A stretch of 55,629 nt of DNA, from IMG/VR virus record IMGVR_UViG_3300042556_001736, positions 1 through 55,629 of that record; one strand, given 5' to 3'. This document shows, piece after piece, positions 1 through 55,629 of this stretch (position 1 is the first letter of the stretch; each line of letters opens with the position of its first letter). This DNA is from a virus. The position numbers and the translations under genes were made by a program. A model generated the notes under the pieces. That model was not told where the DNA came from. It searched no databases and saw nothing but the letters and a program-made list of their open reading frames with translations.

Positions 1-2
1 TG

Positions 3-92
3 CGCGGCGACGGCGTGCCGGTGTTCATCGCCCGGTCGATTGAGGACATCGACGAGATCGTAAAAAAAGTTCGGGAGGGGATTGCAACTTAG
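3..92 (+). CDS. VRR-NUC nuclease, C-terminal part (partial; N-terminal part at the right window end)
   Basis: This frame is open from the first bases to a TAG at 90-92 and has no start inside the window. Its 29 residues contain GVPVF and SIEDIDEIV, which resemble the end of VRR-NUC domains (a conserved glycine, a hydrophobic strand, then a helix). The gene starting at 55438 has the beginning of such a domain and stops at the window edge, so I infer one gene cut by the window. Joined directly, the halves are out of frame by one base. The stop codon lies inside the promoter-like element that starts at 82. Confidence 0.75.
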   Translation, partial: RGDGVPVFIARSIEDIDEIVKKVREGIAT

Positions 93-143
93 AGTTGTGC
101 AACTTATGTGTCCTATGTCAGCAACAAAAAAGGAGACCCTGAC
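82..143 (+). promoter_or_regulatory. Early promoter/leader element 1
   Basis: TTGCAA lies at 82-87 and a second TTG box (TTGTGC) starts exactly 13 bases later. A leader with GTCAGCAAC (117-125) and the ribosome-binding site GGAGACCC (132-139) follows, ending at the ATG at 144. The same layout recurs before six other genes or operons. If TTGCAA is a -35 box, the hexamer 17 bases downstream is TATGTG. The element overlaps the end of the VRR-NUC gene. Confidence 0.65.
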
Positions 144-506
144 ATGGAACCGACGATCCAAGACTTAACCGTCAAGCGCGCTATGCTTATGCTCAAAGCC
201 GCCGGCGCTCAGTACGCCGTTGTTTATGACGGCGAGACATACGGCACGCTCGAACTGGCACCGCCACCCAAGGTCAGGCGCAGGGGGCCCGGCCGCTACC
301 CACGCGGCGCGACGCGCGCGCACTTCTTCCCCCACATTGAAAAGCTGCAGCCCGAAGAGACCGCCAAGATTCCCTACGGCGACTTCGACGTTGGCACCCT
401 GCAGAGCAACATCGCCGCCTACTGCTCAACCAACTGGGGTGCTGGAAGCGCCTCGGTGCGGCGGTTTGACACCCTGAGCGAGCTGCACGTTCTGCGCTTC
501 TTCTGA
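144..506 (+). CDS. Hypothetical early protein, 120 aa
   Basis: I do not recognise this protein. An in-frame ATG lies upstream at 108, but it falls inside the conserved leader, so I choose the ATG at 144, placed after GGAGACCCTGAC as in the sister genes. The protein has a basic proline/arginine stretch near residues 40-60 and ends VLRFF. It is a single-gene unit: its own promoter element lies upstream and a hairpin terminator downstream. Soluble, with no membrane segment seen. Confidence 0.7.
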   Translation: MEPTIQDLTVKRAMLMLKAAGAQYAVVYDGETYGTLELAPPPKVRRRGPGRYPRGATRAHFFPHIEKLQPEETAKIPYGDFDVGTLQSNIAAYCSTNWGAGSASVRRFDTLSELHVLRFF

Positions 507-510
507 CATC

Positions 511-542
511 GGGGCGGCCTCCGGGTCGCCCCAAACTTTTTT
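511..542 (+). terminator. Rho-independent terminator after the 144-506 gene
   Basis: GGGGCG at 511-516 pairs with CGCCCC at 527-532 around a short GC-rich loop, followed by AAAC and a run of six T. It lies directly behind the stop codon at 506. Confidence 0.75.
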
Positions 543-553
543 GCATTTGGGGC

Positions 554-608
554 TTGCAATCATACGTTGCACGTGCGAATAGAGTGCATCAGCAACGGAG
601 ACCCTGAC
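554..608 (+). promoter_or_regulatory. Early promoter/leader element 2
   Basis: TTGCAA at 554-559 is followed 13 bases later by TTGCAC (567-572). The leader holds GTGCATCAGCAACGGAGACC before the ATG at 609. Ten leader bases, ATCAGCAACG, are the exact complement of bases 53234-53243, in the loop of the hairpin upstream of the DNA polymerase gene. Confidence 0.7.
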
Positions 609-818
609 ATGCAGATCGTCATCAACACCAACTACGACCTGACCCCCGCCGGCAAGCGCGTCGCCCGCGTCGTCCAGACCTCGCGCGGTGGCCGCCAGCT
701 TCGCTGGTATGTCGGCGGCCGCCTGTACTGGAAGGGCGCTCCGTCCGAGCACACCACCGAGTGGCTCGCAGGCGAAGGTGGCCCGCTCCACCGGCCGCAG
801 CCTTGGGAAGCACTGTAA
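609..818 (+). CDS. Hypothetical early protein, 69 aa
   Basis: I do not recognise this protein. The start at 609 follows GGAGACCCTGAC of the shared leader; an in-frame ATG at 567 would lie inside the promoter element and is rejected. The short basic protein has a likely beta-rich core with a tyrosine/glycine motif (WYVGGRLYWK) around residues 33-42. It forms a one-gene unit between element 2 and a strong terminator. Confidence 0.7.
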   Translation: MQIVINTNYDLTPAGKRVARVVQTSRGGRQLRWYVGGRLYWKGAPSEHTTEWLAGEGGPLHRPQPWEAL

Positions 819-823
819 TTATC

Positions 824-852
824 AAGGGGGCTTCGGCCCCCTTCACTTTTCC
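824..852 (+). terminator. Rho-independent terminator with TTCG tetraloop
   Basis: AAGGGGGC (824-831), loop TTCG, and GCCCCCTT (836-843) form a perfect 8-bp stem with a stable tetraloop, followed by CACTTTT. It closes the 609-818 unit just before element 3. Confidence 0.85.
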
Positions 853-854
853 TG

Positions 855-909
855 TTGCAATGCCTGATTGCACGTGCCATAAACTGTGCATCAGCAACGG
901 AGACCGACC
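855..909 (+). promoter_or_regulatory. Early promoter/leader element 3
   Basis: TTGCAA (855-860) and TTGCAC (868-873) are 13 bases apart. Seventeen bases after TTGCAA lies CATAAA, preceded by TGC, which resembles an extended -10 box. The leader GTGCATCAGCAACGGAGACC precedes the ATG at 910. This is the best sigma-70-like match among the seven elements and would drive the zinc-finger/helicase operon to 3684. Confidence 0.7.
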
Positions 910-1845
910 ATGTGCCAGACCTGCAACAACCCCGCCCACGACGACCTGAACGACGATGTCTTCGACATCTTCGGCCTGACCGCCCCCGCCGCCACGCCCG
1001 CGCCCGTTGCATTCGACACCGTGCTGGCCGACGCCCAGATCGCCAACACCCGCCAGTTCAAGGAAACCTGCCCGGCCTGCCGTGGCAGCGGCGTGTTCCG
1101 CAGCTACAGCGGCCGCGTCGTCGGCGACTGCTTCAAGTGCAAGGGCAAGGGCGTGCAGTTCTTCAAGACCAGCAGCGACGATCGCGCCAAGGCTCGTGAC
1201 GCCGCCGACGCCCGCAAGGCGAAGGCTGCCGCCAGCGCCGCCGAGCAGGCCGCCGCGTGGCTCGAAGCCAACCCGGTCGAGGCCGAGTGGCTGCGCCAGC
1301 CGGTCACCGGCGACTTCACCTTCCACGCCGACATGCTGGCCGCGCTGGTCAAGTACGGCAGCCTGACCGAGCGTCAGGAAGCCGCCGTCCGCAACGCCGC
1401 CGCCAAGAGCGCCGCCCGCAAGGCCCAGTGGGCTGCCGAGAAGGCCACCCGCGACGCCGCCGCGCCCGTCTTGACCATGGACAAGATCCGCGCCGGCTTC
1501 GACAGCGCCGTCCGTCACCTGAAGCGCCCGAAGCTGCGTATCGCCAACGTCCAGTTCTCGCTGGCCCCGGCCACCGGCCGCAACGCGGGTGCCATCTACG
1601 TCGTGCGCGCCAGCGACGACACCTACCTCGGCAAGATCACGCAGGATGACAAGTTCATCACCTCGCGCGACTGCACCGCCGCCGACAGCGAGACTGTCGC
1701 CCGCGTCGCCGCCGACCCGGCCGCCGCCGCCACCGCCCACGGCCACGAGTTCGGCCAGTGCTCGTGCTGCGGCCGCGAGCTGACCAACGCCGAGAGCGTC
1801 GCTCGCGGCATCGGCCCCATCTGTGCAGAACGGTGGGGCTGGTGA
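910..1845 (+). CDS. Zinc-finger protein with DnaJ-type CxxCxGxG motifs and C-terminal DUF6011-like domain
   Basis: This 311-residue protein has two DnaJ-like zinc motifs, CPACRGSG (54-61) and CFKCKGKG (74-81), and an alanine-rich charged middle. Its C-terminus, about 282-311, carries CSCCGREL and GIGPICAERWG, matching the DUF6011 pattern of phage proteins. The start at 910 follows the shared leader; an upstream in-frame ATG at 886 is inside it. Its stop overlaps the helicase start (GTGA). Zinc binding is supported by motif; function is unknown, perhaps linked to the helicase it is coupled with. Confidence 0.8.
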   Translation: MCQTCNNPAHDDLNDDVFDIFGLTAPAATPAPVAFDTVLADAQIANTRQFKETCPACRGSGVFRSYSGRVVGDCFKCKGKGVQFFKTSSDDRAKARDAADARKAKAAASAAEQAAAWLEANPVEAEWLRQPVTGDFTFHADMLAALVKYGSLTERQEAAVRNAAAKSAARKAQWAAEKATRDAAAPVLTMDKIRAGFDSAVRHLKRPKLRIANVQFSLAPATGRNAGAIYVVRASDDTYLGKITQDDKFITSRDCTAADSETVARVAADPAAAATAHGHEFGQCSCCGRELTNAESVARGIGPICAERWGW

Positions 1846-3200
1846 CCTTCAAGCCGCACGACTACCAGAAGGAGGCCCTCGCGCATCTGTACAAGGAGCG
1901 CAGGGCCGCCCTGTGGATGCCCATGGGCGGCGGCAAGACCGTCACCACCCTGACGGCGCTGGAGGCGCTCTCCGTGGTCGAGGACGTGTACCCGGTGCTG
2001 GTGCTGGCACCGCTGCGCGTGGCGCGCTCCACGTGGCCGGATGAGGTCAAGAAGTGGCCGCACCTGTCCCACCTGCGCGTCAGCGTCATCACCGGCACGC
2101 CGAAGCAGCGTCAGGCGGCGCTCGACACGCCGGCCGACATCTACACGACCAACTACGACAACCTCGTCTGGCTGCGCGAGACGCTCGGCGACGCGTGGCC
2201 GTTCCGCACCGTGGTCGCCGACGAGTTCACCCGGCTGAAGAGCTTCAGGCTGCGTCAGGGCGGCTCACGGGCGCGTGCGCTGGGTCAGGTGGCCCACACG
2301 CACGTCACGCGCTTCATCGGCCTGACAGGCACCCCTGCGCCCAATGGCGTGAAGGATCTCTGGGGACAGGTCTGGTTCCTCGACAAGGGCAAGCGTCTGG
2401 GCCAGACCTTCTCCGCCTTCAGCGAGCGCTGGTTCCGCAAGGGCTACGACGGCTACAGCCTCGTGCCGTACGACCACACGCAGGAGGAGGTGCAGGAGCG
2501 GCTCAAGGACATCTGCCTGACCGTGCGCGGCCTGCCCGTCGATGAGCCCATCACCAGCCCGATCTACATCGACCTGCCGCCTGCGGCGCGCCGCGCGTAT
2601 GACGAGATGGAGGAGGAGATGTACACGATCCTCAACAGCGAGGGCGTCGAGGCGGCCAACGCGGCGGTGCGGACGCAGAAGTGCCTGCAGCTCGCCAACG
2701 GGGCGCTGTACACGGATGAATACGGCAACTGGGAGGCGGTGCACGATGCCAAGCTGGAGGCGCTGGACAGCGTCATTGAGGAGGCCAACGGCGCGCCCGT
2801 CTTGGTGGCCTACAATTTCAAACACGACTTGGCCCGGCTACGCAAGCGGTACCCTAAAGGCCGGGTGCTGGACGCTGACCCTGATACGATCAAACAGTGG
2901 AACCGGGGGGAAATTGAACTACTTTTCGCTCACCCTGCATCGGCGGGCCACGGCCTGAACCTCGCGGACGGGGGCAACATCCTCGCCTTCTACGGGGTCA
3001 ACTGGAACTTGGAAGAGCACATGCAGATCATCGAGCGCATCGGGCCGATGCGGCAGGCGCAGGCCGGCTACGATCGGCCGGTGTTCGTCTACCCAATCCT
3101 CGCCCGCGACACAGTCGATGATCTCGTCATAGACCGTCTCACGTCGAAGAAGAGCACGCAGGAGATCCTGCTGGAAGCGATGAAGAGGAGGAAGAAATGA
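1842..3200 (+). CDS. SNF2-type (superfamily 2) DNA helicase/ATPase, 452 aa
   Basis: The GTG at 1842 overlaps the previous stop (GTGA), and the protein starts right at the Q-motif region (PHDYQKEAL). Walker A is MGGGKT (28-33), motif II is VVADEFT (124-130, DEFT instead of DEAH), and motif III is LTGTPAPNG (161-169). The C-terminal helicase half has HGLNLADGG and an ERIGPMRQAQ motif VI-like segment. Phage members of this family lie with polA and VRR-NUC genes, as here across the junction, and are thought to act in replication or recombination. The next gene overlaps by ATGA. Confidence 0.9.
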   Translation: MTFKPHDYQKEALAHLYKERRAALWMPMGGGKTVTTLTALEALSVVEDVYPVLVLAPLRVARSTWPDEVKKWPHLSHLRVSVITGTPKQRQAALDTPADIYTTNYDNLVWLRETLGDAWPFRTVVADEFTRLKSFRLRQGGSRARALGQVAHTHVTRFIGLTGTPAPNGVKDLWGQVWFLDKGKRLGQTFSAFSERWFRKGYDGYSLVPYDHTQEEVQERLKDICLTVRGLPVDEPITSPIYIDLPPAARRAYDEMEEEMYTILNSEGVEAANAAVRTQKCLQLANGALYTDEYGNWEAVHDAKLEALDSVIEEANGAPVLVAYNFKHDLARLRKRYPKGRVLDADPDTIKQWNRGEIELLFAHPASAGHGLNLADGGNILAFYGVNWNLEEHMQIIERIGPMRQAQAGYDRPVFVYPILARDTVDDLVIDRLTSKKSTQEILLEAMKRRKK

Positions 3201-3463
3201 ATGAGCTGACTGGCGGCAGCGCCGACTACTACAAGGTGCGCGTCGATCGGCCCACGTCCGGCGGCGAGCCGTACACGGCCGAGTGCAACGACATCATCGA
3301 GGCGCTGGGCATGGAGTACGACGTGGCCAACGCCTTCAAGGCGGCGTGGCGCGTGGCGGCGCTGCGGCAGGGCCGGGGCAAGCCGGGTCAGGACAGCGCG
3401 GTCTACGACGGCGAGAAGATCGTCTTCTTCGGCCAGCGGATCATTGAGAGGGCGAAGCCGTGA
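3197..3463 (+). CDS. Small conserved phage protein, 88 aa (weakly DUF3310-like)
   Basis: The ATG at 3197 overlaps the helicase stop (ATGA). The protein contains DYYKVRVD, YTAECNDIIEALGM and ANAFKAAWRV, a layout reminiscent of DUF3310 phage proteins (a Y pair, an acidic helix, then a GNAFK-like helix), but the match is loose. No membrane segment. It is coupled to the gene after it by GTGA, so it belongs to the helicase operon. Confidence 0.75.
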   Translation: MNELTGGSADYYKVRVDRPTSGGEPYTAECNDIIEALGMEYDVANAFKAAWRVAALRQGRGKPGQDSAVYDGEKIVFFGQRIIERAKP

Positions 3464-3684
3464 CACACCGATATTACGCCCTCGTATCGCGCGACACAGA
3501 GATGTCGGAAGAAATGTTCGATGCACTGATGGGGTTCGAGGTTGAGCACCTCCGCGCCCGCTACGCGACGTTTACGCGCGAGGAGGTGATCAAGTTCTTG
3601 GAGGAGACAACAACGCCCGAGATACTCGGAGCCTTCAAGGACTACTACTTGATGTGGGCACCAGAGGCCAGCAGCTTGTCGTAG
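3460..3684 (+). CDS. Hypothetical protein, 74 aa; last gene of the rightward arm
   Basis: I do not recognise this protein. The GTG at 3460 overlaps the previous stop (GTGA). It is acidic and helical in character. Its last 40 bases overlap the 3' end of the leftward gene ending at 3645, so the two transcription arms converge here without an intervening terminator that I can see. Confidence 0.65.
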   Translation: MTHRYYALVSRDTEMSEEMFDALMGFEVEHLRARYATFTREEVIKFLEETTTPEILGAFKDYYLMWAPEASSLS

Positions 3685-5783
3685 AGGGCTTGCGCCGCGT
3701 CGTCGTCTAGATAGCCGGTGGCAAACACCGATTGCATGAACTTATTTGTGCCGCCCATAGGCACGGGTTTGCGCGGGGCTTTGGCCTTCGGGTCACCCGC
3801 TGCCAAGCGCGCATCAAAAGCCGCCTTCAAGCCTTCGTATTCAGCCATTTGACGGGACAAGTTCTCAGGGCTGAGCGGAGCATCCTGACCGCGAAACACG
3901 CTGAGATCACCGAGATCTGCGTACTTGGCGCGCAAAGTCGGCGCGATAAGTTCCGCGACGTTGAGGTTATCCATAAGCGCCGGCGAAAGCGTCCCCTTGT
4001 AGACACCCGGCGTGTTGAAGTGGTACGTCGGGTTCAGTGCCTTGACCACCACTTCTGCGTCCGGGTCGATTTCTGCGACGTTTTGCAGGTGGAATGCCTT
4101 GCGGTTTAACTGGTTGGGGTCGGTAATGAGCGCTCGCGTAAGTGGGAGTGAAAGTCCGCCCTCCTGCGCGAACTGGCCGCTCAGTGCCTCTTCCATGGCC
4201 TTGCGTCGCGGGCCGGGAAGCTCACCAAATTGAAGATACCCGCGCGGGTTTTCGATGCCCGCAAAATCACGGATGTAATTTTCCTTGATGAAACGGTTCA
4301 TAGCATCGCGTGCGTCGCTACCCAACGCGGAGTTGGCATACGACATCAAGGTTTCGCCGGTGGTCTTTGCGAAATCAGAACCGGAGCCTTGCATGCGCCA
4401 CGGCATCCAAAGGGGGTTGACGCCGTATTTTTGCTTCAGCCGGCGCGCCGTATTCATGAAGTTGGAACCCATAGTCTTCGTGGAGACGCCCCACGAATAT
4501 GGGTAGTCGAGCATGTAATCCTGCCCGCCGTGCTCGCGGATCGGAATGTCAAGCTCGGTAGGGCCGATGCGGGTGATTGTGGTGCCTGACGGGGTTCGGT
4601 CAGACATGCCCGTCATGAAAGGCCTGTTGACGAGGTCTTGGAACTCCAAAACATTCCGTTCGGGTTCCTCTGACCACCGCTGGCGTTCTACGTCCAAATC
4701 GAACAATCTTGGTTGGTCGATCGTCTTACGCATGCGGTATGTGTCGAGGTCAAAATCGCGGAATGCCAGATCGTTTTCGGCCTGATAAAGGCGGTTTGAC
4801 CGCGTGCCTTGCAGATTTTCGGCGACAGCGCGCCACTCATCGATATCGGCGTCTGGGGTGACCGCGTCGCGAACGCGGCGCGCAATTTCGGGGCTGTACT
4901 CGTCAGCGATAACCTTGGTGGGGTTGGGGGGCGCAACGGTCTTGGGTTGCGCGGAAACCTTCTTAGTGGGGTTAACCGCCATCGATTTTTCGACGGTCTT
5001 CTTGGTGGGGTTAACCGCCAGTGACTTTTCAACAGCCATGGCCGGCGCTGCTTTTCGGAGCATAGCCGGATCGCCCGCCGTATTTATACGGCGTCCAGTA
5101 GGTTCAAATCCGAGGCTTTTGTAAAAATCGACAAGTCGATTTGATTTAGTCCGCTCGTCGAGAGGGGAGGCTCCGAGCGAAACGTTAAGACCTTTTGCAT
5201 CTGCTTCTGCCAGAAACTCTTGCATAGCGGTACGCGCCGATCCTTGCCCGCGTTTGGCAGCAGGCGTACGGAGAGATATTAGCTCAATGGTACCATCTTT
5301 GTTGTCTTCCCAAATTATTTTAGTTGGGCCTGATTTGAAGGTGCCAAACCCCTCGGAGAAGTTAGGCGCTGCCGCCTTTGCCGGCGCAGCGGCCTTCGCC
5401 ACCTTCTTCGCAGCCTTACCCGCGCCGGGGATTGGCAGCGCGGCGAGCGCCACGTTGGCAGCCGCCTCGCCGCGCTTACCCTCACGAGCGGCGAGAGCCG
5501 CCTCGTTGCCCACGAACGCGGCACCGGCGGGCGTGAAGTCGGCCAGCGTCAGCAGTTGCTCTGCGTTCCTGCGCCCGACGCTCACCGCCAGTTTGTCCTT
5601 GAGCCGATCACGCCACGACGTATCGCGGCTTTCAAGGCGACCGCGGCCGACGATGTCCGTTGGATCGAGCAGATCGGCGACATCGGCACTGGGCGCGCTG
5701 TAGTCCACACTGAACTCGCCGCCGCGCTGCAGGCGCTGCAGGCGCTGCGGCATCACGGCGAAGGGGAAATCGGTGGAGCGCAT
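3645..5783 (-). CDS. Effector-like polyvalent protein with GNAT acetyltransferase domain, 712 aa
   Basis: Residues 1-132 are a close copy of the N-terminus of the neighbouring 5783-7090 protein. Residues 166-232 look like a GNAT acetyltransferase, with the acetyl-CoA loop RGQGSA (178-183) and the C-terminal FYKSLGFEPTG. Next comes a tandem EKSxAVNPTKK repeat (two copies), then a long C-terminal region (about 380-712) that I cannot assign. Phage polyvalent proteins of this modular kind can be ejected with DNA and modify the host; that role is inferred here. TGATG coupling to the upstream gene. It is the last gene of the late arm. Confidence 0.8.
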   Translation of the reverse strand: MRSTDFPFAVMPQRLQRLQRGGEFSVDYSAPSADVADLLDPTDIVGRGRLESRDTSWRDRLKDKLAVSVGRRNAEQLLTLADFTPAGAAFVGNEAALAAREGKRGEAAANVALAALPIPGAGKAAKKVAKAAAPAKAAAPNFSEGFGTFKSGPTKIIWEDNKDGTIELISLRTPAAKRGQGSARTAMQEFLAEADAKGLNVSLGASPLDERTKSNRLVDFYKSLGFEPTGRRINTAGDPAMLRKAAPAMAVEKSLAVNPTKKTVEKSMAVNPTKKVSAQPKTVAPPNPTKVIADEYSPEIARRVRDAVTPDADIDEWRAVAENLQGTRSNRLYQAENDLAFRDFDLDTYRMRKTIDQPRLFDLDVERQRWSEEPERNVLEFQDLVNRPFMTGMSDRTPSGTTITRIGPTELDIPIREHGGQDYMLDYPYSWGVSTKTMGSNFMNTARRLKQKYGVNPLWMPWRMQGSGSDFAKTTGETLMSYANSALGSDARDAMNRFIKENYIRDFAGIENPRGYLQFGELPGPRRKAMEEALSGQFAQEGGLSLPLTRALITDPNQLNRKAFHLQNVAEIDPDAEVVVKALNPTYHFNTPGVYKGTLSPALMDNLNVAELIAPTLRAKYADLGDLSVFRGQDAPLSPENLSRQMAEYEGLKAAFDARLAAGDPKAKAPRKPVPMGGTNKFMQSVFATGYLDDDAAQALYDKLLASGAHIK

Positions 5784-7090
5784 CAGTCAAGCATCCCGTA
5801 TTCGCGCAGCAGGCGCACTTTTTCGTCGTAGTTGTCGGGCGTCACAGCGAAGCCACCACGGGCAAATTCTTGCTCAGCTTCGTACTCTTCCATGGCGGCG
5901 GCGGGGATAGCCATGCCCGGAGCCCAGCCGTAACGCTTGAGGATGGAGATCAGCTTGTCATCGAACACGACGTAATTGCGTGTGCCGTCGCCAGCGCCAC
6001 GGCTGCCTTGGTCAAGGTATTTGATGCCGGGGATGCCGGCTTCGCGCATACGGGCGGATGCTTGGGCAGCAGGGCCGACGCTCCAATCTGTTTTTTCGGT
6101 GCCGCCTTGCGGTGAAAATGCTTTGGCAAGAAATGCGCCGTCCGGGTCGTCCCCAAACCGCGCGCCCGCAGCCCGCAGTTCTTCCAATCGCGGCGCGGCG
6201 ACATCACGGATACGCTGGCTCTGCCCGCTCAACGGCGCATCGTAGTCCAGAAAATCAGCCGGATCTGCGTCGATGCGGACTTGATACATGGAGCCAGCAG
6301 GAACAAATTCAGCTTTTTTGCCCGACATCGAATTGATAAGGGTCGCTGCTTGATCCCAAGCAGTCCAGTCTGCGCTGCCGTATGGCTTAAACTTGCGTTG
6401 GTCGAGCATGGCTTGGTGCACGCGGAACAAGTCGCCATCGGTCGCCTGCGCAACGGTCATAATCCGCCGAACCTGTTGCGGGCCGAGGCCCATGCCTTCT
6501 AATTTTTGTGCAGTTATAGGCGAAGCACCGCCGTCTAGAAGGATGCCCTTCCCTGCAAGCGCGTCCCTATACGCTTTCGCCACCCCCTCATTTTCAGCAA
6601 AATACAGCCCATGGCCATACGCCTGCGCCCCCTCGCCCGTGCCAATCTTGCGCATGTCGAAGCGATCAAACGTGTGCGGGCTGCCGTGATAGGCGGTGAT
6701 GCCTTGCGGCTTGACGGCCAGCGGTGCCTTCGCCACCTTCTTCAGTGCCTTGCCTGCGCCGGGCAACGGCAGTGCGGCAAGGGCCACATTGGCCGCAGCC
6801 GCTCCACGACGCCCTTCGCGGGCAGCCAGCGCTGCCTCGTTGCCGACGAACGCGGCACCAACGGGCGTGAAGTCGGCCAAGTCAATCAGCTTGTCGGCGT
6901 TCCTGCGCCCAACGCGCACCGCCAATTTGTCGCGGAGCTGATCACGCCACGATGTTTCGCGCGCCTCAAGGCGGCCACGGCCAATGATGTCCGTTGGATT
7001 GAGCAGATCGGCAACATCGGCGCTAGGCGCAGTGTAGTCTGGCCCCTCGCGGCGCGGCGTCACGGCGAAGGGGAAGTCGGTGGAGCGCAT
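5783..7090 (-). CDS. Effector-like polyvalent protein with ADP-ribosyltransferase-type domain, 435 aa
   Basis: Residues 1-123 match the N-terminus of the adjacent GNAT protein (same MRSTDFPFAV start, SADVADLL, GNEAALAAREG). From residue 133 it has YHGSPHTFDRFD and GEGAQAYGHGLYFAE, then GIPGIKYLD and NYVVFDD near 350-375. This is the pattern of the ART-like domain found in phage polyvalent proteins. It probably transfers ADP-ribose to a host target; target unknown. The gene starts one base after the stop of the ejection-protein gene and is coupled by TGATG to the next. Confidence 0.82.
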   Translation of the reverse strand: MRSTDFPFAVTPRREGPDYTAPSADVADLLNPTDIIGRGRLEARETSWRDQLRDKLAVRVGRRNADKLIDLADFTPVGAAFVGNEAALAAREGRRGAAAANVALAALPLPGAGKALKKVAKAPLAVKPQGITAYHGSPHTFDRFDMRKIGTGEGAQAYGHGLYFAENEGVAKAYRDALAGKGILLDGGASPITAQKLEGMGLGPQQVRRIMTVAQATDGDLFRVHQAMLDQRKFKPYGSADWTAWDQAATLINSMSGKKAEFVPAGSMYQVRIDADPADFLDYDAPLSGQSQRIRDVAAPRLEELRAAGARFGDDPDGAFLAKAFSPQGGTEKTDWSVGPAAQASARMREAGIPGIKYLDQGSRGAGDGTRNYVVFDDKLISILKRYGWAPGMAIPAAAMEEYEAEQEFARGGFAVTPDNYDEKVRLLREYGMLD

Positions 7091-7091
7091 G

Positions 7092-9260
7092 TCAGCGATA
7101 CTTCCTCGCGAGTTCCATCATGCCGCCACGATACATGCCTTCGGGCTCCTCGTCACGCGGCTCCTCTACGCCTGCCGCCTCGATGGCTGCGATGCGCTTG
7201 GCGATCTCCCGCAGGCGCTGCGGATCTTCAGTCCGGCTGGCCTGCAGCAGCAGGTTACGTACCGCCGGGCTCTCGTACACGCGCGCCGCGAGGCCAACGC
7301 TGGCACCCGCAGCCAGTGCTTTGAGACCGCCGAACGCACCAACGCCGCCAGTAATGAGGGTCGGCAGGTAATTCTGCGCGCCGGTTGTCGGAAATACGTT
7401 TGCTTCGCCGGCCCGCCGTGTTGCGTTCAGCACCCGCGTCAAGCCCTGCAAGCGGATGAGATCGTCGCCGTTAAAGAAAACACCAACGGATCGGCCCAGA
7501 TCCCGGACTTCGTTCGCAAACCGGGTCGGCGACGCAACCTCCTCGCCCGCGTTTGTCGCCCGTGCCGCAGCGCGAGCGATGATGGCTTGGCGCGCAACAG
7601 CCCGACCGCGCGGCGACAGATTGCGATACAAAGCGGCCACGTCGCTGGGTTTGCTGCTGAACAGCAAGTTGTTGACAACTTCCGGAGTGGCGTTCCCGGT
7701 TCTCAGCGCACGCTTGAGCGCCTGATTTTGAAGCTCATTTGCCTCCTCAGACAGCCGCCTGTTGGCTACCGACCACCTCTCGTAATCTCGGCGTTGACCA
7801 TTCTGACGGATAAAATCACCCATGTCTTCACGGACTGGATCGTAGATTGCGCGCAAGGCTTTCTCACCAACGTCACGCGCTCCCGGCGACATCTGGTTTG
7901 CCGGGTCGTTCTTGAAGACGTTGGACAGCACATCCTTGCGGTACGCCTCCAGCTCAAACAAGTTGCGGCCCTGAATGTCGTTCATGATCTGCTCAAGAGC
8001 GGTCGCCGCCTCGTCGGCCTCCGGCGTTCGACGGCTACGCAGCTCGCGGATTTGTGTGACGAGGCGTCGGCTTGCCGAAGGCAGAGGCACAGTGCCCGTG
8101 CTTGCCAGCCGATTGATGACCTCGTTCTTGATGCCGGTATATTGCTGAATGGCAGCAGAGCGTCGTTGCGCCAAATCGGTAATGATCTCCCCCGGTAGCG
8201 CATCGGCGTTTGCTGCGCCGTAATCGGTCACGATGTCACGAACGGCGGCAACGCGGGCGTTCTGCTGCGCTTCTCGCACCGGGCCGGTGCCTGCTATCGG
8301 AATGCGTTCACCCGTAGTTCGCGCGGTGCGACCAGCAAAAGTGCCCGGCGGCAGGACATCGCTGGTCATCAGCGGGATGCCGGCCTCGGTAGCTTCCTGC
8401 ACAATCGCAGGCAGCGGAACGCGTGGCCCACGCGGTACGGCGGCCGTGCCGGTCGTCCCGCCCACCAGACCCGCGAGGAGCTGCCCGATCGGCCCCGCGC
8501 CCATCTCGGCCGCGCCTTGCGCCGATGCGCCACCGCCTGCGCCACCGGCAATCTGCGCCGCCGGCTGTGCGGCCAGCGCGTCGCCGATGGCGGCGATGAC
8601 AGGCCTTGCGGACTGCGCCATCGTGCGGCCAAGTCCGATTGCGCCACCCGCGCCACCCACGCCTCCGGCAGCAGACTGCAGGACGCGCTCCGTCCCCGTC
8701 TGCGCTTCCGGCATGCCAGCCGCCGTCAACAGATTGTTCAGCGCCTCGGTCGGCGTCGAAAACTCGGTGCCGAGCAGCTTGTTGATGCCTTCAACGAGGG
8801 GGTCGCCCACGATCGGCCCGAGGGTGGTCAGGGCGGCACCCGCCAGTGCGCCGGGAGGGCCAGCACCTGTCATGAAGCCTAGACCTGCGCCCAGCGCGGC
8901 CGGTGCCAATCCGCGCCCAACCGCGCCGAACACACCGCCAGCGGTGGTCTCAGGCTCAACAACCTCGCTCGGCGGCACGTCTATCGTCGTGACATCCTCG
9001 GGAATATCGCCGGCCGAGCCGCGCAAATAATCCGCAATCTCCTGTTCAGAATAGCCCGCTGCCTTTGCGCCTTCAACATCAAAGTTGGGCATCGGCCGAG
9101 GTAGGGTGTCACCGCCGGATTTGCCAAACGGCCCGCCACCAATCGTAACTTGCAACGGCTTTCCGGCAGCAGGGCCTGCCCCTGCTGGCTGGTCAGCTAG
9201 AAAGGCATCGATCTCTGCGTCGGTATACCCGGCAGCTTTGGCCGCAGCGCGATCCAACAT
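7092..9260 (-). CDS. Candidate ejection/internal virion protein, 722 aa
   Basis: The N-terminus has two copies of a helical motif (AKAAGYTDAEIDAFL, AKAAGYSEQEIADYL). Residues of about 100-280 are glycine/alanine-rich with several hydrophobic stretches, followed by a charged helical region. The C-terminus holds another hydrophobic segment and ends GMYRGGMMELARKYR. Size, Gly/Ala membrane-active segments and position between tail proteins and effectors resemble ejection proteins of podoviruses. I infer a channel or DNA-transfer role; no enzymatic motif is seen. Confidence 0.65.
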   Translation of the reverse strand: MLDRAAAKAAGYTDAEIDAFLADQPAGAGPAAGKPLQVTIGGGPFGKSGGDTLPRPMPNFDVEGAKAAGYSEQEIADYLRGSAGDIPEDVTTIDVPPSEVVEPETTAGGVFGAVGRGLAPAALGAGLGFMTGAGPPGALAGAALTTLGPIVGDPLVEGINKLLGTEFSTPTEALNNLLTAAGMPEAQTGTERVLQSAAGGVGGAGGAIGLGRTMAQSARPVIAAIGDALAAQPAAQIAGGAGGGASAQGAAEMGAGPIGQLLAGLVGGTTGTAAVPRGPRVPLPAIVQEATEAGIPLMTSDVLPPGTFAGRTARTTGERIPIAGTGPVREAQQNARVAAVRDIVTDYGAANADALPGEIITDLAQRRSAAIQQYTGIKNEVINRLASTGTVPLPSASRRLVTQIRELRSRRTPEADEAATALEQIMNDIQGRNLFELEAYRKDVLSNVFKNDPANQMSPGARDVGEKALRAIYDPVREDMGDFIRQNGQRRDYERWSVANRRLSEEANELQNQALKRALRTGNATPEVVNNLLFSSKPSDVAALYRNLSPRGRAVARQAIIARAAARATNAGEEVASPTRFANEVRDLGRSVGVFFNGDDLIRLQGLTRVLNATRRAGEANVFPTTGAQNYLPTLITGGVGAFGGLKALAAGASVGLAARVYESPAVRNLLLQASRTEDPQRLREIAKRIAAIEAAGVEEPRDEEPEGMYRGGMMELARKYR

Positions 9261-9263
9261 GTC

Positions 9264-10085
9264 TTATCGCCTCACAAACTGGCCAAGCGGCGGGCGTTTA
9301 TCTCCACTACTCGGGGGAGCCGTTCTGGCAGGCGGGGGAGCCGTTCTGGCAGGCGCGTCAGGGTTTTCGCCCCGCAGAGCCTTCTGCGCCCGGCCGGCAT
9401 AATAGTCGGCCCAAGACTGGCGGTTCGGGTTCATGTTGCCGGACTTGTCGAAGATCGTATTGGCGTTGGTGTACTGCTTCCAGAGCGTTTCCACCCCCTG
9501 CAGAGTGCCGTTGGCTTGCACAAACGCTTCGCGGAACCGTTGCTTTTCATCGGCCAGTTCAAGCGCCGCTTTTTGTGCCTTAACGAACTTCTCGTTGGTC
9601 GCCTTGTCCATCGCCAAGCCGCCCGTCATCTTCAAGAACTGCGCGGCGTCGAAGTCGGACACGGTGCCTTCACCCGGAACGCGCTGGCCCCGCGCCATTC
9701 CTGACGCAAGCATCTGGGCCCGCTGTTGCTCGGCTGATATCATGGCAGAGGGCAATTCCGCCGCTATCTTAGGCGACCAAAAGCCGGGGAAGTATTTCCT
9801 GTTGAGTTCCTCAAACTCGAGCAAGTCCCGAAGGGTATCCTGCCTCTGCTGTGCTGCGGGTTGCGCCTTATCCGCCGCTTTTTCAGCAACACCCAGAGCT
9901 TGGGTCTGCGCCATGGCGCGTTGCTTCGGGTCGCGGATGCCGTAGACCGGGTTCCTCTCGGCGCGGAGCACAGGCAGGCCGAGCGCCTGCTTACGCAGCA
10001 GCTCTTCCCGCGTCGGTACGGTGTCTCCGACCATGCCTTCCGCGACGGCGATCTCAGTCGGATCTGTGACCTCTTCCCAAGGCAT
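9264..10085 (-). CDS. Virion-associated hypothetical protein, 273 aa
   Basis: The start is taken as the ATG at 10085, which overlaps the upstream stop as TAATG and has GGTGGAG about nine bases before it; a GTG at 10100 is an alternative. The protein is mostly charged helix, with a proline-rich tail near the end (PARTAPPPARTAPPSS). No domain recognised. Its place in the ejection-protein block suggests a virion component. Confidence 0.65.
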   Translation of the reverse strand: MPWEEVTDPTEIAVAEGMVGDTVPTREELLRKQALGLPVLRAERNPVYGIRDPKQRAMAQTQALGVAEKAADKAQPAAQQRQDTLRDLLEFEELNRKYFPGFWSPKIAAELPSAMISAEQQRAQMLASGMARGQRVPGEGTVSDFDAAQFLKMTGGLAMDKATNEKFVKAQKAALELADEKQRFREAFVQANGTLQGVETLWKQYTNANTIFDKSGNMNPNRQSWADYYAGRAQKALRGENPDAPARTAPPPARTAPPSSGDKRPPLGQFVRR

Positions 10086-10750
10086 TATTCGGGACTCCAC
10101 CTATAGAGCTTGCCGTCCGGCCCGCGTTTGTATTTCGGTTCTGATTTGCCGCCCTTCGACGACGGAGGCGGCTTCGTGGCCTGTATGGCTGCAGCCCTAG
10201 CCCCCGCCGCCGCGATGTTTTCAGGCGTGCCGGTGATAGACGCAAGGATCAGTTCGCGCTCTGGATCACCCTTGGGGAGTGTTAGCGCTCGCGCGATCAT
10301 GCGCTCCCTTTCACCCGGCCGGTTGGCTGCTGCGGCCGCCGCCCGCGCCGCCTCTTGCCGTTGCACCATAGTCGCCAGCGTGTTCGCGCGTGTCTGGGCC
10401 GCGCCCAGCTCGAACTCCGCGCCCTTCAGGCCGAGCTTCTCCAGCGTGTCTGCCCGCTCTATCTCCGCCTCGCGCTGGGCGCGCTGTTGGCCGCCGAGGG
10501 TGCCGGCAATCAAGCCCATGCGCTCGCCGAACTTGCCGGTGGTCGTGGGCGAGCCGAGGGCCTGAGCGAGGGCGAGCAAACGCTCGGTACTGGACGGGCC
10601 GATGCGCTGCTCGCGCATGCGCTTCGTGCCCGCCGCGAGCATGTTGCGGTAGTTCGTGATCTGCGCCTGAACCTGCGCGTCCGCCTGCCGCGCCATCCCC
10701 GAGAGGCTGGCGAAGTCGAGTGGGCTGGTGAAGTCTTCTTCGTCTTCCAT
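10085..10750 (-). CDS. Virion-associated helical protein, 221 aa
   Basis: The ATG at 10750 lies 13 bases after the upstream stop with GGAA before it; a further in-frame ATG at 10789 would overlap the previous gene. The protein is alanine- and arginine-rich, predicted helical and coiled-coil-like (about 60-170), with a basic C-terminus (KYKRGPDGKLYRWSPE). No family recognised. Context suggests an internal virion or ejection accessory protein. Confidence 0.65.
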   Translation of the reverse strand: MEDEEDFTSPLDFASLSGMARQADAQVQAQITNYRNMLAAGTKRMREQRIGPSSTERLLALAQALGSPTTTGKFGERMGLIAGTLGGQQRAQREAEIERADTLEKLGLKGAEFELGAAQTRANTLATMVQRQEAARAAAAAANRPGERERMIARALTLPKGDPERELILASITGTPENIAAAGARAAAIQATKPPPSSKGGKSEPKYKRGPDGKLYRWSPE

Positions 10751-10763
10751 GCGACCAGTTCCG

Positions 10764-11636
10764 TCAGGGTTTTGTGGGGAAAAGACCAAGCTCTTTCATC
10801 AAAGCGTAGAAGGTGAGGGCGGTTGCCCCGGCCGTCTCCAGCCCCGACGCCGGAACTTTCGTGGGCTCGGTGCCGTAACCCTGCTTCAGGATGCTCTTCG
10901 GCAGTGCGCCTCCGACACCCTGCAGCGTCTTGATCATGGCATCGATGTTCTGTTGCGGCGCAGCAAACTGCCGCTCGAAGTCGGACAAGGCAAGGTCGAG
11001 GTTGCGCTGCGTCTGGCCCTGCTGCAGGCCGCCCGCCGTCTGCAGTGCGTCCACGCCCCGCAGGCCGAGCTGCTGCGCCAGCGAGGCCAACCCGCCCTGC
11101 CGCGTTTGCTCCTGCTGGGCCGCGCCCAGCGACTGCGCGTAGCCACGCTCCAGCGCCTGCGACTGCTGCGCCGAGATGCCCTCGGTGGCCTCGCGGACGG
11201 CGCGACCCATCAGCTCGGCCTGCCGCGTGCCGCCGAACTGGCCGGCGCGGATCATCGAGCTTTCGATGCCGGGCAGGATTTGCTCGTTGAGGGCGCGCGT
11301 GCCCATCTGACCAATCCGGTCAACGACCTGACTGGTGTAGGGGTTCATGAACTGCTGCGTCACGTCGGCAGTGTTGCGCCCGGCCTGCGCCAAGTACGGC
11401 TGGTAGGCATTCGCCGCGCCCGGCGTCTGCTCGAAGGCCATGTTCTGCAGGGCCGTGAAGTCGGCGATGCGCGGCCCCGGATAGATGGGCGTCGGCCGCG
11501 CAGAGACCGCCTGCTGGTCGGCGATGGCCTTCATCGCCGCGTCCGTGACAAAGTCCGGCGGGAGCGTCTGTTCGGTCGAGGCGTAGGGGTTGGCGTTGGC
11601 CGGCTGGCCTTCAGCCATGAAAGTCGAAACGGACAT
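10764..11636 (-). CDS. Conserved virion protein of the ejection block, 290 aa
   Basis: The start overlaps the upstream stop as TAATG. The long glutamine/alanine-rich helical middle includes PYTSQVVDRIG, MIRAGQFGGTRQAEL and QQSQALERGYAQSL, sequences I associate with conserved structural or DNA-transfer proteins of uncultured podophages. The C-terminus has one hydrophobic stretch (ETAGATALTFYALM). The function is inferred from neighbours. Confidence 0.7.
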   Translation of the reverse strand: MSVSTFMAEGQPANANPYASTEQTLPPDFVTDAAMKAIADQQAVSARPTPIYPGPRIADFTALQNMAFEQTPGAANAYQPYLAQAGRNTADVTQQFMNPYTSQVVDRIGQMGTRALNEQILPGIESSMIRAGQFGGTRQAELMGRAVREATEGISAQQSQALERGYAQSLGAAQQEQTRQGGLASLAQQLGLRGVDALQTAGGLQQGQTQRNLDLALSDFERQFAAPQQNIDAMIKTLQGVGGALPKSILKQGYGTEPTKVPASGLETAGATALTFYALMKELGLFPTKP

Positions 11637-14158
11637 TATGCGCGGCCTCCGGCGAGGTATTTCTCGGGCCGTTTAGCATTAGCACTAAACTTGCCCTTGG
11701 CCAAGTTGCGGCCCTTGTGTTTGCGGACGTTGATGCGGAAGTCATCAAGGCGCTTTGCGCCCGCCTCGCTGGAACCGTCGCCCAGCATGGCGACCGTCTC
11801 GGCGTCCATGACATACTCCCCGTCGCTCAGCAGCGCGGGGATCTCGTCACTGCGGCCGGTGCCGGCTCCCTTGACGGCGTAACTGCCGCGCGAGGTGCCG
11901 CTGCCGCGCATGGAACCGCCACGTGCGCGGCGAACGGGAGCGCCGAAATTGGCGAGGAACTGCATGCCCTCCTCGGTCGCCAAGAACTCCGTGATCTCCG
12001 CGTCCGTGGCGGACGGGATGTACGTGCGGATGAGGCTGGTGGCGGCGGCAGTGGGGTCTGCGGTAGTGCCAGCCTCCATTTGGGGCATTGGCATCGGCGG
12101 CAGGTTCAACGCGCCCGAAGGCCGCGCGGTGGGGGTGTTGGCCGCCAGAGCCGCCCTGTACTCTTCCGGGTTGCGCGGCACGTTCTCGAAGAACGACGCG
12201 CCGGGCCCGTAGCCATACCGCGCGAAGTCCACGCCGCGCATGTCGCGGGGCGCGAGGGACATGCCCGAATACTGGGGGCTGGCCGCCGGCAGCTTCGCGC
12301 TGAAGATCGGATCGAGCGAGGCGCGCGTGCCGGCACCGGCGTTGCCCGTGGCTACACCCCTGCCGCCCCCGCCGCCGCCGCCAGCCAGCAAGCGCACGAG
12401 GCCGGCCAACCCCGCTATGCCCGCACGCACCGGGTTGATCTTGGACAGTACGCCGTCCTTGTCGCCCTTCTCCGCCTGCTCTTGCTCGAGGGACTTGCCC
12501 TCCACACCGGACACGTTTGCTGCGGTGAACGCGTCCGCAACGGGCGCGAGTAGGTCGGCGGGTTTGCCGCCTGTAGTGCTTGCGGTTGGGGTATTGGTAA
12601 CCGTTACCAATGGGCCGTTTGCGCCGGTGCCAAGAACGACAGGGGTAGCTCCTGCCGCCGCGCCACCGGCAATCACAGCCGGGTTTGTGGTTGCGGTATT
12701 GGTAACCGTAGCCAAGGGGCCGTTTGCGCCAGTGCCAAGGACAACCGGGGCAGCTCCTGCTGCAGGGCCGCCTGCGATCACAGCCGGGTTTGTGTCTGTG
12801 GTTGAGGTAACCGTCTGGGTTGGCGAGGGGGTGTTGCCCGTAACCGTAGACGGGTCGACGATGAAACGGATAGCGTCAGAAGCCGTAGACGAGGCACCGG
12901 CCAGAGGCGACGTGTCCGTCGTACCTGTGACCGTGGTCAAGGGGCCGTTTGCGCCGGTGCCAAGAACAACGGGGGCAGCTCCTGTTAGACCGCCGGCGAT
13001 TACGGGAGCTGCCGCATTCCCGAGGGCTTGTCCGGTAACAGTAGCCAGAGCATCGCCAGCACCAGCCGCCAGCACAGCGGCGGGAGTGCCGAGGCCCGTG
13101 CTAACAAGGTTGCCCGCAGCGTCGGTCAGAACACCCGCGTTGTTGAGCATTCCACCTGCGTAGCCAAGTTTGGCCGCTGCTGCTTCACCCGGACTGATGC
13201 CCGGAGTTCCGCCGCCCGGTATGACACCCTTGAGTACCCCTGCGGTGACGCCCGTGATAGCTGCAGCCTTCAGCGCTTCGTCAAGCGGTTTACCAGCGGC
13301 TACGTTGCCGGTGAACGACCCGGCTGCAGAACCGAGGCCGGTGCCGGCTGCGGCTGCGAGTTTACCCGCGCCGAGCAGCGTGCCTTGCGTTCCGCCGATC
13401 AGGGGGCCGAGTGCCGCGCCACCCGCGATAGCCAGCATCGCGGGCAGCATATAGTCGCGAACGAGGTTGCCGATCGGCTCGTTCTTGTGGGTAGTGACCC
13501 ACTGATCGCCGACCTTTTCCTGCACAGACCAGATGTTCTTATTGCCATCCGCCGTGGCTTGATCAAGAGCGTTTACCAGCCCTTGCGGGTCTGCCGCCCC
13601 CTCGTAAGTAATCTTCCCCTCGGAGGCGTTGATAATGCGGACAGGGTTTTCCGACGCCGGATTTAGCTTGAGGTAGTTGTCAACGGGACGGCCAAACTCA
13701 GTGCTGATGTTGTACGTAGGCAACCCTGTTTCGAGCATGCCTGCGTACCCGGCCATGTCGCTGGTGTCGCCACCCTGAAAATACGATGCGTCTTGCGCTT
13801 CGCTGCCGCCTACGAAGAACGGCAGGACGCCAAGGCGGCCCGTGACCGGGTCATAGTTGCCGCCCCAATCCACGCGATTGAGCGCCGGGTCGCGGTTCTT
13901 CAGCCAGTCCGGTGTGGCCGCCAAAGACGGATCAGACAATTGGTACGAGCCGAGACCGCCAGTGCCCCAAGACGCGGCAGGCTGCGCCATCGAAGTGGTA
14001 TTCAGGGCACCCGTAGGCCTCGGCTGCGCCGTCGTGACCGGTGCCGTGTACGTCGTGACCGGTGCCGTGTACGTCGTAGCCGGCAGACCACCGTACCCGC
14101 CGTACCCGGAGAAGTCGTCGAGGAAGTTGTTCTCGTAGTTGTCTTCGCCGTACCGCAT
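11636..14158 (-). CDS. Large repeat-containing virion protein with DGEYV motif, 840 aa
   Basis: TAATG-coupled to the upstream gene. The N-terminus has a YTAPVTT duplication. The middle (about 240-330) is Gly/Ala-rich and hydrophobic like ejection proteins. Residues of about 390-520 hold at least three copies of a VVLGTGANGPLxTVT repeat. The C-terminus carries SDEIPALLSDGEYVMDAET and RLDDFRINVRKHKG, a motif I know from the ends of many podophage virion proteins. Probably an internal virion or tail protein. No catalytic motif found. Confidence 0.72.
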   Translation of the reverse strand: MRYGEDNYENNFLDDFSGYGGYGGLPATTYTAPVTTYTAPVTTAQPRPTGALNTTSMAQPAASWGTGGLGSYQLSDPSLAATPDWLKNRDPALNRVDWGGNYDPVTGRLGVLPFFVGGSEAQDASYFQGGDTSDMAGYAGMLETGLPTYNISTEFGRPVDNYLKLNPASENPVRIINASEGKITYEGAADPQGLVNALDQATADGNKNIWSVQEKVGDQWVTTHKNEPIGNLVRDYMLPAMLAIAGGAALGPLIGGTQGTLLGAGKLAAAAGTGLGSAAGSFTGNVAAGKPLDEALKAAAITGVTAGVLKGVIPGGGTPGISPGEAAAAKLGYAGGMLNNAGVLTDAAGNLVSTGLGTPAAVLAAGAGDALATVTGQALGNAAAPVIAGGLTGAAPVVLGTGANGPLTTVTGTTDTSPLAGASSTASDAIRFIVDPSTVTGNTPSPTQTVTSTTDTNPAVIAGGPAAGAAPVVLGTGANGPLATVTNTATTNPAVIAGGAAAGATPVVLGTGANGPLVTVTNTPTASTTGGKPADLLAPVADAFTAANVSGVEGKSLEQEQAEKGDKDGVLSKINPVRAGIAGLAGLVRLLAGGGGGGGRGVATGNAGAGTRASLDPIFSAKLPAASPQYSGMSLAPRDMRGVDFARYGYGPGASFFENVPRNPEEYRAALAANTPTARPSGALNLPPMPMPQMEAGTTADPTAAATSLIRTYIPSATDAEITEFLATEEGMQFLANFGAPVRRARGGSMRGSGTSRGSYAVKGAGTGRSDEIPALLSDGEYVMDAETVAMLGDGSSEAGAKRLDDFRINVRKHKGRNLAKGKFSANAKRPEKYLAGGRA
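12590..12990. repeat. Intragenic repeats coding GTGANGPL units
   Basis: The segment around GGGCCGTTTGCGCC recurs at about 12612, 12717 (105 bases later) and 12942 with few changes. All copies stay in frame within the 11636-14158 gene and encode the VVLGTGANGPL repeat, so this is a coding repeat. Confidence 0.75.
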
Positions 14159-14391
14159 TAGCCCTGTCCCTCAAGCATCGGGTAGACCCGCATCGCCCAC
14201 TCGCGCCAGTCATCGAATTGATACGGATCGGGCACGGCGCGTGTTGAAAAGGGCGACGCCTTCAAGAAGGCTACCGCCCAATCTTGCCAGTCGTTCTCGT
14301 CGTCAAGCCGACCAAACGACCACGCATCACCAACCGACAGTATAACGCTATCGGCCCAATCAATCAACGTCATGCCGCGCGGGTCGATCAT
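14158..14391 (-). CDS. Small conserved phage protein, 77 aa
   Basis: The ATG overlaps the gp10-like gene stop (ATGA) and the stop overlaps the next start (TAATG). The acidic, tryptophan-rich protein has paired motifs DWQDWAVAF and DWREWAMRVYPML, an internal duplication of a DWxxWA helix. No domain recognised. It sits between the tail hub candidate and the large virion protein. Confidence 0.72.
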   Translation of the reverse strand: MIDPRGMTLIDWADSVILSVGDAWSFGRLDDENDWQDWAVAFLKASPFSTRAVPDPYQFDDWREWAMRVYPMLEGQG

Positions 14392-16007
14392 CCGATCACC
14401 GTGCCGTCGCCGGGCTGCAGGTGCCCCAGTATCAAGCCCATCTGATAGTCGCCGCCGATGGCGTTGCTCTCGAAGCGGAAGCGGAGCTCGCGGCGCTGCG
14501 TCTTGAAGTAGACGACCTGATCCTGCGGCGTCGGCGGCGTCTCGTAGATGGTGTGCGGCTCCGTTGACACCTCGGGCGCTCGCGCGTTGGCGCGGCCAGT
14601 CACCTGCATGGTCATGTCGCCGCTCTGCACGAAGTCGGGCTCAACCATCAGCACCTGCAGCGCCTTGTTCTCTTGCCCCATCACCGGCAGCGACAGATCG
14701 CCCGTCTCGAAGAAGCTCAGCACGGGCTGGATGTTGATGCCGTCGATGGCGTCCACGCCCACCTCCTGCACCCACAGGCGGTACTGATCCGCGCCACTTT
14801 CCTGCGTGACGCGCACGTCGTCATTCTGCGTTATACGCGTGTCGTTGGCCTCGGTGACGCGGATTTCTTCCCCCGCCGCAGTCGGCACCACGCCAGTCAT
14901 GATCGGCTTGGGGAAGACCGTGGGCGACACGGCCGCGCTGCGCCCGCCGTTGGGCAGCTCGCAGTCGTACCACGTGTTCTCGCGCACGTTGTAGATGACG
15001 GCGTGTGACGGCTCGACGGCCTCGCCGCGCGGGTAGCACCACCAGATTTCGCCGTAGCGCGGCACCTTCATCGCGAACACCTTCTGGCGCTGCGACTGGT
15101 TGAGGCCGTCGAAGAAGTAGTTCAGGTTAAGGTCGTTCGGCACCTCGCGCACGACGCCGTTGAACATCAGGAAGCGGTCAGTGCCCACCCAGTAGAAGAT
15201 GCCGTCATACTCGATGACCGTGTTCGCGCCGAGGATCGAGCTTTGCGTGCTGATCGTGTCGAACTGGAAGATGGCGTCACCCCCGATGAAGGAGGCGCGC
15301 ACCAGCGAGTCCGCCGACCAGAACAGGCCGGACGGTGAGTTGCCCGGCCCGCCGCGCAGGGCGACGCCGCGCACGATCTTCTGCGAGGCGACGTTGGCCG
15401 CGCCAGAGCCGAGGCTGGTGTAGTCCGTGGGGTCGCCCGCCACCGAAAACGCCACGTAGCCGTTGTTCCCGAAGATGAACGTGTAGGGGTGCAGCACGGC
15501 CACGCCGCCGGACAGGCTGTAGCCGGTCGGCAGGTTGGTCACCGGCTGCAGCGGCGCGGTGCCGAACAAGTCGCCGTAGAAGAGCTGGCCGCCGTCCGCG
15601 TTGCAGATGCACTCGAGGTTCGGCGCGACCTGCGCCATGAGCTGCATGCCGCCAAGGCCCGGCGCGGCGATGGCGTCGAACTGCCACATGTTGTTCGGAT
15701 TAGCCGCCAGCGTCACCGGCGTCCGGTTGTTGATGATCGACGTGTTGAAGCCGTTGTCGATGTAGAAACGCTCAATCGCGTTGGCCGAGCCGCTGTGCAC
15801 GTAGGTCAGGCTGTTCTGCGTAAACTCGTGCATCGCGCGGCTGACCTCGCGCAGATACTTGCTGATGGCGCGGTAGCCGCCCATCTTGCGCGGCAGGCCG
15901 CGCTGAAAGCGCACCCACTGCCCGTCGACGTAGTTATCGCCTTCGAACTTGGTGCCGTCGCGCTTGATGCCCGGCTGCGACCGTATCTGGACGATTTTCT
16001 CCGCCAC
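14388..16007 (-). CDS. Tail hub/DNA-stabilisation protein, P22 gp10-like, 539 aa
   Basis: Near the N-terminus it has GIKRDGTKFEGDNYVDGQW and a PRKMGGYR motif typical of the P22 gp10-like stabilisation/hub proteins. A long beta-rich body follows, with propeller-like strands. The start is a GTG directly after the upstream TAA. Length fits the family (P22 gp10 is about 470 aa). It would close the tail channel beneath the adaptor ring and anchor spikes. The assignment rests on motif memory and context. Confidence 0.7.
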   Translation of the reverse strand: MAEKIVQIRSQPGIKRDGTKFEGDNYVDGQWVRFQRGLPRKMGGYRAISKYLREVSRAMHEFTQNSLTYVHSGSANAIERFYIDNGFNTSIINNRTPVTLAANPNNMWQFDAIAAPGLGGMQLMAQVAPNLECICNADGGQLFYGDLFGTAPLQPVTNLPTGYSLSGGVAVLHPYTFIFGNNGYVAFSVAGDPTDYTSLGSGAANVASQKIVRGVALRGGPGNSPSGLFWSADSLVRASFIGGDAIFQFDTISTQSSILGANTVIEYDGIFYWVGTDRFLMFNGVVREVPNDLNLNYFFDGLNQSQRQKVFAMKVPRYGEIWWCYPRGEAVEPSHAVIYNVRENTWYDCELPNGGRSAAVSPTVFPKPIMTGVVPTAAGEEIRVTEANDTRITQNDDVRVTQESGADQYRLWVQEVGVDAIDGINIQPVLSFFETGDLSLPVMGQENKALQVLMVEPDFVQSGDMTMQVTGRANARAPEVSTEPHTIYETPPTPQDQVVYFKTQRRELRFRFESNAIGGDYQMGLILGHLQPGDGTVIG

Positions 16008-17216
16008 TTAGAAGCTGCCACCATTGACGGTGCCCACCGGAGCAACGCCCAGCGTCGTCCACGCATCGTTGGTCGTGAGCGCCGTAAACAGGCCAATGCC
16101 CACTGCGGTGCCGCCCAGATTAATCCGCGCCCCGCTCGCGTTGATTGCACCCGTGCCGCCATCTGGGATACCGATCGGCACGGCAATGCCGCCCGTCTCG
16201 GCGTCAACAACATTGGTACCGTTGCAGTACAGGATGGCGCGGGTGTCGCGAGCGACAAGGACACCCGGCGTCTGCGGGCTCGTCCTGACGCGCAGTGTGA
16301 AGGAGCCGCCCGTCGTGCTGTTCGTCACCCAGTATTGCTGGGTCGTCTGCGGCACAATGATCTCAATGTTGCCTGCCAGCAGGCCCGTGAACTCGTAGGC
16401 GATACGGTTCAGTTCCTGACCAAATAGGGCGCGGTTGCCGCTCAGGCCGGCGAGGTTGATAGACGTGTAGTCGAAGGCGAACACCGCGCTCTGGCCGAGG
16501 CCCAGCGTGTACCAATTGATGCCGTCCGTCACCGCCGTGGCGCTGTCGCCGGGCACGAGGGTCAGGGACGGTGCGCCGTTGATCGTCTCAGCGCCTTGCG
16601 GGTCTACGACAAGGTTGCCGGTGCCGCCGTTGCGGACGGCGATGAACCAATCAGTGCCGGCCGACGACGCGGTGGGCAACGTCAGCGTGCCGATGCCGCC
16701 CGTCCAGACGAACATCTTGGCGCGATCAGGCGCACCGGCAGTATAGTTGCTGTTGAAGAGTTCGATGGGGGTTGACTGCGACAGCGTCGAGCCGGTGGCC
16801 GTCAGGCCGAAGCCGGCCAGCGCCGAGGCCTGCGCCTGCGCCGTGGACGCGCCGTAGCGGAACGTGCGCCACGTACCAGCGGCGGTGGTGTTGTCGGTCA
16901 GGTAGATTTGCCACTGCTGGCCCTGTCCGATGGACAGGAGCGTGCCGCCCACGCTGTTCTTGACGGTGATGGTGGACGGGCCGAGGTTGTTGAAGAGGAT
17001 CGTCTGGCCGCTGCCCGTCTCGTTGGCCGGCGGCAGGCTGATCGCGTATGCGCCGGTGGGCGTCACGTCGATGATGCGCGCCGCCGGGCGCAGGAGCGTG
17101 TTGCTCTCCAGCGGCCAGTCCAGCGCCGTGTCGGCCGTCAGCGCAAGCGCCAGATACGACACATCCGAGGGGTAGATGGTCGTGCCGCCGAAGATCTGGG
17201 TGTAGGTGTTCGTCAT
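16008..17216 (-). CDS. Tail fibre-like structural protein, 402 aa
   Basis: A beta-rich, Gly/Thr/Asn-rich protein with the fibre-like motif GIPDGGTGAINASGARINLG near residues 345-365, also seen in other phage fibres (NGGTGA type). The first 110 residues look like a small capsid- or tail-binding domain. TAATG coupling to the gp4-like gene upstream. No catalytic or chaperone domain seen. Confidence 0.7.
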   Translation of the reverse strand: MTNTYTQIFGGTTIYPSDVSYLALALTADTALDWPLESNTLLRPAARIIDVTPTGAYAISLPPANETGSGQTILFNNLGPSTITVKNSVGGTLLSIGQGQQWQIYLTDNTTAAGTWRTFRYGASTAQAQASALAGFGLTATGSTLSQSTPIELFNSNYTAGAPDRAKMFVWTGGIGTLTLPTASSAGTDWFIAVRNGGTGNLVVDPQGAETINGAPSLTLVPGDSATAVTDGINWYTLGLGQSAVFAFDYTSINLAGLSGNRALFGQELNRIAYEFTGLLAGNIEIIVPQTTQQYWVTNSTTGGSFTLRVRTSPQTPGVLVARDTRAILYCNGTNVVDAETGGIAVPIGIPDGGTGAINASGARINLGGTAVGIGLFTALTTNDAWTTLGVAPVGTVNGGSF

Positions 17217-17869
17217 TATGCCTCTTTCCGAACCGCCGAACGGTCAAGGATTTTGGCGAGATCCTCGCCGTTAAGCATCGAGGCCGCCCGGTCATACATG
17301 TTCTGCCAGACGGGGATGCGCTCGTCGTTCTTGAGGAACGGCGTAGCCTCGAGGAGCGCGCCGTACAGCAGGAGCTGCGGCGCGTATTCGGTCAGCCAGT
17401 TGGTCTGCACGGCGTCGTCCAGCAGCGGCGGCAGTTCGTAGTACAGCACCTCGAATGGGTAATCAGCGTTGGGCGTCGGCGCGATCAGCCAGTGGCTGTA
17501 GTCGTAGTCGCTGTAGAAGATCGGCTGCGCGGTTGCGGTGCGATCCGGCCAGTAGCTGAGCATGTACTCGTAGGCGCGGGAGAACAGCACCTTGCGGGTG
17601 TTGTTGTTCGTGCCGGTGCCGATGTTGATGCTCACCGTGTCGCGCCAGCGGTCGGGCTTGTCGTACACGGCCACGCCGGCCTGCAGCGTGCCGCTGACGA
17701 CGTTGATGAAGCCTTGGATCTTGAGTTCGCGCGCGATGCGCCGCTCGGCCAGATTGATCAGGCGCGGGATTTGCTCAAAAACGACGGGGTCGGACGCGTA
17801 GGTCGTGCCGCGCTCAAGATAGCGCCGCACGTCCTGCTGGAGCGTCGTGAAGGTCATCGTCGTGGCCAT
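17216..17869 (-). CDS. Head-tail adaptor/tail accessory protein (P22 gp4-like), 217 aa
   Basis: The mainly helical N-terminus (DVRRYLERG, IPRLINLAERRIARELKIQGF) followed by a beta region and a C-terminal helical segment fits phage adaptor proteins of the gp4/SU10-adaptor kind, which form the ring under the portal. The ATG has AAGGA upstream. It lies between the spanins and the fibre gene and is TAATG-coupled downstream. Confidence 0.7.
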   Translation of the reverse strand: MATTMTFTTLQQDVRRYLERGTTYASDPVVFEQIPRLINLAERRIARELKIQGFINVVSGTLQAGVAVYDKPDRWRDTVSINIGTGTNNNTRKVLFSRAYEYMLSYWPDRTATAQPIFYSDYDYSHWLIAPTPNADYPFEVLYYELPPLLDDAVQTNWLTEYAPQLLLYGALLEATPFLKNDERIPVWQNMYDRAASMLNGEDLAKILDRSAVRKEA

Positions 17870-17883
17870 GGGATGTCCTTATA

Positions 17884-18222
17884 TCACTTTTGCGGCAATT
17901 GACTAGCTTCGCGCCACGCCTCGATGGTCAGCCGGTGTTTCTCCGCGCAGTCATTCCTCCGCTCGATCAGGTCTTTTTCCCACAGCAGCCGGGCTGGGTC
18001 GAGGAAGGGCTTGGGCGGATTGTTTAACTGGGAACACGGGCTCGCCAGATTGGCCGGCGGCGGCTTCAGTGTCTGGATTACCGATGACTTCGACGAGCAC
18101 CCGGACAGCGTCGTCAGGAGGAGCGCAACTGGCAGCAGCGGCAGGCACCGTGTGGTAAATCTCACGAATGGTGTTGATCCGCTCAACAGAGCGCACATCG
18201 GCAGCGGCGCGTGTTTCTTCAT
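17884..18222 (-). CDS. Outer-membrane spanin lipoprotein (o-spanin, Rz1-like), 112 aa
   Basis: This frame overlaps the i-spanin gene out of register, the classic Rz/Rz1 arrangement. It encodes a basic N-terminus, a hydrophobic core (LPLLPVALLLTTLSG) and the lipobox LSGC, then a proline-containing periplasmic part. The start at 18222 is the most likely Met (MKKHAPL); 18198 is possible. The protein extends 67 bases beyond the i-spanin stop. It would fuse outer and inner membranes with its partner at lysis. Confidence 0.8.
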   Translation of the reverse strand: MKKHAPLPMCALLSGSTPFVRFTTRCLPLLPVALLLTTLSGCSSKSSVIQTLKPPPANLASPCSQLNNPPKPFLDPARLLWEKDLIERRNDCAEKHRLTIEAWREASQLPQK

Positions 18223-18397
18223 ATTCTGCGGCCTTTTTGTCGAGGATGATGTCGGCTTTAGCACGTTGCTTTCCCGCCTTTTCCAGAGCCTTTGCATACG
18301 CCGCGTCACACTGCCAATCGCGGACTTTGTATCCTGCGACGGCACCGACGAGGAGAGCGCCTGCCGCCGCGTAAAGCATGATCGGGTTGGGGATCAT
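17951..18397 (-). CDS. Inner-membrane spanin (i-spanin, Rz-like), 148 aa
   Basis: One N-terminal membrane helix (MLYAAAGALLVGAVAGY) is followed by a charged coiled-coil stretch (AKALEKAGKQRAKAD onward) and a proline-rich end, as in Rz proteins. The ATG at 18397 overlaps the endolysin stop (ATGA). The o-spanin is encoded within and past it in another frame. Confidence 0.82.
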   Translation of the reverse strand: MIPNPIMLYAAAGALLVGAVAGYKVRDWQCDAAYAKALEKAGKQRAKADIILDKKAAEYEETRAAADVRSVERINTIREIYHTVPAAAASCAPPDDAVRVLVEVIGNPDTEAAAGQSGEPVFPVKQSAQALPRPSPAAVGKRPDRAEE

Positions 18398-19008
18398 GCC
18401 ACCCACCCGGCGAACTTCTTCGTCTTCAGCTTGCGGTCATCGAGGCCGTGCGTGCCGCCGTTGATGCGCTTCGTCAGCGCGAGGATGGCGGCGTCGTTGA
18501 TGCCTTGGTCGCAGATCGACCAGAGCCTGTTTTTGTCGAAGAACCAGAGAGCGCTCTCGAAGCAGAGTTCGCCCGCGACCAGATCGGGGTTCGTCATCAC
18601 GTCCGGCCGCTTGATGTAGTCGGAGAAGGCCTGATAGTTCGCCTTGCCTGTGAGCTGCAGCGCGCCGCGACCACGATACTTCCAGCCGTCGCCGGAGGCC
18701 TCGACGCCGTTGCCCATGCGGCCGCCGTAGACGCGGTTGGCGATCTTCTGCGGCTGGCGCTCGTACGCCTTGGCCATGGCGTCGGTCGGGAAATACTTCC
18801 CGAAGATGCCGCGCAGGCCCTTCGCGCCGTAGCTCAGGTTCTCGCTGAACGCCTTGAAGCCGCCGGTTTCGTGCGCCGTCTGGGCGAAGAAGTGCGCGGC
18901 GCGGTTGGGCGACAGCTTGTAGTAGGCGGCGGCCGCCTTGAGCGTGCCGGGCCCGAATGCGCCGTCGGCGGTGACACCGATCTTCTGCTGAAGGTTTGCG
19001 AGGCTCAT
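18394..19008 (-). CDS. Endolysin, GH19 chitinase-like lysozyme, 204 aa
   Basis: The catalytic segment FAQTAHETGGF places the key glutamate at residue 47. GDGWKYRGRGALQLTGKANY at about 107-125 is the second GH19/endolysin signature. Residues 1-30 resemble a short peptidoglycan-binding repeat (GVTADGAFGPGTLKA). There is no signal peptide, so it needs a holin. ATGA overlaps join it to a small membrane protein upstream and the i-spanin downstream. Confidence 0.9.
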   Translation of the reverse strand: MSLANLQQKIGVTADGAFGPGTLKAAAAYYKLSPNRAAHFFAQTAHETGGFKAFSENLSYGAKGLRGIFGKYFPTDAMAKAYERQPQKIANRVYGGRMGNGVEASGDGWKYRGRGALQLTGKANYQAFSDYIKRPDVMTNPDLVAGELCFESALWFFDKNRLWSICDQGINDAAILALTKRINGGTHGLDDRKLKTKKFAGWVA

Positions 19009-19172
19009 TCGTCTTTCTTCTTGTTCCAGAGTTCGAAGAGCGTCTTGATCTTCTCCTCCGCCACGCCGAGGCGGACATCCATCTTGGCGAGGATGATCGT
19101 CAGGGAGATGAACGCCAGAACGACCGGCCAGAGTTGGCCGATCAGTTCAACGGTGGAGAGATTGCCAGTCAT
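19005..19172 (-). CDS. Small single-TM membrane protein of the lysis cassette, 55 aa (holin candidate)
   Basis: A short gene fitted exactly between its neighbours: TAATG at its start and ATGA at its stop. It has one hydrophobic helix (LWPVVLAFISLTIILA) and then a charged amphipathic helix ending in ELWNKKKDE, similar in layout to XhlA-type holin-associated proteins. I infer a holin or holin-partner role from position next to the endolysin. Confidence 0.78.
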   Translation of the reverse strand: MTGNLSTVELIGQLWPVVLAFISLTIILAKMDVRLGVAEEKIKTLFELWNKKKDE

Positions 19173-19615
19173 TACGCCCCCGGATTGCGCCAGTCAGGAA
19201 AATCACTCTCATCGACCACGCCGTCACCGTTGGCGTCGTAACGCAGGTCGTTGCGATACTTCTCCCACGGAGCCATGTCGTCGTCATCGTCGGCCACAGC
19301 GGCAGGCGGCTCTGGCGCAAGCAGAGGCTCAACGGGGGCGGGCTCTTCCGGCTTCACGTCACGCGCGTTGGCGTTGAGGCTCAGGCCGCCCAGCAGGCCG
19401 ACGAACGCGCCGATGACCATGTTGAAGGCAGGGCCGACGATCTCGAAGACCTTGTCGCTGTCCACCACGTTGTTAGGCGCAAACATGCCGATAACCAGCG
19501 CGACCACGACGACCAGCACGACGCAGGCCAGCGTGACAACAGCCATGCGGATCGTGAACTCAACTGTGTCCTCGATGCCGTCGCGGGTGCTCTCGAAACG
19601 ATCCCAGAAGCTCAT
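19172..19615 (-). CDS. Two-TM holin-like protein with EF-hand-like loop, 147 aa
   Basis: The start is the ATG at 19615, one base after the upstream stop. Two membrane helices lie at about 22-46 and 58-81, followed by an acidic, proline-rich linker. A calcium-loop sequence, DANGDGVVDESD (127-138), has D, N, D, G, V, D and D at EF-hand/dockerin positions. Size and place in the lysis cassette suggest a holin. The EF-hand is unusual for one and could make it calcium-responsive (inference). Confidence 0.72.
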   Translation of the reverse strand: MSFWDRFESTRDGIEDTVEFTIRMAVVTLACVVLVVVVALVIGMFAPNNVVDSDKVFEIVGPAFNMVIGAFVGLLGGLSLNANARDVKPEEPAPVEPLLAPEPPAAVADDDDDMAPWEKYRNDLRYDANGDGVVDESDFPDWRNPGA

Positions 19616-19616
19616 G

Positions 19617-19778
19617 TCAGGACACCTTGAACGCGATTGTGGACAGCAGAACAATGATGCCGCCCGCGCAGCCGATCATCACCGCCTCGAGGCGCTTGAT
19701 CCGCATGATGGTCTCGCGCCAGCGCTCGGCGCAGACGGCCTCGTGCGTGGTCAGCCGGAGGTTAACGTCGTCGCTCAC
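19617..19778 (-). CDS. Small membrane protein, 53 aa (XhlA-like)
   Basis: The GTG at 19778 overlaps the upstream stop (GTGA). The N-terminal helix HEAVCAERWRETIMRIKRLE precedes one C-terminal membrane helix (VMIGCAGGIIVLLSTIAF), the layout of XhlA-type lysis accessory proteins. It ends one base before the next start. Confidence 0.75.
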   Translation of the reverse strand: MSDDVNLRLTTHEAVCAERWRETIMRIKRLEAVMIGCAGGIIVLLSTIAFKVS

Positions 19779-20128
19779 TTCAGGTTCTCCAGCTTGTAGA
19801 TGGTGGAGAGGTAGATGCCCGTGACGGTGTCGATCAGGTTGCCGACCGCGCGGTTGCCGCCGCAGATTTCCTCGTGGTTCTTCTCGATCCACGCGGCGTC
19901 GGCCTTGAGGATCTTCAGGCTGTCGCCTGCGGTGTCGCCCGGCGCGGGGATGTTGCCGATCAGGCCATACTGGCCCTGATGCGCCTCGACCAGCGCGTCG
20001 AGCGCCTCGATGATCTCATCGTAGAACGTGCCCAGCGCCATGTGCTGGCTGAAGGACTTCGTCCGCCAGTGGTCGAAGTGCGCGAGGTTGCGGGCGTAGA
20101 AGACCCGGCTGATGAGTTGCTCGATCAC
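19775..20128 (-). CDS. DUF5856-like helical phage protein, 117 aa
   Basis: The motifs ISRVFYARNLAHFDHW, SFSQHMALGTFYDEI and ALVEAHQGQYG match the DUF5856 family, a helical-bundle fold that looks ferritin/Dps-like, with conserved His, Glu and Asp residues. The start is the GTG at 20128, overlapping the upstream stop (GTGA); a GTG at 20140 is less likely. Function is unknown; conserved near lysis and tail genes. Confidence 0.78.
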   Translation of the reverse strand: MIEQLISRVFYARNLAHFDHWRTKSFSQHMALGTFYDEIIEALDALVEAHQGQYGLIGNIPAPGDTAGDSLKILKADAAWIEKNHEEICGGNRAVGNLIDTVTGIYLSTIYKLENLK

Positions 20129-20457
20129 GCAACGCCCCACGGCAGCGGCGGGGTCACGACCGGCGGGTTTGCCAGATCAGCAACCTGCTTGGCAACGTTG
20201 GCTTCATAGGCAGCGGTATACTCATCGCCCAGCGCGCTCTTGACCCAGCCGACCACCTGCTCTTGCGTCAGGTCAGCGTAAGGCGTGAACGGAACGTCCG
20301 GGTCAAGCGTAACGCCCTGCGAGCCGTAGGCGGAGCCGGTGTAGGTGCCATCGGTAGCAGTCAGCGTCCAGTGGACGTTGAAGACCACATCGGTATCGCC
20401 GTTGCGTTCCGGGTAGGCGTCCATCTGGACAATGGCCCAAGTGTTGGTGACGGTCAT
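20125..20457 (-). CDS. Conserved tail-module protein ending in PLPW, 110 aa
   Basis: Contains AYPERNGDTDVVFNVHW, PFTPYADLTQEQVVGWVK and the end PPLPWG, a combination I recognise as a widespread small protein found beside tail-fibre genes of marine and freshwater phages. Function is unknown, possibly fibre-associated. The stop overlaps the DUF5856-like start. Confidence 0.75.
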   Translation of the reverse strand: MTVTNTWAIVQMDAYPERNGDTDVVFNVHWTLTATDGTYTGSAYGSQGVTLDPDVPFTPYADLTQEQVVGWVKSALGDEYTAAYEANVAKQVADLANPPVVTPPLPWGVA

Positions 20458-20469
20458 AGTTCAGTCTCC

Positions 20470-22710
20470 TTAGATGACGCGGTAGGTGAAGGTTAAAAGG
20501 TACGCTTGCGCCGAGCCGGTAAGATTACCCCAGTATCGCATTTCCGCTACGTCGTTAGTTGTGTCCGCGCGGATAGATGCGGGTATATTTATACTGACGC
20601 CGGAAGCTGTCATGACGGCAGTGCCTGCGCAGTTTTCTTCCGCTGAGAAATTGCTGGATATTGGAAGAGACACGTTGAGCCGAGTAAGGCCCGTGCCGGT
20701 AACCGTAACATCAATCTTCCCGGAAACCGTCACAACATTTCCGACGCGCATATATTGGAAAGTATACGCAGTCGAGGCAGGGATGTCGATGTTCGCTACG
20801 TTGGTCAGCGTCGGGGTGTACGTGCCTGAGAAGATATTCCCGTCGCTCGTCGCAGGAGAGGTGACAGCGGTTCGGCTGGTCTTGATGCCGCCCGTAACGT
20901 CGAGAGTGACGGTGGGGCTGGTATTGCCGATCCCGACGTTGCCGCTGCTGTCAATCGCTACGTAGTCGGTATAAGTGCTGGATACCAACTTGCTAAAGGT
21001 CAGGTTATGGCTTGCCGCGCTGGGCTGACCAATGAACCATTCAGCAGTCGCGCCGCCGTTATAGAGATGGAACCCTGCGCGACCAGAAACATATGAACCA
21101 ACGATACCGGCAACTGTTAGCTTATCAATGCCGTTATCGGTAGAAGTGCCCACACCCACAAAGCCATTGCTGGCGATGCGCATACGTTCTGTGGCGGAGG
21201 TCAGCAGCTTGATGGGGCCGTAGCCGCCACTGGTAAACCCGGCGATAAGCGAAATGCCATTGGCACCGGAAGATGCATCCGCAGTAAGCTCTGCGACCGC
21301 ACCGGCTGCTCCGCCCGGACGAGAGTAGATGGCGCCGATCACATCCAGCTTTACGGCGGGGCTGCTCGTCCCAATCCCGACGTTGCCCGCGCTGGTGATG
21401 TAAATACGCTCCGATGTAGTGGCTACCGCTCCGGCACCGCTGGTGTTGTTCCCAGCGTAAAGCAGTCGGTAATCAGCGCCGTCAGTATTGCCCTGCGTCC
21501 AACCGTAGGCGTGGCCGTTCCCGATATAGCGGAAGTCCCCGCCGCCGCCGCCGCCAAAATACAAGTTGTTACCGAGAATACCGAAGCGGTCGGTGGCGAT
21601 CATCTGGCCGTAAGACACGCCAGCCACAGAGAACAGACCCGTGGCGGAGGTTGTGCCGACCATGACGTTGCCGCTGCTGTCGATGCGCATACGTTCAGCG
21701 CCAGCCGTTATATCTTGGAACCGGAGCGGGCCGCTGTCGCCAGAAATGATGTCGTATGTCTTGCCCGTGGACGCCGTTTGGTTTTCCAAACGTAAAGTAG
21801 CTCCGACAGCCGTGCCTGCTAAGTGAAGACGTGCAGCGGGGCTGGTCGTCCCGATCCCGACGTTGCCTGCGGCAGTGATGGTCATCTGAGTTGTGGGGCT
21901 GGCAACGCTGTTGCCGATGAAATCAAAGTTACCAGTGGCGCGATCATAGGCGAGACGGCGAATGCCGCCAGACCCAGTGCTTGGCGATCCAAAATACACA
22001 GTTGAGACCGCGCCAGATACGCCTGCGCCAACCTGATCCGTGGCGTTTCCGACAGCCAGAAGCTGCGGCGGTGAAGTCACCCCGATCCCGACGTTGCCGC
22101 TGGCGTTGATGCGCATTTTTTCAGTCGCGTTGGTTGCAATACTCAGCACGCCAGTGCCAGTGTTGACAATTTCCATGCTACCGTTGGCGCCGCCTTGGCG
22201 GAACACTCGCGCGTTAAAGTCGCCGCCAGCAACGGCGTGCAAATCCATGTACGCGGGGCCGTCGCCGCTGCGATTGCCGCCAAGTTCAAGTTGAGCGTCA
22301 CCAGTTGAAACACCAGTGCCGGTTACAATCGAAGGCCCGAAATTTACCGTGCCAGTGAACGATGGCGATGCGGACAGCACCACGGAGCCGGTGCCTGTCG
22401 ATGTCGTAACGCCCGTCCCGCCATTGGCCACAGCCAGCGTGCCAGCGAGCGTCAGCGTCCCTGAGCTAGTGATCGGGCCACCGCTGAAGCTCAGGCCAGT
22501 CGTGCCACCCGAGGCGTTCACCGAGGTGACGGTGCCGACATACGTTGAGTCCGCCAGCACCTTGACAACGCCGCTGGCGTTCTCGAAATACAACTTCTCG
22601 TCGGCGAGGTTGAGCGCCAGCTCGCCGGCCACGAGGTCGGCCGCCAAGGGCACCGCAGTGGGCGTGGTCGAGCGGTAAAGCTGGATGGGCGTGAAGCCGC
22701 TTTGGGCCAT
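20470..22710 (-). CDS. Tail fibre protein with GNVGIGTxSP repeats, 746 aa
   Basis: The N-terminus (TPTAVPLAADLVAGELALN) is a common fibre attachment motif. The shaft has NGGTGVTTSTG and many repeats of a GNVGIGTTSP-type unit, each preceded by a RMRI(D/N)SS-type strand, as in long trimeric fibres. The last 130 residues look like a beta-sandwich tip. No S74 chaperone dyad is seen. The start overlaps the upstream small gene (TGATG). Confidence 0.85.
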   Translation of the reverse strand: MAQSGFTPIQLYRSTTPTAVPLAADLVAGELALNLADEKLYFENASGVVKVLADSTYVGTVTSVNASGGTTGLSFSGGPITSSGTLTLAGTLAVANGGTGVTTSTGTGSVVLSASPSFTGTVNFGPSIVTGTGVSTGDAQLELGGNRSGDGPAYMDLHAVAGGDFNARVFRQGGANGSMEIVNTGTGVLSIATNATEKMRINASGNVGIGVTSPPQLLAVGNATDQVGAGVSGAVSTVYFGSPSTGSGGIRRLAYDRATGNFDFIGNSVASPTTQMTITAAGNVGIGTTSPAARLHLAGTAVGATLRLENQTASTGKTYDIISGDSGPLRFQDITAGAERMRIDSSGNVMVGTTSATGLFSVAGVSYGQMIATDRFGILGNNLYFGGGGGGDFRYIGNGHAYGWTQGNTDGADYRLLYAGNNTSGAGAVATTSERIYITSAGNVGIGTSSPAVKLDVIGAIYSRPGGAAGAVAELTADASSGANGISLIAGFTSGGYGPIKLLTSATERMRIASNGFVGVGTSTDNGIDKLTVAGIVGSYVSGRAGFHLYNGGATAEWFIGQPSAASHNLTFSKLVSSTYTDYVAIDSSGNVGIGNTSPTVTLDVTGGIKTSRTAVTSPATSDGNIFSGTYTPTLTNVANIDIPASTAYTFQYMRVGNVVTVSGKIDVTVTGTGLTRLNVSLPISSNFSAEENCAGTAVMTASGVSINIPASIRADTTNDVAEMRYWGNLTGSAQAYLLTFTYRVI

Positions 22711-22820
22711 CAGAAAGTTCCTCGATCAGGGAAAGAAAGAGCGCTGGCGACAGCGCGCGAGCCATCGCCAGCGCCTCCACGAGACGTGGGGAGCACGCCA
22801 GAGGTCTCGAGGATCTTCAT
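22710..22820 (-). CDS. Tiny coupled gene, 36 aa
   Basis: The ATG at 22820 overlaps the upstream stop (ATGA) and the stop overlaps the fibre start (TGATG), so ribosomes can pass through all three genes. The peptide is MKILETSG... with a Gly/Ser/Arg-rich middle and an end FPDRGTF. No function known. The tight coupling supports it being real. Confidence 0.55.
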   Translation of the reverse strand: MKILETSGVLPTSRGGAGDGSRAVASALSFPDRGTF

Positions 22821-23056
22821 ACCGCGCCCTCGGGGTCGAGGGGTGTGTCCGGCCGCGCGAAGCGTAGCGAGATCTTCTCCGGCTGCCGCGCCGGCAGGCG
22901 ATACGGGTCGTAGTCGTCGCGATCGGCGTCGCACACCAGCAGGCCCGGATAGTTGGGATCTGGCAGGAGTTCGGTCATGGAGAACTTGCGGCTGCAGCGT
23001 CCGCAGATGCCGATTGCCAGCGTGCTCTTGCCACGGGTGTCGAGGAAGATCGGCAT
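22817..23056 (-). CDS. Small zinc-ribbon-like conserved phage protein, 79 aa
   Basis: CGRC (18-21) and a lone cysteine in LVCDADRDDYDP suggest a degenerate metal site. The motif YDPYRLPARQPEKI and the end RPDTPL recur in podophage proteins in this position. It sits four bases after the gp4-like gene stop. Function unknown. Confidence 0.75.
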   Translation of the reverse strand: MPIFLDTRGKSTLAIGICGRCSRKFSMTELLPDPNYPGLLVCDADRDDYDPYRLPARQPEKISLRFARPDTPLDPEGAV

Positions 23057-23060
23057 GCGA

Positions 23061-24047
23061 TTACCTCGTGTACACGGCGATGTTGGGCGCGATCATCATC
23101 GGGCTGTTGTCGCGCTCCTCGGCCTGCGCGATGTAGAGCGCCTGCTGCGCCTTCTGGTCGAGCAGCGGGATCATGCTGGCATCGACCTCGACGTACTCCA
23201 TCGCCAGTTTGGCGGCGAGCATGGATACGATTGCCTCGTACCAGCGCTGCGGCACCTCAAGTTCCTGCGTCATCGTCCCAACGTCCATGATGTGCCGGTG
23301 CGACCAGACCACGACCTGCATGACGGTGGCGGCGATATTCGGCACCGGCCACAGGTTCATCACGGGGGAGAGGGATTGCCGATCGAGCCAATACTGCAGC
23401 GGGCGATTGCTCTGGAACTGCTTGTTGGGCAGGTTGGTGTAGTCGTCGCGGTTCAGGCGGGCCAGCGGGATTTCCGTCGGCGTGTTGCCGAGGTACACCT
23501 GACTGAGGCCGAGGGTGCCGCTGGTGGCCCGCACGCGGAAGTATGTGGCTGCAACTACGCTGGACAGATCGTACCAAGTCCACTCTCCGGCTGACGCTTG
23601 AGGCACTTCGGCTTGGAGTATAGTCCACGTCACCCCGTCATTGGAGCGCGAAAACTCGATCGGCACGGCCGGTGCCGACCAGCGGATGCCGACGGTCGTG
23701 ACGGGCGTGGTGCTGGTGAACTGCGTGATGCGGGTCGTGGACGTGTCGATGTTGGTGCCGGTCACCTCCTGCAGCGAGCGCAGGTTGGTGTTGAGAATGT
23801 CAACGGTGCCCTTCTCGGTGACGATGATCGGCACGCCCTCGTAGAGCGGGTACAGCGTCTCCTGCACGCACCAGAGCGGCACGCCTTGGTTGGCGAGATC
23901 CGAGAGCAGCAGGTACAGCACGTCGTTCGCGATGCTGACGTGCTCGGCGGTGAGGGACTGCGCGGGCAGCTTGCAGCGACGCGTGGCGTTCTCAATCACG
24001 CGGCGCGTGTCGAAGGTCGTCTGCGATACTGTGCCGGAATAGGCCAT
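23061..24047 (-). CDS. Tail accessory protein with inserted beta domain (gp4-like), 328 aa
   Basis: The helical N-terminus (RRVIENATRRCKLPAQ, SIANDVLYLLLSDLANQGV) and C-terminus (VPQRWYEAIVSMLAAKLA) resemble gp4-like adaptor proteins. Residues of about 105-180 form a beta insertion like a discoidin-type fold (VGIRWSAPAVPIEFSRSNDG). It would be a tail-ring component. It has its own sigma-70-type promoter upstream (24112-24140) and a 5' leader hairpin at 24077-24096. Confidence 0.7.
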   Translation of the reverse strand: MAYSGTVSQTTFDTRRVIENATRRCKLPAQSLTAEHVSIANDVLYLLLSDLANQGVPLWCVQETLYPLYEGVPIIVTEKGTVDILNTNLRSLQEVTGTNIDTSTTRITQFTSTTPVTTVGIRWSAPAVPIEFSRSNDGVTWTILQAEVPQASAGEWTWYDLSSVVAATYFRVRATSGTLGLSQVYLGNTPTEIPLARLNRDDYTNLPNKQFQSNRPLQYWLDRQSLSPVMNLWPVPNIAATVMQVVVWSHRHIMDVGTMTQELEVPQRWYEAIVSMLAAKLAMEYVEVDASMIPLLDQKAQQALYIAQAEERDNSPMMIAPNIAVYTR

Positions 24048-24076
24048 AAGAGGGTGCTCGCTGGTTCAGGGCAGCA

Positions 24077-24096
24077 GCTCGCCACGTGGGGCGAGC
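24077..24096 (-). other. 5'-leader hairpin of the 23061-24047 gene
   Basis: GCTCGCC (24077-24083) pairs with GGCGAGC (24090-24096) around a 6-nt loop, between the promoter at 24112-24140 and the start codon at 24047. There is no T-run, so it is probably an mRNA-stabilising or regulatory stem and not a terminator. Confidence 0.5.
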
Positions 24097-24111
24097 ATCT
24101 CTGGCCTCTCG

Positions 24112-24140
24112 GTTATACCAAACAGAGGCGCGGGTGTAAA
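24112..24140 (-). promoter_or_regulatory. Sigma-70-type promoter inside the late arm
   Basis: On the minus strand TTTACA (24140-24135) and TATAAC (24117-24112) are separated by exactly 17 bases, each five of six to consensus. The region begins immediately after the stop of the repeat-protein gene and lies 65 bases before the 23061-24047 start. It is the clearest consensus promoter in the late arm. Confidence 0.65.
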
Positions 24141-25136
24141 CTATACGCCGTTGGGCTCCATGTTCTTTCGCGGCAGCTCCTGCACGGTCATAGACCGGCG
24201 CGGCAGCTCCTGCACGGTCATGGACTGGCGCGGCAGCTCCTCGACAATCATGTTCTGGCGGCGTTCGAATGGATTGAACGGGATTGGCACCGGGCTGCCG
24301 CCGCTGATCGTCGCCGAGTAGAAGATCGAGAGGTTGACCAGCAGCGGCGGCTGCAGCGGGTTGACCGACCGGACGGAGGGCGGGAAGACCGTGTTCGTGT
24401 TGGTGAACAGGGACGGGGAAAGGTTGATCGCGCCCGGAACAATGGCGGCCGCGTAAAACGTATTCGCGTTGACGTAGAGCTGCGGGGACAGGTTGGCCGG
24501 CCCCACGGTGATCGTGGCCGCGTAGAACGTGTTCGTGTTGGTGAAGAGGGCCGGCAGCAGTGCATACGTGCTGTTGAGCGTTGCCGTGTAGAACGTGTTC
24601 GTGTTGGTGAAGAGCGCAGGCGACAGGTTGACCGCGCCCGTGCTGATCGACGCCGCGTAGAACGCGTTCGTGTTGGTGAAGAGCGCAGGCGAGAGATTGA
24701 CTGCACCCACGCTGATCGTGGCCGCGTAGAACGTGTTCGTGTTGGTGAAGAGGGCCGGCAAGAGGTTGACTGCGCCCACGCTGATCGTGGCGGTGTAGAA
24801 AGTGTTCGTGTTGTCGAAACGCGCGGGCAGCAGTGCATACGTGCTGCTGAGCGTTGCCGTGTAAAACGTATTCGTGTTGGTAAAGAGCGCAGGCGACAGG
24901 TTGACAGCGCCCGCCGTGATCGTGGCCGCATAGAACGTGTTGGTGTTGGTGAAGAGCGCAGGTGAGAGGTTCTGCGTCGGCGTGCCGGGGGACAGGCCGA
25001 AAGCAGGCTGCGCGGCTACACTATAGTCGAGCGTTGCCGAAGACGGGCTGAGCGTCTTGGCTTCGATGTAGGCAGCAGGTTGCCCGTAGCCGGTAAAGTC
25101 TAGGGTGAGGACATCAGTCCGTGTTGGGAGCGGCAT
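24141..25136 (-). CDS. Tandem-repeat virion protein (SPALFTNTNTFYAAT repeats), 331 aa
   Basis: From residue 56 to about 261 the protein is nine tandem units of 22-23 residues built on NLSPALFTNTNTFYAATI, plus a degenerate tenth. A second repeat, (R)SMTVQELPR, occurs three times near the C-terminus. The regular Asn/Thr/Phe spacing suggests a beta-solenoid or fibrous shaft. It lies between two spike/tail genes, so a tail fibre or spike accessory is likely. Not recognised as a named family. Confidence 0.75.
   Translation of the reverse strand: MPLPTRTDVLTLDFTGYGQPAAYIEAKTLSPSSATLDYSVAAQPAFGLSPGTPTQNLSPALFTNTNTFYAATITAGAVNLSPALFTNTNTFYTATLSSTYALLPARFDNTNTFYTATISVGAVNLLPALFTNTNTFYAATISVGAVNLSPALFTNTNAFYAASISTGAVNLSPALFTNTNTFYTATLNSTYALLPALFTNTNTFYAATITVGPANLSPQLYVNANTFYAAAIVPGAINLSPSLFTNTNTVFPPSVRSVNPLQPPLLVNLSIFYSATISGGSPVPIPFNPFERRQNMIVEELPRQSMTVQELPRRSMTVQELPRKNMEPNGV
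24354..24971. repeat. Tandem coding repeat, 66-69 bp units, nine copies
   Basis: Units carry GTGTTGGTGAAGAG followed by a variable stretch. They code, on the minus strand, the 22-23 aa repeats of the 24141-25136 protein. Two subtypes alternate: one ends in GAV, the other in STY. Confidence 0.85.
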
Positions 25137-25299
25137 CTGACTGCTCCTGCATCATCGCGTCGTAACGCGCAGCTTCAGCCTGCACTTCCTCGCCTGTGGG
25201 GTCTGACGCAAACTTAAACGACACGGTCTGGCCGTTGACGGCTACGCGAATGCGCCATTTGCCGGCGGTGTCTTCTTCCCTGTCGATGACCTCGTACAT
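25114..25299 (-). CDS. Small hypothetical protein, 61 aa
   Basis: The ATG at 25299 is one base after the spike gene stop. The protein has a beta-hairpin-like core (KWRIRVAVNGQTVSFKF) and an acidic, glutamine-containing helical end. It overlaps the next gene by 23 bases in another frame. No family recognised. Confidence 0.65.
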   Translation of the reverse strand: MYEVIDREEDTAGKWRIRVAVNGQTVSFKFASDPTGEEVQAEAARYDAMMQEQSDAAPNTD

Positions 25300-25300
25300 G

Positions 25301-27874
25301 TCAGACCTGTGTCGCTGTGAGGTTGCAGACGTAGCCGGAGAACGTCGTGCCACCAAAAGCGTGAGCGTAGATGTCCACCGCGCCGGCCTTCGTCGGCGTG
25401 AACGTGATGCTGACCGTCTCCCACGTATTTGCCACCGCCGTCATGTCGCTGCTCACGTTGTTCGGGACGCCAGTGATCTGACCGCCGGGGCATACAAGTC
25501 GCATGGTCAGGCCGGTGTTGTCGCGCTGCATACGGGCCGTAACCGTCACTGCGCTGCTGGCGGCACAGACCACCGTACCCAGTTTGAGTAAAAGCGGGCT
25601 GTTTGCGGTGGTAGTAACCGTCGTCGGGCGCATCCGCCACGAAGTCGTCGCTGGGCTGTCCACGACGGCGGTCTGCTGGTTCACGGTTCCCATGCTGACT
25701 TGGAACACCCAGCTATTGTTGTCGGTGTCGTCAAGGCGGTTGGCGTAGACAAAGCCCGTAGGCGTCGAGGGCTGGGCGACTTCGCTAACCTCGTTAATGG
25801 TGAAGTTGTTCAAATACAATTCGCTTACGGAAAAAGCAAATACGCCTTGAGTATGCCCAGAACTGCTGCCGCCGTTTACTGAATTACTAAATGCAGCTAT
25901 CCCAGAAGCAATTCCACTTCCAACGTTATTGGCCAATGTCGCTGTTCCAACGGTGCTATTAAAGCAATTGCTAAAAATTATACCGCCATTAGCTGATCCG
26001 GTGCCGTTGTTACCGCTGATTAAAGAACCGATTGTGTTATATCGCGAGCCGTCAAAACTCACGCCGTTATTTGTGTTATTAGACACCAGCTTAGCGGTAG
26101 TAATAACTGATCCTGTGCCGGAAAGAAGTATACCTGTACCCCCGTTGTTATTTGCCCATATGGATGCCACCGAGGAATTGGTGCGACCCGCCGTTCCAAA
26201 CTCAATACCTTGACTGGAACAAGCCGTCAGGTAAGTAGAGCCGATAGTTATATCGGCTGTAACTGAAGTAAACTGGATGGCCACGTTGTAGCGGCAGAAG
26301 TTCAGGCGGTCGATCTGATTGAATGAGCGGTTACCAAATTGGATACCGATACCGTTGCCGTTGCTCCCGTCGTACCACGTTACGCCGGTCTGCGTAGACA
26401 TATCCGTCCGGTTCCAGCCGCCGCTGTAGGTGATGAGGTTGCCGCTGGTGCCGTTATTGTTGACAACCGCAACGACCGCGCCGCCTGTAGCAGCGGGCGT
26501 AGTCTTGGTCGTCTCGCGCTTGTAGGTCGTCACCGTCTCAGTGGTGCCGTTGTAGCCCCGTATGTTGGTGGTTTGACTAGTATTACCATTGGCGTTGGCC
26601 AGCATAATGACATCGTTGTTGAGGCTCTGGATGGCGTACCACGCTTCGTCGCCCGTGCCGTCGCTCTTGGAGATCAGCGAGTTTAACGTCACGCTGTCGG
26701 CAGACGATGCCGCTTTGGAGGCGGTGATGTTATCCAGTGTGAAGTCCTGCCTGCCAACATCGGTGACGACATAGAATGCTACTGATCGAATGGCGGCGTT
26801 GAGGTTAGTACCCAAATTGACCGTGACCGGCACCCATACATTGAGCGCGCCAAGCGCAGGAATGTTGCACTGATGTGCCACGGTGTCGCCGATGGTGTCC
26901 GTGCAGAGCGCCACATACGCCTGATTTGCAGCACCTAAACTACCAAAGCTCTGCAACAACCAAAACGAAACCTGTTGGTAGGCGGAAAGGTCAAGCGTTG
27001 CCGGCAATGTGTAGTAGGCAACCTTTCCTGTGGTAAACGTACCAAGAGCAGTGATGTTGGTGGCAGCGTTACCCTCTTTCCAGTTAGTCGTACTCTGCGT
27101 TGTGAGGGCGTCTGCACTTGCCACCCACGCAGGCTTCTGCCCCAAGCCGCCGCACAGGGCGATGTTCTGCACCAGCGGCGAGGCCGTCTTGACGACGAGG
27201 TTATTGGCTTTGGTGATGTTGCCTGTTCCGCCACCGACGCCGTTGCCGGTGGTATTGGTGCCGTCGATCTGGAGGATTTGGAACGTCGTGCTGGTGGGTG
27301 TGGTGCCAACGCGCCACACGCCACGGGCGTTGGTATTGACGGTATGGAGCGTGACCGACACATAGTCGCCCGTCACCAGACCGTGTGCGCTGGATGTCGT
27401 AATAACGATAGGCGTGGCGTTGGTAGATGAGGCGATGTTAATCGAAGCAGGACGCCCGCCGCCCGTCCACGTTGCGTTGCCGATGCTCGTTGGGTCGGGC
27501 GAGGCCATGTTCCTAATGGTATCACCCGCCAAAATACGCACACCCGCCGCGCCATTGGAAATCGTCTGCCACCGACCCCCGATGAAATACTGGCGCGCTG
27601 CCTGCGTTGACAGTGGGGTGCCGAGGCCAATTACAGCAACCGTCAGGGCAGTCGGGGAGACCCACGCTGTGATGCGGTACGCGGCGTAAATCGTGCCGTT
27701 AAAGATCGTCAGATACTGGCCAATAAGTGATCCGTCGTTGGGGAACGAGGCACTTGCGCTCGTAAACGCGCCGAGAGTGGTAAGCGCGCCGTCCGCAGCC
27801 GAAGCCAACACCGCGAAGCTAGTGCCCCCGTGGTTGTCATTGCCGCCGTCTTGGTCGAGGTAGAGTGTAGGCAC
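25301..27874 (-). CDS. Right-handed beta-helix tail spike/adhesin, 857 aa
   Basis: The N-terminal 100 residues resemble a spike-anchoring domain (LYLDQDGGNDNHGGTSF). The region of about 480-700 is a repetitive Asn/Gly/Ile parallel beta-helix (NNNGGTGILLSG, SNNTNNGVSFDGS, SGNNGTGSANGG). The last 130 residues look like a jelly-roll carbohydrate-binding module (WETVSITFTPTKAGAVDIYAH). It probably binds or degrades a surface glycan. The helix part is more AT-rich than its surroundings. Confidence 0.85.
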   Translation of the reverse strand: MPTLYLDQDGGNDNHGGTSFAVLASAADGALTTLGAFTSASASFPNDGSLIGQYLTIFNGTIYAAYRITAWVSPTALTVAVIGLGTPLSTQAARQYFIGGRWQTISNGAAGVRILAGDTIRNMASPDPTSIGNATWTGGGRPASINIASSTNATPIVITTSSAHGLVTGDYVSVTLHTVNTNARGVWRVGTTPTSTTFQILQIDGTNTTGNGVGGGTGNITKANNLVVKTASPLVQNIALCGGLGQKPAWVASADALTTQSTTNWKEGNAATNITALGTFTTGKVAYYTLPATLDLSAYQQVSFWLLQSFGSLGAANQAYVALCTDTIGDTVAHQCNIPALGALNVWVPVTVNLGTNLNAAIRSVAFYVVTDVGRQDFTLDNITASKAASSADSVTLNSLISKSDGTGDEAWYAIQSLNNDVIMLANANGNTSQTTNIRGYNGTTETVTTYKRETTKTTPAATGGAVVAVVNNNGTSGNLITYSGGWNRTDMSTQTGVTWYDGSNGNGIGIQFGNRSFNQIDRLNFCRYNVAIQFTSVTADITIGSTYLTACSSQGIEFGTAGRTNSSVASIWANNNGGTGILLSGTGSVITTAKLVSNNTNNGVSFDGSRYNTIGSLISGNNGTGSANGGIIFSNCFNSTVGTATLANNVGSGIASGIAAFSNSVNGGSSSGHTQGVFAFSVSELYLNNFTINEVSEVAQPSTPTGFVYANRLDDTDNNSWVFQVSMGTVNQQTAVVDSPATTSWRMRPTTVTTTANSPLLLKLGTVVCAASSAVTVTARMQRDNTGLTMRLVCPGGQITGVPNNVSSDMTAVANTWETVSITFTPTKAGAVDIYAHAFGGTTFSGYVCNLTATQV

Positions 27875-27893
27875 GGGCCGTGCGCCCCCTCAG

Positions 27894-28295
27894 TTAGAGA
27901 GCGAAAATGCCAGAGGCGTTCCACGTGATGGTGATGTCGCCGCCGTTCGGCGTCACCGGCAGGTTGGTCACACCCGTGTCGAGGAAGGCCACCAGCGGCG
28001 ACGTGGCCGCGCTGCCCGTGTCGATGTAGAGCACCAGCGACACCACCTGCGAGCCCGTGACGGCCGTGAAGGTGACATCGCCGCCGTCGAACACGCCGTC
28101 GGTGAACGTCTTCGAGCCGATCGTCTGCGGCGTGCCAACCACCGAGGCGCTGACGCTGCTGTAGAACTGGTTCGCCGACGAGTAGGTGTAGCCGGCCGTG
28201 ACCAAGGCGACCTTCACCGTCCCGGCGCTCAGGTTGTTGTTCGCAGTGAACTGGAGCAGTTGCTCCTTCCACTTCGGGTACAATGCGTTTGCCAT
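27894..28295 (-). CDS. Tail/spike-associated structural protein, 133 aa
   Basis: Starts MANALYPKWKEQLL and continues with VKVALVTAGYTYS and a beta-sandwich-like body ending ITWNASGIFAL. This pattern is common in small phage structural proteins found next to spikes. ATG at 28295, preceded by GACAGGAG. No enzyme motif. Confidence 0.72.
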   Translation of the reverse strand: MANALYPKWKEQLLQFTANNNLSAGTVKVALVTAGYTYSSANQFYSSVSASVVGTPQTIGSKTFTDGVFDGGDVTFTAVTGSQVVSLVLYIDTGSAATSPLVAFLDTGVTNLPVTPNGGDITITWNASGIFAL

Positions 28296-28345
28296 GGTCT
28301 ACACTCCTGTCCTGATCACTGCCCTACCACGAAACCGGGCGGCGT

Positions 28346-28894
28346 TCACTTACATTTCGGCATGGCGGCGAGGCCGCCCTGTTTGCGGCGCAGCATCTCG
28401 CGCATCTCAGCGCCTTCCTGCGCCGACATGCGGTTGCCGCTGGCCGCGCTGGCACCCACCGGCGGCAGCATCGGCTCGCGGCGCGTGGCCGGCACGCGCT
28501 TCTTCATCTCGCGCTTCTCGCGCTCAGTCATGGAGCCCACGCCCGGAGCGCGCCGCATCAGCATGCGCTCTTCCTTGGCTTCCATTTCGGCCATGCGGTT
28601 GCCGCTGGCTGCGCTCTCGGCGGGCGAGGGCATCTTCACGTCACCGCCGTTGCCCTTCTTCATCGGGGCCTTCATGCCGGCCTTGCGCGCCTCGCTCATG
28701 GCGATGGCGACAGCCTGCTTCGGGTTCTTGACCTTCGGGCCTTCCTTCGAGCCGCTGTGCAGCTCGCCCTTCTTGAACTCGCCCATGACTTTGCCGACTT
28801 TGGCTTCGCCCTTGGCCATGCCGCCCTTGGCGTAGCCGCCGACCATGCCGCCGCCCATGTACTTCATCTTGGTGCTGTCTTTGAAGCCGTCCAT
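28346..28894 (-). CDS. DUF6496-like basic virion protein, 182 aa
   Basis: GKVMGEFKKGELHSGSKEG followed by KNPKQAVAIAMSEARKAG is the DUF6496 signature. The N-terminus is Gly/Met/Lys-rich; two SAASGNRM motifs recur in the C-terminal half with Arg/Lys/Met-rich helices. The strongly basic composition fits a DNA-contacting virion or packaged protein, which is inference. Confidence 0.78.
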   Translation of the reverse strand: MDGFKDSTKMKYMGGGMVGGYAKGGMAKGEAKVGKVMGEFKKGELHSGSKEGPKVKNPKQAVAIAMSEARKAGMKAPMKKGNGGDVKMPSPAESAASGNRMAEMEAKEERMLMRRAPGVGSMTEREKREMKKRVPATRREPMLPPVGASAASGNRMSAQEGAEMREMLRRKQGGLAAMPKCK

Positions 28895-28898
28895 TGCC

Positions 28899-29156
28899 CT
28901 ATCCCTTCACACGAAAACTGGCGGTCTTTTCCGCAACCTTCTTCGGCTGCTTGGCGAACTGTTTGCCAGCGGCAGTCGCCTTTCGTTTTGCGCGGGTGGT
29001 CGCGGCGTACTCCTTGACCGACAGCGACTTGATCGCGTTGGCGGGCAGGTATCGCTCGCCTGTCGCATCCGGGCCCTGCGTAGACGGCTTGCCGGACTTG
29101 GTGCGCCAGTCCTGTTTCGTCCACGCCTTGAGGCTCTGCTGCGACTTCTTAATCAC
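28899..29156 (-). CDS. Small basic conserved phage protein (KKSQQSLKAWTKQ type), 85 aa
   Basis: The GTG at 29156 spans the upstream stop, giving an 8-base overlap. KKSQQSLKAWTKQDWRTKSG, RYLPANAIKSL and YAATTRAKRKAT follow the pattern of a small basic protein family common in aquatic phages. Strongly basic; probably virion-associated. No known activity. Confidence 0.75.
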   Translation of the reverse strand: MIKKSQQSLKAWTKQDWRTKSGKPSTQGPDATGERYLPANAIKSLSVKEYAATTRAKRKATAAGKQFAKQPKKVAEKTASFRVKG

Positions 29157-30240
29157 GATAGCCGCCGCCCTTGGCCTTGTACTGCTGCGCCAGCATCTGC
29201 GCCTTGCGGGCAGACCACTGCCCCGGCGCGCCACCCTTGCCGCCTGATTTGATCGAGTTGAACAGCGACTTTCGCATGCCCGGCTTGGTGTAGTTGCCTG
29301 CCTCGTTGACGCGCGACTTGCCGCCCTCGGCGTAGCCCTCGACCATGCCGCCCTCGGCGAACTGCAGGCGGCCACCAATGCCGATGGAACCGCGCCGGCC
29401 GGGGCCAGCCGACACCTGAAAGCGGTCACCGCGCAACGTCGGGCCAACGTAGCCTGCCGTGCTGGCCAGCGGCATACGGGCCGGGCCTTGCTGCGGGGCA
29501 GGCATGGGCGCTATGCGCTGGCCGCCACCACTGCCACCACTGCCCTGTGAGGGCATGCGGAAATCCTCGAGTGCCTGCATGGACAGCATATCCGGGGCCT
29601 CCCTGCGGCCGGTGACCTCGATCATGCCGCCCTCGGCCTTGCAGTCCCACTTCCGCAGCGCCAGCGCCTTGCGCGTCGGCTTGCCGTTGTCGTCCTTCAT
29701 CGGGCCTTCCATGCCGCCCATCCGGGCGCAGAAGCTCTTGCGCCGCGCGGCCGCCTTGGGTGACTTCTTGGCCTGTTTTGCGCTCACGGGGGGCTTGATG
29801 TCCTGCCCCTGCGCCTTGAGCGAGGCGCGGCCCTTGGCGTTGAGGCCACCCTCGGGGTTCTTGCCCTCTTTTCGCGTCCACGCGCCGCCTCCAGAGGCGT
29901 ATTCGCCGCGTTTGACGGCCAGATCCTTGGAAACGACGTGTCCGCCCTTCTTGAAGGGCTGCCGAACCGCCATCGAGGGCTGCATCGGCGGCTGCATACC
30001 GCCCATTCGGCCCATCGGAGCGCCCAGTTGCGGCATTTGGGGCTGCATCGGGGCCATTTGGCCCATCTGGGGCTGCATTTGACCCATCTGAGGCTGCATT
30101 GGGGGCATCTGAGGCCGCATCGGAGGCATTTGGGGCCGCATCGGGGCCGCCGGAACGCCTTGCTGCATGACGCTCAGCGCGTCGTTGATCTCATCCCGCG
30201 CCCGAGCTGCGTTTTGGTCGAAGGCGAAGCCGCCGGGCAT
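29149..30240 (-). CDS. Basic multi-domain virion protein (DUF6321-like middle), 363 aa
   Basis: Starts at the ATG at 30240 (TGATG coupling). Residues of about 30-85 are a Met/Gln/Pro repeat built on MxPQMP. The middle has PEGGLNAKGRASLKAQGQ, RRKSFCARMGGM and GKPTRKALALRKWDC, the DUF6321 pattern. The C-terminus (KSGGKGGAPGQWSARKAQM) belongs to another small phage family often found as a separate gene. I infer a fusion of two small basic virion proteins. Confidence 0.78.
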   Translation of the reverse strand: MPGGFAFDQNAARARDEINDALSVMQQGVPAAPMRPQMPPMRPQMPPMQPQMGQMQPQMGQMAPMQPQMPQLGAPMGRMGGMQPPMQPSMAVRQPFKKGGHVVSKDLAVKRGEYASGGGAWTRKEGKNPEGGLNAKGRASLKAQGQDIKPPVSAKQAKKSPKAAARRKSFCARMGGMEGPMKDDNGKPTRKALALRKWDCKAEGGMIEVTGRREAPDMLSMQALEDFRMPSQGSGGSGGGQRIAPMPAPQQGPARMPLASTAGYVGPTLRGDRFQVSAGPGRRGSIGIGGRLQFAEGGMVEGYAEGGKSRVNEAGNYTKPGMRKSLFNSIKSGGKGGAPGQWSARKAQMLAQQYKAKGGGYRD

Positions 30241-31823
30241 CAGGCAATCCTCTGCGCTACAAGGATGACGGACGGAACCGCTGGGGCAATCGCGCCCGCC
30301 GCCGTGGCATCGAGTGTCACACCCACGTTTTCGGGCAGCCACATGATCTCGATATTTTGGCCGGCCGTGACCGTCTCAAAGAAAACGACTTGAGCCAGCG
30401 TTGCGCCGCCATCGGCAGCCTTGGGGACGTTCACGATGCTGGCAGAGTTGGCGATGTTGGTGCCATTTTTGCGGAACCACACAGTCGCGTCGTGATTGCT
30501 GCTATCTGAGTTTCTGAATTGAAAGCTCGGCGCGATCATGTACGTGCCCGCCGCCGCAAACGTGATTTGAGTGCTGGAGACGATGTTGATCCCAGTGCCA
30601 GTCAAGCCGTCGCTGAACGAAACTGCTGTGGCGGAAGACACGTTGCCGGTTTGATCTGCGGTGCTGAACGACGAGATGTACGCGCGCCCGTCCACGTCCG
30701 CGAACGGGATCGTGGCGGCCGCCGTCATCGGCGTTGTGCCCGTGCCCTTGACGTAGCCCGTGAGCGTGGACGCGCCCGTGCCGCCATTGGCCACGGTCAG
30801 GTCGTTCGTCAGCGTCAGGGTGCCCACGGTCGCCGCCGTTGACACCACCGTGTCGGCATTGACGACGCTGAAATAGTCAACGGCGTTCAGGTTGGTGCCG
30901 GTGAAGGTTGAGTTGGTCTTGTCGTAGACGAGGTTCAGAATGCTGTACGCCCCGCCCAAGCTCACGCGCTCCGGGTTGTTCGCGGCGGAGTTCAGGACGA
31001 AGCTGTTCGCCAGCGTGACGAAGGTGCCGACGCTCGATGTCACGGCGTTGGTCGCCGGGCTCAGGGCATAAATGGCGCAGCCGTCGAAGTTCAAAGTCCC
31101 GGCGGTGACGCTCGCGGTGAGGACTTGGAAGCAATCCTTGAGCAAGACAACGGCGCTGGCGTTGGACACGGCCACATCCCGGCACTTGTTCCCCACGATG
31201 GAGACCGTTCCGGTGCCCGAGATCTGCACGCCCGAGGAGCATAGCAGCTCGCTGTTGATGATCTCGACGTAGTTCGAGCCGGACTTGATGACCCGCGTGT
31301 CAACGGTGCAGTTCGAGATGTACGTGTTGCCGCTGCCCGTGATGGTCAGGTTGCTCATCTTCAGGCCGGACACGCGGGCCGCTGCGGACAGGGTCAGCGT
31401 CCCGCTGATCTGGGTGTTCGCGCCCGTCAGTTCGCTGGTGGCGATCGTCACGTTGGCCGTGCTTACCGTCGGGTTTTCGGTGTACGTGCCGGGGTGTACG
31501 ATCACGGTGTTCCGGCCCGCGCTCACCAAGGTCAACGCCTTGATGATCGTCAGAACCGGGTTAATCAGCGTGCCGTCACCCGTCGTGTCGTTCCCGTCCT
31601 TGCTGACGTGGATTTCCAGCGAGAAGACCGAGTAGCTCCCGACCGTGCGGCCGGTGCCGCCGTTGGCCACGGGCAGCACGTTGGCTGCATCGGTAGAGTA
31701 GGTGGCGGCGATCTGGGCCGCCGTCACCTTCTTGCTTTGGAGGGTCTGCACAGTCTCGAATAGCTCGCCGCCGCCCAACGGAACCGTAGCGCCAAGAAGA
31801 TCGGGGATTTTGATGTTGGCCAT
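30240..31823 (-). CDS. Tail spike/fibre with beta-helix and C1q-like tip, 527 aa
   Basis: The N-terminus (IPDLLGATVPLGGGELFETVQ) is a fibre-anchoring motif, followed by ANGGTG. From residue 70, VSKDGNDTTGDGTLINPVLT matches the start of pectate-lyase-like beta-helices (DUF1565 type). The C-terminal 130 residues (GTYMIAPSFQFRNSD, VWFRKNGTNIANS, FETVTAGQNIEIMWL) resemble a C1q/TNF-like trimeric jelly roll. Probably a receptor-binding protein. Confidence 0.82.
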   Translation of the reverse strand: MANIKIPDLLGATVPLGGGELFETVQTLQSKKVTAAQIAATYSTDAANVLPVANGGTGRTVGSYSVFSLEIHVSKDGNDTTGDGTLINPVLTIIKALTLVSAGRNTVIVHPGTYTENPTVSTANVTIATSELTGANTQISGTLTLSAAARVSGLKMSNLTITGSGNTYISNCTVDTRVIKSGSNYVEIINSELLCSSGVQISGTGTVSIVGNKCRDVAVSNASAVVLLKDCFQVLTASVTAGTLNFDGCAIYALSPATNAVTSSVGTFVTLANSFVLNSAANNPERVSLGGAYSILNLVYDKTNSTFTGTNLNAVDYFSVVNADTVVSTAATVGTLTLTNDLTVANGGTGASTLTGYVKGTGTTPMTAAATIPFADVDGRAYISSFSTADQTGNVSSATAVSFSDGLTGTGINIVSSTQITFAAAGTYMIAPSFQFRNSDSSNHDATVWFRKNGTNIANSASIVNVPKAADGGATLAQVVFFETVTAGQNIEIMWLPENVGVTLDATAAGAIAPAVPSVILVAQRIA

Positions 31824-31835
31824 GCGGTGCCCCTC

Positions 31836-32162
31836 TTAGGCGGTGGACTGCTGAACCACGGTAACGCGCAGAACGCCAGTGCCCGAAGCGGTGTTGATAC
31901 GCACGGCACGCATCAGCGTGGTCGTGGATCCGGTCTGGCTGGTCGTTGCGCCGACAAGCGCGGCAACCGGGTGCGACACGGCCTGCTGGGTGATCGACGT
32001 GTTGAACGGATCTTCGTTGGTGTACTGCACGGTGTAGTTCGCGCTGCCGCTCACCAGCGTGACCGAGATGGTCGTCACCTGATTGGGCGTGTAGATGTCC
32101 AGCGGCCACCACGTGCCGGTAGACGCGCCGCTCACCGTGATCGTCTGCTCAATGGGACGCAT
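31836..32162 (-). CDS. Small structural protein, 108 aa
   Basis: A Thr/Ser/Val-rich beta-sandwich protein: MRPIEQTITVSG, YTVQYTNEDPFN and TGVLRVTVVQQ. It has AAGGACACACC before the ATG. Such proteins accompany fibres in related phages, but the function is unknown. A 12-bp inverted repeat (32183-32224) lies just upstream. Confidence 0.72.
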   Translation of the reverse strand: MRPIEQTITVSGASTGTWWPLDIYTPNQVTTISVTLVSGSANYTVQYTNEDPFNTSITQQAVSHPVAALVGATTSQTGSTTTLMRAVRINTASGTGVLRVTVVQQSTA

Positions 32163-32182
32163 TGGTGTGTCCTTCTATGCTA

Positions 32183-32224
32183 GAGAGCAGGCCGAGCGCA
32201 CTTCCATTCGCCCGGCCTGCTCTC
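32183..32224 (-). other. Perfect 12-bp inverted repeat between two structural genes
   Basis: GAGAGCAGGCCG (32183-32194) pairs with CGGCCTGCTCTC (32213-32224), with an 18-nt loop that can extend the stem by three pairs. No T-run follows on either strand. It may be an mRNA processing, attenuation or stability element between the 32232-32651 and 31836-32162 genes. Confidence 0.6.
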
Positions 32225-32231
32225 GTGCCGA

Positions 32232-32651
32232 TTACGCGACAGTAGCGCCGTAGTTGCTGACGATCATCCAGCCCAGCGTGGTGAAGTACTGGAGCGTCAC
32301 GCTGTCGCCCACATCACCAAAGGTGATCGTGGTGTAGCCGGTCTTCGTGGTCGGCGTCAGGGTGCCGTCGCCACCGTCAACGACCATCACGATGGTCAGG
32401 AGCTGGCCGTTCGCGCCGTTGGCCAGCGTCAGGGCGTCGGCGGCGGTGGTGGTCAGGCGGACGGTGCCCGAGGTGATCGGCACCGCGCCAGCGCCCGAGC
32501 GGGTGCCGACAGTGCCGAAGACGCGGCCGGTCAGGTCGCCGGTGACGTTGCCGGTGACGTTGCCGGTCAGGTCGCCGGTGATGTTGCCGGTGACGGTGCC
32601 GATGAAGCCGTTGGTCGAGGTGACCGGCCCTGAGAATGTGGTCGAAGCCAT
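32232..32651 (-). CDS. Structural protein with NVTGDLTG repeats, 139 aa
   Basis: The N-terminal part is a run of short G-(N/D)-(V/L/I)-T repeats (residues 18-45; DNA 32513-32600), typical of collagen-like or beta-helical fibre stalks. The rest is a compact beta-rich domain (GYTTITFGDVGDSVTLQYF). Probably a decoration or fibre protein. It follows the HNH gene by two bases with AAGGAC as ribosome-binding site. Confidence 0.72.
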   Translation of the reverse strand: MASTTFSGPVTSTNGFIGTVTGNITGDLTGNVTGNVTGDLTGRVFGTVGTRSGAGAVPITSGTVRLTTTAADALTLANGANGQLLTIVMVVDGGDGTLTPTTKTGYTTITFGDVGDSVTLQYFTTLGWMIVSNYGATVA

Positions 32652-32653
32652 GA

Positions 32654-33319
32654 TCAGTCCTTATGCACAAGTCGCCTGTCAGTCTGTGCATCGTCCGCTG
32701 GGCCGGTCTGACAAGCTGGGGTTTGCCCAGATTGTCTATGATATAGCACATACGTTTGTGCCTTGGCTAGTAGCCCCTCGTCATCGTTAAAGAGGCCGAT
32801 CGCGGTGTTGCAGGCTGAGCAGAGCAGGGCGCGGATCGCGCCGGTGACGTGGTCGTGATCGATGGCGAGATCCTTGGACTTGCCGGACGCATTATCGGTT
32901 ATCTTCTCGGGTTGGCTGCAGATAGCGCAAACGCCCTTCTGCTCGCGCAGCATCTCCTGATACCGGGTGGCGTCAACGCCGTAGGCCTTCCACTTGCGCT
33001 GCTTAGCGTAGTGCGAGTGGCAAAGGTCTTTGGCGTACAGGACGTTGTCGCAGCCGAGGATGCCGCACTGCTTCGCCGGCTTCTTGCGATCGCGATATCG
33101 GGTGTGGCCGTGCCGCAGCAAACGCTGATAGTGCATCTTGCACAGCCCCTTGGACTTCACGGGTTCGGCGCAGCCTTCCTCGACGCACTCGGGCGGCTTT
33201 TCGCGGACGCGGCTGCGGATGGGTGAAAAGTCTGAGCCCCGCAGGCGCTGGGCATAGTGCGTCTGGCAAAGACCGCGCGCCTTGTGCGGGCGGGTGCAGC
33301 CGTCAATCTGGCAAGGCAT
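32654..33319 (-). CDS. Free-standing HNH endonuclease (endonuclease VII-like), 221 aa
   Basis: The C-terminal half has GVCAICSQPE, LAIDHDHVTGAIRALLCSAC and NTAIGLFNDD, the recombination endonuclease VII-type HNH fold with two CxxC zinc knuckles. The N-terminus has three CxxxxCxxxxLCxxHY-type zinc repeats for DNA contact. It interrupts the late operon right after the capsid gene, as homing endonucleases do. Its ribosome-binding site GGAGGAGA is paired inside the capsid terminator hairpin, so translation should be restrained. Confidence 0.88.
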   Translation of the reverse strand: MPCQIDGCTRPHKARGLCQTHYAQRLRGSDFSPIRSRVREKPPECVEEGCAEPVKSKGLCKMHYQRLLRHGHTRYRDRKKPAKQCGILGCDNVLYAKDLCHSHYAKQRKWKAYGVDATRYQEMLREQKGVCAICSQPEKITDNASGKSKDLAIDHDHVTGAIRALLCSACNTAIGLFNDDEGLLAKAQTYVLYHRQSGQTPACQTGPADDAQTDRRLVHKD

Positions 33320-33368
33320 AAAAAAATCTCCTCCGGTAGTTAGGTTTGTAGCCTAATACCGGAGGAGA
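33320..33368 (-). terminator. Terminator after the capsid gene that also hides the HNH ribosome-binding site
   Basis: On the minus strand a 17-bp stem (12 pairs, one bulge, 5 pairs; arms 33368-33352 and 33344-33327) with a 7-nt loop is followed by seven T. The second arm contains GGAGGAGA, the ribosome-binding site of the HNH gene starting at 33319, so the T-run is also the spacer to its ATG. Confidence 0.88.
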
Positions 33369-33383
33369 CGTTTTGCAAGTGCC

Positions 33384-33402
33384 TAAAAAGCGTTGCTTTT
33401 TA
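33384..33402 (-). other. Second 3'-end hairpin of the capsid transcript
   Basis: TAAAAAGC (33384-33391) and GCTTTTTA (33395-33402) form an 8-bp stem with a 3-nt loop, nine bases downstream of the capsid stop. It probably stabilises or helps terminate the capsid mRNA together with the larger hairpin at 33320-33368. Confidence 0.65.
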
Positions 33403-33410
33403 AGTGCTTA

Positions 33411-34325
33411 TCAGATGCCCGGTGTACCGAACACGCCACGGGGGTCAGTCCAACCAAACGCATAACGCTCGGTTGCCTTGTAGCGCATGCTGTCGGTTTC
33501 GAAGTCACCTTCCATCGACTTCTCGAGGCCGCGACGCATCGCGAGCTTGAGGCCTTCCGGCGCGTCGGTCTCGACCCAGAAGGCCGTGTTGGAGGTGATA
33601 CGCGACAGGTTGGCCTGACCTTCGGTCAAAAGACCCAAAGATTTCACTGGGTTGATATCATTATCCGCAGTGCCGGCACGCAGTACGCTCTTCAGCAGCA
33701 CTTCGGCTTGGAACACGTTGGACGGCCCAGTGACGATCTTCTTCGGGGTCAGGCGGATGCGCTTGCCGTTGTTGTCAACAGCGTTGCGGATCTGGATCAG
33801 CAACTGCTCCAGCGAGGTCTGCGACAGAGCCGCAGCCACGTTGAGCTGGTTGCTGAACGTGCCGTTGGCGGTCGGGTGGTTGTTGGCCACCAGCGACACG
33901 CCGTCGCCGCCCGGATACGAGCCGTTGAAGGCACGGTTCAGGACGTTGGCACCCAGCGTTTCCTTCGTCTCGATCAGCGACTGCGCGAGGTGACGCGCAT
34001 AGGTCTGACCGATACGGATGTGGTCGCCGTCTTCCACCAGCACCTTGGTCAGGGCGAAGGCCAGACCGTAGACGCGATAGACGTAGCGCTGGATGAACAG
34101 CACGCCGCCCGACTGGTAGGTGACCGGCATGCCGTCCGGCAGTTCCGGGGCAGCCCCGAAGCCGTACAGGACAGGCTCTTCATGGTAGTTCCGGGGGATG
34201 CCCTTGAACTCCTTGAAGACCTGCGACCACTCGTCAGCGCGCTGGTCATAGATGCCGTTGAACTCTTCGTTCAGGATCGGTTCGACGATTGAACGAAAGT
34301 CGGTTGAACGCATTGGCGTAGCCAT
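33411..34325 (-). CDS. Major capsid protein, 304 aa
   Basis: Size, position (decoration candidate upstream, strong terminator downstream) and motifs FGAAPELPDGMPVTYQSGG, LIETKETLGANVLNRAFNG and NPVKSLGLLTEGQANLSR fit an HK97-fold major head protein of the kind with a helical N-arm and no obvious propeptide. Starts MATPMRSTDFRSIVEPI. Residues 5-10 (MRSTDF) equal the first six residues of the two effector-like proteins. It would form the icosahedral shell. Confidence 0.82.
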   Translation of the reverse strand: MATPMRSTDFRSIVEPILNEEFNGIYDQRADEWSQVFKEFKGIPRNYHEEPVLYGFGAAPELPDGMPVTYQSGGVLFIQRYVYRVYGLAFALTKVLVEDGDHIRIGQTYARHLAQSLIETKETLGANVLNRAFNGSYPGGDGVSLVANNHPTANGTFSNQLNVAAALSQTSLEQLLIQIRNAVDNNGKRIRLTPKKIVTGPSNVFQAEVLLKSVLRAGTADNDINPVKSLGLLTEGQANLSRITSNTAFWVETDAPEGLKLAMRRGLEKSMEGDFETDSMRYKATERYAFGWTDPRGVFGTPGI

Positions 34326-34342
34326 TGTTCAAGCCCTCCTAA

Positions 34343-34918
34343 TTAGATGGCAGCTTTGTCAGCAACGAACTGATGTTCGCTGATCTGAACCTGCGCGATG
34401 ACATAGGTGTCGCCGAAGGCGTTGTCCGGGCCGGGCGTGACGCCGACGAGACGGACAGAAGCATTGGCGGCGGCGGAGGCAACGTCCAGAGCCTGAGTGC
34501 TCAGGCCGGTGGTGGTGTTGCCCGAGATGGCAGTCAGGTCGTACTGCTTGCCGATATCTGCCACGGTCAGAGCGGCGTTGCTCTGGATTTCGTAGAAGAT
34601 GGTCGGGTCAAGCGTGGCGTACGCCGTGATCTCGGTGGCAACCGTCGAGGCCAACCAGCGGTTGGACACGCGGCGGCGACCTTCGCCATCGGTGAACTCG
34701 ACGCCCTGAAAGACGCCGATGAAGGCGGCACCAACAGCGGCGGCGACGATGTTGCCTTCAGTTTCGCCACCGGCGGTGGTGGGGGCGATACGTACGGGCT
34801 GGTTCTGGAAGATGTTCTGAGCATACGCCGACGCAATCGTGAAGGCGGTGGGACGGATCACACCACTGGGCGAGTACGACGGGCGCAGACCGAACGGTGC
34901 GTTGACCGTGGCAGACAT
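34343..34918 (-). CDS. Capsid decoration/stabilisation protein candidate, 191 aa
   Basis: Begins SATVNAPFGLRPSYSPSGVI, a motif of small head-associated proteins encoded just before capsid genes. The beta-rich body includes GAAFIGVFQGVEFTDGEGRR and ends with the TYVIAQVQISEHQF strand. Decoration or head-stabilising function is inferred from position. Confidence 0.68.
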   Translation of the reverse strand: MSATVNAPFGLRPSYSPSGVIRPTAFTIASAYAQNIFQNQPVRIAPTTAGGETEGNIVAAAVGAAFIGVFQGVEFTDGEGRRRVSNRWLASTVATEITAYATLDPTIFYEIQSNAALTVADIGKQYDLTAISGNTTTGLSTQALDVASAAANASVRLVGVTPGPDNAFGDTYVIAQVQISEHQFVADKAAI

Positions 34919-34953
34919 GAGCCTGTTTCCTTACAAAAGGGTTTCGGTTGGCA

Positions 34954-35496
34954 TCAGGCGAAAAGGCCCTTTGCCGGGTTTGAACCATACCCTCCCCGCA
35001 CGTCGTCCTCTTCGACGAGACGACCGCCAGAACGCTCGGCTTGCTCGCGCATCAACTGCGCGGTTTCCTCGAGCTTGTTCTCCTCCCGCATGGGTGCGTC
35101 GTGGTGAGCTTCCTGCATGTACCTGTAGTACAGGGACAAGGGCAGCTTAGCCGCGATCATTTCCTTGACGGCGACGCAGCCGGCGTATTCGCCAGTCTGC
35201 ATGGTGACCAGTTCCATCCCCGGAGCATCTTCGGCACGAATGAGTTCGTAGCCCAGACGCAGGCGGTGTTGGATCGTGTCGCCATTGTTCGTCGTCGTCA
35301 GCCAGCACACATGATATCCGGGGATATCTGGAATGTTGGGTAGAGCATCGTTGTACAACTGCATTCGGAACATCGCGAGCCGGTCATCTTCCGAGATTTC
35401 GCGGTTCTGCGTCGTGCGCCGATCCTGCGTCTCTCGGGGTTGCCGACTAACACCCAATTCCTTCTTCAGGCGATCATCCATACGTTCTTCAGACAT
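34954..35496 (-). CDS. Conserved head-module protein, 180 aa
   Basis: The start at 35496 has GGAGAGAG upstream. The acidic/basic helical N-terminus is followed by LPNIPDIPGYHVCWLTTTN and RLRLGYELIRAEDAPG, motifs I associate with a conserved protein between scaffold and capsid genes of podophages. The C-terminal helix is charged. Function unknown; perhaps an assembly factor. Confidence 0.72.
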   Translation of the reverse strand: MSEERMDDRLKKELGVSRQPRETQDRRTTQNREISEDDRLAMFRMQLYNDALPNIPDIPGYHVCWLTTTNNGDTIQHRLRLGYELIRAEDAPGMELVTMQTGEYAGCVAVKEMIAAKLPLSLYYRYMQEAHHDAPMREENKLEETAQLMREQAERSGGRLVEEDDVRGGYGSNPAKGLFA

Positions 35497-35510
35497 TAGC
35501 TCTCTCCTTT

Positions 35511-36437
35511 TCAGCGAGCTGTGTTGCGGTCGTAGTCCTGATACGCCTTCAGGTAGCGCTTGCGAGCGACAGGGTCGTCCCAAACACCAGCGTCTAACAT
35601 AGCCTGTTTGCGCTCAGGTGTCACTACTACTTCGTTCTTGGTGCTTGGCGGTGCGTATTCGCGGCCGCTGCCGGTCGGCGGAGCCTTGCGCTTGGCGGTG
35701 CGGGCGGGTGCCTCGTCCCCATCACCGATGCGGTTGGCCACGCGGCGCGTCAGCTCGTGCCAATACTCCTCGCTCGCCGGGTTCCAGCCCTCACGCGCCA
35801 GAGCATTGTCGATCGCCTTGGTAATGGCGCTGTCCTCGTCGCGGCCCTGCGGGTCGTACCACGAGTTGGCTGACAGCCACTGCTGCGCGTAGTTCGTGAC
35901 GCGCGGGTCGGCGCGCGGCGTGGTCGCCTCCTTGGCGGCGGCCTCGAAGCGATCCTTGTATGCGGAAAGCTGCGCGGCGCGCTCCTTGGCCTCGTCGCGG
36001 ATGCGGAGCGCGGTCGCGGCGTCCTCACCGTTGCCGGCCTCGATCGCGCGAGCCATGATCTGCTCGGCCTGCCGGGCCTCGGCCAGCGCCTGCTGCAGTT
36101 GCTGCTGCACGCCGGCTGCGTTCTGCGTCAGCGTGTTGCCCTCGACCGCAGCCATGCGGCGCATGAGTTCGGCGTTCTGCTCGCGCAGATACGCCAGCTC
36201 CTGCTGCGAGCGCTCCTTGGCCACCTTCTGCAGTTGGCGGCGCTTGACGCGGCTGTCGCGGTTCTTCTTCGTCTTGTCGACGATCTCATCCTCGGAGTCG
36301 TCCTCGGACGTGCCCATGCGACTGTCGTCGTCCTCGTCCTCATCGTCGTCCTGCACCTCGGGCTGCTCAACCTGCTCGGTGCCGTCCGTCTCAATGACGA
36401 CGATATCGTCGTCCTTTTCGTCTACTGTATCAGCCAT
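35511..36437 (-). CDS. Scaffolding protein candidate, 308 aa
   Basis: Very acidic N-terminus (residues 1-55, mostly D and E), a Lys/Arg turn, a long coiled coil rich in Q, A, E and R (about 65-180), and a basic C-terminus (PERKQAMLDAGVWDDPVARK). This is the layout of P22-type scaffolds. It lies between portal and capsid genes, where scaffold genes usually are. No sequence motif is diagnostic. Confidence 0.75.
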   Translation of the reverse strand: MADTVDEKDDDIVVIETDGTEQVEQPEVQDDDEDEDDDSRMGTSEDDSEDEIVDKTKKNRDSRVKRRQLQKVAKERSQQELAYLREQNAELMRRMAAVEGNTLTQNAAGVQQQLQQALAEARQAEQIMARAIEAGNGEDAATALRIRDEAKERAAQLSAYKDRFEAAAKEATTPRADPRVTNYAQQWLSANSWYDPQGRDEDSAITKAIDNALAREGWNPASEEYWHELTRRVANRIGDGDEAPARTAKRKAPPTGSGREYAPPSTKNEVVVTPERKQAMLDAGVWDDPVARKRYLKAYQDYDRNTAR

Positions 36438-36462
36438 GATCGGCTCCTTTCAGCCTTATGGA

Positions 36463-36891
36463 TCAGACGAACGCCTTCATCGCGAGCGGGTCGCCCGTGA
36501 CTACGCCGATCAGATCCAGATCGTTGAGAATGACGAAGATCACTTCCTGATCGTCGTCGATTTTGACCGTCCACTTGTCACCGCCGTACTTGGGGACGCG
36601 GACGAAGTCCCCCGGCGTAGCCCACGAGCCCTCTGGCCACGGCTCTTGCGTGTTGCGGTTCTTGAAGGCCAGATCACCGACGGCCACGACCTTGGCCACC
36701 TGCGTGTTCCACGTTTCGGTGTCCTTGGTGTCGCCGGTGAGGATGATGCCGCCCTTCGTCTTCTTCTTGGCCAGACGGATCTGGCACAGCACGCGGCTGC
36801 CAAAGGGCTTCACGCCCGGATCGACGGCCGGGAAGGCCTCGTCGATGCTGCCATACGCAAACTGTACCTTGTTCAGAACATATTCTTGCAC
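36463..36891 (-). CDS. GroES-like co-chaperonin, 142 aa
   Basis: VKPFGSRVLCQIRLAKKKTK, GGIILTGDT, QVAKVVAVGDLAF and PGDFVRVPKYGGDKW follow the Cpn10 fold: first strand, mobile loop with GGIIL, then the core. The start is the GTG at 36891 with GGAGGAG seven bases before. A phage GroES would replace the host one to let GroEL fold the capsid protein. No GroEL gene is present. It lies between portal and scaffold candidate. Confidence 0.88.
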   Translation of the reverse strand: MQEYVLNKVQFAYGSIDEAFPAVDPGVKPFGSRVLCQIRLAKKKTKGGIILTGDTKDTETWNTQVAKVVAVGDLAFKNRNTQEPWPEGSWATPGDFVRVPKYGGDKWTVKIDDDQEVIFVILNDLDLIGVVTGDPLAMKAFV

Positions 36892-36913
36892 GGGTGCTCC
36901 TCCGCTCAAGTGG

Positions 36914-37108
36914 TTAGAGATTACGGTCTTTTCGCTCTTTCTCCGCGACCGTGTCGATCAACACGGTCTTGGCCAGCTCGAGACCAGCGTAAATGCCGAC
37001 GACCTTCCCGTACTCGAAGAGGTCGCGGCCTTGAGGCTGCTCCAGCGCATCGCGTGCCAGATCGGCCTGCGATTGCTCCAGACGCTGCAGCAGAACCTCA
37101 ATCCTCAT
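36914..37108 (-). CDS. Small helical head-module protein, 64 aa
   Basis: ATGA overlap with the preceding small gene. Two helices: LLQRLEQSQADLARDAL and FEYGKVVGIYAGLELAK, the latter a motif recurring in small podophage proteins beside portal genes. Function unknown. Confidence 0.72.
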   Translation of the reverse strand: MRIEVLLQRLEQSQADLARDALEQPQGRDLFEYGKVVGIYAGLELAKTVLIDTVAEKERKDRNL

Positions 37109-37227
37109 GCAGGCGTCTTCGGCGACGACGGCACCTTGGGCATGACGCCCATGGCCATGCGCTTGTGCTGCTTCACGTCCTCGCCCTTCTGGGCGACTTC
37201 ACCTGTCTTCAGTTTGTCCTTGGCCAT
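37105..37227 (-). CDS. Tiny basic protein between portal and co-chaperonin genes, 40 aa
   Basis: The ATG at 37227 has GAGGAGG nine bases upstream and the stop overlaps the next start (ATGA). It encodes MAKDKLKTGEVAQKGEDVKQ and continues HKRMAMGVMPK with a Pro/Ser end. I recall similar short KTGxVxxKGEDVKxHK peptides downstream of phage portal genes. Function unknown. Confidence 0.75.
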   Translation of the reverse strand: MAKDKLKTGEVAQKGEDVKQHKRMAMGVMPKVPSSPKTPA

Positions 37228-37242
37228 TGATCTGCCTCCTCG

Positions 37243-39843
37243 TTACGGGTTGATGCCGGTGCCGGTGCTGACGCCGAAGCGCTCGCCCGTCTCGACTTCG
37301 AGTTTGGCCAGCTCCATGGCCGTCAGGTTGTCCTGCGTGTTCATCGCCTGACGCACCTGCATCTCGGACAGCTTGCGCTGGTTCTCGATCTGCTCGATCT
37401 GCTGGGCGGAGGCGATGCTCGCCTGCGCCTGCTGCGCGTCGAGCTGCAGCTTGGCCTGCTCCATCTGCAGCTTGGCCTGATCGTTCTGGGCCTGCTGCTG
37501 CGTCTTGGCCGCGTCGAGCTGCAGCTTGGCCTGATCAGTCTGGGCCTGCTGCTGCGTCTTCGCCGCATCGAGCTGCATGCGCTGCGCGTCGGACTGGGCG
37601 CGCTGCTGGATCTGCTGCGCCTGCAGCTTGAGCTGCTCCATGGCCGCCTGCGTGTTCGGATCCATGGGCGGCTGCGGCGCGAGCGACTGCATGACCTGCT
37701 GCGCCTGCTGGATGACGGGCGGCAGCGACGCGAACACGTTGCCGGCCTGCTGCACCACCGTCTGCGAGGCTTCGGCCAGCATGGCGTCGAATGCGCGCTT
37801 GTCGTCGGGATCCTTGATCGCCTTCAGCACGTCGCCGATGTCCTCGCCCGTCGCCTCGGTGCCCAGCTCGAACACGCTGTAGGCGTACCACGACGCGAGG
37901 TGATCCTTGATGTGGTTCAGGATCATCGGCAGGTACGTCGGCGCGATCAGCGGGTTCATGCCCAGCGCGGGCGAGAGCATGTACGCCAAGTGCGTCTTGA
38001 GGTGGGCGATGTGATCCTGCTCGGGGAAGACCACGATCGGCTGGCCCATGGTCGCCGCCACGTTCTCGTTGACCGCGTTGCGCTCCTTGGGCTCCACTGC
38101 CGGGTTGAGCAGCTCCTTGGCGTTGGGGATCTTGAGCGTGTCGAGGATGCGCTCCTCGACCTTCCGCAGGTTGTAGAGCTGCGGCAGCGCGGCCGCGCGC
38201 TGCGCCACCGCCTGCACCTGCGCGAAGCGCTGCGCCTCGCTGAAGATGTTCGGGTCGCTGACCGGCACCACGTCGAGCGGGCCCTCGAAGTCGGCGCGCG
38301 TGGCCAGCTCCTCGCCCAGCTCGGCGTCCGTCTCCTCGTCGTCGAGGTACATGGCGTTGAGGCGGTGCAGGATCGACAGCAGCTTCTGCATCGAGTTGTG
38401 CAGGCGGGCGTGGATGGCGCTGAACACGACCATGCCCTGCTCGATCTTGGCGAGCGTCGTGCCGACTGGCGCGTTGGCGTTGCCGTCGGCAATGTCCTCC
38501 ATGCTGGTGCGGATGACGCCCTTGCCCGCATCGACCAAGAAGCCGAGCAGCGAGAACAGCACCGGCGACGGCTGGTTGTACGGCAGCGGCATGATCAGCT
38601 TGCGGATGTCGTCCGCCGCCATGCCGCCCTCGATCTCCATCACCTGCGTCGGCTGGATCTCAAGGCTCTGGCCGCCCTTGCTGCCGCCCTTGAGCTTGAG
38701 CATGGTCTGGCTGTTGCTGATGTGCGCGCTGTCGAGCAGGGCGCGCAGGGCGCCCGTCGCGGCCGCCGCCAGACCGCCGACCATGTGCGGCAGGCCGATC
38801 GGGTACGCGCCGCGCCACGGCACGAAGGGGAACTCGACGAACCACTGCAGCTCTTCCTGCGCCTCGTCCAGCTCGTCCCAGTTGCGGTAGATGCTGAGCA
38901 CCTTGCCGCTCGGCTTGTCGATGCTGATGATGTACGGCAGCGCCTCGTCGCCCTCGATCGCGGCGATGGTGTACACCTCGTAGACGGTGCGGAGCCCGTC
39001 CTCGTTGTAGCTGGTCTCCTCGCGGCCCTCGATCTTGTTGTTCGCCTTCTCGGCGACGCTGTACTCGGGCTCCATGCTGACCGGGCCGAGATCCACGTCG
39101 CGGTACATGCCGCTCTTGACGCGGCGCTGGTAGTCAACGGCCGTAAGATACTGCACGTGCGTCTTGCGCTGCGCGGTATAGAAGTTGGTCGCAGCAAACG
39201 GCAGGTACAGGTCGTCGATCGCGACGAACAGGAACTCCGGCCGGTTGCGGTCTTCCTTCCACGTGACCTTCATATATTGAGCCCCACCAAGGGGCACCTG
39301 AGTGAGCAACTGCTCCAGCTCGGCGCGGAACTCGCTGGACTGGACGGTGAGCTGCCAGTTCATGAACGTCGTCTTGCGCTTGGCCTTCTTGACCTTGTCG
39401 GCCGTCACCTCGCCGGGGATCATGTCCTTGACCGGCCCCTGCGGCGGGAACAGCTCCTTGATGGCGCGGGCAGCGAAGTCCACGCACGCCTCGGTCAGCA
39501 TCGGGTGGACGACCTTGGTCGCGCCGTTGAACTGCGCGCCGCCGGGCGCGTCGTCGCCCAGTCCGGTGCGGCGCAGGCCCTCCTCGTACTGCTCGTCGCG
39601 CTTCTTGCGCGCCTCCTTGTCCTTGCCGATCAGGTCGAGGTACGACTGCGCGAGCGTCTGCAGCTCGCTCTCGGGCATCTCCTCGGCGAGGTTGGCGAGG
39701 AAGTCATCGGAGCGGGGCTCCATGTCGTCATCGTCATCCAGCCGGACGATGGCACCGCCGTCGGGCGTGTCGATCACGTCCTCGTCGTCGGCCTCGCCCA
39801 GATCAACCATCTCGGTCTCGGGCAGATCGTCATCGTCTTCCAT
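37243..39843 (-). CDS. Portal protein, P22-type, 866 aa
   Basis: After an acidic N-terminus (1-45), the body holds SYLDLIGKDKEARKKRDEQY, FNGATKVVHPMLTEACVDFA and RALLDSAHISNSQTMLKLKG, matching large podovirus portals. The C-terminal 180 residues are a Gln/Ala coiled coil with a repeated block, DAAKTQQQAQ(T/N)DQAKLQ, like the P22 portal barrel. It forms the dodecameric DNA gate at one vertex. It lies between terL and the co-chaperonin gene. Confidence 0.93.
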   Translation of the reverse strand: MEDDDDLPETEMVDLGEADDEDVIDTPDGGAIVRLDDDDDMEPRSDDFLANLAEEMPESELQTLAQSYLDLIGKDKEARKKRDEQYEEGLRRTGLGDDAPGGAQFNGATKVVHPMLTEACVDFAARAIKELFPPQGPVKDMIPGEVTADKVKKAKRKTTFMNWQLTVQSSEFRAELEQLLTQVPLGGAQYMKVTWKEDRNRPEFLFVAIDDLYLPFAATNFYTAQRKTHVQYLTAVDYQRRVKSGMYRDVDLGPVSMEPEYSVAEKANNKIEGREETSYNEDGLRTVYEVYTIAAIEGDEALPYIISIDKPSGKVLSIYRNWDELDEAQEELQWFVEFPFVPWRGAYPIGLPHMVGGLAAAATGALRALLDSAHISNSQTMLKLKGGSKGGQSLEIQPTQVMEIEGGMAADDIRKLIMPLPYNQPSPVLFSLLGFLVDAGKGVIRTSMEDIADGNANAPVGTTLAKIEQGMVVFSAIHARLHNSMQKLLSILHRLNAMYLDDEETDAELGEELATRADFEGPLDVVPVSDPNIFSEAQRFAQVQAVAQRAAALPQLYNLRKVEERILDTLKIPNAKELLNPAVEPKERNAVNENVAATMGQPIVVFPEQDHIAHLKTHLAYMLSPALGMNPLIAPTYLPMILNHIKDHLASWYAYSVFELGTEATGEDIGDVLKAIKDPDDKRAFDAMLAEASQTVVQQAGNVFASLPPVIQQAQQVMQSLAPQPPMDPNTQAAMEQLKLQAQQIQQRAQSDAQRMQLDAAKTQQQAQTDQAKLQLDAAKTQQQAQNDQAKLQMEQAKLQLDAQQAQASIASAQQIEQIENQRKLSEMQVRQAMNTQDNLTAMELAKLEVETGERFGVSTGTGINP

Positions 39844-39852
39844 GCCCGCTCC

Positions 39853-41313
39853 TTAAACAGCGTACGGATTGCTGACCGGCTTGGGCGGAGGCCCTGACGG
39901 TTCATCTTTTTTGGCTTGTACACTATCGAGAAGGCGTTTGTCCATCATCAGCCTGAGGGCCTGACTGGAGCTATCGACATAATCGTCGTGCTTGATGCTG
40001 CCCGGCCCGGTGTACGAGCACAGTTGGTGCAGCAGCGGATCGACCCAGTTGCGCGGCCGGCCGGGGTGCTTGGCGCTCTCGGGCAGCCAGACCATCTTGC
40101 GTGCAAAGATCGGCGAGACGATGTGCAGGCGGGTCAGCTTGTCGGCGCGGCCGGGGTTGTAGGCGTAGGCCTCGATGCCCTCGCGCTCCAGCATCTGGCG
40201 CAGGCTGATGCCTGAGCCCTTGTCCTCGATCAGCAGGATGTCGGGCTTGCGGCCGGAGGTGAGCGGCTTGCTGCTGCCGAACAGCGGCTTGATCACGGCC
40301 GCGTCGTCGTCATCGCCGTACGACACGTTCAGCTCCTTCTTCACCTTGCGGATCAGATCCGGCAGGCCGAGGTGCTCCTCCCAGCAGTCGAGCAGCATGA
40401 CGTTGTTGCGCTTCTCGTGGAAAAAGACGCCCCAGACGCTGCACGCCGTCGGGTCGGGGTCGCCCGATCGCTTGTCCATGGTCTTCTCGGTGAAGGCCGT
40501 GTCGAGCGACATGACCACCAGATCGAAGCGCGGCAGCGGCTTGTCGTGCGGCCACAGGCGGAACTGGCTGCGCTTGACGATGCCGCTCTCCTCCGGGTCG
40601 ATCAGCTCGCCGTACAGCTCCTGCCGGCCGAGCGTCGTGCCCTCGTACTGGGCGAGCTGGTCGAAGAAGCTGTCGGGCAGGTTCGCCTTGTTGTCGTACG
40701 TCGCGCCAGTGACGATCACGCGCCCGTTCTTTTTTGCAACCAGCCGCCGCACCAGCTCCTTGGGCTTGGGCGTCGTCGTCCACAGCGCCTGCGGGCGCGG
40801 GCCGAGGCGCAGGCCCATCATCGCCATGTCCCACACGTCGTCGTACATCCACGCCGCCAGCTCATCGCACCACAATCTGGTATGCTGCGGGCCGCGCAAG
40901 CGCTCGGGCTTTTCTGCAGTGAAGCCACGGATCGATGAGACGCCGCCCGTGACGTTGTACATCTCGATCACGAGGTCGGTCTTGTTGTAATTTTTTACCA
41001 GCTCTGGCGGGATGACGGACAGCAGGCCGCTCTCGCCCTCGAAGCAGGTGAACTTCACGTCCTGATAGGTGGGCGCGATGACCGCGCTGTCGAAGCCGTC
41101 GGCGTCGAGGTAGGTCGCGCGGCCCAGCCACTCTGCGCCGACGCGCGTCTTGCCGAAGCCGCGCCCGGCGAGGTAGCCCATCTCCACGAAACCGCCCGGA
41201 GACACCAGCTCGGGGATCTGGTTGGCGCGCGCCGTCTGCGCCCAGCGGTTCTGCCACAGGGCGAAGGCCTGCTGCTGGGGCGTCAGCGTCTGTAGGATGG
41301 CTGCGGCCGTCAC
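39853..41313 (-). CDS. terL: Terminase large subunit, 486 aa
   Basis: The GTG at 41313 overlaps the terS stop (GTGA). Walker A is AGRGFGKT (49-56), Walker B LWCDE (147-151), and the coupling segment is LWTTTPKP (178-185). The nuclease domain has the first Asp in SLDTAF (271), IEDKGSG (362-368) and HDDYVD (442-447). This is the full ATPase-plus-RNaseH-like nuclease architecture. It packages DNA through the portal. Confidence 0.95.
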   Translation of the reverse strand: MTAAAILQTLTPQQQAFALWQNRWAQTARANQIPELVSPGGFVEMGYLAGRGFGKTRVGAEWLGRATYLDADGFDSAVIAPTYQDVKFTCFEGESGLLSVIPPELVKNYNKTDLVIEMYNVTGGVSSIRGFTAEKPERLRGPQHTRLWCDELAAWMYDDVWDMAMMGLRLGPRPQALWTTTPKPKELVRRLVAKKNGRVIVTGATYDNKANLPDSFFDQLAQYEGTTLGRQELYGELIDPEESGIVKRSQFRLWPHDKPLPRFDLVVMSLDTAFTEKTMDKRSGDPDPTACSVWGVFFHEKRNNVMLLDCWEEHLGLPDLIRKVKKELNVSYGDDDDAAVIKPLFGSSKPLTSGRKPDILLIEDKGSGISLRQMLEREGIEAYAYNPGRADKLTRLHIVSPIFARKMVWLPESAKHPGRPRNWVDPLLHQLCSYTGPGSIKHDDYVDSSSQALRLMMDKRLLDSVQAKKDEPSGPPPKPVSNPYAV

Positions 41314-41774
41314 TTGGCCCGATCGGCGGCCTGCTTGAGCAGCACCTCGGTCAGCTCGCGCATGGCGTCGGGCGCTGCGCCCACCGCCTCGGTCTTGATC
41401 GCGCCGCCGTCCGGGCCGGTCAGCTCGGTCTGCTGCTTGCTGCCGTACTTCTTCGGGTTCCAGCACGCCAGCAGCTTGAGGCGCGTGTCCACCTGCGCCC
41501 GCTTCCACGCGACGTGGCCCGGATCGACGCGGCCCTCGACGCGCGCCGGCTCCTCGTCGATCAGGGCGAGAGCCTGCTCGGCGAGGGCGTCGCTGCCTAC
41601 GTCCCGCGCCTGCGCGTACGCGACCGCCAACGCTTCGTCTGCGGCGACCCATTTGCCCCAGTTGACCGGATGGAAATCCAGCTCACGGCCGAGCGCCGCC
41701 AGCGTCTCGCCGTGCGCGATGCGCGTCAGCACCTGCTCGATCAGCTCGGGCTTCTTCTTCGACGGGTACGGCAT
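41310..41774 (-). CDS. terS: Terminase small subunit, 154 aa
   Basis: An N-terminal helix-turn-helix (ELIEQVLTRIAHGETLAALG, then a second helix with HPVNWGKWVAAD) and the segment VDPGHVAWKRAQVDTRLKLL, which ends before NPKKYG, match Sf6-like small terminases. The ATG at 41774 has GGAAGGAG upstream. It recognises packaging DNA; the repeat-rich region 350 bases away is a candidate site. Confidence 0.85.
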   Translation of the reverse strand: MPYPSKKKPELIEQVLTRIAHGETLAALGRELDFHPVNWGKWVAADEALAVAYAQARDVGSDALAEQALALIDEEPARVEGRVDPGHVAWKRAQVDTRLKLLACWNPKKYGSKQQTELTGPDGGAIKTEAVGAAPDAMRELTEVLLKQAADRAK

Positions 41775-41825
41775 CAGGGTCGCTCCTTCCTGCACGGAAA
41801 TAACACCCAGCCGCCCGAACGACAA

Positions 41826-41847
41826 GGGGCGGCACAGTGGCCGCCCC
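41826..41847 (-). other. Hairpin between the 41855-42151 gene and terS (attenuator candidate)
   Basis: GGGGCGGC (41826-41833) and GCCGCCCC (41840-41847) form an 8-bp GC stem with a 6-nt loop. No T-run follows on the minus strand, so termination would be partial or rho-aided. It may separate the leader-controlled small gene from the late packaging genes. Confidence 0.55.
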
Positions 41848-41854
41848 CTGCTGC

Positions 41855-42151
41855 TCAGCGGCCGATGTTGGTGATGCCGCCGCGCGGCCCAACTTGGACG
41901 TGGGCGGTGTCGCGGCAGAAGATGGACGCCAACGTTTTTTCGTCGTTTGGCAGGCCAGCTTCGACGTACAGCGTGACATAGCTGTTGCCGTTGTAGCGGC
42001 TGATCTTGAGCGTCTTGATCTCTTTGCGATTGCCGGCGGTCTTGGCGATGATGCGCTCGGCAGCTTCGCGCTGCGCGGCGGTGAGATCCGCGAGCGTCAC
42101 GATCTTGGTGGCGGCGGCCATTTCGGCGAGGAGGGCGTCGAGGTCGGTCAT
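41855..42151 (-). CDS. Hypothetical protein under the early-type leader, first gene of the leftward arm, 98 aa
   Basis: The start at 42151 follows CGGAGACACCCA of the shared leader; an in-frame ATG at 42193 lies inside the leader and is rejected. The helical N-terminus (LTAAQREAAERIIAK) is followed by a basic beta part (LKISRYNGNSYVTLYVEAG). No family recognised. It is the only leftward gene with the TTGCAA-type element, so it is probably expressed early, unlike terS behind it. Confidence 0.72.
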   Translation of the reverse strand: MTDLDALLAEMAAATKIVTLADLTAAQREAAERIIAKTAGNRKEIKTLKISRYNGNSYVTLYVEAGLPNDEKTLASIFCRDTAHVQVGPRGGITNIGR

Positions 42152-42206
42152 TGGGTGTCTCCGTTTGCTGATAATTGCTTCTCTCACATGCAACGCACCG
42201 TTGCAA
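42152..42206 (-). promoter_or_regulatory. Early promoter/leader element 4 (leftward copy)
   Basis: On the minus strand TTGCAA (42206-42201) and TTGCAT (42193-42188) are 13 bases apart. The leader holds TTATCAGCAAACGGAGACAC before the ATG at 42151. It mirrors element 5 across the repeat-rich region. Confidence 0.7.
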
Positions 42207-42222
42207 GCACTTTTTTACGAGG

Positions 42223-42492
42223 TGCAGCACGAGGCGCTGCAGCATCTGCAGCACGACGCATCATGCTGCAGCATCAGCTTCCGGGGCTGGTCATCACACC
42301 ACGGATTTCTGCAGCGCAGCACAGCATCTGCTCGGTGCAGCATTTGCAGCAGTGGGGGCCACCCCTAAGGGGGTGTCTCCCCTTGCTGCTGCATAAATGC
42401 TGCATTACCCGACCTGCACCATTTGCAGCATGACGCAGCATGCTGCTAATGCTGCATGCTGCAGGGGGATGAAAAAAATTACAAATGCTGCA
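42223..42492. repeat. Array of TGCAGCA/TGCTGCA heptamers (origin, partition or packaging candidate)
   Basis: TGCAGCA occurs at 42223, 42238, 42247, 42267, 42336, 42345 and 42424; its complement TGCTGCA at 42264, 42387, 42398, 42450, 42457 and 42486. Pairs spaced 9 bases (42238/42247 and 42336/42345) look like iterons. The array fills the non-coding gap where the two transcription arms diverge, next to terS and its upstream gene. A hairpin (CACCCC/GGGGTG at about 42360-42375) lies inside. No gene is seen here. Confidence 0.75.
42372..42392 (-). other. Vestigial minus-strand leader fragment
   Basis: On the minus strand this reads CAGCAGCAAGGGGAGACACCC, minus the final base of that run being shared with a hairpin. 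It has the CAGCAA and GGAGACACC parts of the shared leader but no start codon and no TTGCAA pair. Probably a decayed copy of the element within the repeat array. Confidence 0.4.
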
Positions 42493-42501
42493 AATTAGGT
42501 G

Positions 42502-42563
42502 TTGCAACCTCACGTTGGATATGAGAGAAGAGGTCATCAGCAACGACCAACCGGAGACACCCA
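42502..42563 (+). promoter_or_regulatory. Early promoter/leader element 5, start of the rightward arm
   Basis: TTGCAA (42502-42507) and TTGGAT (42515-42520) are 13 bases apart. ATCAGCAAC lies at 42536-42544 and CGGAGACACCCA precedes the ATG at 42564. It would drive the run of small early genes to about 45.9 kb. Confidence 0.7.
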
Positions 42564-42785
42564 ATGACCATCACCAAGCTCTACACCTCCTCCTTCACCG
42601 GTGCCAACAAGCGCCCCGCCAGCGGTGACGTGGTGTTCGAAGACGGCAAATCCTACGGCTGGCTGCTTCACCCCTACACCGGAGAGATCGTCCTCTTCAA
42701 TTATCGCAAGGTGGCTGGCACCAGCGTTCTGGCCAGCTTCAAGTCGCCCAAGCGTTCCGCCGCCATCGCCGCCGCCATCGCCTGA
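42564..42785 (+). CDS. Small early protein, 73 aa
   Basis: First gene of the rightward arm. A beta-rich core (VVFEDGKSYGWLLHPYTGEI) is followed by a basic alanine-rich end. The start follows the shared leader. No family recognised. Confidence 0.7.
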   Translation: MTITKLYTSSFTGANKRPASGDVVFEDGKSYGWLLHPYTGEIVLFNYRKVAGTSVLASFKSPKRSAAIAAAIA

Positions 42786-42812
42786 CCCTATCAGCAACCA
42801 AGGAGACACCCA

Positions 42813-43043
42813 GTGACCGCCTACCGCAACATCGACGCCGACAAGGCCCACCGCAGCTTCAAGCGCCTCAAGGGCCGGCAGGTGCGTATCGTGCACCGCC
42901 ACCTGCTGGCGGCCGTTGACCGCGTCATGACCGCCCGCGCCTTCTTCGACCACTCCGGCGACAAGACCCTGCTGCTCCGCAGCCTGTCCGAGGTCTACGC
43001 CCTCAACGCCGTGAAGCGTGAGCTGCAGGCGGAGGGCTACTGA
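42813..43043 (+). CDS. Small basic early protein, 76 aa
   Basis: The GTG at 42813 follows a partial leader, TATCAGCAACCAAGGAGACA, that lacks the TTGCAA pair, so the leader alone is repeated here inside the operon. The protein is basic and helical (RSFKRLKGRQVRIVHRHLL). No family recognised. Confidence 0.68.
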   Translation: MTAYRNIDADKAHRSFKRLKGRQVRIVHRHLLAAVDRVMTARAFFDHSGDKTLLLRSLSEVYALNAVKRELQAEGY

Positions 43044-43044
43044 C

Positions 43045-43299
43045 ATGCTCCGCCCCACCCTCAACATCAACGGCACCAGCGCGGACGACCTGATCGAGCC
43101 GCGCCGCGACGCCTACGACGCCCTGCAGGCCGCCATCAAGGCGCTGCAGCAGGTGACGCCCAACGGCCGGGACTACCCCGGCGACAACGACCAGTGCGTG
43201 GCCGATCGGCAGACGCACTACACCCGCCTCGCGGCGATCACGGCCATCGCGACCGAGATCGTCGCCGAAGCCGTCCTCATCAAGGAGCAGATCAAATGA
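43045..43299 (+). CDS. Small early protein, 84 aa
   Basis: The ATG at 43045 comes one base after the previous stop (TGACATG). A helical protein with an AYDALQAAIKALQQV segment and an alanine-rich C-terminal helix. The stop overlaps the next start (ATGA). Not recognised. Confidence 0.65.
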   Translation: MLRPTLNINGTSADDLIEPRRDAYDALQAAIKALQQVTPNGRDYPGDNDQCVADRQTHYTRLAAITAIATEIVAEAVLIKEQIK

Positions 43300-43616
43300 A
43301 GCACACACCCGGCCCATGGTTCGCCGTCTGCCGCATGGTAGAGGTGGACGACGACCACGCTGACATCTGCAGCACCAACCCTGACCTGTTCGGGCAGGGC
43401 CACCGTGCGCCCCCGATCGAGGAGCAGCAGGCCAACGCCCGCCTGATCGCCGCAGCCCCTGACATGCTCGCCATGCTGCAGGAGGTCGCCGACTACCTCG
43501 ACTGCTACGCCGACGTGGTGGACGGCGACAACGGCCAGCCCGAGGCGAACGAGGCCCTGCGCCTGCTGACGGCCGTGACAGATCTCATCGCCTCTGCAAC
43601 AGGAGAACACCAATGA
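43296..43616 (+). CDS. Ead/Ea22-like early protein, 106 aa
   Basis: Begins MKHTPGPW and has NARLIAAAPDMLAMLQEVADY, the two hallmarks of the Ead/Ea22-like early phage family. The C-terminal helix is acidic. ATGA overlaps on both sides. Function unknown; common in early accessory regions of temperate and lytic phages. Confidence 0.78.
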   Translation: MKHTPGPWFAVCRMVEVDDDHADICSTNPDLFGQGHRAPPIEEQQANARLIAAAPDMLAMLQEVADYLDCYADVVDGDNGQPEANEALRLLTAVTDLIASATGEHQ

Positions 43617-43816
43617 CTGACCGCGCATCGGAACGTCTGTGCATGTTCACCCCTGACAGTAGCAACGAAACGCGCTTTGTAGGCCGCAAGACGGCCGCTG
43701 ATGTCTTGCGCTCCTACCGTCGCAACGGCTTTGTGCGGCGCGATCAAGACATGCACGGGGCCTACTGGCTCACCAATGTTCTGGGTGAGCGCCACCATTT
43801 GGATACGTGGGGCTGA
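43613..43816 (+). CDS. Small early protein, 67 aa
   Basis: ATGA overlap with the Ead-like gene. It contains VLRSYRRNGFVRRDQD and AYWLTNVLGERHHLDTWG, a compact basic fold that I cannot assign. Confidence 0.62.
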   Translation: MTDRASERLCMFTPDSSNETRFVGRKTAADVLRSYRRNGFVRRDQDMHGAYWLTNVLGERHHLDTWG

Positions 43817-43844
43817 CGCCCTTCAGCAATTAAGGAGAAGACCA

Positions 43845-44042
43845 ATGACTGACGGCCCCGCCCTCATCTTCACCGGCCTCGTTCTCGCCCTCCTCGGCCT
43901 GCTGCTGTGGGCCGACGTGTGGGAGGACAAGGCCCACCAGCGCGCCGTGGCCCACTGTCAGGAGCGCCAGATGGTGCTGGTGGACACGCCCGCAGGCGAG
44001 CGCTGCTCGCACGTCTGGGCACTGGAGCCAACGCGCCGATGA
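43845..44042 (+). CDS. Single-TM early membrane protein, 65 aa
   Basis: The ATG at 43845 follows TTCAGCAATTAAGGAGAAGA, another partial copy of the shared leader. One N-terminal membrane helix (ALIFTGLVLALLGLLLW) is followed by a charged cytoplasmic or periplasmic part with two cysteines. The next gene overlaps by ATGA. Confidence 0.68.
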   Translation: MTDGPALIFTGLVLALLGLLLWADVWEDKAHQRAVAHCQERQMVLVDTPAGERCSHVWALEPTRR

Positions 44043-44155
44043 CGGGCGACAACTGGCTGGCTATAGCCATCCTCGCCCTCATGGCCACGGCCGTCTGGAT
44101 CATCGTCCGGCGGCCGCCCACCACCCCGCAAGATATTGAGGACACCGACTGGTGA
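44039..44155 (+). CDS. Tiny membrane protein, 38 aa
   Basis: ATGA overlap at the start and GTGA overlap at the end. One membrane helix (WLAIAILALMATAVWIIV) and an acidic tail (TPQDIEDTDW). It may act with the membrane protein before it; function unknown. Confidence 0.65.
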   Translation: MTGDNWLAIAILALMATAVWIIVRRPPTTPQDIEDTDW

Positions 44156-44586
44156 CTACAGACATCCGACTTAACGCGCTGATCCGCGCCCTCGACGAGC
44201 GACTGAAGACGGTCAGCCTCGACGATGTGGAGTTGAGCGTCCGCTCACTGAAGGCGCTCAAGGACTGCGGCGTACGCACCCTGCACGAGGCCCAGATGGC
44301 GCTGATCAACCGCCAACTGCACCGGCAGTCCGGCATAGGCCCCAAGGCCGTCCGAGAGGTCGAGGAGATCATCTTCAACGTCACCGCCGCCCTGCCGCCA
44401 CCGGCCGAGGTGGCGAGGCAGCAGCGCCGCCTTGAGCTCAACAGCCTACTGCTGGCCTACGAGACGCACGTGCTGGCGCTGTACGCCTACCAGAGCGCCG
44501 ACGTGGCCGACCCCGAGGGTTCGATTGCCAAGCGCAAAGTATCAATTGAGAAAGTTCGCGAGTTGATCCTCGCTTTCGCAGACTGA
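44152..44586 (+). CDS. RNA polymerase alpha-CTD-like protein, 144 aa
   Basis: Residues 24-74 align with the alpha C-terminal domain: DDVELSVRSLKALKDCGVRT, then GIGPKAVREVEEII. Counterparts of E. coli R265, G296, K298 and E302 of the DNA-binding determinant are R31, G63, K65 and E69; N268 and S299 are replaced. A C-terminal helical tail follows. No alpha N-terminal dimer domain is present. It could bind promoter DNA or sigma/activators and redirect host polymerase (inference). GTG start with GTGA overlap. Confidence 0.7.
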   Translation: MTTDIRLNALIRALDERLKTVSLDDVELSVRSLKALKDCGVRTLHEAQMALINRQLHRQSGIGPKAVREVEEIIFNVTAALPPPAEVARQQRRLELNSLLLAYETHVLALYAYQSADVADPEGSIAKRKVSIEKVRELILAFAD

Positions 44587-44597
44587 AGGACTGAGCC

Positions 44598-44999
44598 ATG
44601 ACCCGTCGACCCATCATCCACAATCGTCGCTTCTGCTGGCTCTACGCCGACGGCCGACGCGAGCCTGTGCAGGTCACTGAGCGGCTGCTGGCGCAGGTGC
44701 GGCAGGCGTCCTACCAGACGCAGGTGCAGGCCGCCCAGCGCGCCGCGCAGGAGGCTGAAGCGCCACCCCGCCGCACCAACCACCCACCACGGCCACCCGG
44801 CACCACGCCGCTGCTGCCGCAGAACGGCTACGACATCGGCAACCGGACGCTCAGCGAGCTGGCCCACGACCTCGGCTGGGGCTCAGTGGCGCGCTGCACG
44901 GCGGCGCTCAAGGAGCACCGGCCGACCGTCTATGAGGCTGCCCGCGCCAACGGCCGGGCGAGGGGCCGCGTCAACCTGAGACAGGGGCAACCGGCATGA
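44598..44999 (+). CDS. Hypothetical early protein, 133 aa
   Basis: The basic N-terminus (RRPIIHNRRFCWLYADGRRE), a Gln/Ala helix, a proline-rich linker (PPRRTNHPPRPPGTTP) and a helix-turn-helix-like C-terminus (LSELAHDLGWGSVARCTAALK) suggest a DNA-binding role, but no family is recognised. Coupled to the next gene by ATGA. Confidence 0.65.
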   Translation: MTRRPIIHNRRFCWLYADGRREPVQVTERLLAQVRQASYQTQVQAAQRAAQEAEAPPRRTNHPPRPPGTTPLLPQNGYDIGNRTLSELAHDLGWGSVARCTAALKEHRPTVYEAARANGRARGRVNLRQGQPA

Positions 45000-45226
45000 C
45001 CACAGTCGCAGGACGCTACACCTTTGAGGTGACACAGCCACCGGGCCGGCAGCCGCCGGTCGCGGGCGGCCAATGCACCAACCTTCCCGCCGCCATGCGC
45101 GAGGCGGGCCACTACCACCGCATCTATGCTCAAGACGGCAGGGCGCGCGTCGAGGTGTATGAGAACGGGGCCGGCGGCAATAGGATATTGCATCTGATGT
45201 CCACCGCCGGAAGGGTGCAGCCATGA
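44996..45226 (+). CDS. Hypothetical early protein, 76 aa
   Basis: ATGA overlaps on both sides. Beta-rich with a conserved-looking RYTFEVTQPPG start and ARVEVYENGAGG end. No family recognised. Confidence 0.62.
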   Translation: MTTVAGRYTFEVTQPPGRQPPVAGGQCTNLPAAMREAGHYHRIYAQDGRARVEVYENGAGGNRILHLMSTAGRVQP

Positions 45227-45501
45227 TCGCCCCCGATGCAATTGACCGTTTGCGCGACACGATGGCAGGCCAGACTGGCGGCGGTATGACGTGCATGGAC
45301 GCAGACGACGCCCGCGCTATCCTCGACCACATCACTGCACTGACAGCAGAACGTGATGCTGCGGTGGCAGAGGTGGGGCAGATCGTGGCATGGTTGCGGA
45401 AAGAGGCAATTATGTCGACCGACACTGTTCGCAGACGCATGAACAAGGCATTGGATCAGATCGCAGCCGGCGCACACAAGGAGACGACCGATGCCCAGTA
45501 G
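45223..45501 (+). CDS. Hypothetical helical early protein, 92 aa
   Basis: Starts MIAPDAIDRLRDTM. A DADDARAILDHITALTAERD segment gives a coiled-coil helix, and the end is charged. ATGA overlap before; it overlaps the next gene by 11 bases. Confidence 0.62.
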   Translation: MIAPDAIDRLRDTMAGQTGGGMTCMDADDARAILDHITALTAERDAAVAEVGQIVAWLRKEAIMSTDTVRRRMNKALDQIAAGAHKETTDAQ

Positions 45502-45901
45502 ACCCATCTACGAGAGCGACGCCGACCGCAGCAATCAGGCCAGCGTCGTGGCCAAGCTGGAGCGCGCCTTCGGCCTGACGGCCACCGCGCCGCAAGACCG
45601 CTTCGCGCCGTACGACGCCGTCTTCCGCTTCACGCACCGGCCCTGCGTCGTCGAGATCAAGGTGCGCCGCAACGCGCGCGCCCGCTACGACACGTACCTG
45701 CTGAGCGAGGCCAAGTACAACGCGCTCTGCGCGGTGGACGCCAACGCGCTGCTGGCGGTGCAGTGGACGGATCAACTGGGGGTCGTGCAGCTCCCCGTCG
45801 AGCACACCGTCACCACCGGCGGCCGCTCAGACCGGGGCGACAGCCGCGACATCGAGCGCGTGGTGCTGATCCCGATCGAGGCGTTTATTCCGGTGCCTTA
45901 G
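45491..45901 (+). CDS. PD-(D/E)xK-like nuclease candidate, 136 aa
   Basis: The core APYDAVFRFTHRPCVVEIKV supplies an acidic residue followed by E-x-K on the next strand, the signature of the restriction-endonuclease fold. A preceding helix has an N-x-A-S-V motif (NQASVVAKLERAFG), and YLLSEAKYNAL could supply the following helix. Function is inferred. Its 3' end overlaps the convergent 45885-46052 gene by 17 bases. Confidence 0.55.
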   Translation: MPSRPIYESDADRSNQASVVAKLERAFGLTATAPQDRFAPYDAVFRFTHRPCVVEIKVRRNARARYDTYLLSEAKYNALCAVDANALLAVQWTDQLGVVQLPVEHTVTTGGRSDRGDSRDIERVVLIPIEAFIPVP

Positions 45902-46052
45902 CGGCGCGCAGGGCGTCGTCGTACTCCCGTTCGCGCCGGGCGATGATCGACGCGAACTGGGCGTAGACAGCCTCGACGGCGCGGCCCACGGCCACGTCCC
46001 GCGCCTCTAGCGCGACGTGCAGGTTCGCCAACGCCTCTTGCGCCTTCTTCAT
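45885..46052 (-). CDS. Small helical protein coupled to the phosphoesterase gene, 55 aa
   Basis: The ATG at 46052 overlaps the phosphoesterase stop (ATGA). One long amphipathic helix: MKKAQEALANLHVALEARDV and more, ending in KAPE. It lies on the minus strand within a plus-strand region. Perhaps a partner of the phosphoesterase. Confidence 0.68.
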   Translation of the reverse strand: MKKAQEALANLHVALEARDVAVGRAVEAVYAQFASIIARREREYDDALRAAKAPE

Positions 46053-47065
46053 GATACCTCCTGCTCAGCCAGATAGTCTGCGTGGTCGTCCACGACCACC
46101 TGCCCGCGCCACATCGCGCGACCCTCGATCACCTCGCATATCTCTGGCGGCAGCAGCCGCCCGTCCTTGAAGGTGAGCACGGCGAAGCCGGCGCAGGCCG
46201 GGCTGTAGCCGTTCTCCGCATACTCGAACTGGGGCCCGGTGGGCTCGGCCAGACAGCCGGTCTGCACGCCCCACCGGCGGCCGCGATAGTCGCCCCACGG
46301 CTTGACCTCAAGGATGTGCGTGTGGCCAGTCAGCATGCTGACGCCGCTCTTCAGCGTGTTGTTGTAGGCGCTATGCACTCCGTTGGCCTGCCGGTGCTTG
46401 ACCATGACAGGGTGTTTGCTGGCGCGGTTGAGCCAGCACGACCACGTCAAGTCCCACTCTGGGAAGTGCTCGGCGAGGCGCAGGCCGGGCAGCCCCTCGA
46501 ACATCGGCACCTGCGTCGCGAGGCGGCGCTCGAAGTTCATCTCGTGGTTGCCGACCGTGTAGATCGACCGCACGCCCGTGCGCGCCGGCTTGGCCGCCAT
46601 GCGCCAGCGGTGCAGTGCGTCCGTGACGCAGTCCAGCTCCTCCTTGACTGTCGGCCGGTGCTGCCAGCCGAACGGGTCGTGCCGGTTGGTGCTCGCGCCG
46701 TCCAACCAGTCGCCGTTGGCGATCAGCATACGCACGGCCTTGCCGAGGTCGGCGGTCACCAGCAGCAGGGCCTTGAGGGCCGTGGTGTCGGGGCCGGGCC
46801 AGATGTGCGCGTCGGATCCGACCAAGACGACGCCGTCGCGCATCTCGCAGTTGATCACCTTCTTGTACGTTGACCGGCTGATGGGGGACGTGGACGCCTT
46901 GACGGTGGGCAGATCGATGCCCTTGGCGGTCAGGGCGTTGCGCCGGGCGTAGATGTTGCGCTCGGAGGTGCCAAGCTCTCGGGCCACGGCGGCCGGGGAG
47001 AAGTTACATCGCTCCCACGCGTCTATCAAAACTTCGTCGGGGATCGTGTCTTTGCGCGCGGCCAT
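46049..47065 (-). CDS. Calcineurin-like metallophosphoesterase with N-terminal HTH, 338 aa
   Basis: Metal-site motifs are in the usual order: GSDAH (83-87), NGDW (117-120), GNHE (172-175) and GHTH (247-250). Residues 8-45 look like a helix-turn-helix (SPAAVARELGTSERNIYARR). The start at 47065 is preferred because AAAGGG lies at ribosome-binding distance; 47071 is possible. The substrate may be a phosphodiester or nucleic acid. Leftward orientation sets it apart from its neighbours, suggesting an acquired cassette. Confidence 0.85.
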   Translation of the reverse strand: MAARKDTIPDEVLIDAWERCNFSPAAVARELGTSERNIYARRNALTAKGIDLPTVKASTSPISRSTYKKVINCEMRDGVVLVGSDAHIWPGPDTTALKALLLVTADLGKAVRMLIANGDWLDGASTNRHDPFGWQHRPTVKEELDCVTDALHRWRMAAKPARTGVRSIYTVGNHEMNFERRLATQVPMFEGLPGLRLAEHFPEWDLTWSCWLNRASKHPVMVKHRQANGVHSAYNNTLKSGVSMLTGHTHILEVKPWGDYRGRRWGVQTGCLAEPTGPQFEYAENGYSPACAGFAVLTFKDGRLLPPEICEVIEGRAMWRGQVVVDDHADYLAEQEVS

Positions 47066-47130
47066 GAACATCCCTTTGAAAAAGGCTCGCCTGCGCCCTT
47101 AGCACAAAAATTGTTAATTAAAAATGTCTA

Positions 47131-47189
47131 TTGCAATCGGCGATTGCATCTGCCACACAGCAGGCCCATCAGCAAACGGAGAGACCGAT
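47131..47189 (+). promoter_or_regulatory. Early promoter/leader element 6
   Basis: TTGCAA (47131-47136) and TTGCAT (47144-47149) are 13 bases apart. ATCAGCAAACGGAGAGACCG precedes the ATG at 47190. It lies in the divergent gap (47066-47189) between the phosphoesterase and the replication genes; the AT-rich half of the gap (47106-47126) may hold the leftward promoter, but no clear boxes are seen. Confidence 0.68.
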
Positions 47190-47447
47190 ATGAGCATCTG
47201 GGATATCCTCAACCCTTGGGGCGCGCTGCGCGAGGCCCGCTGGCTCGCCGCCAGTCAGAAGCGCGAGATCGAGGCCCTGTACGCCAAGCTCGGCGAGACC
47301 GAGCGCAAGGCGTCCAACTCCGCGACGGACGGCCTCGTCATCCGCGTCCTGCGCTCCAAGATCGAGCGTCTGGAGGACACCCTCAAGCAGGCGCACTTCC
47401 GCGACCCGAAGACCGGCCGCCTCGGCCCGAAGGGGGTGCGGAAATGA
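47190..47447 (+). CDS. Coiled-coil early protein, 85 aa
   Basis: Starts MSIWDILNPWGALREARWL and continues with a long coiled coil (REIEALYAKLGETERKA; IERLEDTLKQAHF). The start follows the leader; an upstream in-frame ATG at 47124 is inside the promoter. ATGA-coupled to another coiled-coil gene. Confidence 0.68.
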   Translation: MSIWDILNPWGALREARWLAASQKREIEALYAKLGETERKASNSATDGLVIRVLRSKIERLEDTLKQAHFRDPKTGRLGPKGVRK

Positions 47448-47617
47448 TCGCCGAGGCACGCGAGGCCTTCGCCCAGCGCGATCGGCTGCAGGCCGAGCTG
47501 GACGCCGTCAACGCACGGCTGGTCAAGCTCAAGTCGCAATACATGCAGGAGACGCACATCTGGGGCATCCGGGATGAGCGCTTCCGTCACGAGATCAACA
47601 AACTGGAAGACGCATGA
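47444..47617 (+). CDS. Small coiled-coil protein, 57 aa
   Basis: ATGA overlaps before and after. One coiled coil (AFAQRDRLQAELDAVNARL) with a basic end. Possibly forms a heteromer with the preceding protein. Function unknown. Confidence 0.68.
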   Translation: MIAEAREAFAQRDRLQAELDAVNARLVKLKSQYMQETHIWGIRDERFRHEINKLEDA

Positions 47618-47853
47618 CAAACCGAATTGACGCCATCAATCTCGCCATCGCCAAGGGCGGCGGCATCGTCCGCTTCGCCAAGAGCATGGGCGTGTCGCAT
47701 CAGGCGGTCTACGCGTGGAAGCGCAGAGGCTGGGTGCCGGTGGAGAAGGCTGTTGTGATCGAGGCCGCCTACGGCGTCCCGCGCGATGACCTGATGAGCC
47801 CCGACCTCGTCCGCGCGCTTGCTGCCCCGAGTGCCAGCGCCGACCTGCTGTAA
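47614..47853 (+). CDS. YdaS/Cro-like helix-turn-helix regulator, 79 aa
   Basis: RFAKSMGVSHQAVYAWKRRG followed by WVPVEKAVVIEAAYG and RDDLMSPDLV is the YdaS/Cro-type HTH layout (recognition helix S-H-Q-A-V-Y-A-W). Such proteins repress or activate phage promoters. It is the only clear small HTH regulator in the window and so the prime candidate to read the 13-base-spaced TTG boxes. ATGA overlap with the gene before. Confidence 0.82.
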   Translation: MTNRIDAINLAIAKGGGIVRFAKSMGVSHQAVYAWKRRGWVPVEKAVVIEAAYGVPRDDLMSPDLVRALAAPSASADLL

Positions 47854-47873
47854 TATCCGTGGAGGACGACGAC

Positions 47874-49901
47874 ATGGCCAGCGTCAGGGCAATTGCGCCC
47901 AAAATCCGCGCCGTCGAGGTGCCGGAGGAACTGCGGATGGTGCCGGGCTGGCTCATCTGGCGTTTCGAGCAGTATCCCGGCGAGGTCAAACCGCGCAAAG
48001 TCCCGTATTGGACGGACGGCACGATCCGCCACGGCCAACAGGGCTCCCCGACCGATCGCGCACGCCTGACCACGTTTGTCGCAGCGCGAGCTGCGGCGGC
48101 GCGCATGGGCTACGACGGCGTCGGCTTTGCGCCACTGCCCGACTTTGGGTACACCTTCCTCGACTTCGACAACTGCGTCGGGCCGAACGATGAGATCGCG
48201 CCCGAGATTGAGCGCATTGTCGCCCGCACCTACGCCGAGTTCAGCCCGAGCGGCAAAGGCATCCGCGCCGCCCTGAAGGGCAATCTGGGCAACCACAAGA
48301 GCCCCTCGACGCCGGAGCAGTTCGGCTTCGAGACGTTCTCCACGTCAATGTTCGTGACATTCACAGGCAGCATTCTGCCCGCCTGCGAGCTGATCGGCCT
48401 TGCGAACACCGTGGCCGAGGTTGACCAGCACGTCATTGACCTGTGCAACCGCCGCTTCGGCCGCTCCCTTCTTAACAACGTCATCGACCCCGACGACTTC
48501 ATGGCCGGGCGCGAGCCCAAACTGGGCCTGACCGTCGAGCGCATGGCGGAGCTGGTCAACAGCCTTGACCCAAACATGGGCCGGGAGGACTGGATCAAGG
48601 TCGGGATGGCCCTGCACCACGAGTGCGACGGCGACGACACCGGCTTCGAGCTGTGGGACGAATGGTCGCAGGACGGCTACACCTATGTCAGCACCGAGGC
48701 CATGCGCGGCCAGTGGGACAGCTTCGAGCGGCGCAAGGGATCGAACCGCAGGCAAGTCACAATGGCCAGCGTGATCAAGATGGCCAAGGAGGCCAACCGC
48801 GCAGCCGAGCCACCCAGCCGCGAGGAGGTGCTCGCCAAGGCCGAGGCGATCATGGCTGAGCTGCCGACGAAGAGCCTCGGCCGCTTCGGCCCGGTGCCGA
48901 TCTACGACCTGACCCAGCGCGAGCCGATGGGCTGGCTGATCAAGGGCGTGCTGCCCCGCGCGGAGCTGGGCATCCTGTTTGGCGCGTCGGGCAGCGGCAA
49001 GACATTCGTCGCCCTCGACCTCGCCTTCGCGATCGCGCGCGGCAACGCGTGGCGCACCCGGCGCACGGTCAAGGCGCGGGTGGTGATCATCGCCGCAGAA
49101 GGCGGCTCCGGTCTGGGCAAGCGCGCTCAGGCCTACGCCCAGCACCACGGTTTCGACCTGCACGGCCTGCACGGCCTGCACGTCATCACGGCCGCACCGA
49201 ACTTTCTGGACGGTGACGACATCTCCGAAGTGATTGCCGAGATCAAGCACCTCGGCGAGATCGATCTGATCATCATCGACACGCTGGCGCAGGTGACGCC
49301 GGGCGCGAACGAAAACACCAGCGAGGACATGGGCCGGGCGCTGGGCAACATCAACCTGCTGCACGACGCCACCGGTGCCATGAACCTCGTCGTCCACCAC
49401 GCCGGCAAGGATCTCAGCAAAGGCTCGCGCGGCTGGTCGGGCCTGAAGGCGGCCGCAGACGTGCAGATCGAGGTGCTGCGCCACGAGAACGGCGACCGCG
49501 AGATCGTGATCGAGAAGATGAAGGACGGCGAGGACGGCCTGCGCTGGGGCTTCAAGCTGGAGACCGTCCTGCTGGGCCTCGACGACGATGGTGACGACAT
49601 CACGAGCTGCGTCGCGGTCGAGGTCGAGATCCGCCCGCCGGCGAGCACCGACGACAAGAAGGGCGTGAAGCGTCGCGGCCGCCTTGAGACCCACCTGCTG
49701 GAGGTGATGACCCTGTTCCCGGCGGATGCAGTTATTCGCGCCGAGGATCTGATCCGCAAGGCTTGCGATACTTTACCACCACCCGAGGCCGGCAAGCGCG
49801 ACATCCGTCGCCAGTCTGTTGTCCGCGCAATTCAGGCACTTAGCAAGGAGAAGGACGGCCCACTGCGGATGGAAAACGGGATTGTAATTTTTTACGAATA
49901 A
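47874..49901 (+). CDS. Primase-helicase (archaeo-eukaryotic-type primase plus RepA-like ATPase), 675 aa
   Basis: The N-terminal primase-like part has VPGWLIWRFEQ, FLDFDNC (95-101) and EFSPSGKGI (122-130). A PriCT-like segment follows near 228-285 (LDPNMGREDWIKVGMALHHE). A RepA/AAA_25 ATPase comes next, with Walker A FGASGSGKT (369-377), Walker B LIIIDT (465-470) and VHHAGKD. I choose the ATG at 47874, which has GGAGG eight bases upstream. It probably primes and unwinds DNA for the family A polymerase. Confidence 0.87.
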   Translation: MASVRAIAPKIRAVEVPEELRMVPGWLIWRFEQYPGEVKPRKVPYWTDGTIRHGQQGSPTDRARLTTFVAARAAAARMGYDGVGFAPLPDFGYTFLDFDNCVGPNDEIAPEIERIVARTYAEFSPSGKGIRAALKGNLGNHKSPSTPEQFGFETFSTSMFVTFTGSILPACELIGLANTVAEVDQHVIDLCNRRFGRSLLNNVIDPDDFMAGREPKLGLTVERMAELVNSLDPNMGREDWIKVGMALHHECDGDDTGFELWDEWSQDGYTYVSTEAMRGQWDSFERRKGSNRRQVTMASVIKMAKEANRAAEPPSREEVLAKAEAIMAELPTKSLGRFGPVPIYDLTQREPMGWLIKGVLPRAELGILFGASGSGKTFVALDLAFAIARGNAWRTRRTVKARVVIIAAEGGSGLGKRAQAYAQHHGFDLHGLHGLHVITAAPNFLDGDDISEVIAEIKHLGEIDLIIIDTLAQVTPGANENTSEDMGRALGNINLLHDATGAMNLVVHHAGKDLSKGSRGWSGLKAAADVQIEVLRHENGDREIVIEKMKDGEDGLRWGFKLETVLLGLDDDGDDITSCVAVEVEIRPPASTDDKKGVKRRGRLETHLLEVMTLFPADAVIRAEDLIRKACDTLPPPEAGKRDIRRQSVVRAIQALSKEKDGPLRMENGIVIFYE

Positions 49902-49905
49902 GGGC

Positions 49906-49967
49906 TTGCAATGCGAGATTGATAAGTCCATATGGGTATGTATCAGCAACCCCAAGGAGAGACCCAC
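49906..49967 (+). promoter_or_regulatory. Early promoter/leader element 7
   Basis: TTGCAA (49906-49911) and TTGATA (49919-49924) are 13 bases apart, with CATATG 17 bases after TTGCAA. GTATCAGCAAC is followed by AAGGAGAGACCCAC before the ATG at 49968. It starts five bases after the primase-helicase stop and would drive the replication operon to polA. Confidence 0.7.
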
Positions 49968-50282
49968 ATGGCTACCCAGCCCAACACCATCGACCTCGCC
50001 GCCTCGGTCGTAGACCGCCTCGGCAGCATCAAGGCCCAGATCGCCGAACTGAAGGCGGTCGAGGCCAACCTGATCGCGCTCATCGTCAACACCGGCGACA
50101 CCGCCATTGACGGCAGCCTGTTCCGCGCCACGGTGTCGGAAGTGGCCGAGCGCCAGTCGCTCGACGCCAAGGCCGCCGAAGCCAAGCTCCGCGAGCTGGG
50201 CGTGGACGGCCGTTGGTTCAGCAAGAACCAGAAGGTAGCCAAGGGCTACACGACCGTGAAGGTCGTGGCGCGCAAGGCCTGA
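49968..50282 (+). CDS. Conserved early protein, 104 aa
   Basis: An N-terminal coiled coil (RLGSIKAQIAELKAVEANLI), then a beta part (GSLFRATVSEVAERQSLDAK) and a basic C-terminus (KGYTTVKVVARKA). This layout is common in phage proteins beside recombination genes. Function unknown. Confidence 0.7.
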   Translation: MATQPNTIDLAASVVDRLGSIKAQIAELKAVEANLIALIVNTGDTAIDGSLFRATVSEVAERQSLDAKAAEAKLRELGVDGRWFSKNQKVAKGYTTVKVVARKA

Positions 50283-50286
50283 TCCG

Positions 50287-50454
50287 ATGATCAAGGCAGC
50301 CAACTTTTACAGGCTCGGCAAGGGTCGCGCGGTGGTCTCAATCGAGATCATCGACGCGGGCCGCCGCACCCACCTGTGTGAACACGCCGTCGAGGGCAAG
50401 CGCGAGGCCCGCCTTGTTGCCGCCCAGTACAACGCTGAACCATGGAACTTTTGA
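50287..50454 (+). CDS. Small basic protein, 55 aa
   Basis: The ATG at 50287 is four bases after the previous stop. It encodes MIKAANFYRLGKGRAVVSIE, then a basic helix, ending in EPWNF. Beta-hairpin plus helix is likely. Not recognised; supported by tight packing and codon use. Confidence 0.6.
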   Translation: MIKAANFYRLGKGRAVVSIEIIDAGRRTHLCEHAVEGKREARLVAAQYNAEPWNF

Positions 50455-50467
50455 GGGGAGACGAAAG

Positions 50468-50749
50468 ATGAACGACCGGAATTACTGGCGCACCTGCGAG
50501 ATGTTTGACCTGATCGAGGCCGCCTTCGAGAGCGACAACGAGCTGGCCATCGTGCTGGCCGAGCGTCTGGAAGACATGGACACCGAGGCGCAGGAGGCGC
50601 TGGCCGACTGGAGGCAGCGCGCCGAGGACTTGCAGATCGACTGCACCCAGCTCGACGACAAGGTCTACGAACTGCGCGCCGAGATCGAGAAACTGGAACT
50701 GATGATCGCAGACCGCGATCGCATCATTGAGGAGCTGAAGAATGTATAA
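50468..50749 (+). CDS. Acidic coiled-coil protein, 93 aa
   Basis: The start at 50468 has GGGGAGACGAA upstream. The C-terminal 60 residues form a heptad-rich acidic coiled coil (VYELRAEIEKLELMIADRD). It overlaps the next gene by 8 bases. Probably a structural or regulatory partner in replication; unknown. Confidence 0.65.
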   Translation: MNDRNYWRTCEMFDLIEAAFESDNELAIVLAERLEDMDTEAQEALADWRQRAEDLQIDCTQLDDKVYELRAEIEKLELMIADRDRIIEELKNV

Positions 50750-51116
50750 GATCGAGATCACCGCCGACACGCTCGCTGAACTGGCCGGTAAGGTCATGTC
50801 GCTGGCCGTCAAGCTGCACCCCACCGCAGATGTCGAACGCGCCTACGCGCCGCCGGCCGAGCCCGTTGAGATCAACCCGGTTGCGCCCACGCAGCCGGTC
50901 ACCAGCATAACCCCAGCGAAAACCGAGGAGGTTATGCCGGAGGCACCTGCGCTCACCTTCGAGAAGGACGTGGCCCCCGTCGTGCTGCGCGCCGTGGCCA
51001 CGAAGGGCAAGCCGTTCGTCGAGACCGCCATGGCCGAGTTCGGCGTTGAGCGCGCCTCGCAACTGGACGCGGCGCGCTGGGCCGAGCTGATCGACCGTCT
51101 GGAGAGCCCGTTCTGA
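50742..51116 (+). CDS. Hypothetical replication-module protein, 124 aa
   Basis: A helical N-terminus (LAELAGKVMSLAVKLHPTA), a proline-rich linker and a C-terminal helical domain (GKPFVETAMAEFGVERASQL). The layout suggests two small modules on a flexible arm. TGATG overlap with the DUF2800 gene implies a linked role. Confidence 0.68.
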   Translation: MYKIEITADTLAELAGKVMSLAVKLHPTADVERAYAPPAEPVEINPVAPTQPVTSITPAKTEEVMPEAPALTFEKDVAPVVLRAVATKGKPFVETAMAEFGVERASQLDAARWAELIDRLESPF

Positions 51117-52291
51117 TGGCACACGCAAAGCTCAGCCCGTCGGGGGCGCATCGCTGGATGCGCTGCCCCGGCAGCGTCGCCCTCGAGGCGGCATTCCCCG
51201 ACCAGAGCAGCTCCTACGCCGCCGAGGGCACGCTGGCGCATCTGCTGGCGAGTGAGTGCCTCGACGGCACCGGCCAGCATCCGTTCGCGCGCATCGGCGA
51301 GACGCACGAGGTCGACGGCTTTACCTTCACCGTTGATCAGATCATGGCCGACTACGTCGACGATTACATCCGCCTCGTACGCGACTACGGCCGCCGCGGC
51401 ATGCTGCTGGTCGAGCAGCGCGTTCCCATCGGCTACATGACCGGTGAGGAGGGCGCGACCGGCACCAGCGACGCAATTGTTGTAGATACAACAAATCGCG
51501 TGCTGTTCGTCGTCGACCTCAAATACGGCATGGGCGTCAAGATCGATGCCGATAGCGAGCAGTTGAAGATGTACGCTCTGGGCGCACTGCTGCTGGTTGA
51601 GCAGCTCGGCGAGTTCGAGCAGGTCTGCATGGTCATCCACCAGCCGCGCCTGAACCACGTGTCTGAGCACTGGCTCGAGGTGGCCGAACTGCGGGAGTTC
51701 GCCGAGGACGTGCGTCTGGCGGCCGTCGAGGTGGGCGACCACGAGGTGCCCCGCCTTGAGCCGGGCGAAAAGCAGTGCAGGTTCTGCAAGGCGAAGTCCA
51801 CGTGCCCGGCGCTTGCCGCCGAGGTGGCGGAGATCGTCAGCGGATCTGCCACGCTCGATGAGTTCACCACGCCGGACATGACGACGGGCGACAACTATCT
51901 GTCGATGGCCATGTCCAAGGTCGAGCTGGTCGAGCACTGGTGCTCGGCCGTCCGCGCCGAGGTCGCGCGCCGCCTGCTGGCCGGCCAGTCGGTTGACGGC
52001 TTCAAACTGGTCGAGGGCAAGCGCGGCAACCGCAAGTGGAACAGCGACGCCGAGGTCGAGGCCCTGTTCAAGAGCTTCCGGCTGCGGCAGGATGAGATGT
52101 ACGACTACAGCCTGATCTCGCCGACCAAGGCGGAGAAGCTGCTCAAAGACACCCCCAAGCGCTGGGAGCGGGCACAGGCCCTGATCTCCCGCGCCGAGGG
52201 CAAGCCATCTGTGGCACCCGCCACGGATAAGCGGCCAGCACTGGCCGTTCAATCGGTCGCGGATGACTTCCGCGATTTAACTGCAAACTGA
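51116..52291 (+). CDS. DUF2800 family RecB-like exonuclease, 391 aa
   Basis: Starts MAHAKLSPSGAHRWMRCPGS, then AAEGTLAHLLASECL, the DUF2800 hallmark. The catalytic region VVDLKYGMGVKIDA gives the D-x-K of a PD-(D/E)xK nuclease, and CRFCKAKSTCPAL supplies a Cys cluster like RecB/Cas4 nucleases. With the DUF2815 protein next to it, it probably forms a recombination or DNA-end-processing pair. Confidence 0.86.
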   Translation: MAHAKLSPSGAHRWMRCPGSVALEAAFPDQSSSYAAEGTLAHLLASECLDGTGQHPFARIGETHEVDGFTFTVDQIMADYVDDYIRLVRDYGRRGMLLVEQRVPIGYMTGEEGATGTSDAIVVDTTNRVLFVVDLKYGMGVKIDADSEQLKMYALGALLLVEQLGEFEQVCMVIHQPRLNHVSEHWLEVAELREFAEDVRLAAVEVGDHEVPRLEPGEKQCRFCKAKSTCPALAAEVAEIVSGSATLDEFTTPDMTTGDNYLSMAMSKVELVEHWCSAVRAEVARRLLAGQSVDGFKLVEGKRGNRKWNSDAEVEALFKSFRLRQDEMYDYSLISPTKAEKLLKDTPKRWERAQALISRAEGKPSVAPATDKRPALAVQSVADDFRDLTAN

Positions 52292-52302
52292 AAGTGAACA
52301 AA

Positions 52303-52887
52303 ATGGCTACACGTATCATGCTCAAGGGCGTCACTCTGTCGTTCCCGGCGATTGCCGAACCGCAGGCGTTTGGCGAAGGCGACCCGGCTTACGGCGCAAA
52401 GTTCGCCATCAAGCCGGACAGCGAACACCAGAAGGCCATTGAGGCCGCCATCCTCGCCGAAGCTACCGAGGGGTGGAAGGACAAGGCCGCCAGCGTCCTG
52501 AAGATGCTGGAAGAGGACGGCAAGGTCGCCTTCGTCAAGAAGGTCTACCGCAGCAAGAAGACCGGCGAAGCCTATCAGGGTTTCGAGGGCATGCACTACC
52601 TGTCCACCCGCAACGCCAAGACCCAGCCGAGCGTCTATGATCAGTATCGCGAGAAACTCACGACCAAGGGCGAGATCGAGAGGCAGGCGCACAGCGGTGC
52701 CATCGTGGACGCCTCGCTGGAAGTGTGGTTGCAAGACAATAAATGGGGCCGCCGCATTAACTGCTCGCTGCGCGGCATCATGCTGACCGGCGAGGGCGAG
52801 AACCTCGGCGGCGGTTCGTCGGCGGCATCGGCCGACGAGTTCTCAGCACCGGCCAAGCCGGCTCCCGACGCGGCCGACTTCCTGTGA
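52303..52887 (+). CDS. DUF2815 family ssDNA-binding-like protein, 194 aa
   Basis: An OB-fold-like pattern (RIMLKGVTLSFPAIAEPQAF, YGAKFAIKPDSEH, VKKVYRSKKTGEAYQGFEG) matches DUF2815, ssDNA-binding-like proteins. The C-terminus is flexible, ending in an acidic SSB-like tip (APDAADFL). The ATG at 52303 is preferred over the GTG at 52294; the ribosome-binding site is weak. The stop overlaps the next start (GTGA). Confidence 0.82.
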   Translation: MATRIMLKGVTLSFPAIAEPQAFGEGDPAYGAKFAIKPDSEHQKAIEAAILAEATEGWKDKAASVLKMLEEDGKVAFVKKVYRSKKTGEAYQGFEGMHYLSTRNAKTQPSVYDQYREKLTTKGEIERQAHSGAIVDASLEVWLQDNKWGRRINCSLRGIMLTGEGENLGGGSSAASADEFSAPAKPAPDAADFL

Positions 52888-53138
52888 GCGAGGAAGGACA
52901 CAACAGCGCAGGCGAGCAACTGCGCCTCCTGATCGAGCGCATTGAGACGCTCGAGGGGGAGAAGCGGGGCGTCGCGGACGACATCAAGGACATCTACACC
53001 GAGGCCAAGGCCCGTGGGTACGATGCCAAGATCCTCCGCGAGGTCGTCCGTCTCCGCAAGATGGCCAATGACGATAGGAACGAGCACTTCGCTTTGCTCG
53101 ACACCTACGCAAAGGCTATTGGCATGGATCTCCTGTAG
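52884..53138 (+). CDS. GapR-like (DUF2312) nucleoid-associated protein, 84 aa
   Basis: GHNSAGEQLRLLIERIETLE, DDIKDIYTEAKARGYDAKIL and VVRLRKMANDDRNEHFALLD match DUF2312/GapR, which clamps overtwisted DNA ahead of replication and transcription in alphaproteobacteria. The GTG at 52884 overlaps the DUF2815 stop. Full length for the family. Placement just before polA suggests it handles supercoils during phage replication (inference). Confidence 0.9.
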   Translation: MSEEGHNSAGEQLRLLIERIETLEGEKRGVADDIKDIYTEAKARGYDAKILREVVRLRKMANDDRNEHFALLDTYAKAIGMDLL

Positions 53139-53150
53139 GTCTATAGAACC

Positions 53151-53274
53151 GGCGCGCCTGCCCTGTTTCTCCCCATTGGCGGGGCCGGCGCGCCTCTGTT
53201 CTGGTGAGCCGCGCGTGGGTGCGGGGTCTCCTGCGTTGCTGATACACGAAGCGCGCGGCTCTCCCGAACAGAGG
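53151..53274 (+). promoter_or_regulatory. Two-hairpin 5' element of the DNA polymerase gene, loop antisense to the early leader
   Basis: Arms 53193-53215 and 53252-53274 pair at 21 of 23 positions with a 36-nt loop (53216-53251). AGAGG, the likely ribosome-binding site of the ATG at 53280, is the last part of the second arm. In the loop, CGTTGCTGAT (53234-53243) and GGGGTCTCC (53223-53231) are the exact complements of ATCAGCAACG and GGAGACCCC of the early leaders. Upstream, GGCGCGCC occurs at 53151 and 53187 and can form another stem enclosing CCCC/GGGG. No gene lies in 53139-53279. Confidence 0.75.
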
Positions 53275-53279
53275 ACATC

Positions 53280-55244
53280 ATGAGCACACTGTACCTCGAT
53301 CTCGAAACATTCTGCGAAACCAAAATCACACACGGCGCGTACCGCTATGCGGAGGACGCCGAGGTGATGCTGGTGGCGTGGGCGATGGACAGCGATCCTG
53401 TCGCGGTCTGGGACACGCAGGATCTCGTGCATTGGCGTCACGCGCTGCAGAACATCATCGACAAGTCTGATCGCGTCGTGATCCACAACAGCAACTTCGA
53501 CCGCACCGTCCTGCGCGAGCAGGGCGTCCACATCCCCGTGGAGAAGATCATCGACACGATGGTGCTGGCCCTGCAGCACAGCCTGCCCGGCTCTCTGGGC
53601 CAGCTCTGCGACGTGCTGCACGTGCCGCAGGACAAAGCCAAAGACAAGGCAGGCAAAAAGCTGATACACTTGCTGACGAAGCCGAGGCCCAGCAACGTCA
53701 AGATACGGAGAGCCACCCGTGACACACATCCCGCCGAGTGGGCCGCCTTCGTCGAGTACGCCCGGCTGGATGTGGACGCAATGCGAAGCGTACTTGGACG
53801 ACTGCCATCATGGAACGATAGTGGTCGTGAGCGGCTCCTGTGGCTCTGTGATCAAAGAATTGCTGACCGTGGTGTCGCCGTTGACCGAGAGTTTGCACGA
53901 GCAGCTCTACGAGCTTTCGATCGAGCTGGACGATCTCTGGCCACTCGTGCAGCCGATCTGACCGGCGGCAGCGTCACGTCCGCCACGCAGCGCCAGCGCC
54001 TGCTCGACCACCTCAAGGACGCCCACGGCTTCGAGACCGAGGATTTGACGCGCGCCACGCTCGGCAACCTGCTCGACGGAGACCTCGACCCGCAGGTGCG
54101 CGAGCTGCTGGAGATCCGCCAGCAGGCGGCCGCGACGAGCCCGGCCAAGTACAGCGTGCTGCTCAACGCCACGAACAAGGACGGCCGCCTGCGCGGCCTG
54201 ATCCAGTTCTGCGGCGCGGCGCGCACCGGGCGTGACGCCGGCCGCCTGTTCCAGCCGCAGAACTTGCCGCGATCGCCCGACTGGTTCGACGACGACGTGC
54301 AGGCAACGACCGTGGCCGCCATGAAGGCCGACTGCGAGCACCTGATCTGGGACAACGTCAGCGAGCGCTGCGCCTTCGCCGTGCGCGGGGCGCTGGTCGC
54401 CCCCGAGGGCACCAAGCTGGTCATCGCCGACCTGTCCAACATCGAAGGCCGCGTGCTGGCGTGGCTGGCCGGCGAGGACTGGAAGGTCGCCGCGTTCAAG
54501 GCCTACGACCGGGGCGACGGGCACGACCTGTACAAGGTCACCGCCGGCCGCATCCTCGGCAAAGATCCGGGCCTCATCACCAAGGCCGAGCGCCAACTGC
54601 AGGGCAAGGTGCCCGAGTTGGCCGGAGGCTATCAGGGCGGCGTCGGCGCGTACCGCAAGATGGGCGGCAAGGTGTTCGACGCGATGACGGACGAGGCCAT
54701 CCAAGAGATTGTCTCGGCGTGGCGCAAGGCCCACCCGTGCACGCGCAACCTGTGGTACGACATGGAGGCGGCCGCGCGGTCAGCCATCAACAAGATGGCC
54801 GAGAGCTTCGCCGTGCGCGACCTGATCACGTTCGACGTGAAGCCGGACGGGCAGGGCATCGCGTGGCTGCGGATGAAGCTGCCGAGCGGCCGCTACCTGT
54901 GCTACCCGCGCCCGGAGGTGTCGGCCAGCGGCAGCCTGTCCTACGAGGGCATGAACCAATTCACCCGCAAGTGGGAGCGCCTCGACACGTACGGCGGCAA
55001 GCTGGTCGAGAACGCCGTGCAGGCCATCGCCCGCGACGTGTTCATGTCCGGCATGCTGCGCGCCGAGGAGGCCGGCTACAGCGTCTGCATCCGCGTGCAC
55101 GACGAGCTGGTCTGCGAGACGCCGGACGAGCCGGCCTACACCAGCGAGGGGCTGGCGGCGATCATGTCCACCAACCCGAGCTGGTCGGCCGGCCTGCCCC
55201 TTGCCGCTGCCGGCTTCGAGGCGTATCGTTACCGCAAGGACTGA
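53280..55244 (+). CDS. Family A DNA polymerase with 3'-5' exonuclease, 654 aa
   Basis: Exonuclease motifs are LDLETF (D7, E9), VIHNSNFD and YARLDVDAM. Polymerase motif A is ADLSNIEGR (usually DYSQIELR), motif B contains KVPEL (443-447) then GGYQGG, and motif C is VHDELV. The residue at the E. coli 762 position is Leu 447. No 5'-3' exonuclease domain is present. The ribosome-binding site is buried in a hairpin. Next gene by TGATG overlap. Confidence 0.94.
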   Translation: MSTLYLDLETFCETKITHGAYRYAEDAEVMLVAWAMDSDPVAVWDTQDLVHWRHALQNIIDKSDRVVIHNSNFDRTVLREQGVHIPVEKIIDTMVLALQHSLPGSLGQLCDVLHVPQDKAKDKAGKKLIHLLTKPRPSNVKIRRATRDTHPAEWAAFVEYARLDVDAMRSVLGRLPSWNDSGRERLLWLCDQRIADRGVAVDREFARAALRAFDRAGRSLATRAADLTGGSVTSATQRQRLLDHLKDAHGFETEDLTRATLGNLLDGDLDPQVRELLEIRQQAAATSPAKYSVLLNATNKDGRLRGLIQFCGAARTGRDAGRLFQPQNLPRSPDWFDDDVQATTVAAMKADCEHLIWDNVSERCAFAVRGALVAPEGTKLVIADLSNIEGRVLAWLAGEDWKVAAFKAYDRGDGHDLYKVTAGRILGKDPGLITKAERQLQGKVPELAGGYQGGVGAYRKMGGKVFDAMTDEAIQEIVSAWRKAHPCTRNLWYDMEAAARSAINKMAESFAVRDLITFDVKPDGQGIAWLRMKLPSGRYLCYPRPEVSASGSLSYEGMNQFTRKWERLDTYGGKLVENAVQAIARDVFMSGMLRAEEAGYSVCIRVHDELVCETPDEPAYTSEGLAAIMSTNPSWSAGLPLAAAGFEAYRYRKD

Positions 55245-55441
55245 TGTTTACGCAGCTCAACCCCTCGATCCCAATGGACACGCCCAAGGGGCGCGGTCTG
55301 GCGCTGGCCGTGATCGACTACGGGCAGGAGCACAACCTGCTGTGGGTTGTGACTTTGAACACATCCGGCGAGATTTGGTGCGTCCCTAACAGCCACGTGC
55401 GCGTGCCGCCGAACTGGTCGGCCGAGAGGCAGCCGGAGTGA
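55244..55441 (+). CDS. Small conserved protein between polA and VRR-NUC genes, 65 aa
   Basis: NPSIPMDTPKGRGLALAVID and LWVVTLNTSGEIW, then VPNSHVRVPPNW, match a small phage family usually placed in DNA-metabolism modules. TGATG before, GTGA after, so it is coupled with both. Function unknown. Confidence 0.75.
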   Translation: MFTQLNPSIPMDTPKGRGLALAVIDYGQEHNLLWVVTLNTSGEIWCVPNSHVRVPPNWSAERQPE

Positions 55442-55629
55442 CGCCCGCCGGCAAGCTGCAGGAGCACCTGAAGCGCGTCGTCCAGAAGAGCGGCGGCCAG
55501 TACCGCAAAACGCGCTGGGAAGGTCGCCGGGGCTGCCCTGACTGCTTCATCTGGTGGACGTGGCCGCGCGCCGCCTTCGTCGAGATCAAGGCCGACGACG
55601 ATCGGCTCAGCGGCCACCAGCAGCGCGAG
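55438..55629 (+). CDS. VRR-NUC nuclease, N-terminal part (continues at base 3 on the circle)
   Basis: The GTG at 55438 overlaps the preceding stop (GTGA). Residues include EHLKRVVQKSGGQYRKTRWE, PDCFIWW and AAFVEIKADDDRLSGHQQRE: the D (PD), E-x-K and Q that make the VRR-NUC active site. It runs to the window edge on a complete codon. The C-terminal half is at 3-92. Such nucleases act on branched DNA in phage replication modules. Confidence 0.85.
   Translation, partial: MTPAGKLQEHLKRVVQKSGGQYRKTRWEGRRGCPDCFIWWTWPRAAFVEIKADDDRLSGHQQRE

Follow-up and report, generated by a model that had tools for sequence, protein, structure and literature searches.

Thirteen heptamer repeats between divergent phage gene arms most likely dock the C-terminal tail of the phage's own primase-helicase at the start of replication

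The thirteen copies of TGCAGCA/TGCTGCA found between the two divergent gene arms of the virus record IMGVR_UViG_3300042556_001736 (55,629 bases, analysed whole and hereafter called the window) are most likely docking sites, at the start of replication, for the DNA-gripping tail of the phage's own primase-helicase, and repeat and protein have changed together several times among related phages. Judged from sequence comparison, it is highly probable that the winged-helix domain at the C-terminus of this enzyme binds the array, and probable that the array represents the clustered iterons of a phage replication origin. The copies are arranged as follows:

42223-42492, no strand assigned: TGCAGCA/TGCTGCA array, seven direct and six inverted copies, proposed origin iterons
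42223, 42238, 42247, 42267, 42336, 42345 and 42424, plus strand: TGCAGCA copies of the array
42264, 42387, 42398, 42450, 42457 and 42486, minus strand: TGCTGCA copies of the array

The window contains 30 copies of the heptamer in total, compared with a mean of 12.8 (sd 3.4) in shuffled sequence and with none of 100 shuffles reaching 30, and 13 of these fall within 42223-42492, exactly where a sequence-only reading of this DNA had placed thirteen heptamers. Across the 412 bases from 42152 to 42563, dinucleotide shuffling gave a mean of 0.83 copies and a maximum of 4 in 2000 rounds, and when non-overlapping copies of any heptamer are counted, 1000 shuffled gaps yield at most 5 against the 12 observed. 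The 9-base periodicity described for two pairs is also real (42238/42247 and 42336/42345). A cluster of short repeats beyond chance in a non-coding region is a feature of iteron origins, and the array is such a cluster; improbable ORFs overlap the gap, so its earlier description as the only large non-coding gap is a matter of gene calling. Across the array and 25 bases on either side there are 21 TGCANC hexamers, with base 5 being G in 15, C in 3, and A in 3. Among the matches listed by full-text searches of open papers there was no description of these arrays, which is weak evidence.

The gap and its borders hold several further elements:

41310-41774, minus strand: terS, small terminase subunit, Sf6-like, not the motif determinant
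41855-42151, minus strand: 98-aa gene left of the array, not universal among relatives
42146-42167, minus strand: left start-codon leader GGAGACACCCAATG, mirror of 42548-42569, arms 95% complementary
42165-42206, minus strand: left leader, mirror image of 42502-42543, arms 76% complementary
42340-42400, no strand assigned: nested mid-array palindrome whose outer stem contains heptamers, single-strand fold
42468-42498, no strand assigned: A+T-rich tract at the right end of the array, among the most A+T-rich 30-mers of the window
42502-42543, plus strand: right leader, mirror image of 42165-42206
42548-42569, plus strand: right start-codon leader, mirror of 42146-42167

The mirror-image leaders noted previously are borne out in both their 42-base and their 22-base arms. 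As a single strand, the palindrome at 42340-42400 folds with -22 kcal/mol (z -5.5), a value equalled by none of 200 shuffles, and the A+T richness of 42468-42498 is matched by only 0.034% of the 30-mers of the window, giving the repeats the adjoining A+T-rich region found in iteron origins. The array regions of the 17 contigs examined have a GC content of 47–56%, compared with 64% for the window genome. The minus-strand genes left of the gap are the 98-aa gene, terS, and terL, the true start of the last being placed at ~41313 from the extent of the matches of its relatives, whilst the early arm to the right includes an HTH gene and the primase-helicase. Also in the window, 44152-44586 encodes a predicted protein matching the RNA polymerase alpha C-terminal domain (E 6e-6), possibly only through a helix-hairpin-helix fold. 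Near the right end of the arrays a unit recurs, consisting of a heptamer, CGAGTAA..., an A-/T-tract, and an inverted heptamer ~30 bases on:

L164 5822-5857, L119 5134-5165 and L142 4145-4180: recurring right-end unit

The proposed initiator and the gene upstream of it lie in the right arm:

47614-47853, plus strand: Cro/YdaS-like HTH protein, upstream of the primase-helicase, candidate binder, unsupported
47859-49901, plus strand: primase-helicase, PriCT_2 + AAA_25, proposed initiator
49641-49898, plus strand: C-terminal winged-helix domain of the primase-helicase (fold model), proposed heptamer reader
49803-49805, plus strand: codon of residue 649 (Ile in the window), covarying with heptamer base 5

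The primase-helicase matches AAA_25 with an E-value of 1.1e-37 (Pfam), its PHROG matches are primase or polymerase/primase, and its closest named helicase matches carry the name 'helicase RepA family'; the Pfam scan found PriCT_2 in this protein, and neither TOPRIM nor an SF3 helicase family. The C-terminal domain has no match in Pfam or PHROGs. AlphaFold2 models it as a winged helix, in the order helix, strand, helix, helix, two strands, with a mean pLDDT of 79; the blocks from residue 31 onwards score at least 85. Comparing a sequence profile with solved structures produced no useful match (best E 0.054), and the matches listed by Foldseek against the PDB were only generic winged helices (best E 0.13), with the domain of phage P4 absent among them and likewise among those listed by VIA-align (Z up to 8.8). 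BFVD contributed two matches below 0.001, to proteins 692 and 686 residues long, of which one is unnamed and the other 'AAA domain containing'. Four of 50,697 records (E up to 0.01) account for the only isolated phages found with the domain.

A terL search yielded 80 viral loci, 13 of which have at least 10 TGCAGCA within 300 bases, many of the others being fragments or falling short of the gap; close relatives thus do carry the array, the absence of which the sequence-only reading had named as grounds for abandoning its view. At the same position other loci have equally dense arrays, often of a different heptamer and mostly in both orientations, arrays in relatives being detected as heptamers that occur in both orientations:

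L015, L017, L019, L021 and L045: GCACCAC array
L049, L054 and L068: TGCAACA array
L059, L060, L062 and L065: TGCAACG array
L030: TACAACG array
L051: TGTCACA array
L080: AGGGTCA array
L088: GGCGTAC array

The right arms of L164 and L068/L199 are 88–92% identical over most of their length and their arrays align site by site, with base 5 shifted from G to A. From L164 to L199, 10 of 14 G sites are now A, one is T, and three are unchanged, whilst other site bases changed at 12 of 79 positions (p = 1e-5). From L142 to L199 all 13 G sites are now A, with 7 of 82 other site bases changed (p = 6e-9, all base-5 cells counted), and between L147 and L199 base 5 changed at 12 of 14 sites and other site bases at 11 of 88 (p = 8e-8). 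L146, also of the A class, differs from L164 at base 5 in 9 of 14 sites (p = 0.001). The same-class pair L164/L147 retains G at 13 of 14 sites, and L164/L139, where the C-rich array aligns poorly, has no significant base-5 excess.

Residue 649 lies, in the predicted fold, directly before the third helix of the winged helix (the recognition helix), in a segment reading GKRD-Ile-RRQ or GKRD-Thr-RRQ. With array classes set by base-5 counts, all 706 primase columns were scanned in 21 contigs in which no free domain copy had been detected, 16 of the G class and 5 of the A class, a set that includes near-duplicates (the identical L099 and L102; L142/L147; L115/L118). Residue 649 is Ile in 16/16 contigs with G arrays and Thr in 5/5 with A arrays, and is the only one of the 706 columns with one residue per class in these 21 contigs; the residues of the two classes are also disjoint at column 463 (Lys versus Arg/Asn/Gln). 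The codon of residue 463 is at 49245-49247 of the window, inside the AAA_25 helicase part. As the Ile/Thr pattern was first spotted by eye and the paralogue-free subset picked afterwards, the probabilities are conditional. On a tree built from residues 1-590, four changes occur in the base class and four in residue 649, with all four independent pairs in agreement (sign test only p = 0.125), and among 300 random labellings with four changes, 4 yield any disjoint column and none a one-residue-per-class column. Left out of the 21 were contigs with a free domain copy (L103, L104, L121, L122, L139, L171, L175, L188, L244), mixed arrays (L109, L112, L154), other or weak motifs (L176, L198, L200), or a missing primase C-terminus (L100, L101, L111, L116), as well as L140, whose array was found later.

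Outside this set, L140, with Ile in both copies and base-5 counts of G 6 and T 3, fits the rule, as does L171/L047, with Thr in both copies and counts of A 7, C 2, and G 2, and the arrays of L121 and L139 (both Thr, Thr) are C-rich, i.e. not G. In L103 and L104 the primase has Ile and the free copy Thr, with mixed arrays (A 4, G 4, C 2, T 1-2), and the same residue combination in L244 accompanies an array of TGCACC and TGCAAC; copies that differ alongside arrays that are mixed or non-G were counted in favour of the winged-helix domain reading the heptamers. The G plurality is weak in L109, L112, and L154 (Ile), L122 has too few sites, and in L175 (Val, Val) G and A are level at 5 each. Two loci break the rule, with L188 carrying Thr in both copies and yet G at 11 of 13 sites, and the distant L248 carrying Ile with an array mostly of A and T. 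Residue 649 would therefore be a main but not the sole determinant, and the Ile/Thr rule holds only within the nearer clade.

The link between array and enzyme extends to distant relatives. Scanning bacterial genomes yielded 20 loci, several of them proteobacterial (Sphingorhabdus, Magnetospirillum, Novosphingobium), and the 350 bases behind the primase gene were examined in these and in three viral loci, with 200 single-base shuffles each. The best heptamer count exceeded all 200 shuffles in 12 of the 23, with L194 and L195 having the same array and L254 and L255 looking related:

L249, L250, L251, L254, L255, L256, L257, L258, L259, L261, L194 and L195: distant loci with an array behind the primase gene

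No clear array was found behind the primase gene in the remaining 11 (L248, L252, L253, L260, L262-L267, L193), L248 having its array upstream instead. The heptamers of the distant loci include TGAAGCA, TGCACCA, TCCCGAA, and CGCATCA, and several are accompanied by a GC hairpin resembling that of the window. The position behind the primase-helicase gene argues that the array belongs with this enzyme rather than with the terminase. In L194 (11125-11361) and L195 (4136-4372), a very distant primase-helicase gene is immediately followed by ten CGCATCA in both orientations.

Many genomes encode the last 85 residues of the primase-helicase a second time, as a free gene that mostly sits beside the array. 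No free gene was detected in the window or in many array-bearing relatives, and there the motif still follows the primase-helicase. Some free genes have longer N-terminal parts (L104 4038-4625, L188 454-1080, L140 2408-3031, and others), that of L188 giving a weak zinc-ribbon match below the cutoff (E 0.016).

Of the three binders proposed by the sequence-only reading, the primase-helicase is the best supported, and neither the HTH protein nor TerS fared well. The HTH protein at 47614-47853, initially suspected, has 0/79 columns that separate the motif classes, and its copies in L164 and L068 are nearly identical, with the same recognition-helix letters and different motifs. The 98-aa gene, gene B, and gene C beside the array were not found in most array-bearing relatives. 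In TerL, 0/496 columns separate the G and A classes (13 G and 4 A rows). L072 and L084 (4249-6374) have TerS and the first part of TerL swapped as a block, the remaining TerL being close to that of the window, a block exchange that represents module recombination at the terminase genes.

That reading had also left the role of the array open between an iteron origin, a partition site, and a terminase site, of which the iteron origin is favoured by the covariation of the motif with the primase-helicase tail and by arrays directly behind that gene in distant relatives, and the terminase site is disfavoured. Cumulative GC skew, proposed as a check, has its extremes in the window near 14-15 kb and 35 kb, away from the array, and lends an origin no support. 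A terminase recognition (pac) site bound by TerS would suit the location of terS ~450 bases from the array, and the terminal repeat annotated in phage KcrB (L196 2864-3218), 2,940 bases long, stops at 2940, within the homologous divergent gap and 15 bases before the first TAGYCGC; end repeats are absent from the window. However, the TGCAGCA array accompanies TerS proteins of 99%, 82–83%, and 47–49% identity to that of the window and, once, a TerS of another PHROG family, whilst TerS proteins 96–99% identical in L011 and L041 go with mixed arrays, and distant arrays of the same kind follow the primase-helicase gene. As the TerS family has been replaced without a change of motif, a terminase site is therefore very improbable. 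That the array is a parS-like site serving partition or another form of maintenance in a plasmid-like prophage is scarcely credible; partition sites, too, can have clustered short direct and inverted repeats, but no ParB-like family was found among the part of the right-arm genes scanned, and the motif tracks the primase-helicase.

An operator cluster, at which either the free copy or the primase-helicase itself acts as a winged-helix regulator of two divergent units without any origin, is unlikely, with the placement of the array between divergent genes with mirror-image leaders and the free winged-helix gene beside it in many relatives both speaking for such a role. Against this, the distant arrays sit behind the primase-helicase gene and not between divergent leaders, the motif follows the primase-helicase even where the free gene is undetected, as in the window, and a scan for one promoter type found no sigma-70-type promoter in 42050-42700. 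Operator and origin roles can also coexist.

Under the preferred reading, that of an iteron origin served by the primase-helicase, each heptamer would be bound by the C-terminal winged-helix domain, and the recognition helix that starts right after residue 649 would contribute to reading base 5 of TGCANC. Several domains of a presumably oligomeric primase-helicase would occupy the direct and inverted copies, the A+T-rich tract, a possible opening region, would open, and the helicase would be loaded, with forks departing towards both arms. The mid-array hairpin may act in priming or loading, and the free domain copy of many relatives may be a competitor at the same sites or a regulator.

Parts of this scheme resemble known systems. 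The alpha protein of phage P4 is an SF3 helicase, and Cnr, a second winged-helix protein of P4, pairs with it. Alpha is described in the available text of PMC4234260 as a multifunctional primase-helicase whose winged-helix domain binds origin repeats. The likeness to P4 origin/crr and alpha lies in a winged-helix domain within the primase-helicase, here a predicted fold; P4, in contrast, has a TOPRIM-type primase, and the window protein PriCT_2 and AAA_25. Because helicase and primase types differ, the window protein is not classed as a member of P4 alpha, and no sequence relation between the two winged-helix domains was found by profile search or among the Foldseek matches listed. By analogy, the best reading is that the array would be an iteron origin working like that of P4 with a different enzyme.

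The iterons of RSF1010 are longer. The system combines iterons, a RepA-type helicase, and stem-loops used in priming (available text of PMC4234260), and the window shares with RSF1010/IncQ the RepA-type helicase (AAA_25; 'helicase RepA family protein' matches) and, as proposed here, the iterons and a stem-loop that may serve in priming. RepC, RepA, and RepB' are three proteins there, whereas the window has one fused protein, with no separate iteron-binding RepC identified among the part of the window genes scanned.

For covariation and its selective cause, the RepA/origin modules of the PLE satellites of Vibrio are a precedent by analogy, with the RepA DNA-binding domain and origin iterons covarying and exchanged as a module, and with an origin-directed phage nuclease favouring switching, according to the available portion of PMC8263062. 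As described there, PLEs differ in having RepA_N initiators, three iterons of about 30 bp, and no primase-helicase fusion, and in changing by module exchange, whereas the relatives of the window also change by point changes at orthologous sites.

Metagenomes are almost the only source for this phage group (four isolates found), and our reading would give it a likely origin and initiator, together with a reader domain that neither Pfam nor PHROGs contains. Whole arrays, each with about a dozen sites, shifted by one same base while one recognition-helix residue changed, and the joint change in specificity of a DNA-binding protein and its many sites is an old question that is directly testable here in vitro. 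More tentatively, the initiator may be self-contained, comprising primase, RepA-like helicase, and winged-helix reader, and common to a large phage/prophage group, with 7-base iterons switching fast and in concert via a few recognition-helix residues, free copies in the role of competitor or guard, and the switching driven by rivals or parasites that attack the origin. If true, this would offer a natural series for deciphering the winged-helix DNA code. The type of origin could also bear on how co-infecting phages compete and on defences directed at the origin, PLE/ICP1 being an example (available portion of PMC8263062).

The only isolated phages found with the C-terminal domain are the Caulobacter phages RW, KcrB, RLK, and GB2A (proposed Riverwalkvirus). 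The phrase 'origin of replication' is absent from the available portion of PMC11053796. As in the window, the terminase genes of these phages lie to the left and the early arm to the right of a divergent gap, with an HTH gene upstream of the primase; they differ in that the primase is 51% identical and the gap array is weak, with four direct and one inverted TAGYCGC.

Follow-up and report, generated by a model that had tools for sequence, protein, structure and literature searches.

The window analysed comprised the whole stretch of 55,629 nt (IMG/VR record IMGVR_UViG_3300042556_001736, positions 1 to 55,629). Two hairpins formed a tandem pair immediately 5' of the DNA polymerase gene, and the leader pattern ATCAGCAACG...GGAG...ATG headed about 7 early transcripts in the same genome. 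The leaders were found in long contigs by means of promoter boxes together with a ribosome-binding site and a start codon, and the comparison set consisted of polymerase relatives from viral metagenomes. Table 1 shows the positions of the features.

Table 1. Hairpins, polymerase gene and early leaders in the 55,629-nt window (energies are net loop pairing)
Feature	Position	Strand	Details
Possible sigma-70-like promoter	53119..53147	+	TTGGCA-N17-TATAGA; candidate, predicted from sequence
Hairpin 1, directly upstream of hairpin 2	53151..53194	+	RNA fold; 2-nt overlap with hairpin 2; compensatory changes at 8 of 9 counted pairs
Hairpin 2, 5' arm	53193..53215	+	Polymerase Shine-Dalgarno pairs with the initial bases of this arm
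Hairpin 2, loop of 36 nt	53216..53251	+	Antisense to early leaders; core 53223-53243 = GGGGTCTCCTGCGTTGCTGAT
Hairpin 2, 3' arm	53252..53274	+	Polymerase Shine-Dalgarno AGAGG at its end (53270-53274)
Family-A DNA polymerase gene	53280..55244	+	654 aa; PHROG 17, E 8e-102
Early leader	117..146	+	GTCAGCAACAAAAAAGGAGACCCTGACATG; -18.2 kcal/mol
Early leader after TTGCAA promoter	588..611	+	ATCAGCAACGGAGACCCTGACATG; -24.3 kcal/mol
Early leader	890..912	+	ATCAGCAACGGAGACCGACCATG; -21.2 kcal/mol
Early leader, divergent promoter	42149..42172	-	ATCAGCAAACGGAGACACCCAATG; -18.2 kcal/mol
Early leader	42536..42566	+	ATCAGCAACGACCAACCGGAGACACCCAATG; -13.3 kcal/mol
Promoterless internal leader copy	42790..42815	+	ATCAGCAACCAAGGAGACACCCAGTG
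Early leader	47168..47192	+	ATCAGCAAACGGAGAGACCGATATG; -8.5 kcal/mol
Leader heading the replication operon	49942..49970	+	-21.6 kcal/mol

Hairpin 2, which a sequence-only reading had described with 23-nt arms, 21 pairs and a 36-nt loop, was recovered at the same coordinates, with 21 of the 23 arm positions paired. The polymerase AGAGG lay within the stem, as that reading had stated, and the ATG came 5 nt later. RNA folding of 53139-53300 gave -80.4 kcal/mol against -64.0 ± 4.2 kcal/mol for shuffles (z -3.9, 0/200), and hairpin 2 was the strongest long-loop stem-loop of the whole window and present as a single copy. The stem carried a single fixed mismatch (C-A or U-U), flanked by GG/CC and GAG/CTC, and part of the loop paired internally. 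The loop complements of ATCAGCAACG (53234-53243) and GGAGACCCC (53223-53231), also noted earlier, were both exact. The plus strand had no GC stem with a T run behind it, and the hairpin was rejected as an intrinsic terminator. A leftward early promoter was likewise rejected, as no TTGCAA/-10 boxes lay upstream of the minus-strand leader copy, in agreement near the hairpin with the sequence-only reading. Rfam covariance models gave no match at the gathering score in the window and none at E up to 10 in 53080-53320, and BLASTN of the hairpin against cultured phages gave no relevant match.

Hairpin 1 and the possible promoter before it had been overlooked in the sequence-only reading. The predicted start site of this promoter was near the 5' end of hairpin 1, and a CTATA box before hairpin 1 was conserved in nearly all of 29 relatives, which suggests a separate promoter there. 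Its TTGGC fell in codons of the upstream gene, the spacing differed in L031, L032 and L042, and a strict promoter scan found none ahead of hairpin 1.

The leaders had been said to carry the strings complementary to the loop. This held exactly for ATCAGCAACG at 588, 890 and 42536 only, while 49942 had ATCAGCAACC; for GGAGACCCC it was approximate, its full form being found at no other site and the leaders reading GGAGACCCT, GGAGACCGA, GGAGACACCC and GGAGAGACCC. The sites listed earlier stood, and those at 117, 47168, 42172 (minus strand) and the promoterless copy at 42790 were absent from that list. The leader of the replication operon was 3.2 kb upstream of the hairpin in the window and 3.1-3.6 kb upstream in 31 relatives. 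Leader copies without a promoter were located at internal genes, which argues that the tag acts at the RNA level.

The hairpin was kept by nearly all polymerase relatives of at least about 57% identity with enough upstream DNA. It was found in 61 of 80 first polymerase loci and also in L047, which the motif-based search passed over because its loop had switched; the other 18 loci were 4 that start inside or at the polymerase without upstream DNA (L012, L036, L037 and L067) and 14 (L068-L081) that are relatives of ~47% identity. Four further scans gave more hairpins, including L222 at 57% identity, while the host-linked relatives found in a genome scan reached only 43-52% identity. Either the polymerase itself followed the double hairpin directly, or small inserted genes lay in between. 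In every type, the end of the 3' arm of hairpin 2 was formed by the purine-rich Shine-Dalgarno region of whichever gene came next, and the comparison demonstrated that the hairpin remains joined to that ribosome-binding site even after small-gene insertions. One exception, L156, had an unrelated insert and no hairpin within 4 kb upstream. Another, G037/L241 (a partial contig, 30.7-kb fragment), kept the ATCAGCAACG leaders with a terminator-like hairpin in place of hairpin 2; a leader kept with the hairpin lost, which had been named as counter-evidence in the sequence-only reading, was thus seen in one relative against dozens keeping both.

Small genes of different kinds were repeatedly inserted between hairpin and polymerase at several loci (e.g. 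L006, L013, L022 and L156), and in L006, L013 and L022 the inserted gene uses the hairpin-embedded ribosome-binding site. Small hairpins were also observed right after ATCAGCAACG in two leaders of G037 (L254/L255) at sites 8964 and 13404 (GGGGCGCTGCCCC and GGGGCACTGCCCC). The polymerase match of L023 (6001-8883) had an interruption of ~0.9 kb, an intein or intron-like insertion.

Covariation was scored on 23 distinct stems, in which 97.7% of the cells of the hairpin 2 stem were paired. Two-sided compensatory changes occurred at 14 of 21 pairs, with a covariation score matched by none of 500 shuffles, and the covariation of the stem in relatives, put forward earlier as a check, was thereby found. 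Slid controls, with the partner moved by 1-3 columns, gave far lower covariation, the signal being destroyed. Hairpins 1 and 2 together had 20 covarying pairs of 30. With compensatory changes beyond chance, the region is a structured RNA element conserved by selection, and its folded stem is established by sequence comparison. So is its polarity: plus-strand G-U wobbles (about 15 cells) far outnumbered A-C mismatches outside the one fixed mismatch column, which identifies the plus strand, the sense of the polymerase mRNA, as the strand that folds.

Most genomes combined the leaders ATCAGCAA with the loop TTGCTGAT. The L056/L066/L235 lineage had ATCAAGCAA leaders and the loop TTGCTTGAT; in L047/G032 all 6 of 6 leaders had switched (ATCAACAAC / ATCAACAACG) and the loop read GTTGTTGAT, while L038 and L040, 81-82% identical to L047, retained the usual pair; and L236/G031 had ACCAACAA in 3 of 3 leaders with the loop GTTGTTGGT. 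Loop and leaders had therefore switched together in three lineages. The Shine-Dalgarno side also varied in step (GGAGTACC in L031, GGAGCAAAC in L038 and GGAGCAC in L044). In a comparison of own and foreign loop-leader duplex energies in 19 genomes, the own combination was best (0/50,000 permutations), with p 0.0003 without the switched lineages and p 0.001 for the Shine-Dalgarno side only without the ATCAAGCAA lineage; because the genomes are related, these permutation values overstate independence and are not strict probabilities. The mixed genomes G002, G015 and G009 had a few ATCAACAA leaders alongside a GTTGCTGAT loop. Without pairing, such separate switches would be difficult to account for, and the pairing of the loop with the shared early leader, as proposed from the sequence, gained strong support from these coordinated changes in independent lineages. 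The loop has the marks of an antisense regulator, namely complementarity to translation starts beyond chance together with co-evolution. As loop and early start signals changed together in evolution, it is very likely that they pair and regulate early protein production.

Two-strand MFE co-folding cannot represent the loop-bound (pseudoknot-type) complex, hence energies were calculated as the duplex plus the opening cost of both RNAs. Net pairing was -8.5 to -24.3 kcal/mol for 7 leaders against +1.4 ± 5.0 kcal/mol for 300 random stretches, none of which gained more than 12 kcal/mol. The predicted duplex covers the early Shine-Dalgarno and often also the start codon. Leader complementarity was confined to the loop, and the calculated bound state retained 20 outer stem pairs, so that the polymerase ribosome-binding site stays hidden. 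The earlier proposal that leader binding alters the stem and tunes polymerase translation thus found no support, and its bracketed alternative, in which the loop acts in trans on the ribosome-binding sites of the leaders, is favoured by a duplex over the early Shine-Dalgarno and a stem that stays closed. A helix of 21-27 bp within a 36-nt loop is strained, which counts against loop-leader pairing, as does the internal pairing in part of the loop.

These sequence patterns suggest that the polymerase unit probably carries an antisense riboregulator as its 5' untranslated RNA, the loop of which represses or destabilises early mRNAs as an early-to-replication switch. The plus-strand RNA would fold into the tandem hairpins, with the polymerase Shine-Dalgarno hidden at the base of hairpin 2, and the loop would base-pair with the tag ATCAGCAACG...GGAG...AUG at early gene starts. 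In about half of the hairpin types, this loop could in addition pair in cis with an ATCAGC close ahead of the next start codon. Once the hairpin region is transcribed, the loop would block early ribosome-binding sites and repress or destabilise the early mRNAs, and the outcome would be a switch from the early to the replication stage. The polymerase site might be released by RNase III cutting the stem or, equally speculatively, by a protein. We infer the pairing in cells, the repression of early genes as its effect, the timing and this release. If the polymerase leader were only weakly expressed, it could not repress a large number of early mRNAs, which counts against the model.

More tentatively, though with a chance only a little short of even, a tag/anti-tag regulon may exist in which one antisense loop in the polymerase mRNA leader silences all tagged early genes when the replication genes are expressed. 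If true, early shut-off would be tied to replication without a protein repressor, and such one-to-many RNA control of the early programme would be an RNA counterpart of T4 RegB/gp43 control. The general question of why a phage gives the same leader to many of its early genes would become testable, with the lineage switches as natural compensatory pairs ready for experiments, and the design would constitute a natural orthogonal translation-control system.

The opposite direction of control, in which early leader RNA, when plentiful, pairs with the loop and alters access to the polymerase ribosome-binding site, early mRNA being a sensor that tunes polymerase translation, is unlikely. The polymerase Shine-Dalgarno at the stem base in all lineages and the loop-leader co-evolution are consistent with it, and so is a cis pairing: in 17 of 32 distinct hairpin types the loop can match an ATCAGC beside the start codon of the next gene, and leaders in trans could displace this element. 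It is opposed by the complementarity, which stays out of the stem and leaves the 20 outer pairs in place when bound, and by the cis element, which is absent from the window and several lineages. The same element bears on a purely local function, in which stem and loop form a pseudoknot or a protein-bound operator of the polymerase (T4 gp43-like) and the likeness to the leaders comes from a former tag of the downstream gene. The cis match was 9.2 nt with the own loop against 8.05 nt with other loops, the fixed C-A or U-U mismatch would suit such an operator, and in Caulobacter phage RW, which has no shared leader, tandem hairpins with a 3-nt loop enclose the ribosome-binding site in the stem. 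The trans leaders are nevertheless tracked by lineages that lack the cis motif, notably L056 and L236, and the loop reaches across GGAG sequences missing from the cis site, which makes a purely local function improbable.

Little probability is likewise given to leader and loop being sites for a phage transcription regulator at the DNA level, their antisense relation being incidental. At many promoters, the -10 box is flanked by an inverted repeat made up of TTGC boxes at about -22 and the GCAA of the leader, and the TTGC boxes become CTTGCAAG in the ATCAAGCAA lineage. Against this, internal genes have leaders without promoters, the promoters of G022, G025, G018 and G019 have no TTGC dyad while the leader is kept, the Shine-Dalgarno side co-evolves too, and the stem covariation is of the RNA type with G-U polarity. 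A replication origin or other single-strand DNA hairpin beside the polymerase gene would accord with a strong, single-copy hairpin of conserved position near replication genes, and with Bordetella phage BPP-1, which likewise has two hairpins ahead of bbp41-polymerase. It is very improbable, as the hairpin stays with the ribosome-binding site of the next gene despite inserted small genes, the loop tracks the leaders, and the GC skew showed neither a change at the hairpin nor an origin signal.

Caulobacter phage RW (58% polymerase identity) resembles the window in its tandem hairpins and in the ribosome-binding site within the stem, and differs in its 3-nt loop and in early leaders without a shared ATCAGCAACG. 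Because RW has the tandem hairpins without the long loop or the shared leader, the cis hairpin looks older than loop and tag, which occur together. In Bordetella phage BPP-1 (L141 880-1020, between bbp40 and bbp41), two hairpins were observed at the same relative place, one with perfectly complementary 14-nt arms (CTTTGGCTGGGGCG/CGCCCCAGCCAAAG) and a loop not obviously antisense to leaders.

The gene 43 operator of T4 is a hairpin of 16-18 nt with the loop UAAC, located near the ribosome-binding site of the DNA polymerase gene and recognised by the enzyme that this gene encodes (PMC3014915). Both the T4/RB69 operator and the hairpin of the window belong to the 5' leader of a phage DNA polymerase gene and overlap its ribosome-binding site or lie close to it, with presumed translational control (PMC3014915). 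The window differs from this short hairpin with a UAAC-type loop in its 23-nt arms, in a polymerase of family A and in a loop of 36 nt that is antisense to the leaders of other genes, with which it co-evolves. T4 RegB, a protein endonuclease, cleaves early mRNAs at GGAG, and this processing stimulates gene 43 (PMC3014915); the target, the GGAG Shine-Dalgarno of early mRNAs, is shared, whereas the agent predicted in the window is RNA. Phage antisense RNAs include P22 sar, lambda OOP, P1/P7 c4 and lambda PreS (PMC12197685), in which, as predicted here, a phage RNA pairs with a target mRNA and changes its translation or stability. Each of these acts on a single target or a small number of them, as a separate transcript or an overlapping one, whereas the window loop lies within an mRNA leader and would address a tag common to many early genes. 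The alphaproteobacterial alpha-R8 sRNAs SisA-D also use a short single-stranded anti-Shine-Dalgarno motif on many mRNA targets, but are Hfq sRNAs of the host whose motif, UUUCCUCCCU, is generic, whereas the antisense in the window extends over a lineage-specific leader (PMC12559287). None of the compared systems has a polymerase-leader loop antisense to a shared early-gene tag, and the open-access literature yielded no account of a phage in which a loop is antisense to leaders that early genes share. The element thus appears to be a new form of antisense RNA control with a predicted molecular outcome.

Elsewhere in the window, a 300-nt direct repeat (5392-5691 and 6726-7025, 79% identical) occurred in neighbouring late genes, and tandem coding repeats with 69-nt and 21-nt periods were found in late genes at 24365-24971 and 30004-30148.
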